From a virus, in the IMG/VR virus record IMGVR_UViG_3300035698_011312, positions 1 to 52,161 of that record: 52,161 bases of DNA; one strand, 5' to 3'. Below the pieces are notes generated by a model. It was given only the letters and a program-made list of their open reading frames with translations. It did no database searches and was not told where the DNA came from. Below, one piece after another: positions 1-52,161 of this stretch (the stretch's first letter is position 1; the number at the start of each line of letters is the position of its first letter). The position numbers and the translations under genes are program-made.

Positions 1-120
1 CTTGCGTTGCTAGTTGATACAATTCCATTTATGAATTTTAAGAGAGTGCTTGAGAGGTTCTTCACGCACCTATTCTATAAAGTACCTTTTGAGAATCAGG
101 GAAAGCAAAAAAAAGAATAG
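1..120 (+). CDS. C-terminal end of an unknown protein (5' truncated by window)
   Basis: Frame 1 is open from the first base to a TAG at 118-120 and gives 39 residues. They start in a hydrophobic stretch (LALLVDTIPF) and end in a charged tail (GKQKKE). A hydrophobic segment with a short basic tail would fit the end of a small membrane protein such as a holin, but too little is visible to call it. It lies just upstream of a TATATTA element, so it probably ends a transcription unit. Confidence 0.45.
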   Translation, partial: LALLVDTIPFMNFKRVLERFFTHLFYKVPFENQGKQKKE

Positions 121-138
121 CTTAGCAGCTTTTAAAGG

Positions 139-153
139 GGTATATTATAGATA
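139..153 (+). promoter_or_regulatory. Candidate phage promoter element GGTATATTATAGATA
   Basis: The 15-mer GGTATATTATAGATA is identical at 35057-35071, and its core TATATTA recurs in most inter-block gaps. It sits 17 bases before the start codon at 171, with an SD (AAAGGAG) between them. No convincing -35 TTGACA is seen at normal spacing. A -10-like role is inferred from position and recurrence. Confidence 0.5.
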
Positions 154-170
154 TAGGATAAAGGAGAGTT

Positions 171-464
171 ATGACAAGGAAGGAGACAAGAGCTAAAATT
201 AAAAGGATACTAAGGGATAAGGGTGCAGATAAAAAAGATGCTAAAGAGCTTGCGAGGGCTATTGTAGAAGCTCTAGCAATAGGGAGAGGAGGAGAGGTGT
301 ATACTTTAGATGAATTGCAACTTATGTATAAGGATTTTGTTGAAACAGAAATAGAGGATTCTGAAATATGGAGATATGATGATTGTGTTGATATGTTTGT
401 CAAGTTTATGAAAACTGGGAGTACACATCCAACATTAGAGGAGCTAAGTGCCGAAAGGGAATAG
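171..464 (+). CDS. Hypothetical small acidic/helical protein (97 aa)
   Basis: ATG at 171 follows AAAGGAGAG with good spacing. The 97 residues begin with a lysine/arginine-rich segment (about 1-25) and then an alanine- and glutamate-rich part predicted to be helical. There is no signal peptide, membrane segment or metal cluster. I do not recognise the family. It is the first complete gene after the TATATTA element and is followed by a structured spacer, so it may form its own short transcription unit. Confidence 0.6.
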   Translation: MTRKETRAKIKRILRDKGADKKDAKELARAIVEALAIGRGGEVYTLDELQLMYKDFVETEIEDSEIWRYDDCVDMFVKFMKTGSTHPTLEELSAERE

Positions 465-470
465 TTTTTA

Positions 471-545
471 CAGCAGCATAAAGCATTTCGAGGGGGGTTT
501 ACTAGCCTTTTCCCTCCTCTGCTGCCAACGTGCTTTATGCTGCTG
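471..545 (+). other. Long perfect inverted repeat with nested hairpin (structured spacer)
   Basis: CAGCAGCATAAAGCA (471-485) is exactly complementary to TGCTTTATGCTGCTG (531-545). Inside the 45-base loop, GAGGGGGG (490-497) can pair with CCCTCCTC (512-519) with one G-T wobble. No T-run follows the outer stem, so it is not a standard intrinsic terminator. It could be a structured non-coding RNA, an antitermination or processing signal, or a protein-binding site. Confidence 0.7.
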
Positions 546-578
546 ATTCCCTGAACCTTAAAGTAGAAAGGAGAGTGT

Positions 579-1244
579 GTGGTAAAAAAGAATTTAATAA
601 TTGATTTAATCTCTGAGGTTTTCCCTGTTCATATAAAGACTAGGTATTGTAAATTAATGAAGAGGAAAAATAAATGTATGACTACCTGTGAAGCATCTAG
701 GGGGTGTAAGTTATATTCCAAGTTCCAGGAAATAGTAAAGAATGCCAATTACAAGGAAACTGGTACCAGAGTTGAAGAAAAGGCTCTTGAGGATTTTAAT
801 GATTTCTTTAATGGTTATATTGATACAATAGTAAAACTCCAGAGAGCTGATGGTGTTGATAAGATTATTGGAAACTTAGTTCTTAATGGAGCAACTTATA
901 AGCTTAATCAAGAATTTTCTAATTTTTACTTTGCTGATAAATATAATATAAATGTAGTGGATCAAATGCTTTATGTTAAGGTGTTGGGATTAGATACTGA
1001 TACATTTGGTGATATTTGGTTAAGACATACTGATCACCCAAAAGTAGATGAGTATCAGAAAAGGATAAGTGTTACTAATTCAAGGATATCGCTTATAGGC
1101 AAAGTATATAGCTGTGAGATACTTGTTAAAAGGCCTATAGGATTATTCAACAATAACACAGAACCAATAATGGATAAACTCGGAGAGGATTTAGTACACA
1201 AAATAGAAATATTTGATCAGGAGAGGTATATATATGGCAATTAA
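579..1244 (+). CDS. Hypothetical protein with N-terminal cysteine cluster (221 aa)
   Basis: GTG start at 579 with AAAGGAGAG just upstream. Near residues 24-44 there are four cysteines (C24, C34, C38, C44) in a basic context that could hold a metal; the rest is a mixed alpha/beta sequence I do not recognise. The stop lies 11 bases inside the next gene, whose ATG is at 1234, so it is translationally coupled to the glycan cassette. There is no signal peptide or membrane segment. Function is unknown; by position it could belong to the cassette. Confidence 0.65.
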   Translation: MVKKNLIIDLISEVFPVHIKTRYCKLMKRKNKCMTTCEASRGCKLYSKFQEIVKNANYKETGTRVEEKALEDFNDFFNGYIDTIVKLQRADGVDKIIGNLVLNGATYKLNQEFSNFYFADKYNINVVDQMLYVKVLGLDTDTFGDIWLRHTDHPKVDEYQKRISVTNSRISLIGKVYSCEILVKRPIGLFNNNTEPIMDKLGEDLVHKIEIFDQERYIYGN

Positions 1245-1851
1245 ACAATTCAAAATATATGGAATGAGAAGGACTGGTACTAATTTTATTAAATGGATTA
1301 TAGAGAATAATTATAATGCTATTGTTGTTGCTCGTGATAAGCACAATATACCATATGCATCTCCTGAATTTGAGAGTTATTTATTTACTGTAAAAAATCC
1401 TTTTTCCTGGTTAGATAGCATTATAAGGCATAAGGATTATAGTAAATGTACTTTGAAGCAGAAAATAGAAATATGGAATAATGATAATAGAATGTTTATG
1501 CATTTTATGGGACAGGTTGGTGGGCATATTATAAGGTATGAGGAATTTTTCCAGACAGCTGTATACAATCCACAAAAGTTTATTGATGGAATTCTGAAAA
1601 AATATCATTTGGTTAATAAAAATTCTGTTTTCCGAATACCTAGTGGTGTGGTGTTAACTAATCGAAAATTATCAACCAAGTATACTTTCAAAAACTTATA
1701 TTACAAGAATCAAGAGTATATGCAAACATTCTGTATTGAAGATCAGGATACCATAGCAGATAATATGGATATGGAAATTTTTGACAGGTTAGGTTATTTT
1801 ATGAATTACACTACTCATGGTGATACTGTAGAATTAAAGGATGTGAAATGA
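1234..1851 (+). CDS. Sulfotransferase-like protein (PAPS-dependent family)
   Basis: I chose the ATG at 1234 (AGGAG upstream); an upstream in-frame TTG at 1213 lacks an SD. Residues 9-20 (YGMRRTGTNFIK) match the 5'-phosphosulfate-binding loop of sulfotransferases (R/K-x-GTxx). Residues 54-65 (KNPFSWLDSIIR) match the 3'-phosphate-binding segment (R/K-NP...S...R). Enzymes of this fold move sulfate from PAPS to a sugar, lipid or tyrosine hydroxyl in the cytoplasm. At 205 residues it is short but in range for phage members. It leads a run of glycan-type genes with overlapping ends, so a glycan acceptor is the best guess. Confidence 0.7.
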   Translation: MAIKQFKIYGMRRTGTNFIKWIIENNYNAIVVARDKHNIPYASPEFESYLFTVKNPFSWLDSIIRHKDYSKCTLKQKIEIWNNDNRMFMHFMGQVGGHIIRYEEFFQTAVYNPQKFIDGILKKYHLVNKNSVFRIPSGVVLTNRKLSTKYTFKNLYYKNQEYMQTFCIEDQDTIADNMDMEIFDRLGYFMNYTTHGDTVELKDVK

Positions 1852-2648
1852 AAATTATTGTAGGGGTTATAGCTTTTGAGGAGGAGGAGTATATAAAGGC
1901 ACTTCTTGATAATTGGTACCCTTATGCTTATAAAATAATAATAGCAGAAGGTGCTTGGAAAACAGCCCAAAAAACTTTTGTTCATTCTAAGAGTAAGGAC
2001 AACACCATAAAGATAATAAGGAATTATCCTGATCCTGAACAAAAGATTATCTTAACCCATCTAAATGAAAAGAATCAAGTCACCCAACTTAATAGGTGCT
2101 ACCAGATAGCCTTAAAGCATAAGCCTGATTGGTATGTTATGTCTGGTGCTGATGAGTTTTATCATGAGGATGATTTGGAGATACTTGAGGATTATTTAAT
2201 AGGAGCTGCTAAAAAGAAATGTACAGCACTCCAAATACCAATGAGATTATATTGGAATGATTTTAGATATTATGAAAGACAAACAGCCAGGAGATTTGTT
2301 AACTGTAGTTTGGCTAAAAATGTAGGTGATCTAAGCAGATTTAGAAATACAAGTGGTAGAAAGATAGCACCAAGCAGGGCAGCCTTCCCTATCCTGTATC
2401 ATCCCTCTTATGTTAGGAGTGATTTAAAGAGGTTCAGACTAAAAAGGTTATTTAGACAAGTAGATGGTTCCTCTGGTGCTATGAAACACTACTTAGAGAA
2501 TAAAATAATATACAGAGGAACATGCCAAAAGTTAGATTGGATAAAAAGGCTACATTCACAAGATTACAATTCACTTCCGAAGGTAATGAGAGAACACCCT
2601 AATAGTTCTAGAATTTGGAAACCTAACAAGGAGCTAATAAAAATATGA
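1848..2648 (+). CDS. Family-2-like glycosyltransferase (GT-A fold)
   Basis: The N-terminus (KIIVGVIAFEEEEYI) looks like the nucleotide-binding start of GT2 enzymes, and GADEF at residues 100-104 is in the place of the DxD-type metal site. The segment DNTIKIIRNYPDPEQKI (51-67) is closely echoed in the second domain of the glycosyltransferase at 17275-19467 (DNTIHLIREFPDPDNKI), so the two are paralogues. The start overlaps the sulfotransferase stop by four bases. Expected role is sugar transfer from an NDP-sugar in the cytoplasm; the acceptor is unknown. Confidence 0.75.
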   Translation: MKIIVGVIAFEEEEYIKALLDNWYPYAYKIIIAEGAWKTAQKTFVHSKSKDNTIKIIRNYPDPEQKIILTHLNEKNQVTQLNRCYQIALKHKPDWYVMSGADEFYHEDDLEILEDYLIGAAKKKCTALQIPMRLYWNDFRYYERQTARRFVNCSLAKNVGDLSRFRNTSGRKIAPSRAAFPILYHPSYVRSDLKRFRLKRLFRQVDGSSGAMKHYLENKIIYRGTCQKLDWIKRLHSQDYNSLPKVMREHPNSSRIWKPNKELIKI

Positions 2649-3550
2649 GAGTAGCAGTATTGAGTACTCATGATTGGGCAAATTCTGGATGGAGAATAGC
2701 AGAATCACTTAAAGCAGTAGGAGTTAATGCTAAGTGTTTTACTAGGAAGGTTTGCCATTTTTTTGAACATCGTAAGTTTGATATTGCTGAAGTATCAGCT
2801 TTTGTAAGGGGCAGTGATGCTATTATCTATAAAGGGGATGAAGGTGTTATTAATCCTTTTTATAAGGTGCCTGTAGTAGATTGTGGTATTCCAATTTTCT
2901 GTGCTTTTGGAGGTTCATCTTTTTTAAAGAAGCAAGCAGAAGTTAGAGAAAGGCACTCTACCATCAAAATGGTAAAGGGGATGGTAGCTCTTAGGCCTGA
3001 TTTAAGATTTGCTGATATGAAGTATATTCCCCATCCTGTTGATTGTGATTTATGGCATCCTGATAAGAGAACAAATGGAAGAACACCAAAAATAATAATA
3101 GGGCATTATATCTCTAATAGAGGGCAGTCAAATCTTAAGGGTACAGAAGTAGTAAGGAAAGCTGTTGCCAGATTAGGGGGTAAGGCTCATTTTGATTTTT
3201 GCGTGAATGTCCCCTATGATAGTATGGTAGCAGTCAAACGAATGTGTGATATTTATGTAGAGTCTATAGGGTTCAGGTATTATGGGAACAATGGAGCAGA
3301 AAGTATGGCTCTAGGTATTCCAACTATAGCAGAAATACCTAAGTTGGTATTTGATATGAATCCTGGATTTGACCCTAAAGGGGTTATAAATGCCAATGCT
3401 AATAACCTCCAAAGAAAGCTACAATCTCTTTTTGATCCAGAGAGAAGAAAAATATGGTCAGAGAGAGCAAGAAAGTGGGCAGTAGATTTCCATAGCTATC
3501 AAGCAGTAGGCAAAATGTGGAAGGACTATATAATTGAGAGGAGCTTATAA
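2645..3550 (+). CDS. Group-1 (GT-B, GT4-like) glycosyltransferase
   Basis: Residues near 130-140 read IPHPVDCDLWHP, the usual link before the second Rossmann domain of GT4 enzymes, and the C-terminal half has NGAESMALGIPTIAEIP, the sugar-nucleotide loop with the conserved glutamate. At 301 residues it is somewhat short for GT4 because the N-terminal domain is reduced. ATGA-type overlap with the gene before and no gap to the next indicate coupled translation. Predicted to act in the cytoplasm on an unknown acceptor. Confidence 0.75.
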   Translation: MRVAVLSTHDWANSGWRIAESLKAVGVNAKCFTRKVCHFFEHRKFDIAEVSAFVRGSDAIIYKGDEGVINPFYKVPVVDCGIPIFCAFGGSSFLKKQAEVRERHSTIKMVKGMVALRPDLRFADMKYIPHPVDCDLWHPDKRTNGRTPKIIIGHYISNRGQSNLKGTEVVRKAVARLGGKAHFDFCVNVPYDSMVAVKRMCDIYVESIGFRYYGNNGAESMALGIPTIAEIPKLVFDMNPGFDPKGVINANANNLQRKLQSLFDPERRKIWSERARKWAVDFHSYQAVGKMWKDYIIERSL

Positions 3551-4540
3551 ATGGGAGAGCAAGTTGTATTCTTTGCCAATCATGGAATGTTTGGAGGAGC
3601 AGCAAACTTAGTAAATGCTTTGAATAGTTACTCTAGATATGAGTGTTCTTTGTTTACCCATATAGAAGCTCCCTATGAACAGGAGAGTGGTTTAATCATC
3701 AATAAAATGTCTATTGAGGATTTTCATAATTATGCTATACCAATGATAGAGAAAGTCAAAAAGTTCTTTATTTGTGATTATCAGGGGTTGGAGGCTATAG
3801 GTGATTATTTGAGTATAAAGAATGGTGAAAAGATTACTCACAAATTCCAAGATAAGAATGGAATAAAAACAATTCTTAATTTCCTTAGTACTAAGCAATG
3901 TATATTCTTTTGGTCAGGAACAAGATATAAAAAGAACCATAAGAAAGTGAATAGTTGGGTAGAGTTACTAGGAGTTAAGAGAACATATTCTATGCCTGAC
4001 TTAAGGCCTTGTGATCCAAATGCCTTACCTCTTTATCAACCATTTGAGTTCCAATTCTCTACTGAGAAATTTACAAAGTTTACAATTTGCCATTCTCCTG
4101 GAGATAAACTTAAAGGAGATAGTAAAGGTACAGCAATGATAATGAAAGCTTTGGAAAAACTAAAAGTAAAATATGATATTAATTTTTTAATTTTGAAGCA
4201 TACAGATTACCAGACAGCACTAGGGCTAAAGAGTAAGTGCCATTTATTCATTGATCAAATAACTAAGGAGTTGGGAGGAGTAGGGAAGTCAGGACTAGAA
4301 GCAATCAGGATGGGTATACCTGTCCTATCAGATGTTAAGAGATGCATATTTGATGGCTATTATGCCGATCATCCAATTATAAATGTAAGTAATAGTAATC
4401 AATTATTTAAGAAACTGGAACAATTAATAAATAGCAAATCTGAGTGCGTTAGTTCAGCCCTAACAACTTTAGCATGGGGTGAAAGATTATCTTATGGCTT
4501 AACAGCAAACTATCTTAATAACACTATGATCTGGGAGTAA
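3551..4540 (+). CDS. Glycosyltransferase-like protein, GT-B type, divergent
   Basis: The ATG directly follows the previous stop. The N-terminus has FANHGMFGGAANL, a glycine-rich turn like the acceptor-side loop of GT-B enzymes. Residues about 245-262 (GGVGKSGLEAIRMGIPVLSD) are the typical donor-binding loop with a conserved glutamate. The central part (about 60-160) is not recognisable. It most resembles its upstream neighbour (shared S-x-x-EA-x-x-MGIP pattern). Donor and acceptor cannot be read from sequence. Confidence 0.65.
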   Translation: MGEQVVFFANHGMFGGAANLVNALNSYSRYECSLFTHIEAPYEQESGLIINKMSIEDFHNYAIPMIEKVKKFFICDYQGLEAIGDYLSIKNGEKITHKFQDKNGIKTILNFLSTKQCIFFWSGTRYKKNHKKVNSWVELLGVKRTYSMPDLRPCDPNALPLYQPFEFQFSTEKFTKFTICHSPGDKLKGDSKGTAMIMKALEKLKVKYDINFLILKHTDYQTALGLKSKCHLFIDQITKELGGVGKSGLEAIRMGIPVLSDVKRCIFDGYYADHPIINVSNSNQLFKKLEQLINSKSECVSSALTTLAWGERLSYGLTANYLNNTMIWE

Positions 4541-4543
4541 ACA

Positions 4544-5458
4544 ATGGCAGTAAAATGGAATAACTTTTCAAACAATGGTATACCTGATATACCTGTAATG
4601 CCAAAGCTTAGTAAGAAAATGAAAGTAGTTGCTATGGGGTCTTGCTTTGCTGTAGAAATAAAAAAGGAATTATCCAGAAGGGGGTATAAGGTATTACCAA
4701 CAGAGATAGATGGAGACTTTTCTATAGACTTTGCCTGGTATACTCCTGACTCAATTCATCAAGAAGTTAGAATGGCTTGCACTAATAGTGCATCACAATT
4801 AAGAATTAAAGAGGATTATTGGCATGGGCCTTGTAAACCAGGTTTGCTAAAGCATAAATATGTTTACCAAGATCCATATAGAAGGCACGCCTATGAACCT
4901 ACCTTAGAAAAGTTAATGGAAAGAACAAAGATACAGGATGATATGATGAGAAGGTCATTTAGGGCTGCTGGAGTTTTTATATTCACTTTAGGTTTAATAG
5001 AGTCATGGAGAATGGAGAGTGATAGAGTTCCTTGTCTCCCCCCAGGATCACCAAACAAATTGGTGAGATTAATCCCTAATAAGTTTTCAGGAAAAGCAAC
5101 ACCACATCTAATGACTATAGATGAAGTAAGGAGAAGTTTGGATCATATTGTAGCAAGTATAAGGATGGGGATTAAATCAACAGCACCTATATTGTTCACA
5201 ATTTCTCCTGTTCCTTTAGGCAGAACATATAGGGATTTAGATGTCTCTATAGCTAACTGTGAAAGCAAATCTATTCTAAGGGCAGCTGTAGGGGAAATTA
5301 CAGCTGCTGGTCATTGGGAGAATGTTTACTACTTCCCTAGTTATGAGATGGCTACATTTAGAGGCCCAAAGGCTTACCAAAAGGATACAAGACATATAGC
5401 ACCAAGTATGGTGAAGGATATTATTAACCTATTTATGGAGAAGACAAATGCGAGTTGA
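4544..5458 (+). CDS. GSCFA-domain protein (SGNH/PC-esterase-like hydrolase or acyltransferase)
   Basis: Residues 32-36 are exactly GSCFA, the motif that names the family, in the expected N-terminal position (VVAMGSCFAVEIKK). Later family-like blocks include FTLGLIESW, ILFTISPVPL and VYYFPSYEMA. GSCFA proteins are poorly characterised and are placed near SGNH esterases and glycan O-acyl-modifying enzymes. The domain fills the 304-residue protein and no signal peptide is seen, so it would act in the cytoplasm. Its place among glycosyltransferases, a sulfotransferase and a methyltransferase suggests a glycan substrate (inference). It overlaps the next gene by 11 bases. Confidence 0.8.
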   Translation: MAVKWNNFSNNGIPDIPVMPKLSKKMKVVAMGSCFAVEIKKELSRRGYKVLPTEIDGDFSIDFAWYTPDSIHQEVRMACTNSASQLRIKEDYWHGPCKPGLLKHKYVYQDPYRRHAYEPTLEKLMERTKIQDDMMRRSFRAAGVFIFTLGLIESWRMESDRVPCLPPGSPNKLVRLIPNKFSGKATPHLMTIDEVRRSLDHIVASIRMGIKSTAPILFTISPVPLGRTYRDLDVSIANCESKSILRAAVGEITAAGHWENVYYFPSYEMATFRGPKAYQKDTRHIAPSMVKDIINLFMEKTNAS

Positions 5459-6107
5459 CGTACCAGGAGAGCTGTATTTATATGAAGAGGATTTTATAAG
5501 AAAAAATCCTTTGTTTGTGGAAGCTGGATCATTCTCAGGCAATACTACCTTACACCTAAAGAGTACGTATCCAGACTCAAAAGTTATTGTACTTGAGCCT
5601 AGTGATAACAATTACAAGCTCCTATTAAAAAATCTTAAGGACTATAGGGGGAGGAGAGATGTCATCTTTATGAAGAAGGCTTTGTTAGATCATGATGATG
5701 ATATAGACTTCTATGAGTTTGATACAAAATCATCTAACAGTATGTTTGCTAGGCAGTCTGAAAGAAAAAAGATTGTAAAAAAAATAACAGTGCCAGCTAT
5801 TGATATACTAGAATTAATAGAGCATATACGAATGGTAGAGTATTTGGATTTACCTATAGATATTTTGTTCTTAAATTGTGAAGGTTCAGAGAACATAATA
5901 TTAGAAAGGTTATTTAGCCAAGAGTATGCTATAAAGGGTATAAGGCAGATATGTGTTTCCTTTCATGATAATAAAATAAAACAAGATACCTCAGTGGATA
6001 AGTTGCTGATAGAAGCAGAGAAGCATTATATTATAGAGAAGCATCCACCATTAAAGTACAATCATTATTTATTCATTAATAGGGATATTATAAATGGTAA
6101 AAAATGA
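5448..6107 (+). CDS. FkbM-type SAM-dependent methyltransferase
   Basis: Residues 24-34 (VEAGSFSGNTT) are the SAM-binding motif I, 48-55 (VLEPSDNN) gives the acidic residue that binds the SAM ribose, and FLNCEGSENIIL corresponds to the FkbM family block KIDVEGAE. FkbM enzymes usually O-methylate sugars or polyketides. Length (219 aa) fits the family. The ATG is inside the GSCFA gene and the end overlaps the next gene by 14 bases, so expression is coupled. Likely substrate is the same glycan handled by neighbouring enzymes. Confidence 0.75.
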   Translation: MRVDVPGELYLYEEDFIRKNPLFVEAGSFSGNTTLHLKSTYPDSKVIVLEPSDNNYKLLLKNLKDYRGRRDVIFMKKALLDHDDDIDFYEFDTKSSNSMFARQSERKKIVKKITVPAIDILELIEHIRMVEYLDLPIDILFLNCEGSENIILERLFSQEYAIKGIRQICVSFHDNKIKQDTSVDKLLIEAEKHYIIEKHPPLKYNHYLFINRDIINGKK

Positions 6108-6906
6108 TCTTGCTTTTGTAGTATGTGTAAGCCAACAATATGAAGGATACTTGCCCTTTTATATTCTATTCAACAATCTAGCCTATGGTAATTTGGGATG
6201 GGATACAGTAGCATATCTAGGTGATGGCTGGCAGAAAAGAATAGGGCATCAAATGGACTTTCTCGCAAGGCAAGGCTTCAAATATGAAGTGAGAAGGATA
6301 CCCTTTAACTACAAGAATGAAAATCCCCAAGTGTTTAAGTATTATAGATGGCTGCTTAATGATAATATTTGGACTAAGTATAAGCATCTTTACTTTGGTG
6401 ATGTAGATATTATGCACGTAAGAGAGAAACCTAACATTTTAGAATATCATACTAAGCATATGCAGAGTCTTAAATTACCCTATAGTAACTATGTCAGAAG
6501 GTCTAGCAAGCGTATGTCAGGCCTGCATTTCGTTAATACGAGTACTTACTACCCCTATATAGCAGAAGTATTTGCGAAGTATAAGAAGCTGGTTATAGGC
6601 AGGAATATATTCAATGAAAGAAACGAGGTAATGCTCTATAACATGATAAAAGAATCAGGAATGAAACTAGCACCTTATAACCCTAAGTTTGAACTTAACA
6701 GGCATCATGGTTTTCATTTGAGAGTATTTGTTACAAGCAATATAAATAGGGCATTAGAATATTACAAAACTGAATCATTTAAATATAAAGATGATTTCCA
6801 AAAGATGGCCAATTATGCTGATTTGTATAAGTATCTTTATAAAACAACTACTTTCAATAATGTCAAAAAACAGTTTGATATGCTTTTCAGAATTGCTTCA
6901 ATATAG
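6094..6906 (+). CDS. Glycosyltransferase-like protein with DxD motif
   Basis: Residues 100-109 (YFGDVDIMHV) have the hydrophobic-DxD-hydrophobic pattern (D103, D105) of metal-dependent GT-A glycosyltransferases. The N-terminal residues 6-40 form a plausible nucleotide-binding start. H203-H204-G-F-H near the C-terminal third may supply a further ligand. I could not assign a numbered GT family. It ends the coupled glycan cassette; the next gene begins 10 bases later with its own SD. Confidence 0.6.
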   Translation: MVKNDLAFVVCVSQQYEGYLPFYILFNNLAYGNLGWDTVAYLGDGWQKRIGHQMDFLARQGFKYEVRRIPFNYKNENPQVFKYYRWLLNDNIWTKYKHLYFGDVDIMHVREKPNILEYHTKHMQSLKLPYSNYVRRSSKRMSGLHFVNTSTYYPYIAEVFAKYKKLVIGRNIFNERNEVMLYNMIKESGMKLAPYNPKFELNRHHGFHLRVFVTSNINRALEYYKTESFKYKDDFQKMANYADLYKYLYKTTTFNNVKKQFDMLFRIASI

Positions 6907-6915
6907 GAGGGTTTT

Positions 6916-7131
6916 ATGTTACTCCCCTCTGGTAAGGCACCTGTTCAAAAAATTGTAAGAATAGATGATAAAGCATATGGAGTAGAACCATTGTTCACTA
7001 GAAAGAAAATTATTCTTATAGTATCTGTATTTTTATTAGCAATTGCTTTTGGATTAATACTTAGTTATTTTGTAAACATAAAAGGAGCTTGGAATGAGTG
7101 TACATTTAGTTTGCGACAATTGTTTAAATAA
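6916..7131 (+). CDS. Small single-span membrane protein (71 aa)
   Basis: ATG at 6916 preceded by AGGAGG. Residues about 30-52 are a clear transmembrane helix (ILIVSVFLLAIAFGLILSYF) preceded by RKK, suggesting the N-terminus stays inside. No other motif. It overlaps the next gene by 38 bases in another frame. Function is unknown; it could anchor a cassette enzyme or belong to a small lysis/exclusion class, neither of which can be shown. Confidence 0.6.
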   Translation: MLLPSGKAPVQKIVRIDDKAYGVEPLFTRKKIILIVSVFLLAIAFGLILSYFVNIKGAWNECTFSLRQLFK

Positions 7132-7399
7132 TGATACTTGCTCTGAGGAAAAGAAAAGAGGAGCTAAGCAGACCTATCTATGCGCTGACGTAAAAAGAAA
7201 GCCAAAAAGAGGTCCTGGAAGACCAGTAGGTTCAAAATCAAAAAATATGGTAAGAGCAACATGGGATAGAAAAGTAAAGGTTTGGTGTGTTAATTGTTGT
7301 ACTACCTTTATTGATGATAATGATGGTGTTCATGAATGCCCTCAATGTGGTAGAACAATTTGGAGAAAAAGAGGCTATACAGGAGGTCTTATATTTTAG
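7094..7399 (+). CDS. Small zinc-ribbon protein with AT-hook-like motif
   Basis: Cysteine pairs appear twice: CDNC...C...C in the first 30 residues and WCVNCC...CPQCG in the last third, the latter a zinc-ribbon pattern (CxxC-x15-CxxC). Between them is KPKRGPGRPVGSKSK, a good match to the AT-hook core (RGRP/GPGRP flanked by lysines), which binds AT-rich minor grooves. SD AAAGGAG upstream. It is plausibly a DNA-binding regulator or nucleoid-associated protein. No enzymatic domain. Confidence 0.65.
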   Translation: MSVHLVCDNCLNNDTCSEEKKRGAKQTYLCADVKRKPKRGPGRPVGSKSKNMVRATWDRKVKVWCVNCCTTFIDDNDGVHECPQCGRTIWRKRGYTGGLIF

Positions 7400-7400
7400 T

Positions 7401-7598
7401 ATGCGATTCACTCAAATATTAGCCTTTATCCATGACAAGAAAAAACCTAATGACAAGCTCCTCTCGCACGTTCGTATAGATAGTAACCTTAAGGCCTTAA
7501 GGACTAAGTATCAAGCTTCTAGGAAGGCTCGCAGGAGGCTTAAAAAGGAGTTATCTAAGGAGCAGAATTATCTAAGAAAGGGAGATATCATAATTTGA
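7401..7598 (+). CDS. Hypothetical basic helical protein (65 aa)
   Basis: The ATG at 7401 comes after AGGAGG (7381-7386), a slightly long spacing. A longer in-frame reading from 7287 runs through the previous gene in another frame and is unlikely. The C-terminal half is rich in K and R (SRKARRRLKKELSKEQNY), likely a basic helix that could bind nucleic acid. The family is not recognised. Its TGA overlaps the TTG start of the next gene. Confidence 0.5.
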   Translation: MRFTQILAFIHDKKKPNDKLLSHVRIDSNLKALRTKYQASRKARRRLKKELSKEQNYLRKGDIII

Positions 7599-7981
7599 AG
7601 AACAGTTTTAGAAAGATATTTGGATTTAAGTCTTTGAAGATAAAGAGCAAGAAAACATATGCTCAACAAACAGCAAAAAGAGCAAAAGGAAATATTTGGG
7701 TAATTGATAGGGTAACAGGGTATGGTGGTAAGTATTTGGGGCATGTCAATGCTGACTCAAAAGCTTTTATTCATAAAAAAGGTTATGTACATATAAGATG
7801 GGATTTGTCTAATCCCAATAAGTGTATGAGTTTCCCTACCTTTAATAATTGCAATGCTGGAACTGATTTAATCTCTAAAAAGGATTTCTTTAAATATTGT
7901 AAAGTTGTTTATGATATACCTTCTCCAGAGGCTATTCTAGCTGAGGATACTATAGTCATAGATTCTCCAGAAACTTTATAA
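7595..7981 (+). CDS. Hypothetical protein (128 aa), TTG start
   Basis: TTG at 7595 overlaps the previous stop and has GGGAG about 10 bases upstream. The N-terminus is very basic (residues 1-30); the rest has a mixed pattern with scattered aromatic residues and two cysteines that do not form a pair motif. No membrane segment. It is the last gene before the structured gap at 7982-8078 and so probably ends the operon. Function unknown. Confidence 0.5.
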   Translation: MKNSFRKIFGFKSLKIKSKKTYAQQTAKRAKGNIWVIDRVTGYGGKYLGHVNADSKAFIHKKGYVHIRWDLSNPNKCMSFPTFNNCNAGTDLISKKDFFKYCKVVYDIPSPEAILAEDTIVIDSPETL

Positions 7982-7998
7982 GTTCATATCTTATTATT

Positions 7999-8072
7999 TT
8001 CCTTTACTTCAAGTAATATATATACTTATATTACTTCCTGTTGGATGGATTTTTATTATTCACGTAAAGGAG
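7999..8072 (+). promoter_or_regulatory. TATATTA element in hairpin with SD-complementary left arm
   Basis: TCCTTTAC (8000-8007) is complementary to GTAAAGGA (8064-8071), which holds the SD of the gene at 8079. Between them AAGTAATATA (8011-8020) pairs perfectly with TATATTACTT (8027-8036). The 10-mer TATATTACTT is identical to 35413-35422, which also lies in a hairpin before an SD. If TATATT is a -10 element, transcripts starting there lack the masking arm. Confidence 0.5.
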
Positions 8073-8078
8073 TAAGGT

Positions 8079-8378
8079 ATGAAACAAATGAAGATTGGAG
8101 ATGTGGATATAAAGACTTCTGAAGATCGGGATAAAGTTTTAAAAAAAGTAAGAGAGGATGGAATATTTGATGATGAGTCCCATGATGAAGTTTCTGCTCT
8201 TATAGGTTCCTGTAATGATTTCAAGCGCATCCATCCAGTACAAGCTACCCCTTATACCAAAAAGCCTATCACTAAATTTATTCAAGTATTGAATTATCAT
8301 GCTGATATAGAACTTGATACCAATGAGTATGGTTATGACTTGAGTGAAGACAAACGTATCTGTATTCTAGGATCATAA
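8079..8378 (+). CDS. Hypothetical protein upstream of large terminase (99 aa)
   Basis: ATG at 8079 after AAAGGAG. It opens the packaging/head block and its end touches the start of the large terminase. Position suggests a small terminase or packaging accessory role, but no HTH of a small terminase is visible and the sequence (acidic, no cysteine pairs) is not one I recognise. Treat the positional guess as weak. Its SD is complementary to sequence upstream (see the element at 7999-8072). Confidence 0.5.
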   Translation: MKQMKIGDVDIKTSEDRDKVLKKVREDGIFDDESHDEVSALIGSCNDFKRIHPVQATPYTKKPITKFIQVLNYHADIELDTNEYGYDLSEDKRICILGS

Positions 8379-10123
8379 TGCTCCAAACCAGGAAAGAAAA
8401 AAGACATCTCCAGCAAGTTGGAGATATAGGGAGACTTGTTTCTAGGGAACTGGTAAAAACTTTTTTGGATAGGCCTTTAATTGAATCTGATATTTGGAGA
8501 GAGAGGCCTGTAAGCATAAAAGATTTTTGTGACCTGTTTATCAAGGAACCATTATTTGATGAACAACAAAAGTTGTGTGATGCTGTATTTGGAACTGATC
8601 CTCTTAAGTGGGATTACAATTTTAAGCATTTTGTTGTCTTTTGGGGAAAGGGATCAGGTAAAGATAGAACTGTAGCAAAGATATTTGCTTATACTGCTTA
8701 TAAATTACTCTGTATGAAAGACCCCTGGGATTATTTCCATCAAGGGAAAGATGAAGCTTTTGACCTTATTAATGTTTCCATAAATGCTAGACAAGCAAAG
8801 AATGTATTTTTCAAAAAGCTCAAAGCAATTGTAAAGAATACTATCAATCCTAAAACAGGTAAGAATTGGTTTGTCGAAAGAGGAGCTAATTTAGATCAAG
8901 GTGAAGGCATTCAAACTGTTGAAATTAATCTGCCATATAGCATTTCCTGCCATTCTCTTAATTCTGATACCTTTACTGGTGAAGGACATAACATTTTCTT
9001 AGCAGTAGTTGACGAAAAGGGAGGGATGAAGGGTGGTAAGGGAGTAGATATAACAGAGAATTTGGCTCAATCATCTGATAGTAGATTCCCTAAGTATGGC
9101 AAGATACTTGATATCTCTTTTATGTATCACCCTAATGATGATATGGATATTACCTACAGAAAGTCTAAAGATGATCCTTCAGTTTACCGCACAAGAAAAT
9201 CTACTTGGGAAGTTAATCCATTTACAAAAAAAACTGATTTTGCTAGGCATTTTAAAAGAAATAAAAATAAGGCTATGATGACCTACATGTGTAAGGGTAT
9301 AAAGGGAGGAGGTAATGCTATACCTGACAAACAGCTTATTTATGATGCTGTTTCACATAGAGAGTATAAGAACCCAATTATGGGCATGCCCAATTCAACT
9401 GATAATCTTTTTACTTTAAAATTTCATGAATGGTTCAGGGGTGATCCTAGCAAATTATATACTTGTGGGGTTGACTTAGCAAAGGGCAAGACTATAGGAG
9501 ATGATGTTGGTTTTTGTTTAGCTCATTCTGAGATGTTACTACCTACCTACAAAAGCAAACTTATTAAGAATAAGAAAAATGATAAGGGTGAAGTTGAAAC
9601 TGAAATATGGGATGCTGATGATCTTGTTAATATGCAATCACTTCCTAAGAAAGGGTGTGTAGCAGATTTAGTTATACAAATAATAGCACCAGAAGTAGGT
9701 GAGGTAAGATTTTCTGATATTAGAAGGTTCATAATAAATGTGCTAAGAGATAAATTTGGATTTAATATTGTACTGGTAAGTTATGATGGTTACCAATCTG
9801 TTGAATCTATACAGGAACTTAACTTTGCTGGAATACAGGCAAAATTAAGATCTGTTGATAAAAGTAATGATTCATATGAAAGTTGGATAGATTTAATGGG
9901 TGATAGAGTATTCAGGACTTATAGGAATGAGATCATGGTTAGAGAAGCAGAGGAACTTATGATTGATCCTGATACAGGTAAGTTTGATCATCCAGCTTTA
10001 AGTTTTAAGAGATCAATAACAGAAGGAAAAGAAAAAGGAAGCAAGGATGTTACTGATGCCGTAGTACAGGCTACTATGAACTGTCTTGAGGATTTAATGG
10101 TTGGAGGAGGTTTTGTAGCATGA
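8378..10123 (+). CDS. terL: Terminase large subunit (packaging ATPase/nuclease)
   Basis: Residues 90-97 (GKGSGKDR) are the ATPase P-loop and FLAVVDEKGG near 207-216 is Walker B with its catalytic glutamate. The C-terminal nuclease has CGVDLAKGK (about 363-371), VLVSYDGYQS and KDVTDAV (about 555-561), which supply its acidic metal ligands. The 581-residue length fits TerL. The enzyme pumps DNA into proheads through the portal and cuts concatemers. It sits directly before portal-block genes as usual. The start overlaps the previous stop. Confidence 0.93.
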   Translation: MLQTRKEKRHLQQVGDIGRLVSRELVKTFLDRPLIESDIWRERPVSIKDFCDLFIKEPLFDEQQKLCDAVFGTDPLKWDYNFKHFVVFWGKGSGKDRTVAKIFAYTAYKLLCMKDPWDYFHQGKDEAFDLINVSINARQAKNVFFKKLKAIVKNTINPKTGKNWFVERGANLDQGEGIQTVEINLPYSISCHSLNSDTFTGEGHNIFLAVVDEKGGMKGGKGVDITENLAQSSDSRFPKYGKILDISFMYHPNDDMDITYRKSKDDPSVYRTRKSTWEVNPFTKKTDFARHFKRNKNKAMMTYMCKGIKGGGNAIPDKQLIYDAVSHREYKNPIMGMPNSTDNLFTLKFHEWFRGDPSKLYTCGVDLAKGKTIGDDVGFCLAHSEMLLPTYKSKLIKNKKNDKGEVETEIWDADDLVNMQSLPKKGCVADLVIQIIAPEVGEVRFSDIRRFIINVLRDKFGFNIVLVSYDGYQSVESIQELNFAGIQAKLRSVDKSNDSYESWIDLMGDRVFRTYRNEIMVREAEELMIDPDTGKFDHPALSFKRSITEGKEKGSKDVTDAVVQATMNCLEDLMVGGGFVA

Positions 10124-10344
10124 ACAAGGAGAAAGGTAATGACAAGAAAGATGATAATAACAATAATAACAATAATGGGAATAATCATTTGCTTTGTCCA
10201 AAGAGACCAATTTTATTGGCTTTGGATGAAAATGGCAATGATGTTCCTCTGAACTCCTCTCAGGCCTTCAGAACAGTAACCAGGTTTGGAAGGTGTTTGG
10301 ATAAAATGTGTGCCTTAAGGAGGTATTGCAAAAATGGAGAATGA
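10120..10344 (+). CDS. Small Asn-rich protein with C-terminal cysteines (74 aa)
   Basis: ATG overlaps the terL stop; GGAGGAGG upstream is a strong SD. Residues 10-22 are nearly all asparagine and aspartate (a low-complexity AAT/AAC run). The remainder has CPKRP near 26 and GRCLDKMCALRRYC near the end, four cysteines that could bind one zinc ion. Unknown family; probably a small structural or regulatory protein of the head block. Confidence 0.55.
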   Translation: MNKEKGNDKKDDNNNNNNNGNNHLLCPKRPILLALDENGNDVPLNSSQAFRTVTRFGRCLDKMCALRRYCKNGE

Positions 10345-10534
10345 CAAAGAACTAATGGAAGCAGTAAGTGTAACTGTTCAGGATGAGAGTGGTAGGGAAG
10401 TAACAGGGAAAGTAGAGAAGGTGATGGGAAATGATATAATTATCAAAGCCAATACTGGTCAAGGTTATGAAAGTCAAACCTTAAAGAATGTATCAGTAAA
10501 GGACATAAACAAGATGGAAAAGTTTCAGAAATAA
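10334..10534 (+). CDS. Hypothetical small beta-rich protein (66 aa)
   Basis: ATG at 10334 after AGGAGG (10319-10324). Alternating hydrophobic residues (VSVTVQDESG, KVEKVMGNDIIIKA) suggest a small beta-barrel. There is no cysteine, membrane helix or known motif. It overlaps the previous gene by 11 bases and precedes the Lys/Glu-rich membrane protein. Function unknown. Confidence 0.5.
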   Translation: MENDKELMEAVSVTVQDESGREVTGKVEKVMGNDIIIKANTGQGYESQTLKNVSVKDINKMEKFQK

Positions 10535-10545
10535 GGAGCTGTAAA

Positions 10546-11085
10546 ATGGTTGATAAGAAAAAGGAAAAGGAAAAGGAAAAGGAAAAGGAAAAAGGAAAGG
10601 AAGAGGAAAAAAAACCAAAAGAGAAAAAGTCTGTGGTTGATATTACAGCACCAGGAATGGTGAACAAGGTAAAGCCAAAGAAAAGGAAAGCCAAGAAAAA
10701 GAAAAGAAAAAGCAAAACTCTGAAAGAGCTTAAAGCAATTGAGGAGAAAAAAGTAGCAAAAGAAAAAGAGAAACAAATACAGGAAGACCGAAAGGAAAAG
10801 AAAAAAGTCAAAAAGTTGAAAGAGAAGGAAACCAAGAAGCTAAGATTAAGAGGATGGTTTTTAAGAAAGAGGCAACAAATAAGTGCCCACATTTCAGTAT
10901 GGAAAGGAAGGATAAAGTGGTTTGCTAGCAATAGTCTGTCTATTTTGACAGCAATAGCTTTGCTCATTAGTGTGGGGGTAGTTATATGGCACCTGTTTTA
11001 TCCAGATAGATGGCTTATAGTTTTAGCAGGTGTAACTGTTATAGGAATGTTAGGAGCAATCAATCACTTTATAGATAAAAAATAG
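10546..11085 (+). CDS. Lys/Glu-rich protein with two C-terminal membrane helices (179 aa)
   Basis: Residues 1-105 are almost pure K/E, probably a long highly charged helix. Residues about 126-150 (SILTAIALLISVGVVIW) and 155-172 (WLIVLAGVTVIGMLGAI) are two transmembrane helices, leaving the charged segment on the same side as the short DKK tail. The first codons contain five exact copies of aaggaa (10561-10590). It sits between terminase and portal. It could be a membrane tether or holin-like protein, but no function is established. SD is AAGGAG. Confidence 0.6.
   Translation: MVDKKKEKEKEKEKEKGKEEEKKPKEKKSVVDITAPGMVNKVKPKKRKAKKKKRKSKTLKELKAIEEKKVAKEKEKQIQEDRKEKKKVKKLKEKETKKLRLRGWFLRKRQQISAHISVWKGRIKWFASNSLSILTAIALLISVGVVIWHLFYPDRWLIVLAGVTVIGMLGAINHFIDKK
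10561..10590 (+). repeat. Hexamer microsatellite (aaggaa)x5 encoding (KE)n
   Basis: Five perfect tandem copies of aaggaa lie in the 5' end of the membrane-protein gene. Slippage would change the number of Lys-Glu pairs without shifting the frame. Confidence 0.85.
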
Positions 11086-11096
11086 TAGGAGGAAAT

Positions 11097-12701
11097 ATGA
11101 TAGGTTTCACCAAAGCTGAGAAGAAAGAGTCACAAACTCTTTCTATGGTGGATGGTTCTTTTGCCGGTGATAATGATGGAGGTACTAATCTGGTTGAAAG
11201 GGAGCCTACAGGAGGTCTCACCTATTGGCAAATGGAGATGATGTATAGAGTCAATGCCTGGGTAAGAGCTGTTGTAGATAGGAATGTTACCAGGACTGTT
11301 GATCATCAAGCAGAAATGAGGCCTATGTTCAAAAAGAAGCCTGGTGATATGAAAAGTAGCACTATCTCTAGGAGAACAAGAGCACATTTAAAAAAGACTG
11401 ATGCGATACTTAAAAATCCTAATCAGAATATGGAATCATTCCAGAATATTCGTAAAAAGGTACATAGGGGTGTTCAAAAGTTTGATGCTGGTTGTATGGA
11501 GTTAGTTAAATCTGATACACCTAATTCTGATGGTGGTTATGATGTTGAGGAAGTTTATGCTACTCCTGGTCATACTATCAGAATGAATGTTGATGATAGA
11601 GGCATCTTCACTGATAAAAGTAAAGCTTATTACCAGGTTGATGATTCTGGCACTAAAGGGGCTAAGTTTGCTATTGATGAACTTCTCTATATGATGGACA
11701 ATCCTCAGGATACTAGCATTTATGGATTATCACCTTTAGAAAGTTTAAGGCAAACTGTTACTGCTGAGTTATATGCTTCAGATCATAATTTGAAATTCTT
11801 TTCAAATAATGCTCGTCCCAATATAGCCTTACTGTTCAATAAACTTGGTTTAGGAATGGGCCAAGCAACAATGAATAGAGTAAAGAATTGGTGGAATAAA
11901 GAATTAAGAGGACAACCTCATAAGCCAATTATTATGGGTACTGAAGGAGGAGAGATTGATCTTCATACCTTAAACATACCTAACAAGGATATGGAGTTTC
12001 AGGCTTACTCAGAATGGCTTCTAATGAAAATACTAGCTGTATACAAGTCGCAGCCCTTTGTACTAGGTATTATCACTGGTACTACTGGGAAGCTTAATTC
12101 AGAACAGCAATCAGAACAATATAACATTGATGCTATTAAACCTCAACTTACTTTGTTTTCTAATCAATGGAACATTGAGGCAATTTGGAGCCCCAGAGGT
12201 TTTAACTATGATGATGTTTATATGGACTGGTCAGGATTTTCTGTAGTGGATCAAAAGAAGTCAGCAGAAGTTGATGAAATTAATTTAAGAAATGGTGTAG
12301 TGACTATTGACCAAGTAAGAGAAACTAGAGGATGGGAGCCTGTTCCTTGGGGTGGGTTGCCTTATATGCAGAATAATGTATCACAACTTGGTATAGGAGT
12401 TGATCCTGCTGAGTTGTATGCTCCTATTTTAGGGAATAAAAAGCCTGATGGTAAAAAACCTGATGGTAAAAAACCAGATCCTGCTACTGCTGCTGCTAAA
12501 CATCTTGTTAGGCTGTTGGCTACTAAACCTTATCTTAAAGCACCTGTTGGTGATGAGGATGAATTAGAAGGTGATAAGAAAACAATCTTTCACAAAATAC
12601 TAAATGAAAGAGAGCAGATGCTAGATAAGTTTTATATGTTTATGGGTGAAATGGCAGATTCAATGGTACAAAGCAGAGGCAAACGCAGGAGCAAAAAATA
12701 G
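11097..12701 (+). CDS. Portal protein
   Basis: A 534-residue protein in the canonical slot between terminase and MuF/protease genes. Features typical of HK97-like portals include an N-terminal WVRAVVDRNV segment, a middle block with SPLESLRQTV and DHNLKFFSNNARPNIAL, and a later LNSEQQSEQYNIDAIKPQL segment. A low-complexity stretch, (KKPDG)x3, lies near residues 443-460. It forms the dodecameric ring that receives DNA from TerL. SD is TAGGAGG. Confidence 0.88.
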   Translation: MIGFTKAEKKESQTLSMVDGSFAGDNDGGTNLVEREPTGGLTYWQMEMMYRVNAWVRAVVDRNVTRTVDHQAEMRPMFKKKPGDMKSSTISRRTRAHLKKTDAILKNPNQNMESFQNIRKKVHRGVQKFDAGCMELVKSDTPNSDGGYDVEEVYATPGHTIRMNVDDRGIFTDKSKAYYQVDDSGTKGAKFAIDELLYMMDNPQDTSIYGLSPLESLRQTVTAELYASDHNLKFFSNNARPNIALLFNKLGLGMGQATMNRVKNWWNKELRGQPHKPIIMGTEGGEIDLHTLNIPNKDMEFQAYSEWLLMKILAVYKSQPFVLGIITGTTGKLNSEQQSEQYNIDAIKPQLTLFSNQWNIEAIWSPRGFNYDDVYMDWSGFSVVDQKKSAEVDEINLRNGVVTIDQVRETRGWEPVPWGGLPYMQNNVSQLGIGVDPAELYAPILGNKKPDGKKPDGKKPDPATAAAKHLVRLLATKPYLKAPVGDEDELEGDKKTIFHKILNEREQMLDKFYMFMGEMADSMVQSRGKRRSKK

Positions 12702-13723
12702 TGGCTGACGTATTCAGAGAATTTTTTAAGCCTATTTACCAGGAACTTCTGGCAACAGAATTCCAATCTGAAAGGAAAATTTACAAGTACTTTAAAGATT
12801 CCAAAAAGGAAAGTCTTAGGTTATTTGATAAACTTATGACTAAGACTTTATGGAGAAAGCTTGTAAAAAAGTACCAGGTAAAAAACAAGAGCTTTAATAT
12901 ATCAGTAAATGTTTTACAATTAGGTTCTGATCTACAAAAAGCAAGTGATCCAGAATTAGATTTTATATCCTTTGTTGGATCAGATGAGTTAAAGGAGGAA
13001 CTTGATACTTTATACCATAATACTTCTAAGCTTGGTGGTACTCAGGTATTCCAAGAATTTGATATCCCTATCAATTTTAGAATGGACAACCAAGTTGTTA
13101 TTGATGCTGCTCTTGCTTACAATCTTGAGTTAGCTAATGATATTGCTAATCAGTTTTCTAATGATATTAAGTTTAGTATGATTGAAGGATTAAAAAATGG
13201 TACATCTATTCCTGACTTAAGAGATGGTATTTTAGAAGTTTATAATTCTGGTCATGTAGTAAATGTTGCTGCTAAACTTGATTCAGCTGGCAATATAGTA
13301 AGGAAAGCTTACAGTTATACAATTCCTGCTGATCGTTATGCTAACATTATAGCAAGGTCAGAAGCAATTAGATGGACAGCAGAAGGTAAGTTGAATGCTT
13401 ATGAGCAAACTGATGTAGTCCAAACAGTCCAATTAGAAACTGCTGGAGATAAGAGAGTATGCCCAATTTGCCAAGCAGCAGAAGGTGCTCAGTATACTCT
13501 AGAGGATGCTCATGGAGTTTTGCCGTTGCATTGTCTTGGAAGATGTACCTGGATATGCCTGGTTGATCTAGGGAGAAAGAAAGGTGTTCCAGGAGCCACT
13601 ACAAGAGCAGGAGAGTTCTTTGTTACAGCTGTTCTTATACGGGATAATATCCCTAAGAAGGTTAAACAGCAAGCTGCTAGGAATGTTGCCCTTAGATTAG
13701 GGTTAGAGGATTTCGAGGAGTAA
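12701..13723 (+). CDS. Phage Mu F-like head morphogenesis protein
   Basis: GTG start overlaps the portal stop by one base with GCAGGAG upstream. The C-terminal third has ARSEAIRWTAEGKLNAYEQ followed by DKRVCPICQAAEG and LPLHCLGRCTW, the classic MuF/SPP1 gp7 pattern with CxxC and HC residues that may bind zinc. The protein (340 aa) is a minor head protein made next to the portal and packed in a few copies. The N-terminal 200 residues are mostly helical and unassigned. Confidence 0.85.
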   Translation: MADVFREFFKPIYQELLATEFQSERKIYKYFKDSKKESLRLFDKLMTKTLWRKLVKKYQVKNKSFNISVNVLQLGSDLQKASDPELDFISFVGSDELKEELDTLYHNTSKLGGTQVFQEFDIPINFRMDNQVVIDAALAYNLELANDIANQFSNDIKFSMIEGLKNGTSIPDLRDGILEVYNSGHVVNVAAKLDSAGNIVRKAYSYTIPADRYANIIARSEAIRWTAEGKLNAYEQTDVVQTVQLETAGDKRVCPICQAAEGAQYTLEDAHGVLPLHCLGRCTWICLVDLGRKKGVPGATTRAGEFFVTAVLIRDNIPKKVKQQAARNVALRLGLEDFEE

Positions 13724-13788
13724 CACCCTACATGGAACTTTATAAGTTGATTTTAATATAAATATGTACCTTATATAAGAAATATTAA

Positions 13789-13799
13789 TATATTAAAGA
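13789..13799 (+). promoter_or_regulatory. TATATTAAAGA element before the protease gene
   Basis: In the 98-base gap 13724-13821, TATATTAAAGA matches the core of the recurring element. The same gap has the palindrome CTTATATAAG (13770-13779), repeated at 17254-17263 before the next block. No SD-masking arm is evident here. The gap is otherwise plain AT-rich sequence. Confidence 0.35.
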
Positions 13800-13821
13800 T
13801 CATGGATGGAGGTAAACTTAA

Positions 13822-15237
13822 ATGAAAATACCCAGAGAAGTAAGCAAAGGTTCTCCAGGAGCAAAAACACGTTATATTGCTGCTTATAATAAGGCTTTTG
13901 CTAGGCATGATGAAAGCAAAGCTAATTCCATTGCTCTGAGAGAAGTGGAAAAAGATTATTATTTGGGCAGTAAGAAAAAAGTGTACCTTCCCAAGAAAAC
14001 ATTAGAGCCTCTCAAAAGCAGGTATGAATCTGTGGATGAACTTCCTTTGGATGTAAAAGGACTTCCTCTCAATAACCATAAAGTGATGTGGATGATCCAA
14101 TATAATAATGCCATTCACGATGGAAAGAAAAAAGGTATAGCAAAAGATATTGCATGGAATGCTGTCAAAAGATTTGCGTCCTTCATACCTACTACCTGTA
14201 AATGGGTGACCAAAAAAGAAAAGTCTGGGCTATCTGTTGCTTTCCAAAAAGCTCTTGCACAAAGATTGTTAAAAAAACGCAATAACAAAGAAGGAAAAGA
14301 AGGAGAGGAGAATGTGGATAGCATGATAGTCAAATGTGATGAAAGATTTGAGTTTTTTGTGCCTCTAAAGAAAGGTGAAAATGGAAAACTCTTAATTGAG
14401 GATGAAGGTGGTATTGCCAAGTCTATTGGTGAGCTTGCTGATGACAAAAAATATTACATCTGGGGTGAAGCCACTAATACTAAAGTTGATAAAGAAAAGG
14501 ATCAGGTTGTCCAAGCATTTCTCCAAAAGATGCGGGATACTATTCTTGGAATAACTGTTTATAAGGAACATAAAAGGGATATAGATCATGCTATTGGTGT
14601 AACTGATAAAGAAGGTGGTGATTCTGATAGTCTTTCAGCACGGACATATTTACTCCATCCTAATAAGAATGATGTTGTAAAAGATATTGTCATTAAAATG
14701 GACCATGGTATCCCCATGGGCTATAGCATAGGTGGTAGACTTACTAAGGTTGAATTTGTCTTCAATGAAGATGAAAAGGTAGAAGTAAGAAAACTTTTGG
14801 ATGGTACTCTTGATGAATTATCTATTACCACCAGACCTGCTGGTGCTGTTACCTTTGCTCAGGCTATAGCCAAGAGCCTGGATTGTATTCATTCTCCTTT
14901 AGGGGAATTGCTGACTAAAGCAAAGAAAGATGGTATTGAAACTATCCTTGAAAGTGTATTGAGAAAAAAGACAAGTCCAAGATTACAAGCATTAGTTAAA
15001 TTATACAAGAGCTTAGATACAATTAGTGAACTAGAACAGTTTGAGGAAATTGCTGATAAAATGAGGGAGGCTCATTGGCACTTTAGTGACCTCATTAATC
15101 AGTTTGTAAGAGATGATGAGATGACACCCAAAGAAAAGAAAAAGAAAATCAAAGATGTATCTGAGGAATATGTAGCAATAATCGAAAGTTCTATTAATGA
15201 GTTAATAAGTAGTGCTCTTTTAATGGGTGATGAATAA
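13822..15237 (+). CDS. Tandem ChaB-like domains fused to an XkdF-like prohead protease
   Basis: Residues 1-48 (GAKTRYIAAYNKAFARHDESKA...) and about 70-115 (LPLNNHKVMWMIQYNNAI...AIAWNAVK-type) both follow the ChaB pattern (x-Y/I-x-x-x-YN-x-A...A...V-x-x-x-Y). After a linker, residues about 190-345 form a protease-like region with HKRDID near 248 and MGYSIGGR near 299-306, then LDELSITTRPAG, the signature end block of XkdF-type prohead proteases. The last 90 residues are helical. It should process scaffold and capsid during head maturation. SD is GGAGGT. Confidence 0.75.
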   Translation: MKIPREVSKGSPGAKTRYIAAYNKAFARHDESKANSIALREVEKDYYLGSKKKVYLPKKTLEPLKSRYESVDELPLDVKGLPLNNHKVMWMIQYNNAIHDGKKKGIAKDIAWNAVKRFASFIPTTCKWVTKKEKSGLSVAFQKALAQRLLKKRNNKEGKEGEENVDSMIVKCDERFEFFVPLKKGENGKLLIEDEGGIAKSIGELADDKKYYIWGEATNTKVDKEKDQVVQAFLQKMRDTILGITVYKEHKRDIDHAIGVTDKEGGDSDSLSARTYLLHPNKNDVVKDIVIKMDHGIPMGYSIGGRLTKVEFVFNEDEKVEVRKLLDGTLDELSITTRPAGAVTFAQAIAKSLDCIHSPLGELLTKAKKDGIETILESVLRKKTSPRLQALVKLYKSLDTISELEQFEEIADKMREAHWHFSDLINQFVRDDEMTPKEKKKKIKDVSEEYVAIIESSINELISSALLMGDE

Positions 15238-16124
15238 TGCCATTGCGTAAATGTAAGATAGGTGGCAAACCTGGTTGGAAATGGGGGCAGAAAGGAACGT
15301 GTTACAAATATACTTCTGGTAATAGAGATAGCCAGAATAAAGCAAGACAAAAAGCAATCAATCAAGGAATAGCTTCAGGTGATATAAATACAAGCTCCAA
15401 AAAGGAGTTACTTTTAAAACTCAAACCTGCTTTAACCAAAAGCATAGAATCTGAATTAAGAGGAGGTGATACAAAAATGAAAGACAAGGACAAAAAAGAC
15501 ACTCCCCTCTCTAAAGAGGAACAGGAGCTGGTTAATCTTGTCACTACATCTGTAAGTTCTAAGATGGCTGATACCATCAGTGATTTAGTAACAAAGTCTT
15601 TGGATATTCCTGACGATGATGACAACAAGGATGATGACAACAAGGATGATGACAACAAGGATGATGGTAAAGACAAGAAAGACAAAGCTGATCCTGCGGT
15701 CAATAAGCAGATGGATGCTATTCTTAAGGGGATCAATTACTTGATCACCAAGGATATCAAAGCAACCAAAGCTGCTGAAGCCAAGACCAAAAAGGAGGCA
15801 ATTGAAAAAACCTTCCAGGATGCTATTTCTGCTGCTGTGTCTAAAACCCTTAAGGAGGTCGGCAAAATCTCTGGTGGTTCCAAAAAGAAGTCCAAGGTTA
15901 ATACCAAACACCAGGATGATGACGATGATGATGGAGACAACTCCAGCCTCAATCCTTATACCATCGACGAGCGTACCTTTAAGGCTTTAACAGAAGCTGA
16001 ACAGGATGAGATGGTGGGTGAATGTTTTAAGCAGCAAATGGGTATCAATGCCCTAGGTGAGCTTCAGAAAGCTGCCAAGCAGATCAATCGTGGCACTTTC
16101 AACAAAGATGATGATGATGAGTAA
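15237..16124 (+). CDS. Head protein with nested scaffold-like gene, full-length form (295 aa)
   Basis: The ATG overlaps the protease stop by one base and has no strong SD, so coupled translation is likely. Residues 1-48 (KCKIGGKPGWKWG...CYKYT...KARQKAINQGIA) match a short segment often found in phage head proteins. From residue 81 the protein is acidic and helical with no enzymatic motif, typical of scaffolds, and it lies just before the major capsid gene. Three 15-base repeats encode DDDNK units. An in-frame second start at 15477 probably makes the main product. Confidence 0.65.
   Translation: MPLRKCKIGGKPGWKWGQKGTCYKYTSGNRDSQNKARQKAINQGIASGDINTSSKKELLLKLKPALTKSIESELRGGDTKMKDKDKKDTPLSKEEQELVNLVTTSVSSKMADTISDLVTKSLDIPDDDDNKDDDNKDDDNKDDGKDKKDKADPAVNKQMDAILKGINYLITKDIKATKAAEAKTKKEAIEKTFQDAISAAVSKTLKEVGKISGGSKKKSKVNTKHQDDDDDDGDNSSLNPYTIDERTFKALTEAEQDEMVGECFKQQMGINALGELQKAAKQINRGTFNKDDDDE
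15461..15479 (+). promoter_or_regulatory. Strong internal ribosome-binding site for a nested in-frame gene
   Basis: AGGAGGTGAT (15461-15470) lies six bases before an in-frame ATG at 15477. It matches the SD of the highly expressed capsid and tail-tube genes (GGAGGTGA). Its position inside a reading frame decides a second start. Confidence 0.75.
15477..16124 (+). CDS. Nested scaffold-like protein (in-frame short form, 215 aa)
   Basis: Starting at Met-81 of the longer reading, this product is acidic, coiled-coil-like and lacks cysteine pairs. The codon choice after this point is richer in C-ending codons (atc, gtc, ccc) than the 5' part, as in the major capsid gene, which supports heavy expression of the short form. 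Nested scaffold genes inside protease or head genes are known in lambda-type phages. It would assemble inside the prohead and be removed by the protease. Confidence 0.65.
   Translation: MKDKDKKDTPLSKEEQELVNLVTTSVSSKMADTISDLVTKSLDIPDDDDNKDDDNKDDDNKDDGKDKKDKADPAVNKQMDAILKGINYLITKDIKATKAAEAKTKKEAIEKTFQDAISAAVSKTLKEVGKISGGSKKKSKVNTKHQDDDDDDGDNSSLNPYTIDERTFKALTEAEQDEMVGECFKQQMGINALGELQKAAKQINRGTFNKDDDDE
15615..15659 (+). repeat. Three 15-base tandem repeats encoding DDDNK
   Basis: gatgatgacaacaag occurs three times without change, continuing into a partial copy. It encodes an acidic linker in the scaffold-like protein. Confidence 0.85.
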
Positions 16125-16210
16125 TCCTTAATAAAAAGGAATGCTCTGATAATAAGCAGGTTTATAAGAAATAAAAAAAAAGAGATTCTATAAAAGAGGA
16201 GGTGAAAAAA

Positions 16211-17188
16211 ATGAATTTAAACGCAAATTTAACTGATGCTCTCTTGAAGGCAATTACTACCACTGCTGGTCAGGGTGGTGACTTCCTTCCTCAGCCCATC
16301 GCTAATCGTTTTGTTAATTACCTGCGGGATAGGAACTATATGCGGAGTCATTTCCGCATTGAACCAATGGGTTCCAAGACCAAAGATATCCCCAAGGTTC
16401 TGTCCTCGGCCAATGTTTATTACGAGCCCACGGAAACAGAGACAGCGATTGCCACCCAGTTCACTACTGGCTCTATGCGATTAACTGCAAAGAAGTTCTT
16501 TGCTAAGATCGAGATTTCAACTGAGTCTATTGATGATGCTGCGTTCTCCATGGAAAGTATTGTCCGTGAACAGATCGCAGGTACGGTGGGTGATGCTGAA
16601 GAGGAAGCCATGTGTGTTGGAGACCCCAATCACACTGCTACTGCTTTATCTCCTGACACTGCTACTGATGCTAACTGGTATGCCAAGGATCATAGGCTGA
16701 TTTTTAAGGGCCTGTTTACTTTGGCTGATGATGCCGGTGCTGCTACTCCAGTAGCAATGGGTGGAGCTGCTATTACTTCAAGTACTTTGCGGGAGATGCT
16801 TTACAACCTGGGCAAATATGGCCGGAGATGGGATGACATTGTAGTCTACCTTAACCCCTGGTCAGCAAATGTCATGATGGATGACGACAAGATCGTCACC
16901 ATGGATAAGGTTGGAAAGATGGCAACAATCCTCACTGGTGCTATTTTCTTGCTGTATGGGAAAATTTCAACTATCAATGAGGTGTATGCTCCTATGGGCC
17001 AGGGAATCATGCTTCCTAAGAGAAACGCTGTTTTAGGTGATCGCAGGAAGTTGAAAATTGTGCGTGAGTTGGTAGCACAGCAGGACATGTATCGCTACGT
17101 ATTCAACGAGCGCATTGATTTTACTGTGGAACGTAAGGAAGCTTTGGAGCTTGTTACTGGGGCTGCTCAGCCTACTTCTACCAGTTAA
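16211..17188 (+). CDS. Major capsid protein (HK97 fold)
   Basis: I chose the ATG at 16211 behind GAGGAGGTG; the GTG at 16202 is inside that SD. The 325-residue protein has blocks typical of HK97-family capsids: GGDFLPQPIANRFVNYLRD near the start, AKKFFAKIEISTESIDD (spine helix/E-loop side), REQIAGTVGDAEEEAMCVGD, and the C-terminal RYVFNERIDFTVERKEAL. Codon use is strongly shifted toward C- and G-ending codons and CGT/CGC arginine relative to most neighbours, as expected for the most abundant protein. A terminator follows. Confidence 0.93.
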   Translation: MNLNANLTDALLKAITTTAGQGGDFLPQPIANRFVNYLRDRNYMRSHFRIEPMGSKTKDIPKVLSSANVYYEPTETETAIATQFTTGSMRLTAKKFFAKIEISTESIDDAAFSMESIVREQIAGTVGDAEEEAMCVGDPNHTATALSPDTATDANWYAKDHRLIFKGLFTLADDAGAATPVAMGGAAITSSTLREMLYNLGKYGRRWDDIVVYLNPWSANVMMDDDKIVTMDKVGKMATILTGAIFLLYGKISTINEVYAPMGQGIMLPKRNAVLGDRRKLKIVRELVAQQDMYRYVFNERIDFTVERKEALELVTGAAQPTSTS

Positions 17189-17209
17189 TATTTTTAACAG
17201 GTAAACAGG

Positions 17210-17243
17210 AAAGGGGGCAGGGTAATCCCCTGCCCCCTTTTAA
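17210..17243 (+). terminator. Strong intrinsic terminator after the capsid gene
   Basis: AAAGGGGGCAGGG (17210-17222) pairs over 13 bases with CCCTGCCCCCTTT (17228-17240) with a five-base loop, followed by T. It would cap the head transcript and make the genes downstream depend on read-through or a new promoter, giving excess capsid message. Confidence 0.92.
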
Positions 17244-17253
17244 CTTTATACAA

Positions 17254-17263
17254 CTTATATAAG
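17254..17263 (+). promoter_or_regulatory. Palindrome CTTATATAAG before the glycosyltransferase gene
   Basis: The same ten-base palindrome is at 13770-13779 ahead of the protease gene. Here it touches the SD AAGGAG. It could be a late promoter core or a protein site; two copies are too few to decide. Confidence 0.3.
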
Positions 17264-17274
17264 GAGAAGATTTG

Positions 17275-19467
17275 ATGGATAATGACTTAAGGAATTTTGA
17301 TGAAGGTGCTGATGAAACAAGTCTAAGGAATTTTGGTCATAAAAGTAAAACTTCCCAAGCACCTCAAGGCATTCGAAACAAAGTAGCAACCATTGAGAAC
17401 AAAGGTGAAGAGTTTATTATAAGAATGAAGAAAGACAAAATCAATGAACTCAGCCTAACTGATTTAGCTTCTCAACTCAAAATGATGACCTCTAAAATTT
17501 TTACAGGTATCAAGGATATGTCCAAAGTAGTTAAGTCTGGACTAACCAGAGCTAAAGGATTTAATCTTGTTGTCTTTATGGACAACAATGCTGCTCATTA
17601 TAGTGGAGGTAGGTATCTAGCTATTTTGTGGATATTTATTCTTGCTAAGAAATTTAACATTACTGTTATTACTAATATAATGCCTAAGTTTATGAAAGAC
17701 TTTTCTAGAATGGAAGGGTACAATAAAGTTACATGGGTGGTAAGTGCCAAGTTCAGATTTCCTATAGGCAAAGAACCTAAAAACCCTGATGCTGTATTAG
17801 GGATACCTCAATTTGCTGGACAGTATGCTCATGCCTATGCGAAAGTAAACAACCTTCCAATCTATTTAGCTATAAATGAAACACCCAATTTTGTTAGAGA
17901 GTATAGGAAAGAAGCAGATTCAACAGAGGAGTATTGGAGACATTACAAGACCTGTATGAAGGACTGTGATGGAGTTATAGCAGTATCTCATACAGCTGCT
18001 AGGTATTGTAGAGAATGGTTAGGAGCAGAGTATGCTCATATTCCTATCTTTGTTGTGTACAATCCTCTTAACCAGTCTGTTGCAGATGAAGTACTGAAAG
18101 AGGAGATTGAAGAGGAAAATGAAATTGTTTATATAAGCAGGTGTGTTGCTCATAAAAATCCTCTGCCTATGATAAGAGAAATTTGTGCTCTTAAGCATCC
18201 ACCTAGCCAGATCAATATAATTGGTTCTGCTGGTGGTGGTACTAAAAAGGAATTCAAAAAGATAAATGAAAAATTTAAAGGTAAGACAAAAGTAGAGTTT
18301 TATCCTGAGATAAGTGATGTTGAAAAATTTCGCATTATCAGGAGAAGTAAATTGTTAGTATTTCCTACTAGCTTTGAAGGATTTGGGATGTCTCCTATGG
18401 AGGCTCTCTATATGGGTAAGCCTGTGATCTCTTATGACTTGCCTGTTCTTAGGGAGATATATGGAGATAACATTCTCTATGTTCCTGAAGGTGATGCCAG
18501 AAATTTGGCGAAAGAAGTTGGCTCATTCCTTGATAATGAAGAAGTAAGAGCAGAAAAGGTCACTACTGGGAATGCTAGAGTAAAAGAATGGTGTACCTAT
18601 GATAAGTGCTTTCGCTCCTTACATAGTATATTCCTTACTCAGGGGATAGGTAGATTGTCTGTAGGCATTATTGCTCTTAATGCTGCTGATTATATAGAAT
18701 ATACTCTTAAGAATGTATATGAGTCAGCAGACCAAATTATTATAGTTGAAGGAGCAGTTACTGATTATGCTAGAGTTAATCCTGAATTAGTAAAGGATGG
18801 GATGACTTCTATTGATAATACTATCCATCTTATCAGAGAATTTCCTGATCCTGATAATAAAATTGAGCTTATTACTCCTAAAGGGAAAAGCTGGACTAAT
18901 AAAGGAGCAATGCAAAATGAGATAGCCCAAAGAGTAAAGTGTATGATATATCATAAGGTTGATGCTGATGAGTTAATGAAGGATGAGGATGTTGAAGCAG
19001 TCCTTAAGATGTTTGAGGATGATGTAGACCTTATGTTGGTAAGGTGCCAGTATTATCATTTCTGGAAAACTTTGGACCAATATACTGTTGGTGGACAGTG
19101 GAATTCTGCTCCTGTAAGGTTCTGGCGCTGGCATAGAGGTTATAGACACCTTGAAGAGGATGCCAGAGGCTTTAACTACTTTGTAGACAAGAGGGGTAGC
19201 AAGGTGGCTCACCCTGCTTTTAAGGAGGTCACTACTCCTGATAGGGTAGTTTATCATATAGGCTTTGTAGAGGGGAAAAGCAATGGTGACTTTATTAGGG
19301 GCAAAATAAACTATTACAAGAATAGAAATATTGAAACAAAAGCTAATGTAAAGGATACCTATACTAACTGGAAAGAAGGTGATCCTACTCAACCTACCCA
19401 TGGTGGTGGCCAGATTATGAAATTTACAGGAGAACTGCCTGAAGTCCTTAAGGGGGGATTAAAATGA
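17275..19467 (+). CDS. Two-domain glycosyltransferase (GT4-like + GT2-like) beside the capsid gene
   Basis: ATG at 17275 is eight bases after AAGGAG. Residues about 90-450 form a GT-B enzyme: GVIAVSHTAARYCREWLG, then EGFGMSPME with the E-x7-E pattern near 368-376 and KPVISYDLPVLREIYGDN. Residues about 458-690 form a GT2-like domain (VGIIALNAADYI; DADEL near 562-566) that is paralogous to the protein at 1848-2648. It is enclosed by capsid and head-tail genes and overlaps the adaptor gene by four bases. The location suggests it glycosylates a virion protein; this is inference. Confidence 0.8.
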   Translation: MDNDLRNFDEGADETSLRNFGHKSKTSQAPQGIRNKVATIENKGEEFIIRMKKDKINELSLTDLASQLKMMTSKIFTGIKDMSKVVKSGLTRAKGFNLVVFMDNNAAHYSGGRYLAILWIFILAKKFNITVITNIMPKFMKDFSRMEGYNKVTWVVSAKFRFPIGKEPKNPDAVLGIPQFAGQYAHAYAKVNNLPIYLAINETPNFVREYRKEADSTEEYWRHYKTCMKDCDGVIAVSHTAARYCREWLGAEYAHIPIFVVYNPLNQSVADEVLKEEIEEENEIVYISRCVAHKNPLPMIREICALKHPPSQINIIGSAGGGTKKEFKKINEKFKGKTKVEFYPEISDVEKFRIIRRSKLLVFPTSFEGFGMSPMEALYMGKPVISYDLPVLREIYGDNILYVPEGDARNLAKEVGSFLDNEEVRAEKVTTGNARVKEWCTYDKCFRSLHSIFLTQGIGRLSVGIIALNAADYIEYTLKNVYESADQIIIVEGAVTDYARVNPELVKDGMTSIDNTIHLIREFPDPDNKIELITPKGKSWTNKGAMQNEIAQRVKCMIYHKVDADELMKDEDVEAVLKMFEDDVDLMLVRCQYYHFWKTLDQYTVGGQWNSAPVRFWRWHRGYRHLEEDARGFNYFVDKRGSKVAHPAFKEVTTPDRVVYHIGFVEGKSNGDFIRGKINYYKNRNIETKANVKDTYTNWKEGDPTQPTHGGGQIMKFTGELPEVLKGGLK

Positions 19468-20057
19468 GTTATGCTAATCAAGCCCAAATACTTGAATTGG
19501 GTGTTACAGCAGATCAAATTGAAGACATCTATCTTGATTTAGCTGATGATTTTATCAATGGTGAACTTCAGATAGATGGATTTGTTGAAGCAGAAAATCA
19601 GGTAGATAGGCTTGATATAGGTGTTGGCAATCCTGATTGGGTTCAGTTGAATAATTGTCCAGTTATAGATATGATATCACTCTATGATGATATGTTGGGT
19701 GATTTGCCTACATTAATAACTCCTGCTGATTATGATTTAGATGATGCAGCAGGAGTTATTAGGCTTAAGTCTTCATCCACTTCTGTAGCAACTTTTACAG
19801 AAGGGTACAGGACAGTACAAGCCACATATGATTATGGCTATAGTGCTGTACCTACTAAAGTAGTTAGGCTTGCTTCTAATATTGTAGCTAAAATGATATT
19901 GATGGCTGTAGAGCAATTAGAAGCAGGTTCCATTGTCCAGGAGAGAATGGGTGATTATATGTACAAGGTTGATATAGGGAAAAATATTACCCAAAGATTT
20001 TCCTATATCAACTCTTTAATGAAAGCTGTTTATAAGGACTATGCGAAGGTGGTGTAA
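19464..20057 (+). CDS. Head-tail adaptor (connector) protein
   Basis: A 197-residue protein in the first slot after the capsid/GT genes. The N-terminal helices and the middle block (DVTYDYGYSAVPTKVVRLASNIVAKMI-type segment, about 125-155) fit the gp6/gp15 adaptor group, in which a helical bundle docks to the portal. There is no enzymatic motif. The ATGA overlap shows coupling to the glycosyltransferase gene. Assignment rests on fold-like pattern and order. Confidence 0.65.
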   Translation: MSYANQAQILELGVTADQIEDIYLDLADDFINGELQIDGFVEAENQVDRLDIGVGNPDWVQLNNCPVIDMISLYDDMLGDLPTLITPADYDLDDAAGVIRLKSSSTSVATFTEGYRTVQATYDYGYSAVPTKVVRLASNIVAKMILMAVEQLEAGSIVQERMGDYMYKVDIGKNITQRFSYINSLMKAVYKDYAKVV

Positions 20058-20059
20058 AA

Positions 20060-20407
20060 ATGGGTAGAAAGCCTAGTGCTAGATTATTCAATATAACAGC
20101 AGAAGTGAGAAGGGCATCTGAGAATCAATCAGATTACTATGAGAGGGATGATGATCTGGCATTAGTTGCTACACCATTAGCTAGAATAACCACTAATAGG
20201 TGGTTTGGGGTTGGAGATGTTAAAGAGCAAGGCTTCCAACCTACTAGTTCACATAGAATTTATGTTTTATGGTCAGCTCTCTGGGTAATAAAAGATGGTG
20301 ATCATATAATTGATGGTGCTGATGATTTTCGAGTTAATGTTGCTGATGATCACCCTGGTGGTGTTGAGGAGTCTCATTATGAGCTATGGTGCTCTAAGGT
20401 ATCCTAA
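20060..20407 (+). CDS. Head closure (head-tail joining) protein
   Basis: A 115-residue beta-rich protein with RITTNRWFGVGDVKEQG and HRIYVLWSALWVIKDGDHII, like the SPP1 gp16/HK97 gp7 head-closure group, in the expected second position between adaptor and gp10-like gene. It would close the portal channel and bind the tail. SD AAGGTGG is weaker than elsewhere. The next gene overlaps by one base. Confidence 0.6.
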   Translation: MGRKPSARLFNITAEVRRASENQSDYYERDDDLALVATPLARITTNRWFGVGDVKEQGFQPTSSHRIYVLWSALWVIKDGDHIIDGADDFRVNVADDHPGGVEESHYELWCSKVS

Positions 20408-20853
20408 TGGCAAAAGGCTTTGGGTTTCAGGCAAAGCTGTTGGGTTCCAGACAGCTGATAAGAGCCTTCAAGAAAAGTGCTGTAGACATAAAGCCTCAAC
20501 TTCATTATACTATGGAAGCTGTAGTAAGGAAGTTAGAGGGAACTGCTAAAAAACAAGCACCTGTAGATAGTGGCTTTTTAAAAGGAAACATTGAAGGTAA
20601 AGTAGTAAAGGTAACCACTGAAAGAGTAGAGGGAGAAGTTGGAACTTGGAAATCAGTTAAATATGCTTACTGGGTACATGAAGGACATATGGCATGGGGA
20701 AGGTTTTATGTTCCCCCAAATAGGTTTTTGTTAAGAGCCTATTATATTGAAAGGAGATGGGTACATGATGCTTTTAAAGATGCTATATTTAAGGACTTCA
20801 TGAACACATTAGCTAAAAATGCTACTTTAAGAACAGGGAACTTAGGAATATGA
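20407..20853 (+). CDS. HK97 gp10-like head-tail/tail-completion protein
   Basis: KKQAPVDSGFLKGNI at about 53-67 is the family hallmark (APVDTGxLRxSI), and VKYAYWVHEGHM is its conserved partner block. At 148 aa it has typical length. It lies in the standard order between head closure and tail terminator and overlaps the next gene by four bases. Confidence 0.82.
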   Translation: MAKGFGFQAKLLGSRQLIRAFKKSAVDIKPQLHYTMEAVVRKLEGTAKKQAPVDSGFLKGNIEGKVVKVTTERVEGEVGTWKSVKYAYWVHEGHMAWGRFYVPPNRFLLRAYYIERRWVHDAFKDAIFKDFMNTLAKNATLRTGNLGI

Positions 20854-21290
20854 AACAGGTAAATACAAAAGGCTTATTTAAAGCCACTGGTGATATTCTT
20901 TTAGCAGATGCTACTATTAAGGCTGTGATAAGTGCGATAATCTTAGAGGGCACTACTGCAGGGAGAAGGACAGCACCCTTTGGCACTTTAGGATTAGACA
21001 TGGGAAGGACTTGGGATAATTTGCCTACTAAGGATGGTGTATTACAAGTATCCTTTTGGATACAGGCAAAGGCAAAAAGTTCAGATATAACTATTAGAGA
21101 TTTAGGGGATAGGACATCACACTTGTTACATGGAGATAATGGAAAGAATGCTATTAATGGTCAAGGGATAACAGATATAAAGGTAAGGCATATTGAGGAC
21201 ATAGGAGGATTTATGTCAATACCTGATACTAGGGATTGGAAAAAATATGCTGTTAATTTCAGAATTATATTAAGCAAGTCATATAAATAA
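20850..21290 (+). CDS. Tail terminator-like protein
   Basis: A 146-residue protein positioned right before the tail tube. The beta strands plus a terminal FRIILSK strand fit tail terminator (gpU-like) proteins, which cap the tube and bind the head. Sequence identity to a known family cannot be judged by eye, so position carries most weight. ATGA overlap with the gp10-like gene. Confidence 0.55.
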   Translation: MKQVNTKGLFKATGDILLADATIKAVISAIILEGTTAGRRTAPFGTLGLDMGRTWDNLPTKDGVLQVSFWIQAKAKSSDITIRDLGDRTSHLLHGDNGKNAINGQGITDIKVRHIEDIGGFMSIPDTRDWKKYAVNFRIILSKSYK

Positions 21291-21315
21291 TTTTACTTAA
21301 AGGAGGTGAGACTCA

Positions 21316-21765
21316 ATGATCCAATTTGGAATCGGTACTATGCGAATGGGTTCTAAATATTTTGGTATCCTTCAGGAAGTCAGCATAGATTTTTCTTTCG
21401 AGGAAGCTTCTCTGTATGAGGGTGGCTCTATGTACCCTGTTGATGTTCGAGTACATACAGGAACTATCGAAGGTAATGCTGCCTTTGCTGATATTGATGT
21501 AGAAGCTTTAGCAGCTCTGTTAGGAGGTACCACTGTAGGTTCAGTGCTGACGATTAATAACCAGGCTCAGCCTAGTTATTATGAGACTGTAATCCAGACT
21601 ACCACTGATGGAACCAATTTTATTATTACGCTGAAGCGTTGTAAGGCTTCAAAGTTGTCACTTGCGTTTGCTCGCACAAACCATGTGATCCCCAACTTTG
21701 ACTTCTATTGTTATGCTGATGCTAATGGCATAGTTGCTACCATTGATGCTGGAGATGCTAGTTAA
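21316..21765 (+). CDS. Major tail (tube) protein
   Basis: The SD AAAGGAGGTGA is one of the strongest in the window. The 149-residue beta-rich protein contains EVSIDFSFEEASLYEGGSMYP and EALAALLGGTTVG, typical of tube proteins of siphophages, and precedes the chaperone and tape measure genes. Its codons are shifted toward C/G endings like those of the capsid gene, as expected for high expression. No sheath gene follows. Confidence 0.75.
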   Translation: MIQFGIGTMRMGSKYFGILQEVSIDFSFEEASLYEGGSMYPVDVRVHTGTIEGNAAFADIDVEALAALLGGTTVGSVLTINNQAQPSYYETVIQTTTDGTNFIITLKRCKASKLSLAFARTNHVIPNFDFYCYADANGIVATIDAGDAS

Positions 21766-21869
21766 TAAAAAAAAGGGATGTGAGCTGGATTTGACTTTAC
21801 TGTTTTTGGCATTTCCAGCCATAGACCTTTAAAAAGAAATCAAAAGACTACCAAGGAGGTATTGGCAGA
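21766..21869 (+). other. 104-base gap after the tail tube gene
   Basis: It holds an A-run (21768-21775), a weak possible hairpin GCTGGA/TCCAGC with a long loop, and the SD AAGGAGG of the chaperone gene. No TATATTA element and no clear terminator are visible. Confidence 0.4.
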
Positions 21870-22331
21870 ATGAGTGATAAAAAAGTTGTCCCGGAAAAAC
21901 AGACAGATCAGCCAGTTGGCCCTATGGCTGAAGCTTTAAAGAATTTGGATAAAGATGAAAAAGAAATAAAGGAAATAACAGGAAAGGTATTGGGTGATCT
22001 TCAGGCAATTGATGGTACTTTGTATAAATACTCTCCTGTGCCTATTTCCAAGTATCCTGAAATGCACAGGCTTATCATGAAACTTTCTGATTTGGAAGGA
22101 GTAATGAAAAATCTCAAAGAAGGTGGTGATGATATTGCCCAAATCATTCTTATGGGGTTGAAACCTAATTATCCTGATATAACGATAGCGATAATAAAGG
22201 AAACATTTGATTTTTCTGTATATCCCAGAGCAATCAAATTAGCCATCAATCTAAACTCTTTTTTCGCAGAATTGAAGGAAGTCCAGGAAATGATCAACTT
22301 GACAAAAGAGATGAGCCCTCAGAGCCTCTAG
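21870..22331 (+). CDS. Tail assembly chaperone, short form (gpG-like)
   Basis: A 153-residue helical protein between tube and tape measure, the usual place for gpG-type chaperones. A second reading frame (-1) is open from 22211 to 22720 and is entered through a slippery site at 22259-22265, giving a long gpGT-like form. Both forms bind the tape measure protein while the tube polymerises. SD is AAGGAGG. Confidence 0.75.
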   Translation: MSDKKVVPEKQTDQPVGPMAEALKNLDKDEKEIKEITGKVLGDLQAIDGTLYKYSPVPISKYPEMHRLIMKLSDLEGVMKNLKEGGDDIAQIILMGLKPNYPDITIAIIKETFDFSVYPRAIKLAINLNSFFAELKEVQEMINLTKEMSPQSL

Positions 22332-22720
22332 AGTGGTGTCAACTAGCTGACATTTTCTTTAAAAGATATGGGTGGACTATTGAGTATGTGTTTGGTCTTA
22401 ATAACACCCAGATGAAAAGATTATTCAGAGGAATGGAATTAAATGCTAAAGCAGAACAAGAAGCATATGACGAGGCCTCTGGAAATGACTATCCTTCAAC
22501 AACTACTGGAGCAGGACTTTCAAAAAGGAAGTGGGCAGGAAAAGGAAAACCAGGAACAAGGACAATTAATGCTAACTCAATGGGAGAGCTTTTAGCACTT
22601 GGTTCTGGTCAAAAGGAATACACAATTAAAAATCATACTAAGGATAAGGCTTTTACAAAAAGATGGAGGAGAGAATCAAAAGAAAGAAAAGCATTGATTA
22701 AAAAACTAAAAGGAAAATAA
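21870..22720 (+). CDS. Tail assembly chaperone, -1 frameshift fusion (gpGT-like, about 283 aa)
   Basis: Joined at 22259-22265: the first 132 codons are read in the short-form frame and then 151 residues in the -1 frame. The second part has EPLEWCQLADIFFKRYGW then TIEYVFGLNNTQMKRLF, a tryptophan/tyrosine pattern typical of the second chaperone domain. That part has no start codon with an SD before the tract, so frameshifting is the natural way to make it. Its 3' tail is lysine-rich. The tape measure gene starts one base after its stop. Confidence 0.72.
22259..22265 (+). other. Programmed -1 ribosomal frameshift heptamer T TTT TTC
   Basis: In the short-form frame the bases read T TTT TTC across codons 131-132 (Phe-Phe). 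The X XXY YYZ form lets both tRNAs re-pair one base back. It lies within the stretch where both frames are open (22211-22331). Confidence 0.78.
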
Positions 22721-22721
22721 G

Positions 22722-25625
22722 ATGCCAGAAGTCCAAAGCTTAATACTGAAAATAGTTGCTGATGCTAAAGGTTATAAGACAACTATTAATGAAGCTGTAG
22801 CAAGTACTGGAAAACTTTCCAAGTCCTCTAATAAGCTCATAGGAAGTTTAAAGGAGCTTAATAGAATATCTGCTATGGCTTTTGGTGCTATGGCTGGAGC
22901 ATTAGCAGCAGTGTCAGTACAATATGCTAAGTTTGAAAGAAGGATGGTTAATGTTGGTAGTGTTTTAGGCCAACATTATAGCCAAATGGATGAACTGGTA
23001 ATGAAAGCTAGGGAGCTAGGAAAGACAACAGAGTTTACAGCATCGCAAGCTGGTGATGCTATGTACTACCTGGCTAGTGCTGGTTATGAAACTGTTCAAA
23101 TTATGGGTGCTGTTGATTCAGTACTTCAGCTTGCTTCTGCTACTCAGCATGATCTTTCTGAAACTTCAAGAATTGTAGTTGGCAACCTTAATGCCTTTAA
23201 TCTTGCTGCTGAGGATGCTGATAGAGTAGTTGATGTATTTGCTGCTGCTATTTCAGCTTCACAGGCAACCATGGATAAGTTAGGTGTATCCATGGCTTAT
23301 GTTGCCCCTGTCGCTAGTCAGTTAGGGGTATCCATTGAAGAAACTTCAGCTATGTTGTCTAAGCTATTTGATGCTGGTATTGAATCCTCTAGAGCTGGTA
23401 CTATGTTGAGAATGGCTTTATTGAAACTTATCAATCCTACCAGAGGAGCAAAAATAGCATTAAAGGAAATGGGTCTTGCTGCTGAGGATGTTAATCCTGA
23501 ATTTATTGAAATGTTTGACATTATTGATACTCTTGCTAAGAAACAAATGAGTGCTGGACAAGCAGCAAGGATATTTGGAGCAAGGGCCCAGGGTGCTATG
23601 TCTATTCTTGCTAGAGTAGGAAGGGAGGAGTTGCAGGAGTTTACTGATAGGATTTCTGGTACTAATAAAGCACAAGAGATGATGGCAATTCAGCTCAATA
23701 GTCTTGTTGGTAAATACAATATTATGAAGTCTGCTTTAACTGAATTAGCTATTACTCTAGGGACTCACCTAGCACCTATGCTAGCAAAGGTTACAGGGCT
23801 GCTTACAGGGATGTTTAAGTGGTTCTCAGACTTACCCTCAGTCTTAACTGGAACCATCATGACATTCGCTGCTGTAACTACTGTAGTGATGGGGGGAGTA
23901 GCAGCCTTTGGAGCATTAGCAGCTATGTTACCTGTAGTAATTGCTAAACTTGGTATTGCTAATGCTATGTTATTTGGTATGCCTTTGGTAGTTGGTGCTA
24001 TTGTTACTGCTATAATAGGAATGACTGGTGCTTTTGGTGATGCCAATGATGAAATAGGAAACACTACTAATGCTATAGGAGAATTTTTAGACAAAAATAG
24101 AGAAGTGATGAATGAGTTAGAAGAATTGAAAGGAATATATGATGAATTAAATGAAAAAGAGGAGAAGAGCGCCAGAGAAAAAAAGAAACTTGCTGAAGCA
24201 ACTAAAAAATTAGGTGATTTACTTCCTACTACTGTTGACTTAATAACAGATGAAGGTGATGCTTTAAGTTTAAATAACATTGAGCTTGAAAGAGCTATAG
24301 AGGCAAAGAAAGAGTTATATGATTTAGAAAAAGAACAAGCAATGAATAAAGCAAGGACAAGATTTGATGAGGTTGCAGAGGAATTAAAATTAGCTGAAAC
24401 AGAAAAGGAATCTACAAAGAAAAGGCATAAAGGTCTTCAAAAGACTAAAATATTTTACGAGGATATGCTTAAAAGATGGAAAGAACAAGGATTAGAAATT
24501 CAACAAGTAGAACGAACGTTAGCAGATTATACAGATCGTGAACAAACTGCTCTTGATGTTAGAACAGCTGCCCAAAAGGCCTTTAATGAAAAATTAGCAG
24601 AGGAAGCTAAATTAAAAAAGATATTGGGTCTTATTGAACAACCTTGGGGAATGGAAATTACTGGTGATCCTAAAAGGAAACCTGTTGGTGATCCTGCAGC
24701 TGCAGCTGCAAAAAAAGAAGCAATAGCATTAAAGGAAAGAATTAAAAGAAGGCAAGAATTTTTTAAAACACTTAATCAGATGCAAACTGAAAGAACAGAA
24801 AATGAAAAAGGTAAATTTGAGGCTGATAGAAAAACTTTTGCTGAACACCATAATGAATTATTCAGAATAGCAGAGACTGCTCTCCAAGAGCTTAACAAAA
24901 AAGGCTCTATCTCTAATGAAGAATATCAAATGTTCCTCATTGAATTGGAGAGGTGGTCTGCTGCTGAAAAGAAAAAAATAGCTGATGAGGAAGCTGAACA
25001 CAAAAGAAGGATAAGAATAAAAGCATTAAAGGCCCAACTAAAAGGAGAGATTGAAAATTTAAAGGAAATAGATAAGAGATACAAAGAGGTCTATAGAAAT
25101 TTAGAACAAGTTATTGGAGGGCCTATTAATGATGCCTTTGATAAAGTTATTAAAGGTACACTATCAGTTGAAGAAGCTTTTAAAGTTATGTTGGATGATA
25201 TAAAAGCGCAAATAGTAAAATTTCTTGTAAGCAAAGCTGTATCTACAGCTCTTATGTTTATTGCTGATTTTATTACTGCTGGAGGAGGAAGTGCTGCTGG
25301 AAAAGCAAAAGGTATTGGGAAAGTAATAGCTAATTTGGGTAAACCTGCTGTTGGAGCAGCAGGTCTAGTAACAAAGAATGTACAAGGTCCAATTTCTGCT
25401 GTACTCCATGGAAATGAAGCTGTGGTGCCTTTAAAGAAGTTAGCGCCAATGATGAAACAAGCAATGATAGAAGCATCAGCAGGTGGTAGAGGTACTGTTC
25501 ATAATCACTTCCCTGTAACACCTGTTAGTTATGATGAGGAAAGATTTTATGAGAACATGTGGAGAAATAAAATGGTTCCACAGGAAACTAAATTCAATAA
25601 GCTTAAGGGAGAGGAGAATGGCTGA
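22722..25625 (+). CDS. Tail tape measure protein
   Basis: The 967-residue protein opens with a TP901-type tape measure region: RARELGKTTEFTASQAG-like segment (about 90-110), YLASAGYE, and DKLGVSMAYVAPVASQLG. Hydrophobic spans at about 365-445 are likely inserted or chaperone-bound, and about 450-640 is charged coiled coil. The C-terminus has glycine/alanine-rich FITAGGGSAAGKAKG. Length sets tail length; about 1.5 Å per residue would give roughly 145 nm as an estimate. It starts one base after the chaperone stop. Confidence 0.92.
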   Translation: MPEVQSLILKIVADAKGYKTTINEAVASTGKLSKSSNKLIGSLKELNRISAMAFGAMAGALAAVSVQYAKFERRMVNVGSVLGQHYSQMDELVMKARELGKTTEFTASQAGDAMYYLASAGYETVQIMGAVDSVLQLASATQHDLSETSRIVVGNLNAFNLAAEDADRVVDVFAAAISASQATMDKLGVSMAYVAPVASQLGVSIEETSAMLSKLFDAGIESSRAGTMLRMALLKLINPTRGAKIALKEMGLAAEDVNPEFIEMFDIIDTLAKKQMSAGQAARIFGARAQGAMSILARVGREELQEFTDRISGTNKAQEMMAIQLNSLVGKYNIMKSALTELAITLGTHLAPMLAKVTGLLTGMFKWFSDLPSVLTGTIMTFAAVTTVVMGGVAAFGALAAMLPVVIAKLGIANAMLFGMPLVVGAIVTAIIGMTGAFGDANDEIGNTTNAIGEFLDKNREVMNELEELKGIYDELNEKEEKSAREKKKLAEATKKLGDLLPTTVDLITDEGDALSLNNIELERAIEAKKELYDLEKEQAMNKARTRFDEVAEELKLAETEKESTKKRHKGLQKTKIFYEDMLKRWKEQGLEIQQVERTLADYTDREQTALDVRTAAQKAFNEKLAEEAKLKKILGLIEQPWGMEITGDPKRKPVGDPAAAAAKKEAIALKERIKRRQEFFKTLNQMQTERTENEKGKFEADRKTFAEHHNELFRIAETALQELNKKGSISNEEYQMFLIELERWSAAEKKKIADEEAEHKRRIRIKALKAQLKGEIENLKEIDKRYKEVYRNLEQVIGGPINDAFDKVIKGTLSVEEAFKVMLDDIKAQIVKFLVSKAVSTALMFIADFITAGGGSAAGKAKGIGKVIANLGKPAVGAAGLVTKNVQGPISAVLHGNEAVVPLKKLAPMMKQAMIEASAGGRGTVHNHFPVTPVSYDEERFYENMWRNKMVPQETKFNKLKGEENG

Positions 25626-26061
25626 TAAATTTGCTTTCATTACCAAGACAAATATGGGAACTATTATGCCGTTGCTGTCTCCTGTGCCTAAGAAAGGGAA
25701 GTTCATTAATGCTGTACCTATTACCTATGTTCTAAAATTTAATGACAAAACATACAAGGTTAAGATACCTGCCAAATTTCTCTATGATGGTGCTTCTGTA
25801 CCCAGGTTGTTATGGAGTACCACAGGCCATCCCTATACCCCTGAGTTCCAAAGAGCAGGACTTCTACATGATATGGGATATAGGCACAACCCTTTGAACC
25901 TCCCAAAACAAATATGGGACTTGTGGTTTTATTATATCCTTACACAAGATTATGTGGGTGGTTATACTGCCAAAAAGATGTATTGGGGAGTAAAGATTTT
26001 TGGATGGTATGCCTGGGGTCAGCATAGGAAAAGAGAGAAAAGGGAGAAAGCAAAACAATGA
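25618..26061 (+). CDS. DUF1353 family protein in the tail block
   Basis: I chose ATG 25618 behind GGAGAGGAG rather than the earlier start within the tape measure. Residues 56-62 (YDGASVP) and 83-90 (LHDMGYRH) are the family's core pattern, followed by a C-terminal aromatic block (YYILTQDYVGGYTAKKMYW). The conserved H and D could bind a metal, but activity is not known. It lies between tape measure and tail hub, so it may act in tail tip assembly or wall contact. It overlaps the tape measure gene by eight bases. Confidence 0.75.
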   Translation: MADKFAFITKTNMGTIMPLLSPVPKKGKFINAVPITYVLKFNDKTYKVKIPAKFLYDGASVPRLLWSTTGHPYTPEFQRAGLLHDMGYRHNPLNLPKQIWDLWFYYILTQDYVGGYTAKKMYWGVKIFGWYAWGQHRKREKREKAKQ

Positions 26062-29000
26062 AAGCAAACCCAACACCTACTACAATAGCAGAACTCACTG
26101 AACAGAGCAACAGTGGGTTCCTTTGGAAAATAATTTTACGCAGAGCTGTAGATGAAAATTATGATGGCTCTGATGTAGAAATAAATTTTTCTGATATTAT
26201 AAATGTAAGCAATCTAATAGAGGAAGTTGAGAGTACAACTTTAGCTAATTGGATTACTGGTGATGTAGTGTTACATGTTATAAAGGGCAAACTAGTAAAT
26301 ACTGATGAGAATGGAATACTTGAAAATCTTACCTCAGAGACTACTGTTAATGCTCTCCTTTTAGTAGGGGCTGTTAAAGCTACTGATGTTATATCTATGC
26401 TTGAGGGTGAAGTAGATTTCGAGGAAATTGAAGTTGATGTTAAGGATGATCTAGTAAGGTTCAAAATATTGAGCTTTGATTCTATTGCTCAAACAACTCC
26501 TGCTGAAGTAGTATCTGAGCTTCAGCATGCTACTACTCAGCCTGATGGAGTATTGTCAAACATATCTGGTGTTTATAATATTAATGCTGCTACTTGGAAT
26601 GATGAGAAGGTGGGAGTAATCACCTTTACATTTTTAGGAGCAGGGTCAAATACTTTAAGAATTGATGATGGTGGTGATGTAGTCATTCCTGGAGATGGAA
26701 CTTATCTATTATATGACAAATATAGAACTCAATATATATCTGTGTATGTAGATGAGAGTGGATTACCTCCTATTGATAATTGGACTAATGATATAGTATT
26801 TCGTGAGATAAGTGATGTTATGAGATTTGCTACTTGGTATGAGGATTTGACTTATAAAGAGATAGTTGAATATTGCTATACAGCATTAGGGCTTGACCTA
26901 GACAATTGCTTTATAGATGAGGATGGATTACTGCCTTTTTACTCCTCTGTATATGAAGATTCAAAATCACCCTTTGCTGTATTAAGGCCTCCTAGAGATG
27001 GAACTCAAAGAGAGGCTCAAGCAATAGTAATTGATGAGGATATAGGAAGGTCATATTTTGCTATTGGAAATGAAATCCATTACTCCGATGATGATGGATT
27101 AAATTATACATTATCAAAAGCTCTTGCCTATACAGGAGATATTGGTGATATAGGAGAGGGATTTGATTTGGGGCAAGGACACTCTTATGGAAATATACTT
27201 AATATGCACTTTTGGAATGATGTTACTAATAGCAAAAAATATATAATAGGGATACAAAGTAAATACTTCAGATCTGATGATGCTAGATATGTCAACCCTG
27301 TAACAGGTTGGGAACTAGCCTTGATGGATAGGGGTGGAGTTATATTCATTTTCAATATCACTGATGATCTTTTAGTAGAGTTTGATGATGAATATGCTTA
27401 TAGAGGAACATATCAAGGGAGAAGGCCTGTAACTGCTAGGTTAGCTCTTGATGGTGGTTCTGGATGGAATGAAACGGAAAGGCAATATTTTAGATGCTTT
27501 GTTAATAATACTGAAGCAACTTTCGCTTGGTGGAGAGTTCCTTTGGGCCAAGAGTATGGAACAGACTGGGCAGCTCTACAAAGAAATCATAGGTATGTAA
27601 GGCCTTCTACTGATCTTGCTCCTAGCCCTGTAGAAGTTGCAACACTTAAAGATGCTGGTGGATGGTTCAGCACTATACCGATCAGAACAGTTACTGATGA
27701 GAATGATATAGAATACCTAGACAAGAATAATGGAGTGTTAGTTCACCCTCATAGATGCAATGATCATGAGTATTCTATTGCTAGAGGTAATCTGGATTAT
27801 TCTGCTGGTGATAAATGGAGTGTTGATGTTTCTGGTTTGAACAGAGATTTTCCATTTTCTAATTTACCTACTTCTGGTTTCCAATCTTTGCTTGATGTTA
27901 CTTTTGATGACACTAACCAATATATATATCTTTCTTTTGCTACTGCTCTTTCTATGAAGCCTGCTGAATCTGGTAATGAAGGTAGATGGATGGGAAGGAT
28001 AAAGGGAGAGATATTTAAATGGGAGTATGGCAAACCTTCTAATGTAGACTATATTAAATGTATATATGCTAATCAGTGCTCTCCTAACTACTTGACATAT
28101 AATAATGAAAGGATGCCCAGAGGTTACATTTTTAGGAGCATAAAATACACTACCATAGGAAGTAGAGAAGGCATACTTGCTATAGCTGAAGCTCCTTACT
28201 GTGATACTCCTAGTGATGTTGGTTGGGAGGGAGGAGCAGAAACAGTAAGCTTAGATTGGAAAATAGTATTTATACCTTTCAATAGTTCTGGTGATATCAT
28301 AAAGCCTCAGATACTTCAGGGGTCTGATGTTAGTAGACTATTCTGTGGTGGTGATCCTAAATTCGATAACTATGGTACTGCTGGAATTGATGAAAGAATT
28401 TTCAAGGATATTGCTAAAATAATAAGCAGCCCCAGTGAGCCTACTTTCAGTCCAAGGTTATGGAACATTATCCAAAATACAAATCCTATTCGAGATGGTG
28501 AAAGAGATTTGTATTTTGTAGAGAACCAGCCTTTAAGATCCACTCCTAATGATGCTTGCAAAGTAGGTGAAGCAAAGTTTGCTGATAAGTTCCCTGATTG
28601 GGAGGAAGTCTATAATGATAACTTTAAAGATGGCCCTACAAAGTTTGTAGGAATTGATGAGGATGCTAACTTATCTTGTCTCTTTAAAGTTGCTGATGTT
28701 TATACCAAATTCCCTAATGATGAAGTTACTATTGCTAATTGGGACTTCTGTGACTCTGAACCAAGATATGTTATAGATTATTGGACAGGTGGTAAGACTG
28801 TTCAGACGCATGGCGACTATCCCAATTCTGTTAGTGGGCTCTATAGATTATTTAGCAGACAATGGGACAGTCCACCTAGTAGAGTTGAGGAGGAAGGGCA
28901 AATTGGTGTTACTTTCGACAATACTAAATATGAAGCACTCTCAACTTATAGGTATAAGGATACTATCACCAATGAATTAACTAATGCTAGAATGACTAGT

Positions 29001-32000
29001 TACTATGGACAATTCAAACTTACTGCTGCTGAGTTATTTGAAGTTGATGGGTTCCACCTTCAAGCTTTTATCTCATTCCAAGGATTAAATGCTGGAAAGA
29101 TATTTGTGTTTGGTTCTATGGAGTATTGGGGTATACCTGCTGATGAGGAAACTGCTGTAAATTGGGTAGTCTATATTTATCTTGATGGTGCTCAAAAAGT
29201 AAATTTCAGAGTTTATTATGATGATGGTACTACCACTACTGTTCAGACTAGTGCATTGGCAGCTAATATTGCTTATAATTTTGTTTTTGAGCATAAGAGA
29301 AATGGCACCCAGAGGATATATGTAGATGGAAGTATTGATGGAACAATGGCTGCTTCAGATAAAGCCTATCGAGTAACTGAGCAAAGCACCCTACAATTTA
29401 GATGGGGGAGTATTGTTAACTGTTCTAACTTTCATTTAGTTGCTGCTAAAATATCCAGAGGATTTGGTTTAGTTACTCCTGCTGATTACTATAATAATGC
29501 TACCTTAACTGATTCAAGTTCTAATGGTTTAGACTTTACTTGGAGTAGTGTTGCTGCTTTGAATTATGAATGGGAAGGGTTATTTCGTGCTGCTATGAAG
29601 TTCAATGGTGCTACTTATCTTACAAGAGCTTCGCATGCTGATCTACAGATTGGTGCTGTTGTTACTACCATAGGCTTTGCCTTTAAAAGAGTAACAGGGG
29701 CAGGAATTGGAAGTGGTCAAATGATAATTACTAAGGGAAGGATAGCAGATAATGATGCTGAATGGGCTGTTTATTTCGATAGCAGGAACAAAATAAGAGT
29801 TGTTTTGTCTTTGGATGGATTAGCATGGGCTTGGCAATGTCCAGGTTTGACTTCTTTTACTGCTGACAATAATTGGCATACTGGAGTAGTAGTAATTGAT
29901 CCTATTGCTGTAACAGGAAGTATAACTATTCTTGCTGATGGTGCTGATGATACAGGAATTACAGCAGGAGCACCAGGTAATCTGCATACAGGAGCAGGTG
30001 GAATAGGAATAGGGGGTACTGCTACTGGTGCTGCTTTACTTAGAAATTCTCATTTAATTGATCAATTATTTGTTATTAAAGGAACGCAATGGGATGCTAC
30101 TGAAGCTTTAAATTATCATAATTCAATAGGGTCTTGTTATGATAATTACTGGTTAGGTGGTTCACAAAGACTTGAGCCTAAGCGTGTTGGATTATGGAGC
30201 AATACTGTAGCTGGTAACTCTATTATAGAGAAGAAAATTATTGTACCTGGAGATTGTGAATATCTTGCTTTAAATTCAATCATAAGTATTGGATTACCTA
30301 ATCTAGGTTCTAATGTTTTGAATGATGGTGATTGTTATTTGGAGATGCAAATAATTGATTCCCTGAGCAATATAGTAGTAAGATCAAGGATCACTGCCCA
30401 ACTAATGAGGCCAGCAGGAAGGTCTAGTACAAACTTCAGATTTGTAAGTAGATTTGGGGTATATTGGGATGATTCCTTAATCCCTGCTTTAGTTGATACT
30501 GGCATAGAAATGGACAGTTTTATAAATACTCCTAGATATGCCAATTTGTTACTTGCTTTGGATTTGGCTAACTCTAAGTTTGCTTTTGAAGGTGGTGGAA
30601 AATTAGTTCCCAATGATAGTGCTACTGGTAATGTCAAAAAAGATTGGACTGCTTTCCTTGCTGGGTCTATAGCTGCTGGTGATACTATCACGTTAAAATT
30701 TACTTGGTTCCAAATGCCAAATCCTGTTCTTGATATATTTCCTATGTTTACAATTCAGGATTTTAATGTTACCTCTATAAAGGATTTGGATTTGTGGGAT
30801 AATAATGACTCTGGTACTGCTACTGGTGCTCAAACTGACTCTACCCTAAAGGATACAGGAAAAGTTTGGGGAGTAAATGAATGGACAGGATATCTAGTAA
30901 CACTTACTCTGAATGAAGGAGTAAGGCAGAGCAGGGAGGTAATAAGCAATACCATTGATACCTTAACTATAAGTGATGGTACTGACAATGCTGAATGGAC
31001 AACTACTCCAGCAGCAGGATCAACTCAATATGAGATAGAAGCTTTTTCAACTCGTGATCCTGTTCAGCTTATTAAAGGAAGTGAGAAAAGAGTTGTACCT
31101 GATTTAGTTATAAACAACAAGCCTGAAGGGAAAGATCCTGATGATACAGGTACTGCTTCTGCTGGTGGTGTTGGTACTTTAACTGATGGAACTAAAGCTT
31201 GGACTAATGATGAATGGAATAATAGATATGCTGTATTAATAATAGCAGGAACAGGAATAGGCCAATGGAGAGGGATAACAGATAATAATGGCACTGTCTT
31301 GACTATCTCTCCTAATTGGACTACCAATCCTGATGCTACTAGTGAATATATAATCAAGAAAAAAAGAGACAGGACTATTGGGAGCCTTGTTACTTATTCT
31401 GATGAGATATTTTGGTACAGTGATACTTATGCCTTTACTGTAACTGAGTGTGATTTTGAAGGTGAATCAATAGCTAGTCTTTTGTCAGCCTGTGCTATGA
31501 ACACTTATAAAGTCAACAGGTTCAGGCCCTCTCCTTCAGATTGGGGTTATGCTACTGCTGGAGGTGCTACTACATTATCTGATACTGCTAAGAGTTGGGT
31601 GGTTAATGTTTTTGCTAGTGCTACTATTATGGTCATAAGTGGTACAGGAGAGGGGGAAGTAAATACCATAGCAAGCAATACTGATACTGTTATTACTGTA
31701 TCTGGTGCTTGGGGGACTAATCCTGATAACACCTCTACCTATGTCATTATCCCTTATGGTGGAAAAGTAAGAGGATGGATGATGGATAGGAATACAAACA
31801 TTGAAGGTGGAGATAGAAATATATACAAAAGTGATATATTGAATAAAGGAATATTAGTAAATGAAGTTTGGGATAAATGGTATGATGGAGTAGTAGTAGG
31901 ATGGAATGATGGAACAGTTTCAGGAACAGAATATATAGGTGATACTAGAAGGGGCAAAAAAGTATTGACTGTTTCTAATCCTTTGATACAGGATGCTTAT

Positions 32001-32225
32001 ATTGCCAAGAGTATTGCTCAAATGATCTATAATAATCTTTCAGCAAAGAAAAGGATATTGAAAGATTTCTATACCATCCCTTTACTTACTCCTGAGCCAA
32101 TGGATAGGGTAAGGCCTTATGTTCTATCATTAAGAAGGGATAATGCTTATCTGTGGTATAACATTTATAAACTTGATACTTCCTTAAAAGGTGGTATTTG
32201 TAAGATGGAAATTGTCCAACAATAA
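26058..32225 (+). CDS. Giant tail hub/tip protein with Asp-box, LamG-like and triple repeat domains (2055 aa)
   Basis: The N-terminus (about 1-160) is beta-rich like tail-hub entry domains. Near residue 345 HYSDDDGLNYT matches an Asp-box (SxDxGxxW/Y) of propeller folds. Residues about 957-1135 and 1178-1355 look like two concanavalin/LamG-type sugar-binding domains (FNGATYLTRASHADLQIG; NWHTGVVVI). Three copies of a roughly 70-residue module (about 1582-1660, 1694-1770, 1828-1900) share TL-x-D...W...GTG...W...NPD-x-TS-x-Y-x-I. The last 150 residues resemble the hub end (IAKSIAQMIYNNLSAKKRI). Likely host recognition and tip assembly. Confidence 0.7.
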   Translation: MKANPTPTTIAELTEQSNSGFLWKIILRRAVDENYDGSDVEINFSDIINVSNLIEEVESTTLANWITGDVVLHVIKGKLVNTDENGILENLTSETTVNALLLVGAVKATDVISMLEGEVDFEEIEVDVKDDLVRFKILSFDSIAQTTPAEVVSELQHATTQPDGVLSNISGVYNINAATWNDEKVGVITFTFLGAGSNTLRIDDGGDVVIPGDGTYLLYDKYRTQYISVYVDESGLPPIDNWTNDIVFREISDVMRFATWYEDLTYKEIVEYCYTALGLDLDNCFIDEDGLLPFYSSVYEDSKSPFAVLRPPRDGTQREAQAIVIDEDIGRSYFAIGNEIHYSDDDGLNYTLSKALAYTGDIGDIGEGFDLGQGHSYGNILNMHFWNDVTNSKKYIIGIQSKYFRSDDARYVNPVTGWELALMDRGGVIFIFNITDDLLVEFDDEYAYRGTYQGRRPVTARLALDGGSGWNETERQYFRCFVNNTEATFAWWRVPLGQEYGTDWAALQRNHRYVRPSTDLAPSPVEVATLKDAGGWFSTIPIRTVTDENDIEYLDKNNGVLVHPHRCNDHEYSIARGNLDYSAGDKWSVDVSGLNRDFPFSNLPTSGFQSLLDVTFDDTNQYIYLSFATALSMKPAESGNEGRWMGRIKGEIFKWEYGKPSNVDYIKCIYANQCSPNYLTYNNERMPRGYIFRSIKYTTIGSREGILAIAEAPYCDTPSDVGWEGGAETVSLDWKIVFIPFNSSGDIIKPQILQGSDVSRLFCGGDPKFDNYGTAGIDERIFKDIAKIISSPSEPTFSPRLWNIIQNTNPIRDGERDLYFVENQPLRSTPNDACKVGEAKFADKFPDWEEVYNDNFKDGPTKFVGIDEDANLSCLFKVADVYTKFPNDEVTIANWDFCDSEPRYVIDYWTGGKTVQTHGDYPNSVSGLYRLFSRQWDSPPSRVEEEGQIGVTFDNTKYEALSTYRYKDTITNELTNARMTSYYGQFKLTAAELFEVDGFHLQAFISFQGLNAGKIFVFGSMEYWGIPADEETAVNWVVYIYLDGAQKVNFRVYYDDGTTTTVQTSALAANIAYNFVFEHKRNGTQRIYVDGSIDGTMAASDKAYRVTEQSTLQFRWGSIVNCSNFHLVAAKISRGFGLVTPADYYNNATLTDSSSNGLDFTWSSVAALNYEWEGLFRAAMKFNGATYLTRASHADLQIGAVVTTIGFAFKRVTGAGIGSGQMIITKGRIADNDAEWAVYFDSRNKIRVVLSLDGLAWAWQCPGLTSFTADNNWHTGVVVIDPIAVTGSITILADGADDTGITAGAPGNLHTGAGGIGIGGTATGAALLRNSHLIDQLFVIKGTQWDATEALNYHNSIGSCYDNYWLGGSQRLEPKRVGLWSNTVAGNSIIEKKIIVPGDCEYLALNSIISIGLPNLGSNVLNDGDCYLEMQIIDSLSNIVVRSRITAQLMRPAGRSSTNFRFVSRFGVYWDDSLIPALVDTGIEMDSFINTPRYANLLLALDLANSKFAFEGGGKLVPNDSATGNVKKDWTAFLAGSIAAGDTITLKFTWFQMPNPVLDIFPMFTIQDFNVTSIKDLDLWDNNDSGTATGAQTDSTLKDTGKVWGVNEWTGYLVTLTLNEGVRQSREVISNTIDTLTISDGTDNAEWTTTPAAGSTQYEIEAFSTRDPVQLIKGSEKRVVPDLVINNKPEGKDPDDTGTASAGGVGTLTDGTKAWTNDEWNNRYAVLIIAGTGIGQWRGITDNNGTVLTISPNWTTNPDATSEYIIKKKRDRTIGSLVTYSDEIFWYSDTYAFTVTECDFEGESIASLLSACAMNTYKVNRFRPSPSDWGYATAGGATTLSDTAKSWVVNVFASATIMVISGTGEGEVNTIASNTDTVITVSGAWGTNPDNTSTYVIIPYGGKVRGWMMDRNTNIEGGDRNIYKSDILNKGILVNEVWDKWYDGVVVGWNDGTVSGTEYIGDTRRGKKVLTVSNPLIQDAYIAKSIAQMIYNNLSAKKRILKDFYTIPLLTPEPMDRVRPYVLSLRRDNAYLWYNIYKLDTSLKGGICKMEIVQQ

Positions 32226-32236
32226 GGGGAAATAAT

Positions 32237-33178
32237 ATGGCAGTAAATGAATGGTCAAATTATGTCATAGGTGGAGTAGAAGCACCCAAAGCTCTAGTCT
32301 GTACTGGTTATAATCTTGTAGCTACTGATGAGGATTCATTTGAGTACAATCTAGATGGTTGGGCTGTAAGCCAATGCCAAATGGCAAGAAAGGCTGATAT
32401 AACTACCCCACAGGGGAACTTTGTTATGGAGTCTGAGGATAGCCTAGCAGCTGCAGCAGGGTTTGTTTATTATGAGATAGACTTAGGGGAGGCCATAGGA
32501 GGGAAAACCTTTGTAGTAACATGCTTTGCTAAGGATTCAACTGATTCTACTAGCCATACTGCTAAGATTATGCTTACTGAGGATATAACAGGATCAGGAG
32601 AGGATCATGAGCTAGAATTTGTTGCTTCAAGTTTAGGGTGGAGAAAGATTACCCATACTGCTACTTTCGATCCTGCTAATGTTGCTACTAAATTGTATGT
32701 GGTTTTATTTGCTAGAAGGAATCCTGCTGCTCCTATACTTCCTGTAAGATGGGATTTGTTTAAGGTATATGAAGTTGATGGTGAGTATAGTGTAAAGGTA
32801 CCATTTCCTTATATGCAGAGATTTGAGAAAGTATTGAATTATGAACAGACTACCTTAGATGGACAAGAAAGGGAAAGTGTTTTAGGATGGAGATATGTTG
32901 CCACCTTAAATTATGAATTCATTAATCCTACAGATATGCAACCACTTATCAGGATATCTGAGGCAAGCTTTGTGATATTTTATCCGCATAATGATCATGT
33001 ATTCTCTGCTAGAGTAAGGAGTATTGGAGATTTTGAATATGATTACTTCCATAATAAATATCTAGCACATACAAATATATTTCAATTAAGAGGTACAGAA
33101 GTGGTCAAAAATAAGCCCTTCAGAGTAGGTTCTGGAGAGGAACAATTAAGAATAGAAAGAATGGAATTTATTTTTTAA
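32237..33178 (+). CDS. Tail tip protein with N-terminal carbohydrate-binding-like domain
   Basis: Residues about 25-165 have a jelly-roll CBM pattern (NLDGW...FVMESED...YYEIDLGEAIGGKTFVVTCFAKDS...LGWRKITHTATF), similar to CBM4/9-type domains. The C-terminal part (about 175-313) has tail-like features (VKVPFPYMQRFEKVLNYEQTTLDGQ). It could bind cell-surface sugars next to the hub and fibre. SD AAGGGGA; short gap to the hub gene. Confidence 0.6.
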   Translation: MAVNEWSNYVIGGVEAPKALVCTGYNLVATDEDSFEYNLDGWAVSQCQMARKADITTPQGNFVMESEDSLAAAAGFVYYEIDLGEAIGGKTFVVTCFAKDSTDSTSHTAKIMLTEDITGSGEDHELEFVASSLGWRKITHTATFDPANVATKLYVVLFARRNPAAPILPVRWDLFKVYEVDGEYSVKVPFPYMQRFEKVLNYEQTTLDGQERESVLGWRYVATLNYEFINPTDMQPLIRISEASFVIFYPHNDHVFSARVRSIGDFEYDYFHNKYLAHTNIFQLRGTEVVKNKPFRVGSGEEQLRIERMEFIF

Positions 33179-33190
33179 GGGAGCATAAAA

Positions 33191-35020
33191 ATGGCAGCTG
33201 CTACTTATGTAGGGTCAATTAAGGATGAAAATGGTTTACTAATCTCAGGGAGAGATGTAGACCTATACTTTGCTGGTGGAGCTAAAGCATTTGACTTAGC
33301 TGAAAGTGCTGATAGACCTGGGGTGTACTATAGTGAAATTGTTACTATGGGTGTCAATTATGATGTCTATGTAGATGGTGTTGCTCTTGGTGATGAGTAC
33401 AGCAATCAGCCTTTTGGTTTTCCTACTTTGGGATCACCTACCTGGACCAATGGAACATTTACTGGATGGTTAGTTGTTAATGACTTTATTGATGTAGATA
33501 ACATCAGGATAATTGATGATGGAATAGCAGGTACAACTAAAGTACAGCTAACACCAGAAATTGGTAGTCCTGCTTACTATTTAGATATACTTGCTGTAAC
33601 AGGGGGAGGGGTTGAGGGCATACATCTTGATCCTGTCACTGGTGAAGCTTCCATAAGGTTATATCTTGGTGCTACTGCTAATTGCTATATAGATGAAGCT
33701 GATGATCTGTACATAGCAAATGATATTGTTGTAGGGAATAACCTTACAGTAAGTGGTGCTATGATTATAGCAGAAGTACAAGCAGGGAATATTACTATCA
33801 ATACTGACAATATGATAGGAGTTGGTGGAATAAACTTTATTCCTGAAGTTGGTAATTTAAATGAATATATGTACCTTACTAGAAATGGTGCTGATGGAGT
33901 ACTCATAAGAGGATATGGTATTGCTAATGGTAGGGTTGCTATAGAAAATACAGGGACTTACTTTGATGGTGCTGATTTTGTTGTTGCTAATGATGTTACT
34001 ATAGGCAATGATCTTATTATGGGTAATGATATCAATATGGGTGGTAATCACTTAACAGGAGGAGTAGGAAGCATAGCTATGCTAAGTGTTACCTTTATAG
34101 ATTGTTTGGATGAAGATGGAATGGGATCAGATAGTAATGTCAAAATTTCTACTCAGCAATCTATCAAAGCTTATGTAGATAACAATTTAGTTCCTTATGA
34201 GAATGGTGGTGGAACTGGTAATATTGGAGTAGGTGCTGGTGCTTGCGGTTCACCTGGTGGTGCTGACTTTTTAAATACTGCTATAGGTGAAGGAGCTTTA
34301 AGTGGACTTAATAATTCAGGAGCATTAAACAATACTGCTGTAGGATATGAAGCATTAGATGATGTTACTTCTGGTGATTATAATACTACTATAGGTGCTT
34401 ATGCTGGCTCTAAAATTACTACCGGGCTAGGGAATATTTGCGTTGGGCAGAATGCTGGAGCGAATAATAGTTTTGACACTGAGAATTATAATATTGTTAT
34501 TGGCGATGGCACCACTGTAGTAGATACATTTGATAGTGGTATTGCTATAGGAAAGAATGCAGAAATTGGACAATCTCATGCTATGTTTATTGGTGGTAAT
34601 CATGCTGATGGTTATATTGATGCTATCATAGTAGGCAGAAGTTTAGTTTCAACTTCTGCTAATAATATAACTGTTAAGCCTACTGGTGCTTCTGGTGCTG
34701 ATATGGCAGGCAATGATTTCAGTATAGAGGGTGGTGCTCCTACAGGCGATGAAGATAGTGGATGGGTATTTTTCAAAACTTATTCTGGTGGTGCTTCTGG
34801 TGCTGCTTTAAGAGCTACTGTCCAGAGAGGTGGTTGGGGGCCTGATGGTGGATTGACTATAAATGAATTATCTGCTGACCCTGCTGACCCTGCTGAAGGA
34901 GAATTTGTTCTGTGGATGAGTGATGGTGTTGGTGCTGGTGATGATGGAGATATAATGTGGAAAATCCAAGCAGGTGCTGTGGTAAAAAGCGGAACACTGA
35001 TTGACTTTAGCGCATTTTAA
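33191..35020 (+). CDS. Tail fibre / receptor-binding protein with trimeric head-type repeats
   Basis: After a beta-rich N-terminus, residues about 310-325 (STQQSIKAYVDNN) give the common fibre trimer signature. From about 361 to 475 there are repeated N-x-(A/T)-(I/V)-G-x-x-A units (NTAIGEGAL, NTAVGYEAL, NTTIGAYAG, NICVGQNAG, GIAIGKNAE), like left-handed trimeric beta-rolls of YadA-type heads. It ends the tail block. It probably sits at the tail tip and contacts the host. SD is AAGGGAG. Confidence 0.75.
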   Translation: MAAATYVGSIKDENGLLISGRDVDLYFAGGAKAFDLAESADRPGVYYSEIVTMGVNYDVYVDGVALGDEYSNQPFGFPTLGSPTWTNGTFTGWLVVNDFIDVDNIRIIDDGIAGTTKVQLTPEIGSPAYYLDILAVTGGGVEGIHLDPVTGEASIRLYLGATANCYIDEADDLYIANDIVVGNNLTVSGAMIIAEVQAGNITINTDNMIGVGGINFIPEVGNLNEYMYLTRNGADGVLIRGYGIANGRVAIENTGTYFDGADFVVANDVTIGNDLIMGNDINMGGNHLTGGVGSIAMLSVTFIDCLDEDGMGSDSNVKISTQQSIKAYVDNNLVPYENGGGTGNIGVGAGACGSPGGADFLNTAIGEGALSGLNNSGALNNTAVGYEALDDVTSGDYNTTIGAYAGSKITTGLGNICVGQNAGANNSFDTENYNIVIGDGTTVVDTFDSGIAIGKNAEIGQSHAMFIGGNHADGYIDAIIVGRSLVSTSANNITVKPTGASGADMAGNDFSIEGGAPTGDEDSGWVFFKTYSGGASGAALRATVQRGGWGPDGGLTINELSADPADPAEGEFVLWMSDGVGAGDDGDIMWKIQAGAVVKSGTLIDFSAF

Positions 35021-35056
35021 TTAACATAAAAAATAAACTTTTGTTTATAATGCCAA

Positions 35057-35071
35057 GGTATATTATAGATA
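35057..35071 (+). promoter_or_regulatory. Candidate phage promoter element GGTATATTATAGATA (second identical copy)
   Basis: It is identical to 139-153 and lies in the 82-base gap after the fibre gene, opening the replication block. Upstream is a 6-base hairpin ATAAAC/GTTTAT (35033-35048), and TTAATTAA occurs on both sides (35017-35024 and 35081-35088). No strong terminator for the tail transcript is seen here. Confidence 0.5.
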
Positions 35072-35102
35072 AAGAGTAAATTAATTAACTAAGGAGGAAG
35101 TA

Positions 35103-35381
35103 ATGAAAGAGATAGTAGCAGAAACAAATGAAGAGAGAATGGTTCTTGTACTTTGTATGTCTAGTCCTCGTGGTAATGATTCTGCCAGAATCAGGAGAAT
35201 TGAAAAGATAGCAATTATCATTGAAGCTAGTAGAGGAGTGGTAAAACTGGATGATGATGATTTTGATTTTGTTTTAAAAAGCTTCCAAGCCTACAATAAA
35301 TGGGGTGGTGAAGTACGCTCTGTCAGGAAAGCAGTCATTTCTATAGAAGACAGATTGGATGAAGCCAAAAAAGCTGTATAA
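35103..35381 (+). CDS. Hypothetical helical protein (92 aa)
   Basis: ATG behind AAGGAGG. It is acidic with a helical pattern (DDDDFDFVLKSFQAY). There is no cysteine, membrane helix or known motif. It is alone between two TATATTA elements, so it may be an early protein or regulator. Function unknown. Confidence 0.55.
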   Translation: MKEIVAETNEERMVLVLCMSSPRGNDSARIRRIEKIAIIIEASRGVVKLDDDDFDFVLKSFQAYNKWGGEVRSVRKAVISIEDRLDEAKKAV

Positions 35382-35392
35382 AAATAAATTTC

Positions 35393-35455
35393 CCGTGCTC
35401 CCCTGTTCTAGGTATATTACTTATAGAAAGTAATTTATACCAAAGGGGAGCATGG
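35393..35455 (+). promoter_or_regulatory. SD- and start-codon-masking hairpin that contains a TATATTA element
   Basis: CCGTGCTCCCCT (35393-35404) pairs with AGGGGAGCATGG (35444-35455), one G-T wobble, covering the SD and the ATG at 35452. An inner stem pairs GGTATA (35411-35416) with TATACC (35436-35441) and TTACTT (35417-35422) with AAGTAA (35428-35433). GGTATATTA is in the left inner arm, so RNA starting just after it would lack the left arm and have a free SD. Confidence 0.72.
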
Positions 35456-37164
35456 TAAATTTAAGGCTAATAAATAAAAAGATTTTTGGAGTCAAAGTAA
35501 AGGACTCTGGAAGCAAAAATCAATTCATAAGTTTATTAAGACTTCTTAGAGATGTTTCTATGAAGTCTTATGTTTCAGAGAGGAAGGAATGGGAGATACC
35601 TCTCAATTGTTTCTATGAACTTATAAATTCCAAACAGCTCCAACAAGAGGAAATAAGAACACCTATCGAGTTGGAACTAGCCATCCAAGAACATTTAGCC
35701 AGACTTGAGTTTCTTGAAAAATTAAAGTATATAGATTTACCCATTTTTACTTTAAAAAATTTTAAAGGTAGATTAAAGACCTTTCAACAGAATGGAGCTT
35801 TATTTACTTATTTTGGAAAAAGAGTACTCATAGCTGATTCAGTTGGACTAGGGAAAACTGTCCAAAGTATAGCTGGATCAACTTTAATGGAGGTAGATAA
35901 TATCATAGCAGTAGTACCAGCAAATTTAAGAAAGAAATGGAAAAAGGAAGTGAAGAAATTTACTCCTTATAAAAAGATAATAATGAATCAGCCTAAACAA
36001 AGAAGGCTTGAGATTTACGCCAACCCTGATAAATACTTCTGTTACCTTTTAAGTTATGAGATAATGAGAACAGATGCTGATGATATCCTCAACAACTTTA
36101 GGGGTAGGAGTGTTCTATTAATAGGGGATGAAATACAATATGTAAAAAATAAAAGTTCAGGCAGAACTAAAGCATTAAGGAAACTTGTAAAAAATAATGA
36201 TTACTTTATAGGCTTGTCTGCTACCTATGTTGAGACAGGGCTTAATGATCTGTTTGGAGTTTTTATTATAGTAGACAATACTGTTTTTGGTGAGAATGAG
36301 AATCATTTCGAGAAAAGATATGTTATAGTAGATTGGATGGGAAAGGTATCAGGTTATAAAAGGCTAGATGAAATAAGAAGGAAAATAAAACCAGTAGTTA
36401 TCAGGAGAAGGAAAGAGGATGTCAAGGAACAACTACCTAAAAAGATAACTGTAGATTATTGGGTAGATTTATCACCAGCAGAAAGAAAAGTATACAAGGA
36501 AGTAGAGAGTGGTGTCTTAGATGATGTAGCTGATTTAGAGCGTGCGAACAAGGTGACTATGGCTAGTTTACTTAACCTTTCAGGATACTTACAGCAAGCT
36601 GTGTTACACCCCAGCTTAGTGGGGTTACATGGGACTTCGAGTAAGTTACGGGAGCTAGTACCTATAATCGAAGGAATCGATGACAGTAAGATTGTAGTGT
36701 TCTGTTATTATACCAAGATGGTTGAGTTAATTAATGAGGAACTAAACAATAATGATATCAAGTCTTTATACATTCATGGCAAGACTAGAGATGATCCCTG
36801 GGATGTTATCAGAAAGTTTGGTAGAAAAAATTACAGAGTTTTAGTAACCTCAGACAAATTGAGGGAAGGACATGATATATTGTGTGCGAGTACAATCATT
36901 AATTTTGACTTACTTTGGAATCCTCAAAAAATGAAACAAAGAGCAGGCAGATTAGATCGAATGAATCAATTAGCTAAATGGATAACTGTTATAAATATGA
37001 TGGCTAGGAACACTGTAGAAGTAGACAAATATCATAGAGTAAAAGATAGAAAAAATTTGTTCACTGATGTAGTAGATGATGGGAAAGAATCTAAACGAGA
37101 TAAGGTATCAACATTAACATTGCCAAATCTGATGAATGTCCTTAAAAAAAGGAGGTATAACTAA
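35452..37164 (+). CDS. SNF2/DEAD-like superfamily 2 helicase
   Basis: Residues near 127-136 (DSVGLGKTVQ) are Walker A, GDEIQ near 226-230 is the DExQ motif, GLSATY near 255 is motif III, IRRRKEDV near 322-329 is typical of SNF2 proteins, and QRAGRLDRMNQ near 496 is motif VI. The 570-residue length fits phage SNF2 helicases, which remodel DNA at replication or repair forks. Its SD is in the hairpin described at 35393-35455, so translation of read-through RNA should be low. Confidence 0.9.
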   Translation: MVNLRLINKKIFGVKVKDSGSKNQFISLLRLLRDVSMKSYVSERKEWEIPLNCFYELINSKQLQQEEIRTPIELELAIQEHLARLEFLEKLKYIDLPIFTLKNFKGRLKTFQQNGALFTYFGKRVLIADSVGLGKTVQSIAGSTLMEVDNIIAVVPANLRKKWKKEVKKFTPYKKIIMNQPKQRRLEIYANPDKYFCYLLSYEIMRTDADDILNNFRGRSVLLIGDEIQYVKNKSSGRTKALRKLVKNNDYFIGLSATYVETGLNDLFGVFIIVDNTVFGENENHFEKRYVIVDWMGKVSGYKRLDEIRRKIKPVVIRRRKEDVKEQLPKKITVDYWVDLSPAERKVYKEVESGVLDDVADLERANKVTMASLLNLSGYLQQAVLHPSLVGLHGTSSKLRELVPIIEGIDDSKIVVFCYYTKMVELINEELNNNDIKSLYIHGKTRDDPWDVIRKFGRKNYRVLVTSDKLREGHDILCASTIINFDLLWNPQKMKQRAGRLDRMNQLAKWITVINMMARNTVEVDKYHRVKDRKNLFTDVVDDGKESKRDKVSTLTLPNLMNVLKKRRYN

Positions 37165-37203
37165 TGAGTTCCAGGAGTTGTCTTCCCCCTACCGTAGTTA
37201 TTA

Positions 37204-37260
37204 ATTTTTTAATTCTACTTCGTAGAATTAAAAAATATAAGATCAGCAAGCTGATCTTAT
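37204..37260 (+). repeat. Two perfect hairpins back-to-back in a 192-base gap
   Basis: ATTTTTTAATTCTAC (37204-37218) pairs with GTAGAATTAAAAAAT (37222-37236) over 15 bases, and ATAAGATCAGC (37237-37247) pairs with GCTGATCTTAT (37250-37260) over 11 bases. The T-run is in the 5' arm and the A-run in the 3' arm, opposite to an intrinsic terminator. The rest of the gap has an isolated TTGACA (37286-37291) without a good -10. An origin or structured RNA is possible. Confidence 0.65.
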
Positions 37261-37356
37261 AGTCTAAATAAAAAAAGAGTTACACTTGACATGTTTTTTT
37301 AACTAAAAGGCATTTTACTTTACTGACCTCAAAACATCAGAAAAAGATTGATTGTT

Positions 37357-37779
37357 ATGACAAAGAAAATAAAGAAAGATTCAGCCTATTCTTTAACAGG
37401 CATAGGTCAAAGCTATAAGAGCTTGCCAATAGCTGCTTGGACCTCTAACCAAATCACTCAGTACATTCGCAAATTGCAAAAGAAGCATTTCTTTCAGTAC
37501 ACTAAAGAGGATGAAGAGTATTACAATGAGGAATACTATGACCTGGGATTTGGAGGGCAAAGGAGAGGAGTGATTTGGACCAAAGTTAAAATCTGTCTGG
37601 TCAATCACTTTGGTGAGCCTGAAAAGGTAAAGGAGTATATTGATTGGGTCTTTTATCATATGGGTAAGAAATTCACTAAGCCAATACCAATAGGATTCAT
37701 CCTGTGTAAGTATTGGAAAGATATTTATAAAAAGAGCAAGGGTAAGGTGATTGATAAAAAAGGGAGGTATGGTGAATAA
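37357..37779 (+). CDS. Hypothetical replication-block protein (140 aa)
   Basis: The ATG at 37357 and the TTG at 37348 are both possible; neither has a good SD. Residues show repeated aromatic/charged patches (WTSNQITQYIRKLQKK; EYIDWVFYHMGKKF). Its place just before the loader-like gene fits a helicase-loading or replisome-organising partner, but no HTH or ATPase motif is visible. It overlaps the next gene by eight bases. Confidence 0.5.
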   Translation: MTKKIKKDSAYSLTGIGQSYKSLPIAAWTSNQITQYIRKLQKKHFFQYTKEDEEYYNEEYYDLGFGGQRRGVIWTKVKICLVNHFGEPEKVKEYIDWVFYHMGKKFTKPIPIGFILCKYWKDIYKKSKGKVIDKKGRYGE

Positions 37780-37975
37780 GGCAAGGATACCATTTGTTAT
37801 CAAAGGCTCACTTTCTAAGGAGTTCCTAGAAAAGAAAGGCTATAAGCCTTTGGCTGAATTATGTCCTGATTTATTCAACAGGAAGTTCAGGACTAAAATT
37901 GTTATGGAGCCAGTGAATATTGATCATATAAAAAATATAAAAATCCTCTCATCAAAGGCAAATTACAATGAATAG
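37772..37975 (+). CDS. Hypothetical small protein (67 aa)
   Basis: GTG at 37772 sits after GGGAGG; an ATG at 37769 is too close to the SD to be preferred. The product is basic and includes GYKPLAELCPDLFNRKFRTK. No known motif. It overlaps both neighbours by eight bases and is part of the replication operon. Confidence 0.45.
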   Translation: MNKARIPFVIKGSLSKEFLEKKGYKPLAELCPDLFNRKFRTKIVMEPVNIDHIKNIKILSSKANYNE

Positions 37976-38483
37976 TAAGCATTATCTAAAGTTAAAGGTG
38001 TCTGATGTACCTGAAGTGTATTATGATCAGGAAACAAGTGCCAAAGATTATAATAAGTATACCAAAGAAGTAAATCCTTTTACTGACAATATTCTGATCA
38101 ATGGGGGGAATCAACAGGATAGGATAGTATTTATGCTTACTATGCTTAAGTCAATTATAAATGCCAAACCTGGTGCTGCTTTCTTTCGATTTGAGAATAT
38201 GATAGAACACTTTAGACAGAATCAATATTTGGAGCTGTTGAAATCCTTTCGGGGGAAAAGGTACATAGCAATAGACAATATGGACTTTAATTATATAGGG
38301 GGGGATTGGAATTCATCAAATGTGTTTAAAAGGTTCTGTAGTTTTTTGAGGGAGGTTTATGAATCTGCTAGTAGGTTAAATATAATAATTACTACTCCAC
38401 ACAAAGATAATGTGTTGGAGAATAATATACCCAAGTTCTTGTACAACATCTTTGAAACTAACTTTGAGACTATCAAAATGTAA
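37968..38483 (+). CDS. DnaC/DnaA-type AAA+ helicase-loader-like protein with degenerate P-loop
   Basis: Immediately precedes the replicative helicase. The block ILINGGNQQDRIVFML (42-57) is where a P-loop should be, but it lacks the GK[T/S] residues. RYIAIDNMDF (98-107) is like Walker B and NIIITTPH (138-145) like sensor 1. The protein is short (171 aa), shorter than full AAA+ loaders. It may load or hold the helicase without hydrolysing ATP. Assignment relies on pattern and order. Confidence 0.55.
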   Translation: MNSKHYLKLKVSDVPEVYYDQETSAKDYNKYTKEVNPFTDNILINGGNQQDRIVFMLTMLKSIINAKPGAAFFRFENMIEHFRQNQYLELLKSFRGKRYIAIDNMDFNYIGGDWNSSNVFKRFCSFLREVYESASRLNIIITTPHKDNVLENNIPKFLYNIFETNFETIKM

Positions 38484-38492
38484 AGGATGGTT

Positions 38493-39938
38493 ATGGGGAA
38501 ACTGAAAAAGAAGAAAGAGGTCAATAGAAAAAGGAGCAAGTTCTATAACCTCTCGATGGAAAGATCAGTATTAAGGGTCATCTATAGAAATCAGGAGAAG
38601 TATAGGGAGCTTTTGAATTCTGGTTTTAGGATGCCCTTTTTGTCTGATGAAAGCCATCGTAAGATGTTTGTGATGCTCAATGACTTTTATAAGAAGTACA
38701 GGAAGCCACCTACCAAAAAATCAGCTATAGCTTTTATCAAGAATAAGGTACAGGATGATGAGGCTGATTTTTATCTAGAGAATGTCAAAAAGATATACAA
38801 AAGGATCACCAGGAAAGAGAGAGACAATTTATCCCATTATAAAGATGAGTTAGAGAAGCTTTGGAAATTGAGAGAGAGCCAATACAAAGCTAGGGATATT
38901 GTACTCAATATTGAGAAAGGTAACATAGACAAAGTTGGTGGGTTCTTTCGGGAAGGGTTAAGTATTATCCTACAGGACTCAGCTAGTATAGCAACAGAGG
39001 GCAGTCCCTTTACAGATTATGAAGAGAGAAAGAGGCTTATGGAGTATAAGAGAGAACATCCTGAGCTGTTCTACTGTGTACCAACAGGTCTAGCAGAGTT
39101 AGACAAAGTTATAGATGGCCTGTATAGGGGTGAGCTGTACATAATAGGTGGTGCTACTGGCATTGGCAAGAGCTTATTCTTACAGGAAGTAGGATTTCAT
39201 GCGGCAGTGAGATTGGGATTGAGAGTGATTTACTTTACTATAGAAATGACTAAGTGGAAATGTCAGACTAGGTTTGATAGCAGGATCACTGGTATACCCT
39301 ACAGAAAGTTTAAGAATGCTACTTTGAATAAGAAAGAAAAGAGAAAGTGGGATAAGAAAATCAATGGGTATAGAAAGAAGGGAGGGGAGTATCAGGTGAT
39401 TGCTTTCAGCAGAGGGTGTTCAGCTTTTGATATTGAACATAAGGGTATGGATTATTGTGCTCTAGAGGGTAAGGGTATAGATTTGATAATTGTTGATTAT
39501 TTGAATGATATGAAACCAGCTATAGCAAAGGCAGGTAGAGGAAGCAAAGAGTGGGATGTACTTGGTGAAATATCCTGGGACTTATCGCTTTTAGCCAAGT
39601 ATTGGAATGAGGATAAGGGTGCTCCTATATTGACAGCCAATCAGGCAAAGACAGGTAGTAGGAATAAAGAAGTATTCAAGCCAGAGGATTTGTCTTACAG
39701 TCCCTTACCTCCTCAGCATGCTACAGGAGTATTTGGTATTACTCAGACGGTAGAGGATGAGATGTATGGCAGACTTATGTTACACATTGCTAAAGGTAGG
39801 GACAATGAGACAGGGGTAAGGTTTCCTGTTTATCCTAATTACCCTACATGTAAGTTCCATTCTTTGAAAAGGAAAAGAGAGATGGAGGATTTGGAAGAAG
39901 CAGACAGAGAAATTGAGGGGGATGATGATGCTGAATAA
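38493..39938 (+). CDS. Replicative DNA helicase (DnaB-like)
   Basis: I took ATG 38493, spaced correctly from AAAGGA, rather than 38487 that overlaps it. The N-terminal domain (about 1-170) has helical DnaB-like character (LSMERSVLRVIYRN). The RecA-like core has GGATGIGKSLF near 219-229 (Walker A), YFTIEMTKWKCQTR, and DLIIVDYLNDM near 330-340 (Walker B). The acidic tail (EEADREIEGDDDAE) may bind partners. A 5'-to-3' fork helicase working with the primase downstream. Confidence 0.88.
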   Translation: MGKLKKKKEVNRKRSKFYNLSMERSVLRVIYRNQEKYRELLNSGFRMPFLSDESHRKMFVMLNDFYKKYRKPPTKKSAIAFIKNKVQDDEADFYLENVKKIYKRITRKERDNLSHYKDELEKLWKLRESQYKARDIVLNIEKGNIDKVGGFFREGLSIILQDSASIATEGSPFTDYEERKRLMEYKREHPELFYCVPTGLAELDKVIDGLYRGELYIIGGATGIGKSLFLQEVGFHAAVRLGLRVIYFTIEMTKWKCQTRFDSRITGIPYRKFKNATLNKKEKRKWDKKINGYRKKGGEYQVIAFSRGCSAFDIEHKGMDYCALEGKGIDLIIVDYLNDMKPAIAKAGRGSKEWDVLGEISWDLSLLAKYWNEDKGAPILTANQAKTGSRNKEVFKPEDLSYSPLPPQHATGVFGITQTVEDEMYGRLMLHIAKGRDNETGVRFPVYPNYPTCKFHSLKRKREMEDLEEADREIEGDDDAE

Positions 39939-40116
39939 AATTGTATGTTTTTTGTTAGGGCATGAATGGTTAGCTGTAGGTGCGACTATTAAGTGCAAAG
40001 ATGGAGCAATAGTAGGTGAAGGGTTTGCAAGTTTGTTTAATTGTAAAGCAGAAGTAATTGATACCCATTTTGAATGTGCTAGATGCCAGAAAACTAAAAC
40101 AGAAACCATAAAATGA
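39928..40116 (+). CDS. Small zinc-binding protein (62 aa)
   Basis: Three consecutive ATGs lie in the helicase gene end; 39928 has the best spacing to GAGGGGG. CFLLGHEW near the N-terminus and CARCQ near the C-terminus give a C-x4-H ... CxxC pattern seen in small phage zinc proteins of DUF1660 type. It overlaps the helicase and primase genes (ATGA at 40113). Function unknown. Confidence 0.6.
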   Translation: MLNKIVCFLLGHEWLAVGATIKCKDGAIVGEGFASLFNCKAEVIDTHFECARCQKTKTETIK

Positions 40117-41084
40117 AAGTAACAAGTAGACTCAGAAAAATAATATACAAACACTTTTCTAATGTGCTTGAGTTAGGAAATGATTACAGGGTAGCATGTA
40201 TTTTCCATACAGAAAAAGATCCAAGTTTATCTATAGATAAAGAGACAGGGGTATTTCATTGCTTTGGTTGTGGGAAGGCAGGACAGTACAGAGACTTATT
40301 GAAGGCTCTAGGGGAAAAAGATCGCAGGAAAAAAATACATTCTCTTGATGATGAGTTTTGGGATGAGGTGAAGAGTAAATTAACTGCCGACAAAAAGAAA
40401 AAGATTCATAGGCATCCTATGCCTGTAGGTTTCAAAAGGTTCTCTAAGTATACTGTTGATAACAAGTATCACTCCTACATGACAGATAGAGGGTTCAACC
40501 TGAGCACTTTAGAATATTTCAAGGTTGGGTATGTTCCTGCTAAAATAGCAAGTAGATATAGGAATAGAGTTGTTGTTCCTGTATGTGATGTGAATGGTAA
40601 ATTATTTTTTCCAGAGGGTAGAGCTATAGATGATAGCCAGCTTAGTTTGTATTATTCAAAATATATGAGGCCTAAGAAAATTGATAAGAGTGAACTTCTT
40701 TCTAAGATGGCTTTATTCAATTACTGTAATGTAAGAAAAGAGAAATGGGTAATATTGGTGGAAGGGATAATGGATTGTATGACCTTATGGGGTGAATGGA
40801 GATTTCCATCAGTGGCAAGTTTCAACCCAAGGTTAAGCAATTATCAAATTAAGCTCTTAAGCATTTATGAAAAAATATACTTTTGTTTTGATAAAGATAA
40901 GGCTGGAATAATAGGAGAGGATATTGCGATCAATGGAGATTTCAAAAAGAGAAAACTTATTCCATTGAAGGGAAAAGGTATTGAACTCTATCATGTACCT
41001 ATGCCTAAAAATATGGATGCCAATAAGCTGACTTTTAAGAGGTTCTCTAAGTACCTGAATAACAGTGAGTTAATAGAGGTATAG
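40113..41084 (+). CDS. DnaG-type primase (CHC2 zinc finger + Toprim)
   Basis: C29, H32, C50 and C53 form the CHC2 zinc finger (ACIFHTEKDPSLS...FHCFGCGKAG). Toprim motifs follow: VILVEGIMDCM near 213-223 and YFCFDKDKAG near 256-265. At 323 residues it is shorter than host DnaG, with no helicase-binding C-terminal domain visible. It makes RNA primers at the phage fork. Coupled to the zinc protein. Confidence 0.87.
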   Translation: MKVTSRLRKIIYKHFSNVLELGNDYRVACIFHTEKDPSLSIDKETGVFHCFGCGKAGQYRDLLKALGEKDRRKKIHSLDDEFWDEVKSKLTADKKKKIHRHPMPVGFKRFSKYTVDNKYHSYMTDRGFNLSTLEYFKVGYVPAKIASRYRNRVVVPVCDVNGKLFFPEGRAIDDSQLSLYYSKYMRPKKIDKSELLSKMALFNYCNVRKEKWVILVEGIMDCMTLWGEWRFPSVASFNPRLSNYQIKLLSIYEKIYFCFDKDKAGIIGEDIAINGDFKKRKLIPLKGKGIELYHVPMPKNMDANKLTFKRFSKYLNNSELIEV

Positions 41085-41137
41085 AATAGACTAAAATAAA
41101 ACGAAGAAAACAGAGATTTTTCTTTACTTTTCAAATA

Positions 41138-41170
41138 TCTCCTTTTATATTATAGAAACGCAAAAGGAGA
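41138..41170 (+). promoter_or_regulatory. TATATTATAGA element with SD-masking inverted repeat
   Basis: TCTCCTTTT (41138-41146) is complementary to AAAAGGAGA (41162-41170), the SD of the gene at 41175. TATATTATAGA (41146-41156) begins on the last base of the left arm. RNA initiated after it would have an exposed SD in a very short leader; RNA from upstream would be masked. Confidence 0.6.
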
Positions 41171-41174
41171 AGGG

Positions 41175-41549
41175 GTGACCAGGAAAATAAAAAAGGCCAA
41201 AAGGACAAGGGTAAGAAAACTAAAGGATTATATAGAAGGTGAAAAAAGAAAGATCATTGAAGCCAGAAACAGAGAGTTACTTATCCTGGAACTATATTCC
41301 GGTAGTAAAAAGGAAACCTTTATACTTCCCCTTGATTCTGGGAGTGAATGTCCACTTTGGGACAGAAAGACCCTCATTTGCTATGGATGCAAAATTCCTT
41401 GCTACAAGACGAGTGGATTGGAATTCAAAAAACCTGACAGTAAATGTTGGATCAGAGACTTAATGTATCAAGATTGGTTGGTGACTAACAATATGTTGGA
41501 AGGTAAATATAAAAAAGGAAAAATAAAAAAGAAGGAAATTCTGGTCTGA
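41175..41549 (+). CDS. Hypothetical cysteine-containing protein (124 aa), GTG start
   Basis: GTG at 41175 is five bases after AAAGGAG. The N-terminus is basic; residues 74-110 carry five cysteines (SECPLW, ICYGCKIPCYK, SKCW) that could form a zinc or iron-sulfur site. I do not recognise the family. It is the first gene after a TATATTA element and precedes the HTH and sigma-like genes. Confidence 0.5.
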   Translation: MTRKIKKAKRTRVRKLKDYIEGEKRKIIEARNRELLILELYSGSKKETFILPLDSGSECPLWDRKTLICYGCKIPCYKTSGLEFKKPDSKCWIRDLMYQDWLVTNNMLEGKYKKGKIKKKEILV

Positions 41550-41564
41550 GGAGGTGATTAAAGA

Positions 41565-41927
41565 ATGATAGTGAAGGCTAAGATTTTGAGTCCAAAAAGT
41601 TTAAAAGGCAAAGTAGTAAAGATGGAGATAGAATCAGGTGAAGAAGTACCAGGCAATTCCCTTTTAAATTTGTCATCAATTGAAGCTGATTATGGTCTTT
41701 CTCGAAGCTTTATCAGGAGAATGATCAAGTCAGGTGAATTGCGTGCTAAGAAGTTCGGCAAAACTAAAGGTGGTTACAGGGTCAAGAAAAAAGATCTGAT
41801 CAAGCTTATAGGCAAGTATGAGTTCAGCCCTGAGGAAAAGTCCAAAAAACCCAAAAAGGATAAAAAGAAAAAGAGGAAACTTGATGGATCAAATAAATCT
41901 GATAAGAAGCGCAAAAAAAGGAGATGA
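41565..41927 (+). CDS. Excisionase/MerR-type helix-turn-helix protein with lysine-rich tail
   Basis: Residues about 38-85 (LSSIEADYGLSRSFIRRMIKSGELRAKKFGK) follow the winged HTH excisionase pattern (x-A/x-x-GLSRSFIRRMIKSGELxAxKxG...). The last 35 residues are almost all K/R, useful for DNA contact. SD is GAGGAGGTGA (41548-41557). It overlaps the sigma-like gene by 44 bases in another frame. It may regulate phage transcription. Confidence 0.7.
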   Translation: MIVKAKILSPKSLKGKVVKMEIESGEEVPGNSLLNLSSIEADYGLSRSFIRRMIKSGELRAKKFGKTKGGYRVKKKDLIKLIGKYEFSPEEKSKKPKKDKKKKRKLDGSNKSDKKRKKRR

Positions 41928-42444
41928 GAAAAGTTTCCTTAAATTGTTGGAACTAATTTCTAAAGATGGAGATAGAGATAAGGTGAAGTTGATGGCTAAC
42001 AAAACTATGTATCAAATATTTAATTCCTGCTGTATAGATAGGGATGATTTAGAGCAGGAGATAAAGTTGGCTATCTGGGAAAGTATCAGGAAGTATGAAC
42101 AGGAAAAGGGTGAGTTTGAAATTTATACCTGGAAGATCATCAAGAACAGAATGATTGATATGAAGCAAACTTTTATAGAGAAGTGGAAGAGAGTGAATAT
42201 TGATTTTGATATTTATCCTCCTGCTTATAATGAAAGTAAATATCAGGACATTTTGGTGAATAATATTGTAGGCAATCTAAGAGGTATGCCATGGTACTTG
42301 CTGAACCTAATGAATTTAGGGTATGGCAAAAAGGCTATTACAAAGGCCTTGAATATCTCCAAGGAAAAGCTTCAATGGGAGATTCAGAAATTAAGGAAAA
42401 GGTTTGAACCTATAGTACAAGGAGGTTATACATGCCTAAGGTAA
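41884..42444 (+). CDS. Sigma-70-family-like factor (186 aa)
   Basis: I chose ATG 41884 with AGAGGA upstream, not the earlier ATG in the lysine-rich overlap. Residues 52-95 (DRDDLEQEIKLAIWESIRKYEQEKGEFEIYT...) match region 2 of sigma-70 proteins (D-LxQE...KF/YexekG-xFxTYa). Residues 135-175 (YLLNLMNLGYGKKAITKALNISKEKLQWEI) look like the region 4 HTH. Such factors bind host RNA polymerase core and redirect it. The likely targets are the TATATTA elements, one of which is just downstream (inference). Confidence 0.68.
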   Translation: MDQINLIRSAKKGDEKSFLKLLELISKDGDRDKVKLMANKTMYQIFNSCCIDRDDLEQEIKLAIWESIRKYEQEKGEFEIYTWKIIKNRMIDMKQTFIEKWKRVNIDFDIYPPAYNESKYQDILVNNIVGNLRGMPWYLLNLMNLGYGKKAITKALNISKEKLQWEIQKLRKRFEPIVQGGYTCLR

Positions 42445-43352
42445 GAGAACTATGTATATATCTCCATCCTAAAATCAAAGTGAAGGGGAAGGAGAATGCT
42501 TTGGTTAGATTTACAGGGATGGATAAGAACCAGGCAAATAAGCTGAAAGGTAAGCTTTGTTGGTTGGCTCAGAAACAGAAGGGCAAGATTCAGGTCATTG
42601 GTGCTCTATGGATTTCTGAGGTATTCTATGCTGAGAAAGGCAAAAGGATACCATCAACTGGCTGGTACTTTAGAGCACGAGGTGATTTGATAAAGCCTCC
42701 ACAGTCTGTTGATGCTGGGAAGTTTGATGGAATTGAAGAAGTGGAATTTATCCCCCATTGGAAGTCAGAGGGAATAGATTTTGACCCTTTTATTAACCAA
42801 AAACCTATTCTGCCTAGTAGCAGGACAGCAAGCAAAGGAGGTGAGCCTTATAAGGGACTGACTCGTCAGGAACTCATGAGCAAGTGCTCTGAGAAGGGTA
42901 TCAAAGGGTACTTAAAGAAAAGTGCCAAGGAAATGGTAAAAATGCTCCAGGTAGCAGATAAAGCTGGGGCCAATAGCTCAAACCAAAACAGTAAGGAGGA
43001 AGGAATGGGCAAGCTGAAAGGTAACAAGAAGGACAAAAATAAAAAGAAGGACAAGAAAGAAAAGAAGGAAAAGAAGGAAAAGAAGGAAAAGAAGGAAGTA
43101 GAAACCACCAGTTTGGGTTATCGGAAAAATTCCATGGCAGGCTGTATCAATGATATAGCTGAAGAGGAAGGGAAATTGAGCCTGGAAAATTTCAGCAAGT
43201 TGCTGGTGAAAGAAACCAAGGCCCGTGGTATTGATGTTGATGGACGCACTGACTTCACTAATCGGATCAGGGCAATTGTCCTGGGTATGAGCCGTGATAA
43301 AGGTGCCAAGGTCAAAATCAAAGAAGGTAAGGTTATCTGGGGTAAAAAATAA
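42432..43352 (+). CDS. SAP-like/lysine-rich DNA-binding protein, long form (306 aa)
   Basis: ATG after AGGAGG. Residues about 138-172 (YKGLTRQELMSKCSEKGIKGYLKK...MVKML) are SAP/HeH-like. Residues about 192-222 are (K/E)-rich with four 9-base repeats, followed by a C-terminal domain. A second in-frame ATG at 43005 with its own SD splits it into two products. The C-terminal third uses more C/G-ending codons. A DNA-binding or nucleoid role is plausible. Confidence 0.55.
   Translation: MPKVRELCIYLHPKIKVKGKENALVRFTGMDKNQANKLKGKLCWLAQKQKGKIQVIGALWISEVFYAEKGKRIPSTGWYFRARGDLIKPPQSVDAGKFDGIEEVEFIPHWKSEGIDFDPFINQKPILPSSRTASKGGEPYKGLTRQELMSKCSEKGIKGYLKKSAKEMVKMLQVADKAGANSSNQNSKEEGMGKLKGNKKDKNKKKDKKEKKEKKEKKEKKEVETTSLGYRKNSMAGCINDIAEEEGKLSLENFSKLLVKETKARGIDVDGRTDFTNRIRAIVLGMSRDKGAKVKIKEGKVIWGKK
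42994..43007 (+). promoter_or_regulatory. Internal ribosome-binding site for a nested in-frame gene
   Basis: AGGAGG (42994-42999) lies five bases before an in-frame ATG (43005). It is one of the best SDs in the replication block and falls exactly between the SAP-like half and the lysine-rich half of the reading frame. Confidence 0.72.
43005..43352 (+). CDS. Nested lysine-rich protein (in-frame short form, 115 aa)
   Basis: This product holds the KKE repeat tail and the C-terminal domain (SMAGCINDIAEEEGKLSLENFSK...). Downstream of the start, codons such as gcc, atc, cgt and cgc become more common than before it, like the capsid and SSB genes, suggesting heavy expression. It is probably an abundant basic protein, perhaps histone-like; no fold is recognised. 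Confidence 0.6.
   Translation: MGKLKGNKKDKNKKKDKKEKKEKKEKKEKKEVETTSLGYRKNSMAGCINDIAEEEGKLSLENFSKLLVKETKARGIDVDGRTDFTNRIRAIVLGMSRDKGAKVKIKEGKVIWGKK
43062..43097 (+). repeat. Four 9-base repeats (aagaaggaa) encoding KKE
   Basis: Exact copies at 43062, 43071, 43080 and 43089 in the lysine-rich segment of the nested protein. Confidence 0.85.
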
Positions 43353-43382
43353 AAAATAGTTATCCTTTGTAATCTGGTTTCT

Positions 43383-43391
43383 AGTATATTA
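43383..43391 (+). promoter_or_regulatory. AGTATATTA element directly upstream of a terminator stem
   Basis: The element ends where the 5' arm of the terminator begins (43391). A start site a few bases on would lie inside that arm, so new transcripts would lack the complete stem and pass. Read-through transcripts would be stopped. Confidence 0.5.
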
Positions 43392-43424
43392 AAGGTAGGG
43401 AGTAAAAAGCTCCCTACCTTTTTT
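43391..43424 (+). terminator. Intrinsic terminator after the SAP/lysine-rich gene
   Basis: AAAGGTAGGGAG (43391-43402) pairs over 12 bases with CTCCCTACCTTT (43410-43421), loop of seven, with six T (43419-43424). Position is right after the gene ending at 43352. Confidence 0.9.
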
Positions 43425-43440
43425 ACATATAGGAGGCTGG

Positions 43441-44418
43441 ATGGATGCGAAAAGGAGAGTAACACATATTGGTGATCCCTCACCAGAAAAGGGGAAGGAA
43501 CTAGCAGCAGCAAATAAAGCTCCTCTTGGTGCTCCAAAGATAATTATTCTTGGAGTTGGAAAGATGGGGCTTTTGATGAATGCCATACTCAGGCTGAGAG
43601 GGTATGAGCCAATAATGATAGATATGAATAAGCCAGTATTTGAAAGAAAGGACTATCCATATTATCCATTTTTCTTTCACAAGCAAGTAATTCCATTCAC
43701 TACTGACAAGAAGATCCATTTAGTGAAGACTATCATAGGTGGTGGAGATTATGATAAAAATTATTCTTTAAAGGTATATGGAATAATAAGTGATAAGGTA
43801 AAGATATCAAGTATAAGTCCAGTTAAGGTACAAGAGACTTGGGAGCTTAATACAGATTTGATACAGTCTTCATTTAAACCTGAGTTATTTATGAATGATA
43901 AGTTAGATGTATCAAAGTTCATTGATGAAGGAAAAATGTATTGGAATGATTGTGATGAATTTGTTAAGAATGATGCTTTTGATTATTTATTTTCAACTAT
44001 TCCTTTATTCTCTTATGTTGGTAGGGAGGGCAATTTTTTCCCTTATAGGGATGTGTATATCAAGAGAACAAAAACAGATGTGTTATATACTGAACCTAAT
44101 GTAGTCAAGATAGACTATGTAACAGATTTGCATGATCCAGTCTATAGGAGGACTTATTACAAGGACACTATGCTAGAGGAGTCAACAGCTCCTATATTTG
44201 ATCGAAGGGTGTTTGCTAAGTCTTATGATTGTAGGGGTGATGGTGAGTTAAGGAAAGGGGTATTGGCTGCCTTACAAGCAAAGAAGGTGTATTGCTTTGG
44301 AAGGTTTGCTACATGGAGACCTAATGTTTTTCTCCATCAAGAGATAACAAGGTTTATAAGATTTGTTGATAAGCACTTACCATTAGCTGTAGGAGGTTCA
44401 CATGTCAGTTCCTGGTAG
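43441..44418 (+). CDS. Rossmann-fold FAD/NAD-binding protein, UDP-galactopyranose-mutase-like ends
   Basis: GVGKMG (38-43) is a GxGxxG dinucleotide loop, followed by an acidic residue at the end of strand 2 (MIDMN, D61). Near the C-terminus VYCFGRFATWRPNVFLHQEITR (split around 283-302) resembles the FAD-binding end of UGM-like and amine-oxidase-like proteins. The middle is divergent. It is 325 residues long and precedes a nucleotide-modification-associated domain and ThyX, so a nucleotide or sugar oxidoreduction role is possible. SD is AGGAGG. Confidence 0.55.
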   Translation: MDAKRRVTHIGDPSPEKGKELAAANKAPLGAPKIIILGVGKMGLLMNAILRLRGYEPIMIDMNKPVFERKDYPYYPFFFHKQVIPFTTDKKIHLVKTIIGGGDYDKNYSLKVYGIISDKVKISSISPVKVQETWELNTDLIQSSFKPELFMNDKLDVSKFIDEGKMYWNDCDEFVKNDAFDYLFSTIPLFSYVGREGNFFPYRDVYIKRTKTDVLYTEPNVVKIDYVTDLHDPVYRRTYYKDTMLEESTAPIFDRRVFAKSYDCRGDGELRKGVLAALQAKKVYCFGRFATWRPNVFLHQEITRFIRFVDKHLPLAVGGSHVSSW

Positions 44419-45391
44419 GATGTTGAAGGCTATAGAACTATTTAAGGCAAAGAATAAGGACAGGGGTGATAGTTATAGAAAGGCAGGTGATATATTTTCT
44501 AAGTTTTGCCCTGATGGAATTACAATCAAAACTAAAGAGGACTTTAATGTTTTCTTTACTATCACCCAGCTTATAGATTGCTTGACTAGAATTATAACCT
44601 TGTTTGCTAAAGGTGATGATGCTAACTTTGAAAGTATATTTGATAGTGCTAGAGATTGTGGAGTATATTCCTTTATACTGGCTGAGTTATTAGAGGAATG
44701 GGAAAATATGAAGTTTGTTAATAAAAAGAGTTTTGAGGATAGTATGGAGCGAGTGACTGAAGTTGTTGCCGAGACAAGTAAAAAAAGCAGTGAAGTTCTT
44801 GGAGACCTTGGAGAGAAATTAAGGGAATCAGCAGAAAATACACCAGATAGTGTTGTTGGTAGTTTGGGGCCTGAGATGAGTAAAGCAGGATCAGAACTTA
44901 GAAAGATAATAAAAAGATTGGCTGAAGAAAATTTCAGCAAGAGCATTATTGAAAAGTTGAGAGAATTGGCTGAGGATGAAGAGGATGAAATACAGTTAGC
45001 AATAGATAGGCTTAAGAGTTTCCAGGAATTTAAGAAGTTAGGATTTCATGAAATTGATACATCTGATGAATATCAGAAGTTTATGGGGGATTCAGATTTT
45101 ATAGTTATTAGCCATTATGGTAGTTTGATGCTTGATGTAGCTGTTAGGGGTGAAATTGGATGGCATACAAAAATTGAGAAAAGGATAATATTGAAAGTTG
45201 ATGCAGCAGATTCAATTGAGGAGTATAGAAAAGGTAAAACAGCAATAGTAAGGGCACATATTCTTGAGGAGCATAAACAGGATAGAGATTTTATTGGTTT
45301 GAAAGATTATCCTATTTCCTTTAAAAAACCATTTGATAGGGAGAGGGGGTTCAACACAAGATTAGGCTTAAGGATAATAGAGGGACTATGA
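44402..45391 (+). CDS. Protein with N-terminal nucleotide-modification-associated (DUF1599/Nmad1-like) domain
   Basis: Residues about 10-105 follow the Nmad1/DUF1599 pattern: KNKDRGDSY, then IDCLTRIITL and NFESIFDSARDCGVYSF, i.e. K...GDSY, helix with D-x-x-x-RI, and E-S-x-x-D-x-x-D. These helical domains are related to MazG-like NTP pyrophosphatases and occur near base-modification genes in phages. Residues about 115-205 are coiled coil; the C-terminal 100 residues are unassigned. SD is AGGAGG; it overlaps the upstream gene by 17 bases. Confidence 0.55.
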   Translation: MSVPGRMLKAIELFKAKNKDRGDSYRKAGDIFSKFCPDGITIKTKEDFNVFFTITQLIDCLTRIITLFAKGDDANFESIFDSARDCGVYSFILAELLEEWENMKFVNKKSFEDSMERVTEVVAETSKKSSEVLGDLGEKLRESAENTPDSVVGSLGPEMSKAGSELRKIIKRLAEENFSKSIIEKLRELAEDEEDEIQLAIDRLKSFQEFKKLGFHEIDTSDEYQKFMGDSDFIVISHYGSLMLDVAVRGEIGWHTKIEKRIILKVDAADSIEEYRKGKTAIVRAHILEEHKQDRDFIGLKDYPISFKKPFDRERGFNTRLGLRIIEGL

Positions 45392-46083
45392 AAAGAACAG
45401 ATGGCAATATATATTATGTTTATGCTTTATGTGATGATAAGGGTAAACCATTTTATATAGGCAAAGGTAAGGGTAGAAGGGCATATGTACATTTTACTCC
45501 TAAGTACATAGAGACTTCTCCAAATAAGCACAAGAATAGAAAGATAAGTAAAATAAGAAGATTGACTGGAAAAGATCCAACAGTAGAAATTTTATTTGAT
45601 GAGTTGTATGAAGGTGATGCCCATTCTATGGAAGTTCAATTAATTTATGATATAGGGTTAGAGAATTTGACTAATTTAACTGAAGGTGGTGAATCTGTTT
45701 CAGGATGGAGTCAATCGCAAAAGGTAAGAGATAGGATGAGAGAATACAGTAAAACAAATATAGGGGAAAATCATTATTTGTATGGTAAGAAATTGAAAGA
45801 ATTATATCCCCAAATAAGTAAGGCTGTAACAGAAAGCAATAAAAGTAGGACAGGTACAAGACATTCTTCATATGGCAAGATTAAGTATTTTTTTATTTCA
45901 CCAACGGGTGTTGGATATAATGATATACTTAATCTGAAAGGATTTTGTAAAAAACATAAATTAAATTTTGGTAGAGTGCTTGGGGTAGTTAGAGGCATAA
46001 GGGATGCTTATAAAAGCAAATATCATAGAAATAGAAAATTACTTTATGGTAATTGGAATATGAGAAGGGAGCTGTTGAAATGA
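45388..46083 (+). CDS. GIY-YIG homing endonuclease with NUMOD-type DNA-binding modules
   Basis: YYVYAL (9-14) and FYIGKGKGRR (22-31) are the GIY-YIG core, with an N-E-type catalytic region following. Residues about 108-160 hold two NUMOD3-like repeats (SQKVRDRMREYSK...GENHYLYGKK; SNKSRTGTRHSSYGK), and about 172-208 an IENR1/NUMOD1-like motif (SPTGVGYNDILNLKGFCKKHKL). Such free-standing genes spread by cutting cognate sites lacking the insert. It is wedged between two coupled genes, with its first codons similar to those of the polymerase gene. Confidence 0.88.
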   Translation: MKRTDGNIYYVYALCDDKGKPFYIGKGKGRRAYVHFTPKYIETSPNKHKNRKISKIRRLTGKDPTVEILFDELYEGDAHSMEVQLIYDIGLENLTNLTEGGESVSGWSQSQKVRDRMREYSKTNIGENHYLYGKKLKELYPQISKAVTESNKSRTGTRHSSYGKIKYFFISPTGVGYNDILNLKGFCKKHKLNFGRVLGVVRGIRDAYKSKYHRNRKLLYGNWNMRRELLK

Positions 46084-49000
46084 TTAAAAGAACAGATGAT
46101 TTTGTTCATTTGCATTGTCATACGGAATATTCTCTCCTGGATGGAATGTGTAGGATAGAGACAGGTGGCTTAGTATCTGATCAGGATTATACTTACACAG
46201 GTGAGGATACTTTAACCAAAAAGATTATAAGGAATGGTCAAAATGCCTGTGCTATAACTGATCATGGAACTATAGGTGGTTATTACAAGTTTTATAATAA
46301 TTGTAATAAGAAAGGACTTAAGCCTATAATTGGTTGTGAGTTCTATATGGTTCCAGACAATTCTGTGAAGGAGAAAGGATATAGGAAGGGAAGGGCAAAT
46401 CACCTAACAGTTATAGCTAAAAATCTTAATGGTCTTAAAAATTTGTTTAAGATAAATGAGAAGGCATGGGGTGATGGTTTTTATTACCATGCTAGGATAG
46501 ACCCCCAATTGTTGTTTGATAATAAAGAGGACTTGATTGTTATGTCTGCTTGTACTTCTGGCCCATTGTGTTCTATGCTTATACAGGATGAGTCTAAAGG
46601 TTTCAAGAAGGCATATAAATTTGGTGGAATATTAAAGGATGAGTTTGGTGATGATTTTTATATGGAGATTATGCCTCATGATTTCAAAGAACAAAGGATA
46701 GCAAACAAGGGGATAATAAAACTTTCCAAAAAGTTAGATGTTCCAATGGTAGCAACTAATGATGTACACTATTTGGAAGAGAAGGATTGGAAGACACATG
46801 AAGTGTATCTCTGTATCCAAACTAAAGGGTATATGGATGATCCAAATAGGTTCAGGTTTTCTACTAATGGTTTTTATGTTCGCACCAGGAAGGAAATGAA
46901 GAGAGCCTTTAAGGATTGTCACCCATATATAGATAAAGACATACTAAGGAAGTCTTTCGACATCACTTTAGATATTGCTGAGAAAGTTGACATAAAACTT
47001 CCTGAGAAAAAGAAGCACCTACCTATACCTAAGATACCAGGTAGTTATGACAATCCATCTGAGTATTTGGAAGCTTTGGTATGGAAGTGTTGGAAAAGGA
47101 ATAGAATAGAGCAGACAAATATAAAGAGAGTTGCTAAGAAAAGAGGGGAGAGTGTAAAGAAGGTCAAGAAGGAATATTTGGCTAGGGTGAAAAGAGAATT
47201 AAAAATGATTAACTCTTTAGGTTTCCAGAATTATTTCATCATAGTCTATAGGATGTGCAAGGAGGTCAAGAAAAGGGGCATATTGAAAGGCGTTGGCAGA
47301 GGAAGTGTAGGTGGAAGCTTAGTCTGCCATATTCTAAGGATTATTGCTATTGATCCTATAGAATGGGATTTAATGTTTGAAAGGTTTATGAGTCAACATA
47401 GGATAAGTGAACCTGATATAGATTTGGATTTTGAGGATAGTAGAAGGCATGAGGTTAAGGATTATTTATTCAAAACATATGGAATGAAATATTCTGCTAG
47501 TATAGGGACATGGGGATTGTTGAAAGGGAAGCAAGCCATCAGGGATATATCAAGAGTATTCAAAGTTCCACTTGCTGATGTAGGTAGGGTCACAAGTCAT
47601 ATCATCCAAAGGTCAGGAGGGGATGAAAGAAAATCTAATACTATTGCCGATAGTTTTAAGGAGTTTGATACATGTAAAGAATTTGATAGAAAATATCCTT
47701 ATGTTCTTAAGCATGCTAAAAAAGTTGAAGGTTTAATTAGGCAAGGTGGAGTTCATGCTTGTGGGTTAGTTGTGTCTAATAAAAATCTAGCCAATTATAT
47801 CCCTATTGAGTATAGAGGTTCTGCTGGAAAGGAAAAGGTCAAGGTAGCAGCAATGACTGCTAAAGAGGTAGAGAAAAATGGGCTTTTAAAAATTGATGTA
47901 TTGAGCCTACAGACTTTAAGTGTTATAAATGGTGCTGTGGAACTTATCAAGGAAAGGACAGGCAGAGAGATAGATGTTAATAGTTTATCTTTTGATGATT
48001 CTGAAGTTATTCAAGAGTTTACTGATTGCCATTTTTCTGGGATATTTCAATTTGATAGTGTAGGTATGACTAAGACCTGTAAGAAGTTTACATTTAGAAA
48101 TTTTGATGATGTAGGAGCTTTGAATGCTCTGTATAGACCTGGAGCAATGCGTTCTGGATTTGCTAAACAATTTATAGATAGATCAATTGGAAAGGAGAAG
48201 GTGCCAAAAGTTCATCCTATATATGATGAAGTATGTGGGCCAACTTTTGGTATTATTTTATATCAGGAGCAGGTGTCAGGATTATTTCATAGGTTAGCAT
48301 CATTACCTCTGGATGATGCTGATCATGTTCGTGCGATTATTTCTAAGAGTCAGGGTGCTGATGTTATGGAACAATATAGGAATAGTTTTATTGATGGGTG
48401 TAAAAAGAATGGTCTTAATGAAAAGATGGCAAAAGATATTTTTAACAAGATAACATTCTTTGCTTCCTATTCTTTTAACAAGTCTCACTCTTACCAGTAT
48501 GGTGGTGTAGCTTATCAGTGTATGTACCTGAAACATTATTATCCTCATGAGTATATGGCAAGTCTTATCAAGTTTGAGAGTGATGATGATAAGATTGTTG
48601 ATTTTATAAAGGAGTGTAGGAGATTGGGCATCAAGGTAGTAAAGCCAAATGTTAGTCTATCAAGTGAGCAAACAACTTTAGAGGGCAAAGATATAATATA
48701 TGGCTTAAGGGATATAAAGAAGGTAGGAGTAAAAGCAGCTCCTAGCATCTCGAATAACAAGCCCTACAAGGACTTTTATGACTTCTTAGGGAAAGTACAA
48801 AGGAGGGTAGTGCATAAGGGCGTTATAGGTAGTTTAGCTCTTGCTGGTGCTTTGAGGGATTTTTGTCCAAATAGGAGGTGGTTGTGTAAGAAATTAGAGG
48901 ACATAATTGATGCCAAACCTGTTGAGAGAAAGAAGTGGATCAAGAGGATGAAAAACTCTTATAAGAAAAAGAATTGGGATGAGGAAACAGAATTGCTTGA

Positions 49001-49850
49001 GGAACAGAAAGTGTTATCAGTTCCTGGTGAAAGACACATGTTGTCATTTTTCTATGATAAATTATCAGAGATACAAGCTGATGGTATAAAGTTTGAAGAC
49101 CCAGGGGATATTGATTGGAGTGATAATCAGTCTACTTATTTTGCTGGGGTGGTATTTGAATCTAGATATAATCAGGTTGGTGATTTTGATTTGGTGAAGC
49201 CTGATGAGAAGCAAAAGAAAAAACAGAAGGCAGAAGACAGACCCTTTGGTGCTAGGTATTGTACTGTTAATTTGGAAAGTGAAAATGGGTTTTCTAGATA
49301 TAGCATTCAGCCAAAAGTATATGCTCATTATAGAAGGGAGCTGGAGGATGTTAATGGTAAGCCTTATATTATAAGAGCCTTGAAGTATAGAAAGACAGAA
49401 AACTTTTTTGTGAGCAATGTATTTAATTTATATAGAGTGAGAGATGGGTACAATAAAGGTTTTTATAAAATATTGAATGGAAACTGGCATAAGAAACACA
49501 AAGGCAGAATATCACTTAAGAAAACTAGGAAGTTCAAACAGGATAAGTTAATTCCATTAGCAGTTACTATCATGATGGTAAAGAAACTCTACACAAGAAA
49601 AGGTGATTTGATGGCCTTTATTGATGTGGAGGATTATAGTGGAAGAGATGATATTGTAGTTTTCCCTAGAGATTATAGCAAATTCAAGAAGTACTTAAAG
49701 CAAGGCAACTTAATCAAAACAATAGTCCATAGTAGATTAACTAAGGACAAACAACAGACAAGTAAGAGAAGTTTGTTTTTGGATTCAAGTAGAGGATGTA
49801 AAGTCAAAGTTGTAAAAAATATCATGGATGACCTACAGATAAAAAAATAA
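46080..49850 (+). CDS. dnaE: DNA polymerase III alpha subunit, DnaE type with intact PHP domain
   Basis: ATG at 46080 has AAGGGAG and overlaps the upstream stop; the earlier TTG reading is unlikely. The 1256-residue protein starts with HLHCHTEYSLLDG and AITDHGTIGG, GCEFY, SACTSGPL, TNDVHYL: all main PHP metal ligands appear present. The palm has PDIDLDFED and LLKIDVLS, giving the three catalytic aspartates. GVHACGLVVS and LYRPGAMRSG are typical, and an OB-fold lies near the end. An intact PHP may proofread, since no separate exonuclease is seen in the window. Confidence 0.93.
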   Translation: MIKRTDDFVHLHCHTEYSLLDGMCRIETGGLVSDQDYTYTGEDTLTKKIIRNGQNACAITDHGTIGGYYKFYNNCNKKGLKPIIGCEFYMVPDNSVKEKGYRKGRANHLTVIAKNLNGLKNLFKINEKAWGDGFYYHARIDPQLLFDNKEDLIVMSACTSGPLCSMLIQDESKGFKKAYKFGGILKDEFGDDFYMEIMPHDFKEQRIANKGIIKLSKKLDVPMVATNDVHYLEEKDWKTHEVYLCIQTKGYMDDPNRFRFSTNGFYVRTRKEMKRAFKDCHPYIDKDILRKSFDITLDIAEKVDIKLPEKKKHLPIPKIPGSYDNPSEYLEALVWKCWKRNRIEQTNIKRVAKKRGESVKKVKKEYLARVKRELKMINSLGFQNYFIIVYRMCKEVKKRGILKGVGRGSVGGSLVCHILRIIAIDPIEWDLMFERFMSQHRISEPDIDLDFEDSRRHEVKDYLFKTYGMKYSASIGTWGLLKGKQAIRDISRVFKVPLADVGRVTSHIIQRSGGDERKSNTIADSFKEFDTCKEFDRKYPYVLKHAKKVEGLIRQGGVHACGLVVSNKNLANYIPIEYRGSAGKEKVKVAAMTAKEVEKNGLLKIDVLSLQTLSVINGAVELIKERTGREIDVNSLSFDDSEVIQEFTDCHFSGIFQFDSVGMTKTCKKFTFRNFDDVGALNALYRPGAMRSGFAKQFIDRSIGKEKVPKVHPIYDEVCGPTFGIILYQEQVSGLFHRLASLPLDDADHVRAIISKSQGADVMEQYRNSFIDGCKKNGLNEKMAKDIFNKITFFASYSFNKSHSYQYGGVAYQCMYLKHYYPHEYMASLIKFESDDDKIVDFIKECRRLGIKVVKPNVSLSSEQTTLEGKDIIYGLRDIKKVGVKAAPSISNNKPYKDFYDFLGKVQRRVVHKGVIGSLALAGALRDFCPNRRWLCKKLEDIIDAKPVERKKWIKRMKNSYKKKNWDEETELLEEQKVLSVPGERHMLSFFYDKLSEIQADGIKFEDPGDIDWSDNQSTYFAGVVFESRYNQVGDFDLVKPDEKQKKKQKAEDRPFGARYCTVNLESENGFSRYSIQPKVYAHYRRELEDVNGKPYIIRALKYRKTENFFVSNVFNLYRVRDGYNKGFYKILNGNWHKKHKGRISLKKTRKFKQDKLIPLAVTIMMVKKLYTRKGDLMAFIDVEDYSGRDDIVVFPRDYSKFKKYLKQGNLIKTIVHSRLTKDKQQTSKRSLFLDSSRGCKVKVVKNIMDDLQIKK

Positions 49851-49879
49851 AAATAATAGACTTAAACAGAAGTTGATCC

Positions 49880-49898
49880 AGTATATTATATATAGATA
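49880..49898 (+). promoter_or_regulatory. AGTATATTATATATAGATA element before the ThyX gene
   Basis: It has the same TATATTA core with an ATAGATA ending, in the 82-base gap after dnaE. No clear SD-masking arm here. It probably opens the ThyX-SSB unit. Confidence 0.45.
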
Positions 49899-49932
49899 GT
49901 TAAAGAACACCTTTAATTTAAGGAGGAAGGTT

Positions 49933-50775
49933 ATGGAAGTAAAGACTGACAAGAATTTGGGGATGGTGGAGGATACCTATGATGGTAGAGTCCCAAATTT
50001 TGCTACAGCAAAAGGCAAGGAAGGCATCTGGGTGAAATTGATAAATGAGAATCAAAGCCCCAAAGATTGTATAGAGACAATCTATCAGATGGTTATGTCT
50101 ACTTGGGGTAAGGCTATTAAGAATGGTGTGGAGGATGGGGAAAAATTGGAAGTAGTAAAGATGGGGCTTCAGGGTGGAACCTTAAGGAATGCTTTGGAGA
50201 GTGTTAAGTTTACTTTTGCTATATCTGGAATTAGTAGAGCAACTACTCACCAGATAGTGAGAACCAGGATAGGTGCTGGTTTTGCTCAGCAGGGAGGTAG
50301 AGATAATGACTGGAGGATGCATGAAGTACGTGTCCCTAGAAGGGTAGTTGAAAATGAGGAGGTGTGCAAAAAATTCTTAAAAGCTATTGCTGCCTGTAAA
50401 GAGGCTTATGCTTCTGCTGTTGATGCTGGGATTATGTTCCAGGATGCTAGGTTTATCCTGCCTATAGGCACTACCACTCATATTATAGAGACTATCAACT
50501 ATGCTGCCTTACAAGGCCTCATGGCTAATAGACTCTGCCATAATATGCAGTGGGAGATTAATCATGTAGCTGCTTTAATGAAGGCAGAAGTTTCTAAATG
50601 GAACTTCATGTTCGGGAAGTATCTTAAGCCCAGATGTGAGTTGCTGGGTAAGTGTACTTATGCAGCTCACTTGATTGAACCTTGTGGTTTGTTCCCCAAT
50701 AAAATAACTACAGGGGAAGCAAAGAAAGAGGATTACAGGTATCCTAAAGAAATGAATGGGAGCTTTGGACTGTGA
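49933..50775 (+). CDS. thyX: ThyX-like flavin-dependent thymidylate synthase, divergent signature
   Basis: The C-terminal block NRLCHNMQWEINHVA is the conserved ThyX end (LRLxxxAQWEIR). The usual RHRx7S motif is replaced: R110-T-R112 then IGAGFAQQGGR, with Gln/Gly where Ser is expected and one extra residue before the closing Arg123. ThyX converts dUMP to dTMP using FAD and methylene-THF. The changed motif suggests altered chemistry, such as a modified pyrimidine, or a divergent but normal enzyme. SD is AAGGAGG. Confidence 0.8.
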   Translation: MEVKTDKNLGMVEDTYDGRVPNFATAKGKEGIWVKLINENQSPKDCIETIYQMVMSTWGKAIKNGVEDGEKLEVVKMGLQGGTLRNALESVKFTFAISGISRATTHQIVRTRIGAGFAQQGGRDNDWRMHEVRVPRRVVENEEVCKKFLKAIAACKEAYASAVDAGIMFQDARFILPIGTTTHIIETINYAALQGLMANRLCHNMQWEINHVAALMKAEVSKWNFMFGKYLKPRCELLGKCTYAAHLIEPCGLFPNKITTGEAKKEDYRYPKEMNGSFGL

Positions 50776-51368
50776 AAAAATTCAGGAGTAAAAAGGATTT
50801 CATAGATAAAGGTAAAAGGAACCTCATCAAGGCATCTCCAAAAGAGGTGCTTAGGCAGTTAGAGGAGGAGCTGATTGATGATGTAAGAATTGCCAAAGAG
50901 GACATAGAAAATGTAGCTTTTTGGAATATTCCTGATACTCCTGAAGAGTTCAATTCATTTATAAAAAAGTATCCTTCTGTTTGTATTTATTGGGGGATGC
51001 TCTATAATGCCCAATTTAGGAAAGCAAAAGCAGCAGATAGGAGACATACCAATTATATCTTATCTAAAAGAGATAAGTGTTTCAAAGCATATAAGAAAGC
51101 AAGAAGTGATGGTAAAGGAAAAATATCAAAACAACCTACAAAGGAGGACTATGATCAGCAGTTTAGGAAGTTGTATGGCAAGAAAAAGAAATACCTTAAA
51201 CTGATAAGGTCAATGGAAAAGGAAAAGGAGGTAAGAGACAAGTTAGAAACTATCTATATGGGTGCCAAGTTATTTAAAGACATATTAGTTGTGTCTGGTA
51301 ACCTTTTAATTAACATGATGAACAAAGGCCTGATACCTATCAGAACCTTTGATAACAATAAGGATTAA
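50772..51368 (+). CDS. Hypothetical helical protein; possible recombination mediator (UvsY-like)
   Basis: GTG at 50772 overlaps the ThyX stop. The 198-residue protein is helical and charged (LRQLEEELIDDVRIAKEDIENVAFW; PTKEDYDQQFRKLYGKKK) and ends in a helix (LFKDILVVSGNLL). This outline and its place directly before an SSB gene resemble phage mediators such as UvsY that load recombinase on SSB-coated DNA. The similarity is weak and by eye only. Confidence 0.4.
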   Translation: MKKFRSKKDFIDKGKRNLIKASPKEVLRQLEEELIDDVRIAKEDIENVAFWNIPDTPEEFNSFIKKYPSVCIYWGMLYNAQFRKAKAADRRHTNYILSKRDKCFKAYKKARSDGKGKISKQPTKEDYDQQFRKLYGKKKKYLKLIRSMEKEKEVRDKLETIYMGAKLFKDILVVSGNLLINMMNKGLIPIRTFDNNKD

Positions 51369-51385
51369 ATTTTTAGGAGGTAGTT

Positions 51386-52161
51386 GTGGCTAAGAAAAAG
51401 AAAAAATCTATGAAGAAGTCAGCAGATGATGCTGGGATGGGGCTTGATCGTATTAAGCTGGGGAAAGGTGCCAACTACGTCAGACTTCATTCTGATGACT
51501 TTTCTGAGGCCATTGTCCATTGGCTGAAAGATAGTGAAGGTACCACTCACAGGTTAGTTTGCCCTGGTGGTCCTGATGGTAATGGTAAGGCTGTTGATAA
51601 GTGTCTGATAGATAAGGCTCAGGCCAATGGTCTCTTGGAAGACAATGTTGATACCAACCATCGCTGGTTCATGAATGCCCAGGTAGGTACTTTCAAGAAG
51701 GGCAAGAAAGGCGAAAAGCAGATCACCTTTGATGAAAAGGCAGAACTTTTAGAGATCGGTAAAATGATCTTCACTGGTATTGCCAATGTAGTTGAGGATG
51801 AAGAGGATGACTTTGATGTTGAGACTGATGTTTTGAAGATCACCAAAAGTGGTGAAGGTCTCAATACCAGTTATGATGTCCGGAAGGCTGCTACTAAGGC
51901 TACAATCAAGCAGAAAATTGAAGATTCTGATTTGATTGATCTGGATGAGTTAGCAGAACCTGCTGACTCAGATAAGATTGAGGAACTGTTGGCTGGTATA
52001 GGTGTAGGTGCTGGTGATGATGACGATGATGATGACAAGAAGGAGAAGAAAAAGAAGAAAAAGAAAAAGGGGAAAGGGAAGGATGATGATGACGATGATG
52101 ATGACGATGATGATGATGACGATGATGATGACGATGATGATGACGATGATGATGATGATGA
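51386..52161 (+). CDS. Single-stranded DNA-binding protein, 3' truncated by window, poly-Asp tail
   Basis: GTG at 51386 is behind AGGAGG and the frame stays open to the window end (258 codons). Early residues (LGKGANYVRLHSDDF, HRLVCPGG...KCLIDKA) match phage gp32-like SSBs with a metal or OB-fold region. From about residue 212 it is lysine- and then aspartate-rich, with a GAT/GAC run at the end. Acidic tails of SSBs bind partner proteins. Codons are shifted to C/G endings, consistent with high expression. Confidence 0.7.
   Translation, partial: MAKKKKKSMKKSADDAGMGLDRIKLGKGANYVRLHSDDFSEAIVHWLKDSEGTTHRLVCPGGPDGNGKAVDKCLIDKAQANGLLEDNVDTNHRWFMNAQVGTFKKGKKGEKQITFDEKAELLEIGKMIFTGIANVVEDEEDDFDVETDVLKITKSGEGLNTSYDVRKAATKATIKQKIEDSDLIDLDELAEPADSDKIEELLAGIGVGAGDDDDDDDKKEKKKKKKKKGKGKDDDDDDDDDDDDDDDDDDDDDDDDDD
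52082..52161 (+). repeat. GAT/GAC trinucleotide run (poly-Asp), reaching the window edge
   Basis: At least 26 consecutive Asp codons with irregular GAT/GAC alternation. Its true length is not visible because the window ends inside it. Confidence 0.9.

Follow-up and report, generated by a model that had tools for sequence, protein, structure and literature searches.

The window analysed here is the whole 52,161-base record of an uncultivated bacterial virus, and its main genes are all located on the + strand. The structural genes extend to about 35 kb and are followed by the replication-half genes, which encode an SNF2 helicase, a DnaB-like helicase, a primase, a sigma region 2 protein, a DNA polymerase III alpha-like protein (assigned from the sequence of the protein and its tblastn matches) and ThyX. 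The gene of the SNF2/DEAD-type helicase (570 aa) lies at positions 35452–37164 of the + strand, and the helicase unit ends with two terminator-like hairpins 3' of the gene (37204–37261). Since several homologues align with the helicase from residue 1 and have their own ATG and SD, the ATG at 35452 is probably the true start of the gene. Upstream of it lies an ORF of 92 aa (35103–35381), the stop codon of which is situated 3 nt before a large hairpin. This ORF is itself preceded by the promoter-like sequence GGTATATTATAGATA (35057–35071), and transcripts from this site would include the helicase hairpin. A GIY-YIG/NUMOD3 homing-endonuclease-like gene was also noted at 45388–46083, directly preceding the polymerase gene.

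The helicase hairpin was the first entry in the inverted-repeat listing for the window. The RNA of positions 35380–35470 folded with a minimum free energy (MFE) of −36.4 kcal/mol and a z-score of −7.3; the centroid structure agreed with the MFE structure, and none of the 200 shuffled sequences reached the observed stability. The outer stem consists of 12 bp formed between 35393–35404 and 35444–35455 and covers AGGGGAG together with the helicase ATG (35452–35454), which is correct to the base, in sequence and in fold, as stated in the original prediction. Missing from that prediction was a 7-bp A/U extension below the outer stem (35385–35391 paired with 35457–35463), which continues into the first codons past the ATG. 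The complete left arm, anti-SD and anti-start, is therefore composed of the extension and the 12-bp arm (35385–35404), while the opposite side (35442–35463) carries the SD AAAGGGGAG (35442–35450), the ATG and both right-hand segments. The inner stem also has 12 bp, in which 35411–35422 pairs with 35428–35433 and 35436–35441, leaving a UU bulge at 35434–35435 of the right arm (35428–35441). As had been proposed, a promoter-like element is found in the left part of this stem: GGTATATTA (35411–35419) starts the inner stem and includes the −10-like hexamer TATATT (35413–35418). A transcript initiated 7 nt past the hexamer would begin at about 35425, in the hairpin loop (35423–35427).

To express the masking of translation starts as a number, we calculated for the 52 gene starts of the window how much energy it takes to open the SD together with the start codon. 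The helicase start was the most occluded of them (27.4 kcal/mol, rank 1 of 52), with a cost twice that of the second-ranked gene 43441 (13.8 kcal/mol). When only the upstream sequence was shuffled, the mean cost was 8.9 kcal/mol and 0 of 300 shuffles matched the helicase value. In the RNA cut to the predicted start at 35425, the same SD and start codon opened at 3.7 kcal/mol. Folding with and without the left arm agreed with the earlier expectation that the start is inaccessible in RNA reading through from upstream but accessible in RNA begun at the element. A T4-type promoter-bypassed leader is recognized in part by a stable helix that sequesters the SD and start of the read-through RNA, and such a helix is predicted here as well. 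The masking of the helicase start is well supported by these calculations, and it is very likely functional.

Two other identities of the hairpin were considered and rejected. It does not read as an intrinsic terminator, as its right arm is followed by TAAATTTAAGG with no U run and it was absent from the terminator scan. No covariance model of a known Rfam RNA family matched it above the gathering score.

The element resembles a promoter-like motif that recurs between genes of the window. GGTATATTA is present four times in the window against 0.71 expected, and three times on the intergenic + strand against 0.04 expected. Elements resembling TATATTATAG are repeated upstream of genes in the window. 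For GTATATTA, five occurrences were counted on the intergenic + strand, with 0.13 expected from dinucleotide shuffles and none of the 1000 shuffles reaching five; none was found on the intergenic − strand. Words similar to TATATTATAGA stand upstream of genes at 139, 35057, 41144, 43383 and 49880, and one more at 6025 is located within a gene, shortly before the next gene. The 35411 element has GGTATATTA in common with the two best sites, but it is devoid of a −35 and of the TAGA tail after TATATT, and it ranked only 101 in the window when scored with a matrix trained on the five other sites. Its match to the motif is partial, and it is placed so that RNA from the predicted start opens the SD. 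As for other promoter signals, the TATATT sites as a group showed no −35 box above background, and in the interval from the 92-aa ORF to the helicase gene the matches listed included no sigma-70-like promoter of the + strand. We consider the role of the 35411 element as a promoter plausible, weaker than the case for masking. Elements of this kind could form a −10-only promoter class, for which the candidate reader is the sigma-like protein of the phage (41818–42444, + strand), in which only Sigma70 region 2 was detected.

Similar nesting was seen at two more genes of the same phage. At the first of them, TCTCCTTTT (41138–41146) pairs with AAAAGGAGA (41162–41170), the SD of the GTG start at 41175, and TATATTATAGAAA (41146–41158) lies between them, so that the last base of the anti-SD arm is the first base of TATATT. 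Gene 41175 is the first gene of the operon containing the sigma-like gene; its opening cost (rank 6 of 52) fell from 8.7 to 2.1 kcal/mol on truncation at the predicted start of about 41158. At the second, ATCTGGTTTCT (43372–43382) pairs with the SD/start region (43432–43442) of gene 43441, and TATATT (43385–43390) is between the arms, the anti-SD arm ending 2 nt 5' of it. Here, truncation at the predicted start of about 43397 decreased the cost (rank 2 of 52) from 13.8 to 4.7 kcal/mol. Because upstream shuffles reached the full value in 18 of 300 cases for gene 41175 and in 10 of 300 for gene 43441, the nested masking at these genes, as predicted by folding, is suggestive, not compelling. The promoter-like sites before genes 171, 6094, 35103 and 49933 were accompanied by no comparable masking.

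A terminator-like hairpin (43391–43421) separates the −10 hexamer from the SD of gene 43441, and the predicted start of the promoter transcript would be within its left arm. This hairpin could stop the read-through RNA and partly spare the RNA of the promoter. In the gap before gene 579, a perfect 15-bp inverted repeat surrounds a second internal stem (471–545); together with its flanks, it folded at −43 kcal/mol (z −3.2), with the SD outside the main stem.

The in silico results to be explained are that the start is masked, that truncation relieves the masking and that the motif recurs. As the best explanation, which we consider fairly probable, we propose that the point of transcript initiation sets a cis-acting translation switch and that the masking is relieved by a promoter inside the hairpin. 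RNA coming from upstream, either from the promoter at 35057 or by read-through from the structural genes, would fold into the 35385–35463 hairpin, which would hide the SD and ATG of the helicase gene and leave the gene almost untranslated. RNA begun at the GGTATATTA element, with the predicted start at about 35425, would be without the left arm, leaving the SD open for translation. The same switch is apparently used at genes 41175 and 43441. That the 35411 element is active as a promoter, when it would act during infection, and that it would be read by the phage sigma factor are matters that we infer.

This switch has two main rivals, relief through RNase III and a brake bound by protein, each of which we regard as unlikely. 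In phage lambda, a hairpin near the start site of the N gene limits translation and processing by RNase III gives relief. The helicase hairpin would share the first of these properties, while relief by RNase III is the point of difference. If the long duplex were cleaved by RNase III here too, GGTATATTA would be incidental to the inner stem; the near-continuous duplex of ~24 bp around an internal loop is a plausible substrate for such cleavage. However, the chance occurrence of GGTATATTA in intergenic DNA is improbable, given the excess reported above, and genes 41175 and 43441 have different arms, yet TATATT again overlaps the end of the anti-SD arm or follows closely 3' of it.

The hairpin might instead be a standing brake or the site of a regulatory protein, for example in the autoregulation of a replication protein, as with T4 gp43 and gp32; in that case, the promoter-like match would be due to chance. 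The helicase gene does belong to the replication half, replication proteins of T4 use such structures for the repression of their own mRNAs (PMC3014915), and the poor score of the 35411 element on the full motif fits this reading as well. Still, a masking of 27 kcal/mol would allow almost no translation, which is hard to square with an intact gene of 570 aa unless the left arm is removed.

Less probable again is regulation at the level of transcription, in which the inner palindrome would be a DNA operator over the promoter −10 and the RNA hairpin would be secondary. The dyad of the inner stem, GGTATATTACTT..AAGTAATTTATACC, indeed spans the −10-like element, but no enrichment of the half-site AAGTAATWTATA was seen across the window (41 occurrences with up to 2 mismatches against 36 expected), and an operator gives no account of a 12-bp outer stem positioned exactly over the SD and ATG. 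Opening of the hairpin by translation of the 92-aa ORF or by heat, as in an RNA thermometer, is very improbable: the stop codon of the ORF does lie only 3 nt from the hairpin, but a ribosome covering the RNA up to 35393–35396 still leaves 15–20 kcal/mol to open the SD, and heating to 60 °C leaves a cost of 18 kcal/mol.

The start-site switch has precedents in T4. On their long transcripts, the SDs of e, soc, 49 and I-TevI are masked by RNA structure. In e and the genes related to it, the DNA that encodes the 5' strand of the masking hairpin also holds the late promoter, and the late RNA is thus without that strand (PMC3014915). The same arrangement, an RBS-masking hairpin with a late promoter inside or beside it, was described for I-TevII, I-TevIII, segB and Aeh1 mobE, and the genes with that arrangement are all late according to the authors (PMC2988022). 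When the same opening-cost measure was applied to a 30-kb part of T4, the starts of e (15.3 kcal/mol), 49 (14.7 kcal/mol) and I-TevII (13.5 kcal/mol) took the third to fifth places. The T4 sequence TATAAATA is found at −21 in e and at −26 in I-TevII, and the anatomy of both leaders, folded here, matches that of the helicase leader.

The likeness to the e, soc and 49 leaders lies in the sequestration of the SD and start, in T4 on a long early RNA, and in the position of the promoter, a putative one in the present phage, within the 5' strand of the hairpin. In T4, however, this promoter is the late promoter TATAAATA and the genes are unrelated late genes, whereas here TATATTA precedes a replication-type helicase and the hairpin is much stronger (27 versus 15 kcal/mol). 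As the helicase element is GGTATATTA and not TATAAATA, it would work like the T4 late promoter class and is not a member of it. The leaders of I-TevI, I-TevII, I-TevIII, segB and Aeh1 mobE likewise have a promoter inside or beside an RBS-masking hairpin, but they guard mobile nuclease genes on early or middle transcripts, in contrast to an SNF2 helicase downstream of structural genes. Thus, where the original prediction spoke of a repeated nested-promoter form that may be new, the repetition holds with moderate support at genes 41175 and 43441; the novelty does not, since T4 e, soc, I-TevI/II/III, segB and Aeh1 mobE already use it (PMC3014915, PMC2988022). The nested form is already known; the present case stands apart by the phage and the genes in which it occurs, by its promoter word and by how strong its hairpin is.

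We tentatively propose, without giving it even chances, that the start-site switch of T4 has also evolved in this phage, for which no relationship to T4 is detectable, and that it relies on a −10-only promoter class, and perhaps a sigma-like reader, of the phage's own. It would act at three replication-half units, where it would insulate genes from upstream read-through rather than delay late genes. If this is right, an unrelated phage shields other genes from read-through transcription in the way that T4 does. Such insulation would then be a general design, and it could be looked for in sequences by comparing the fold of each start in the presence and in the absence of the promoter-proximal arm.

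Relatives of the phage and other examples of the nesting were searched for in sequence collections. No close relatives were present in the collections searched, where the best matches of the helicase had 28–31% identity. The polymerase likewise had no near relative (about 28% identity in IMG/VR and 34% in the phage collection), and neither the DnaB-like protein nor the terminase gave a match, the terminase scan covering bacterial genomes. Among distant SNF2 genes, four annotated phage homologues need 3–7 kcal/mol to open the start, and of 65 distant phage homologues from the SNF2 scan, with starts assigned automatically, two reach 12 kcal/mol and none 20. Since these distant helicase genes are without comparable masking, the hairpin, as judged from their sequences, is not a property of the SNF2 gene family.

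The exact nested pattern had no match in the sequences searched. A scan of viral contigs for CTCCTT..TATATTATAG..AAGGAG returned 47 loci, mostly divergent gene pairs, which confound the scan because their two SDs are complementary by nature. With the divergent pairs set aside, the same-strand families (L008, L016, L018 and L030) were about as many as the distinct loci of the control (L055–L057); this is not clearly above the control, and no enrichment is claimed. At 2172–2210 of L016, another viral contig, an 18-bp hairpin CTCCTTTTTGGTTATAT..ATATAACCAAAAAGGAG surrounds TATATTATAG and is followed only by a short ORF. Same-strand nesting of an anti-SD arm, TATATTATAG and the SD AAAAGGAG was seen at 360–394 of the − strand of L018 (also in L027, L031 and L049) and at 574–607 of L008 (also in L011 and L019), upstream of ORFs of 66 aa and 185 aa, respectively. 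The locus at 10375–10425 of L009 and about 30 similar loci up to L053 represent a divergent gene pair common to many prophage-like contigs, with CTGCTTATATTATAGCAG, a −10-like palindrome, between the two SDs. The outer arms of the helicase hairpin matched one locus in the viral contigs, which is unrelated and GC-rich and yielded no relative of the phage (L006, 3860–3940). It contains the hairpin GGTGCTCCCCC..GGGGGAGCAT (−43.8 kcal/mol), which adjoins an opposite-strand ORF resembling, by eye only, an endonuclease.
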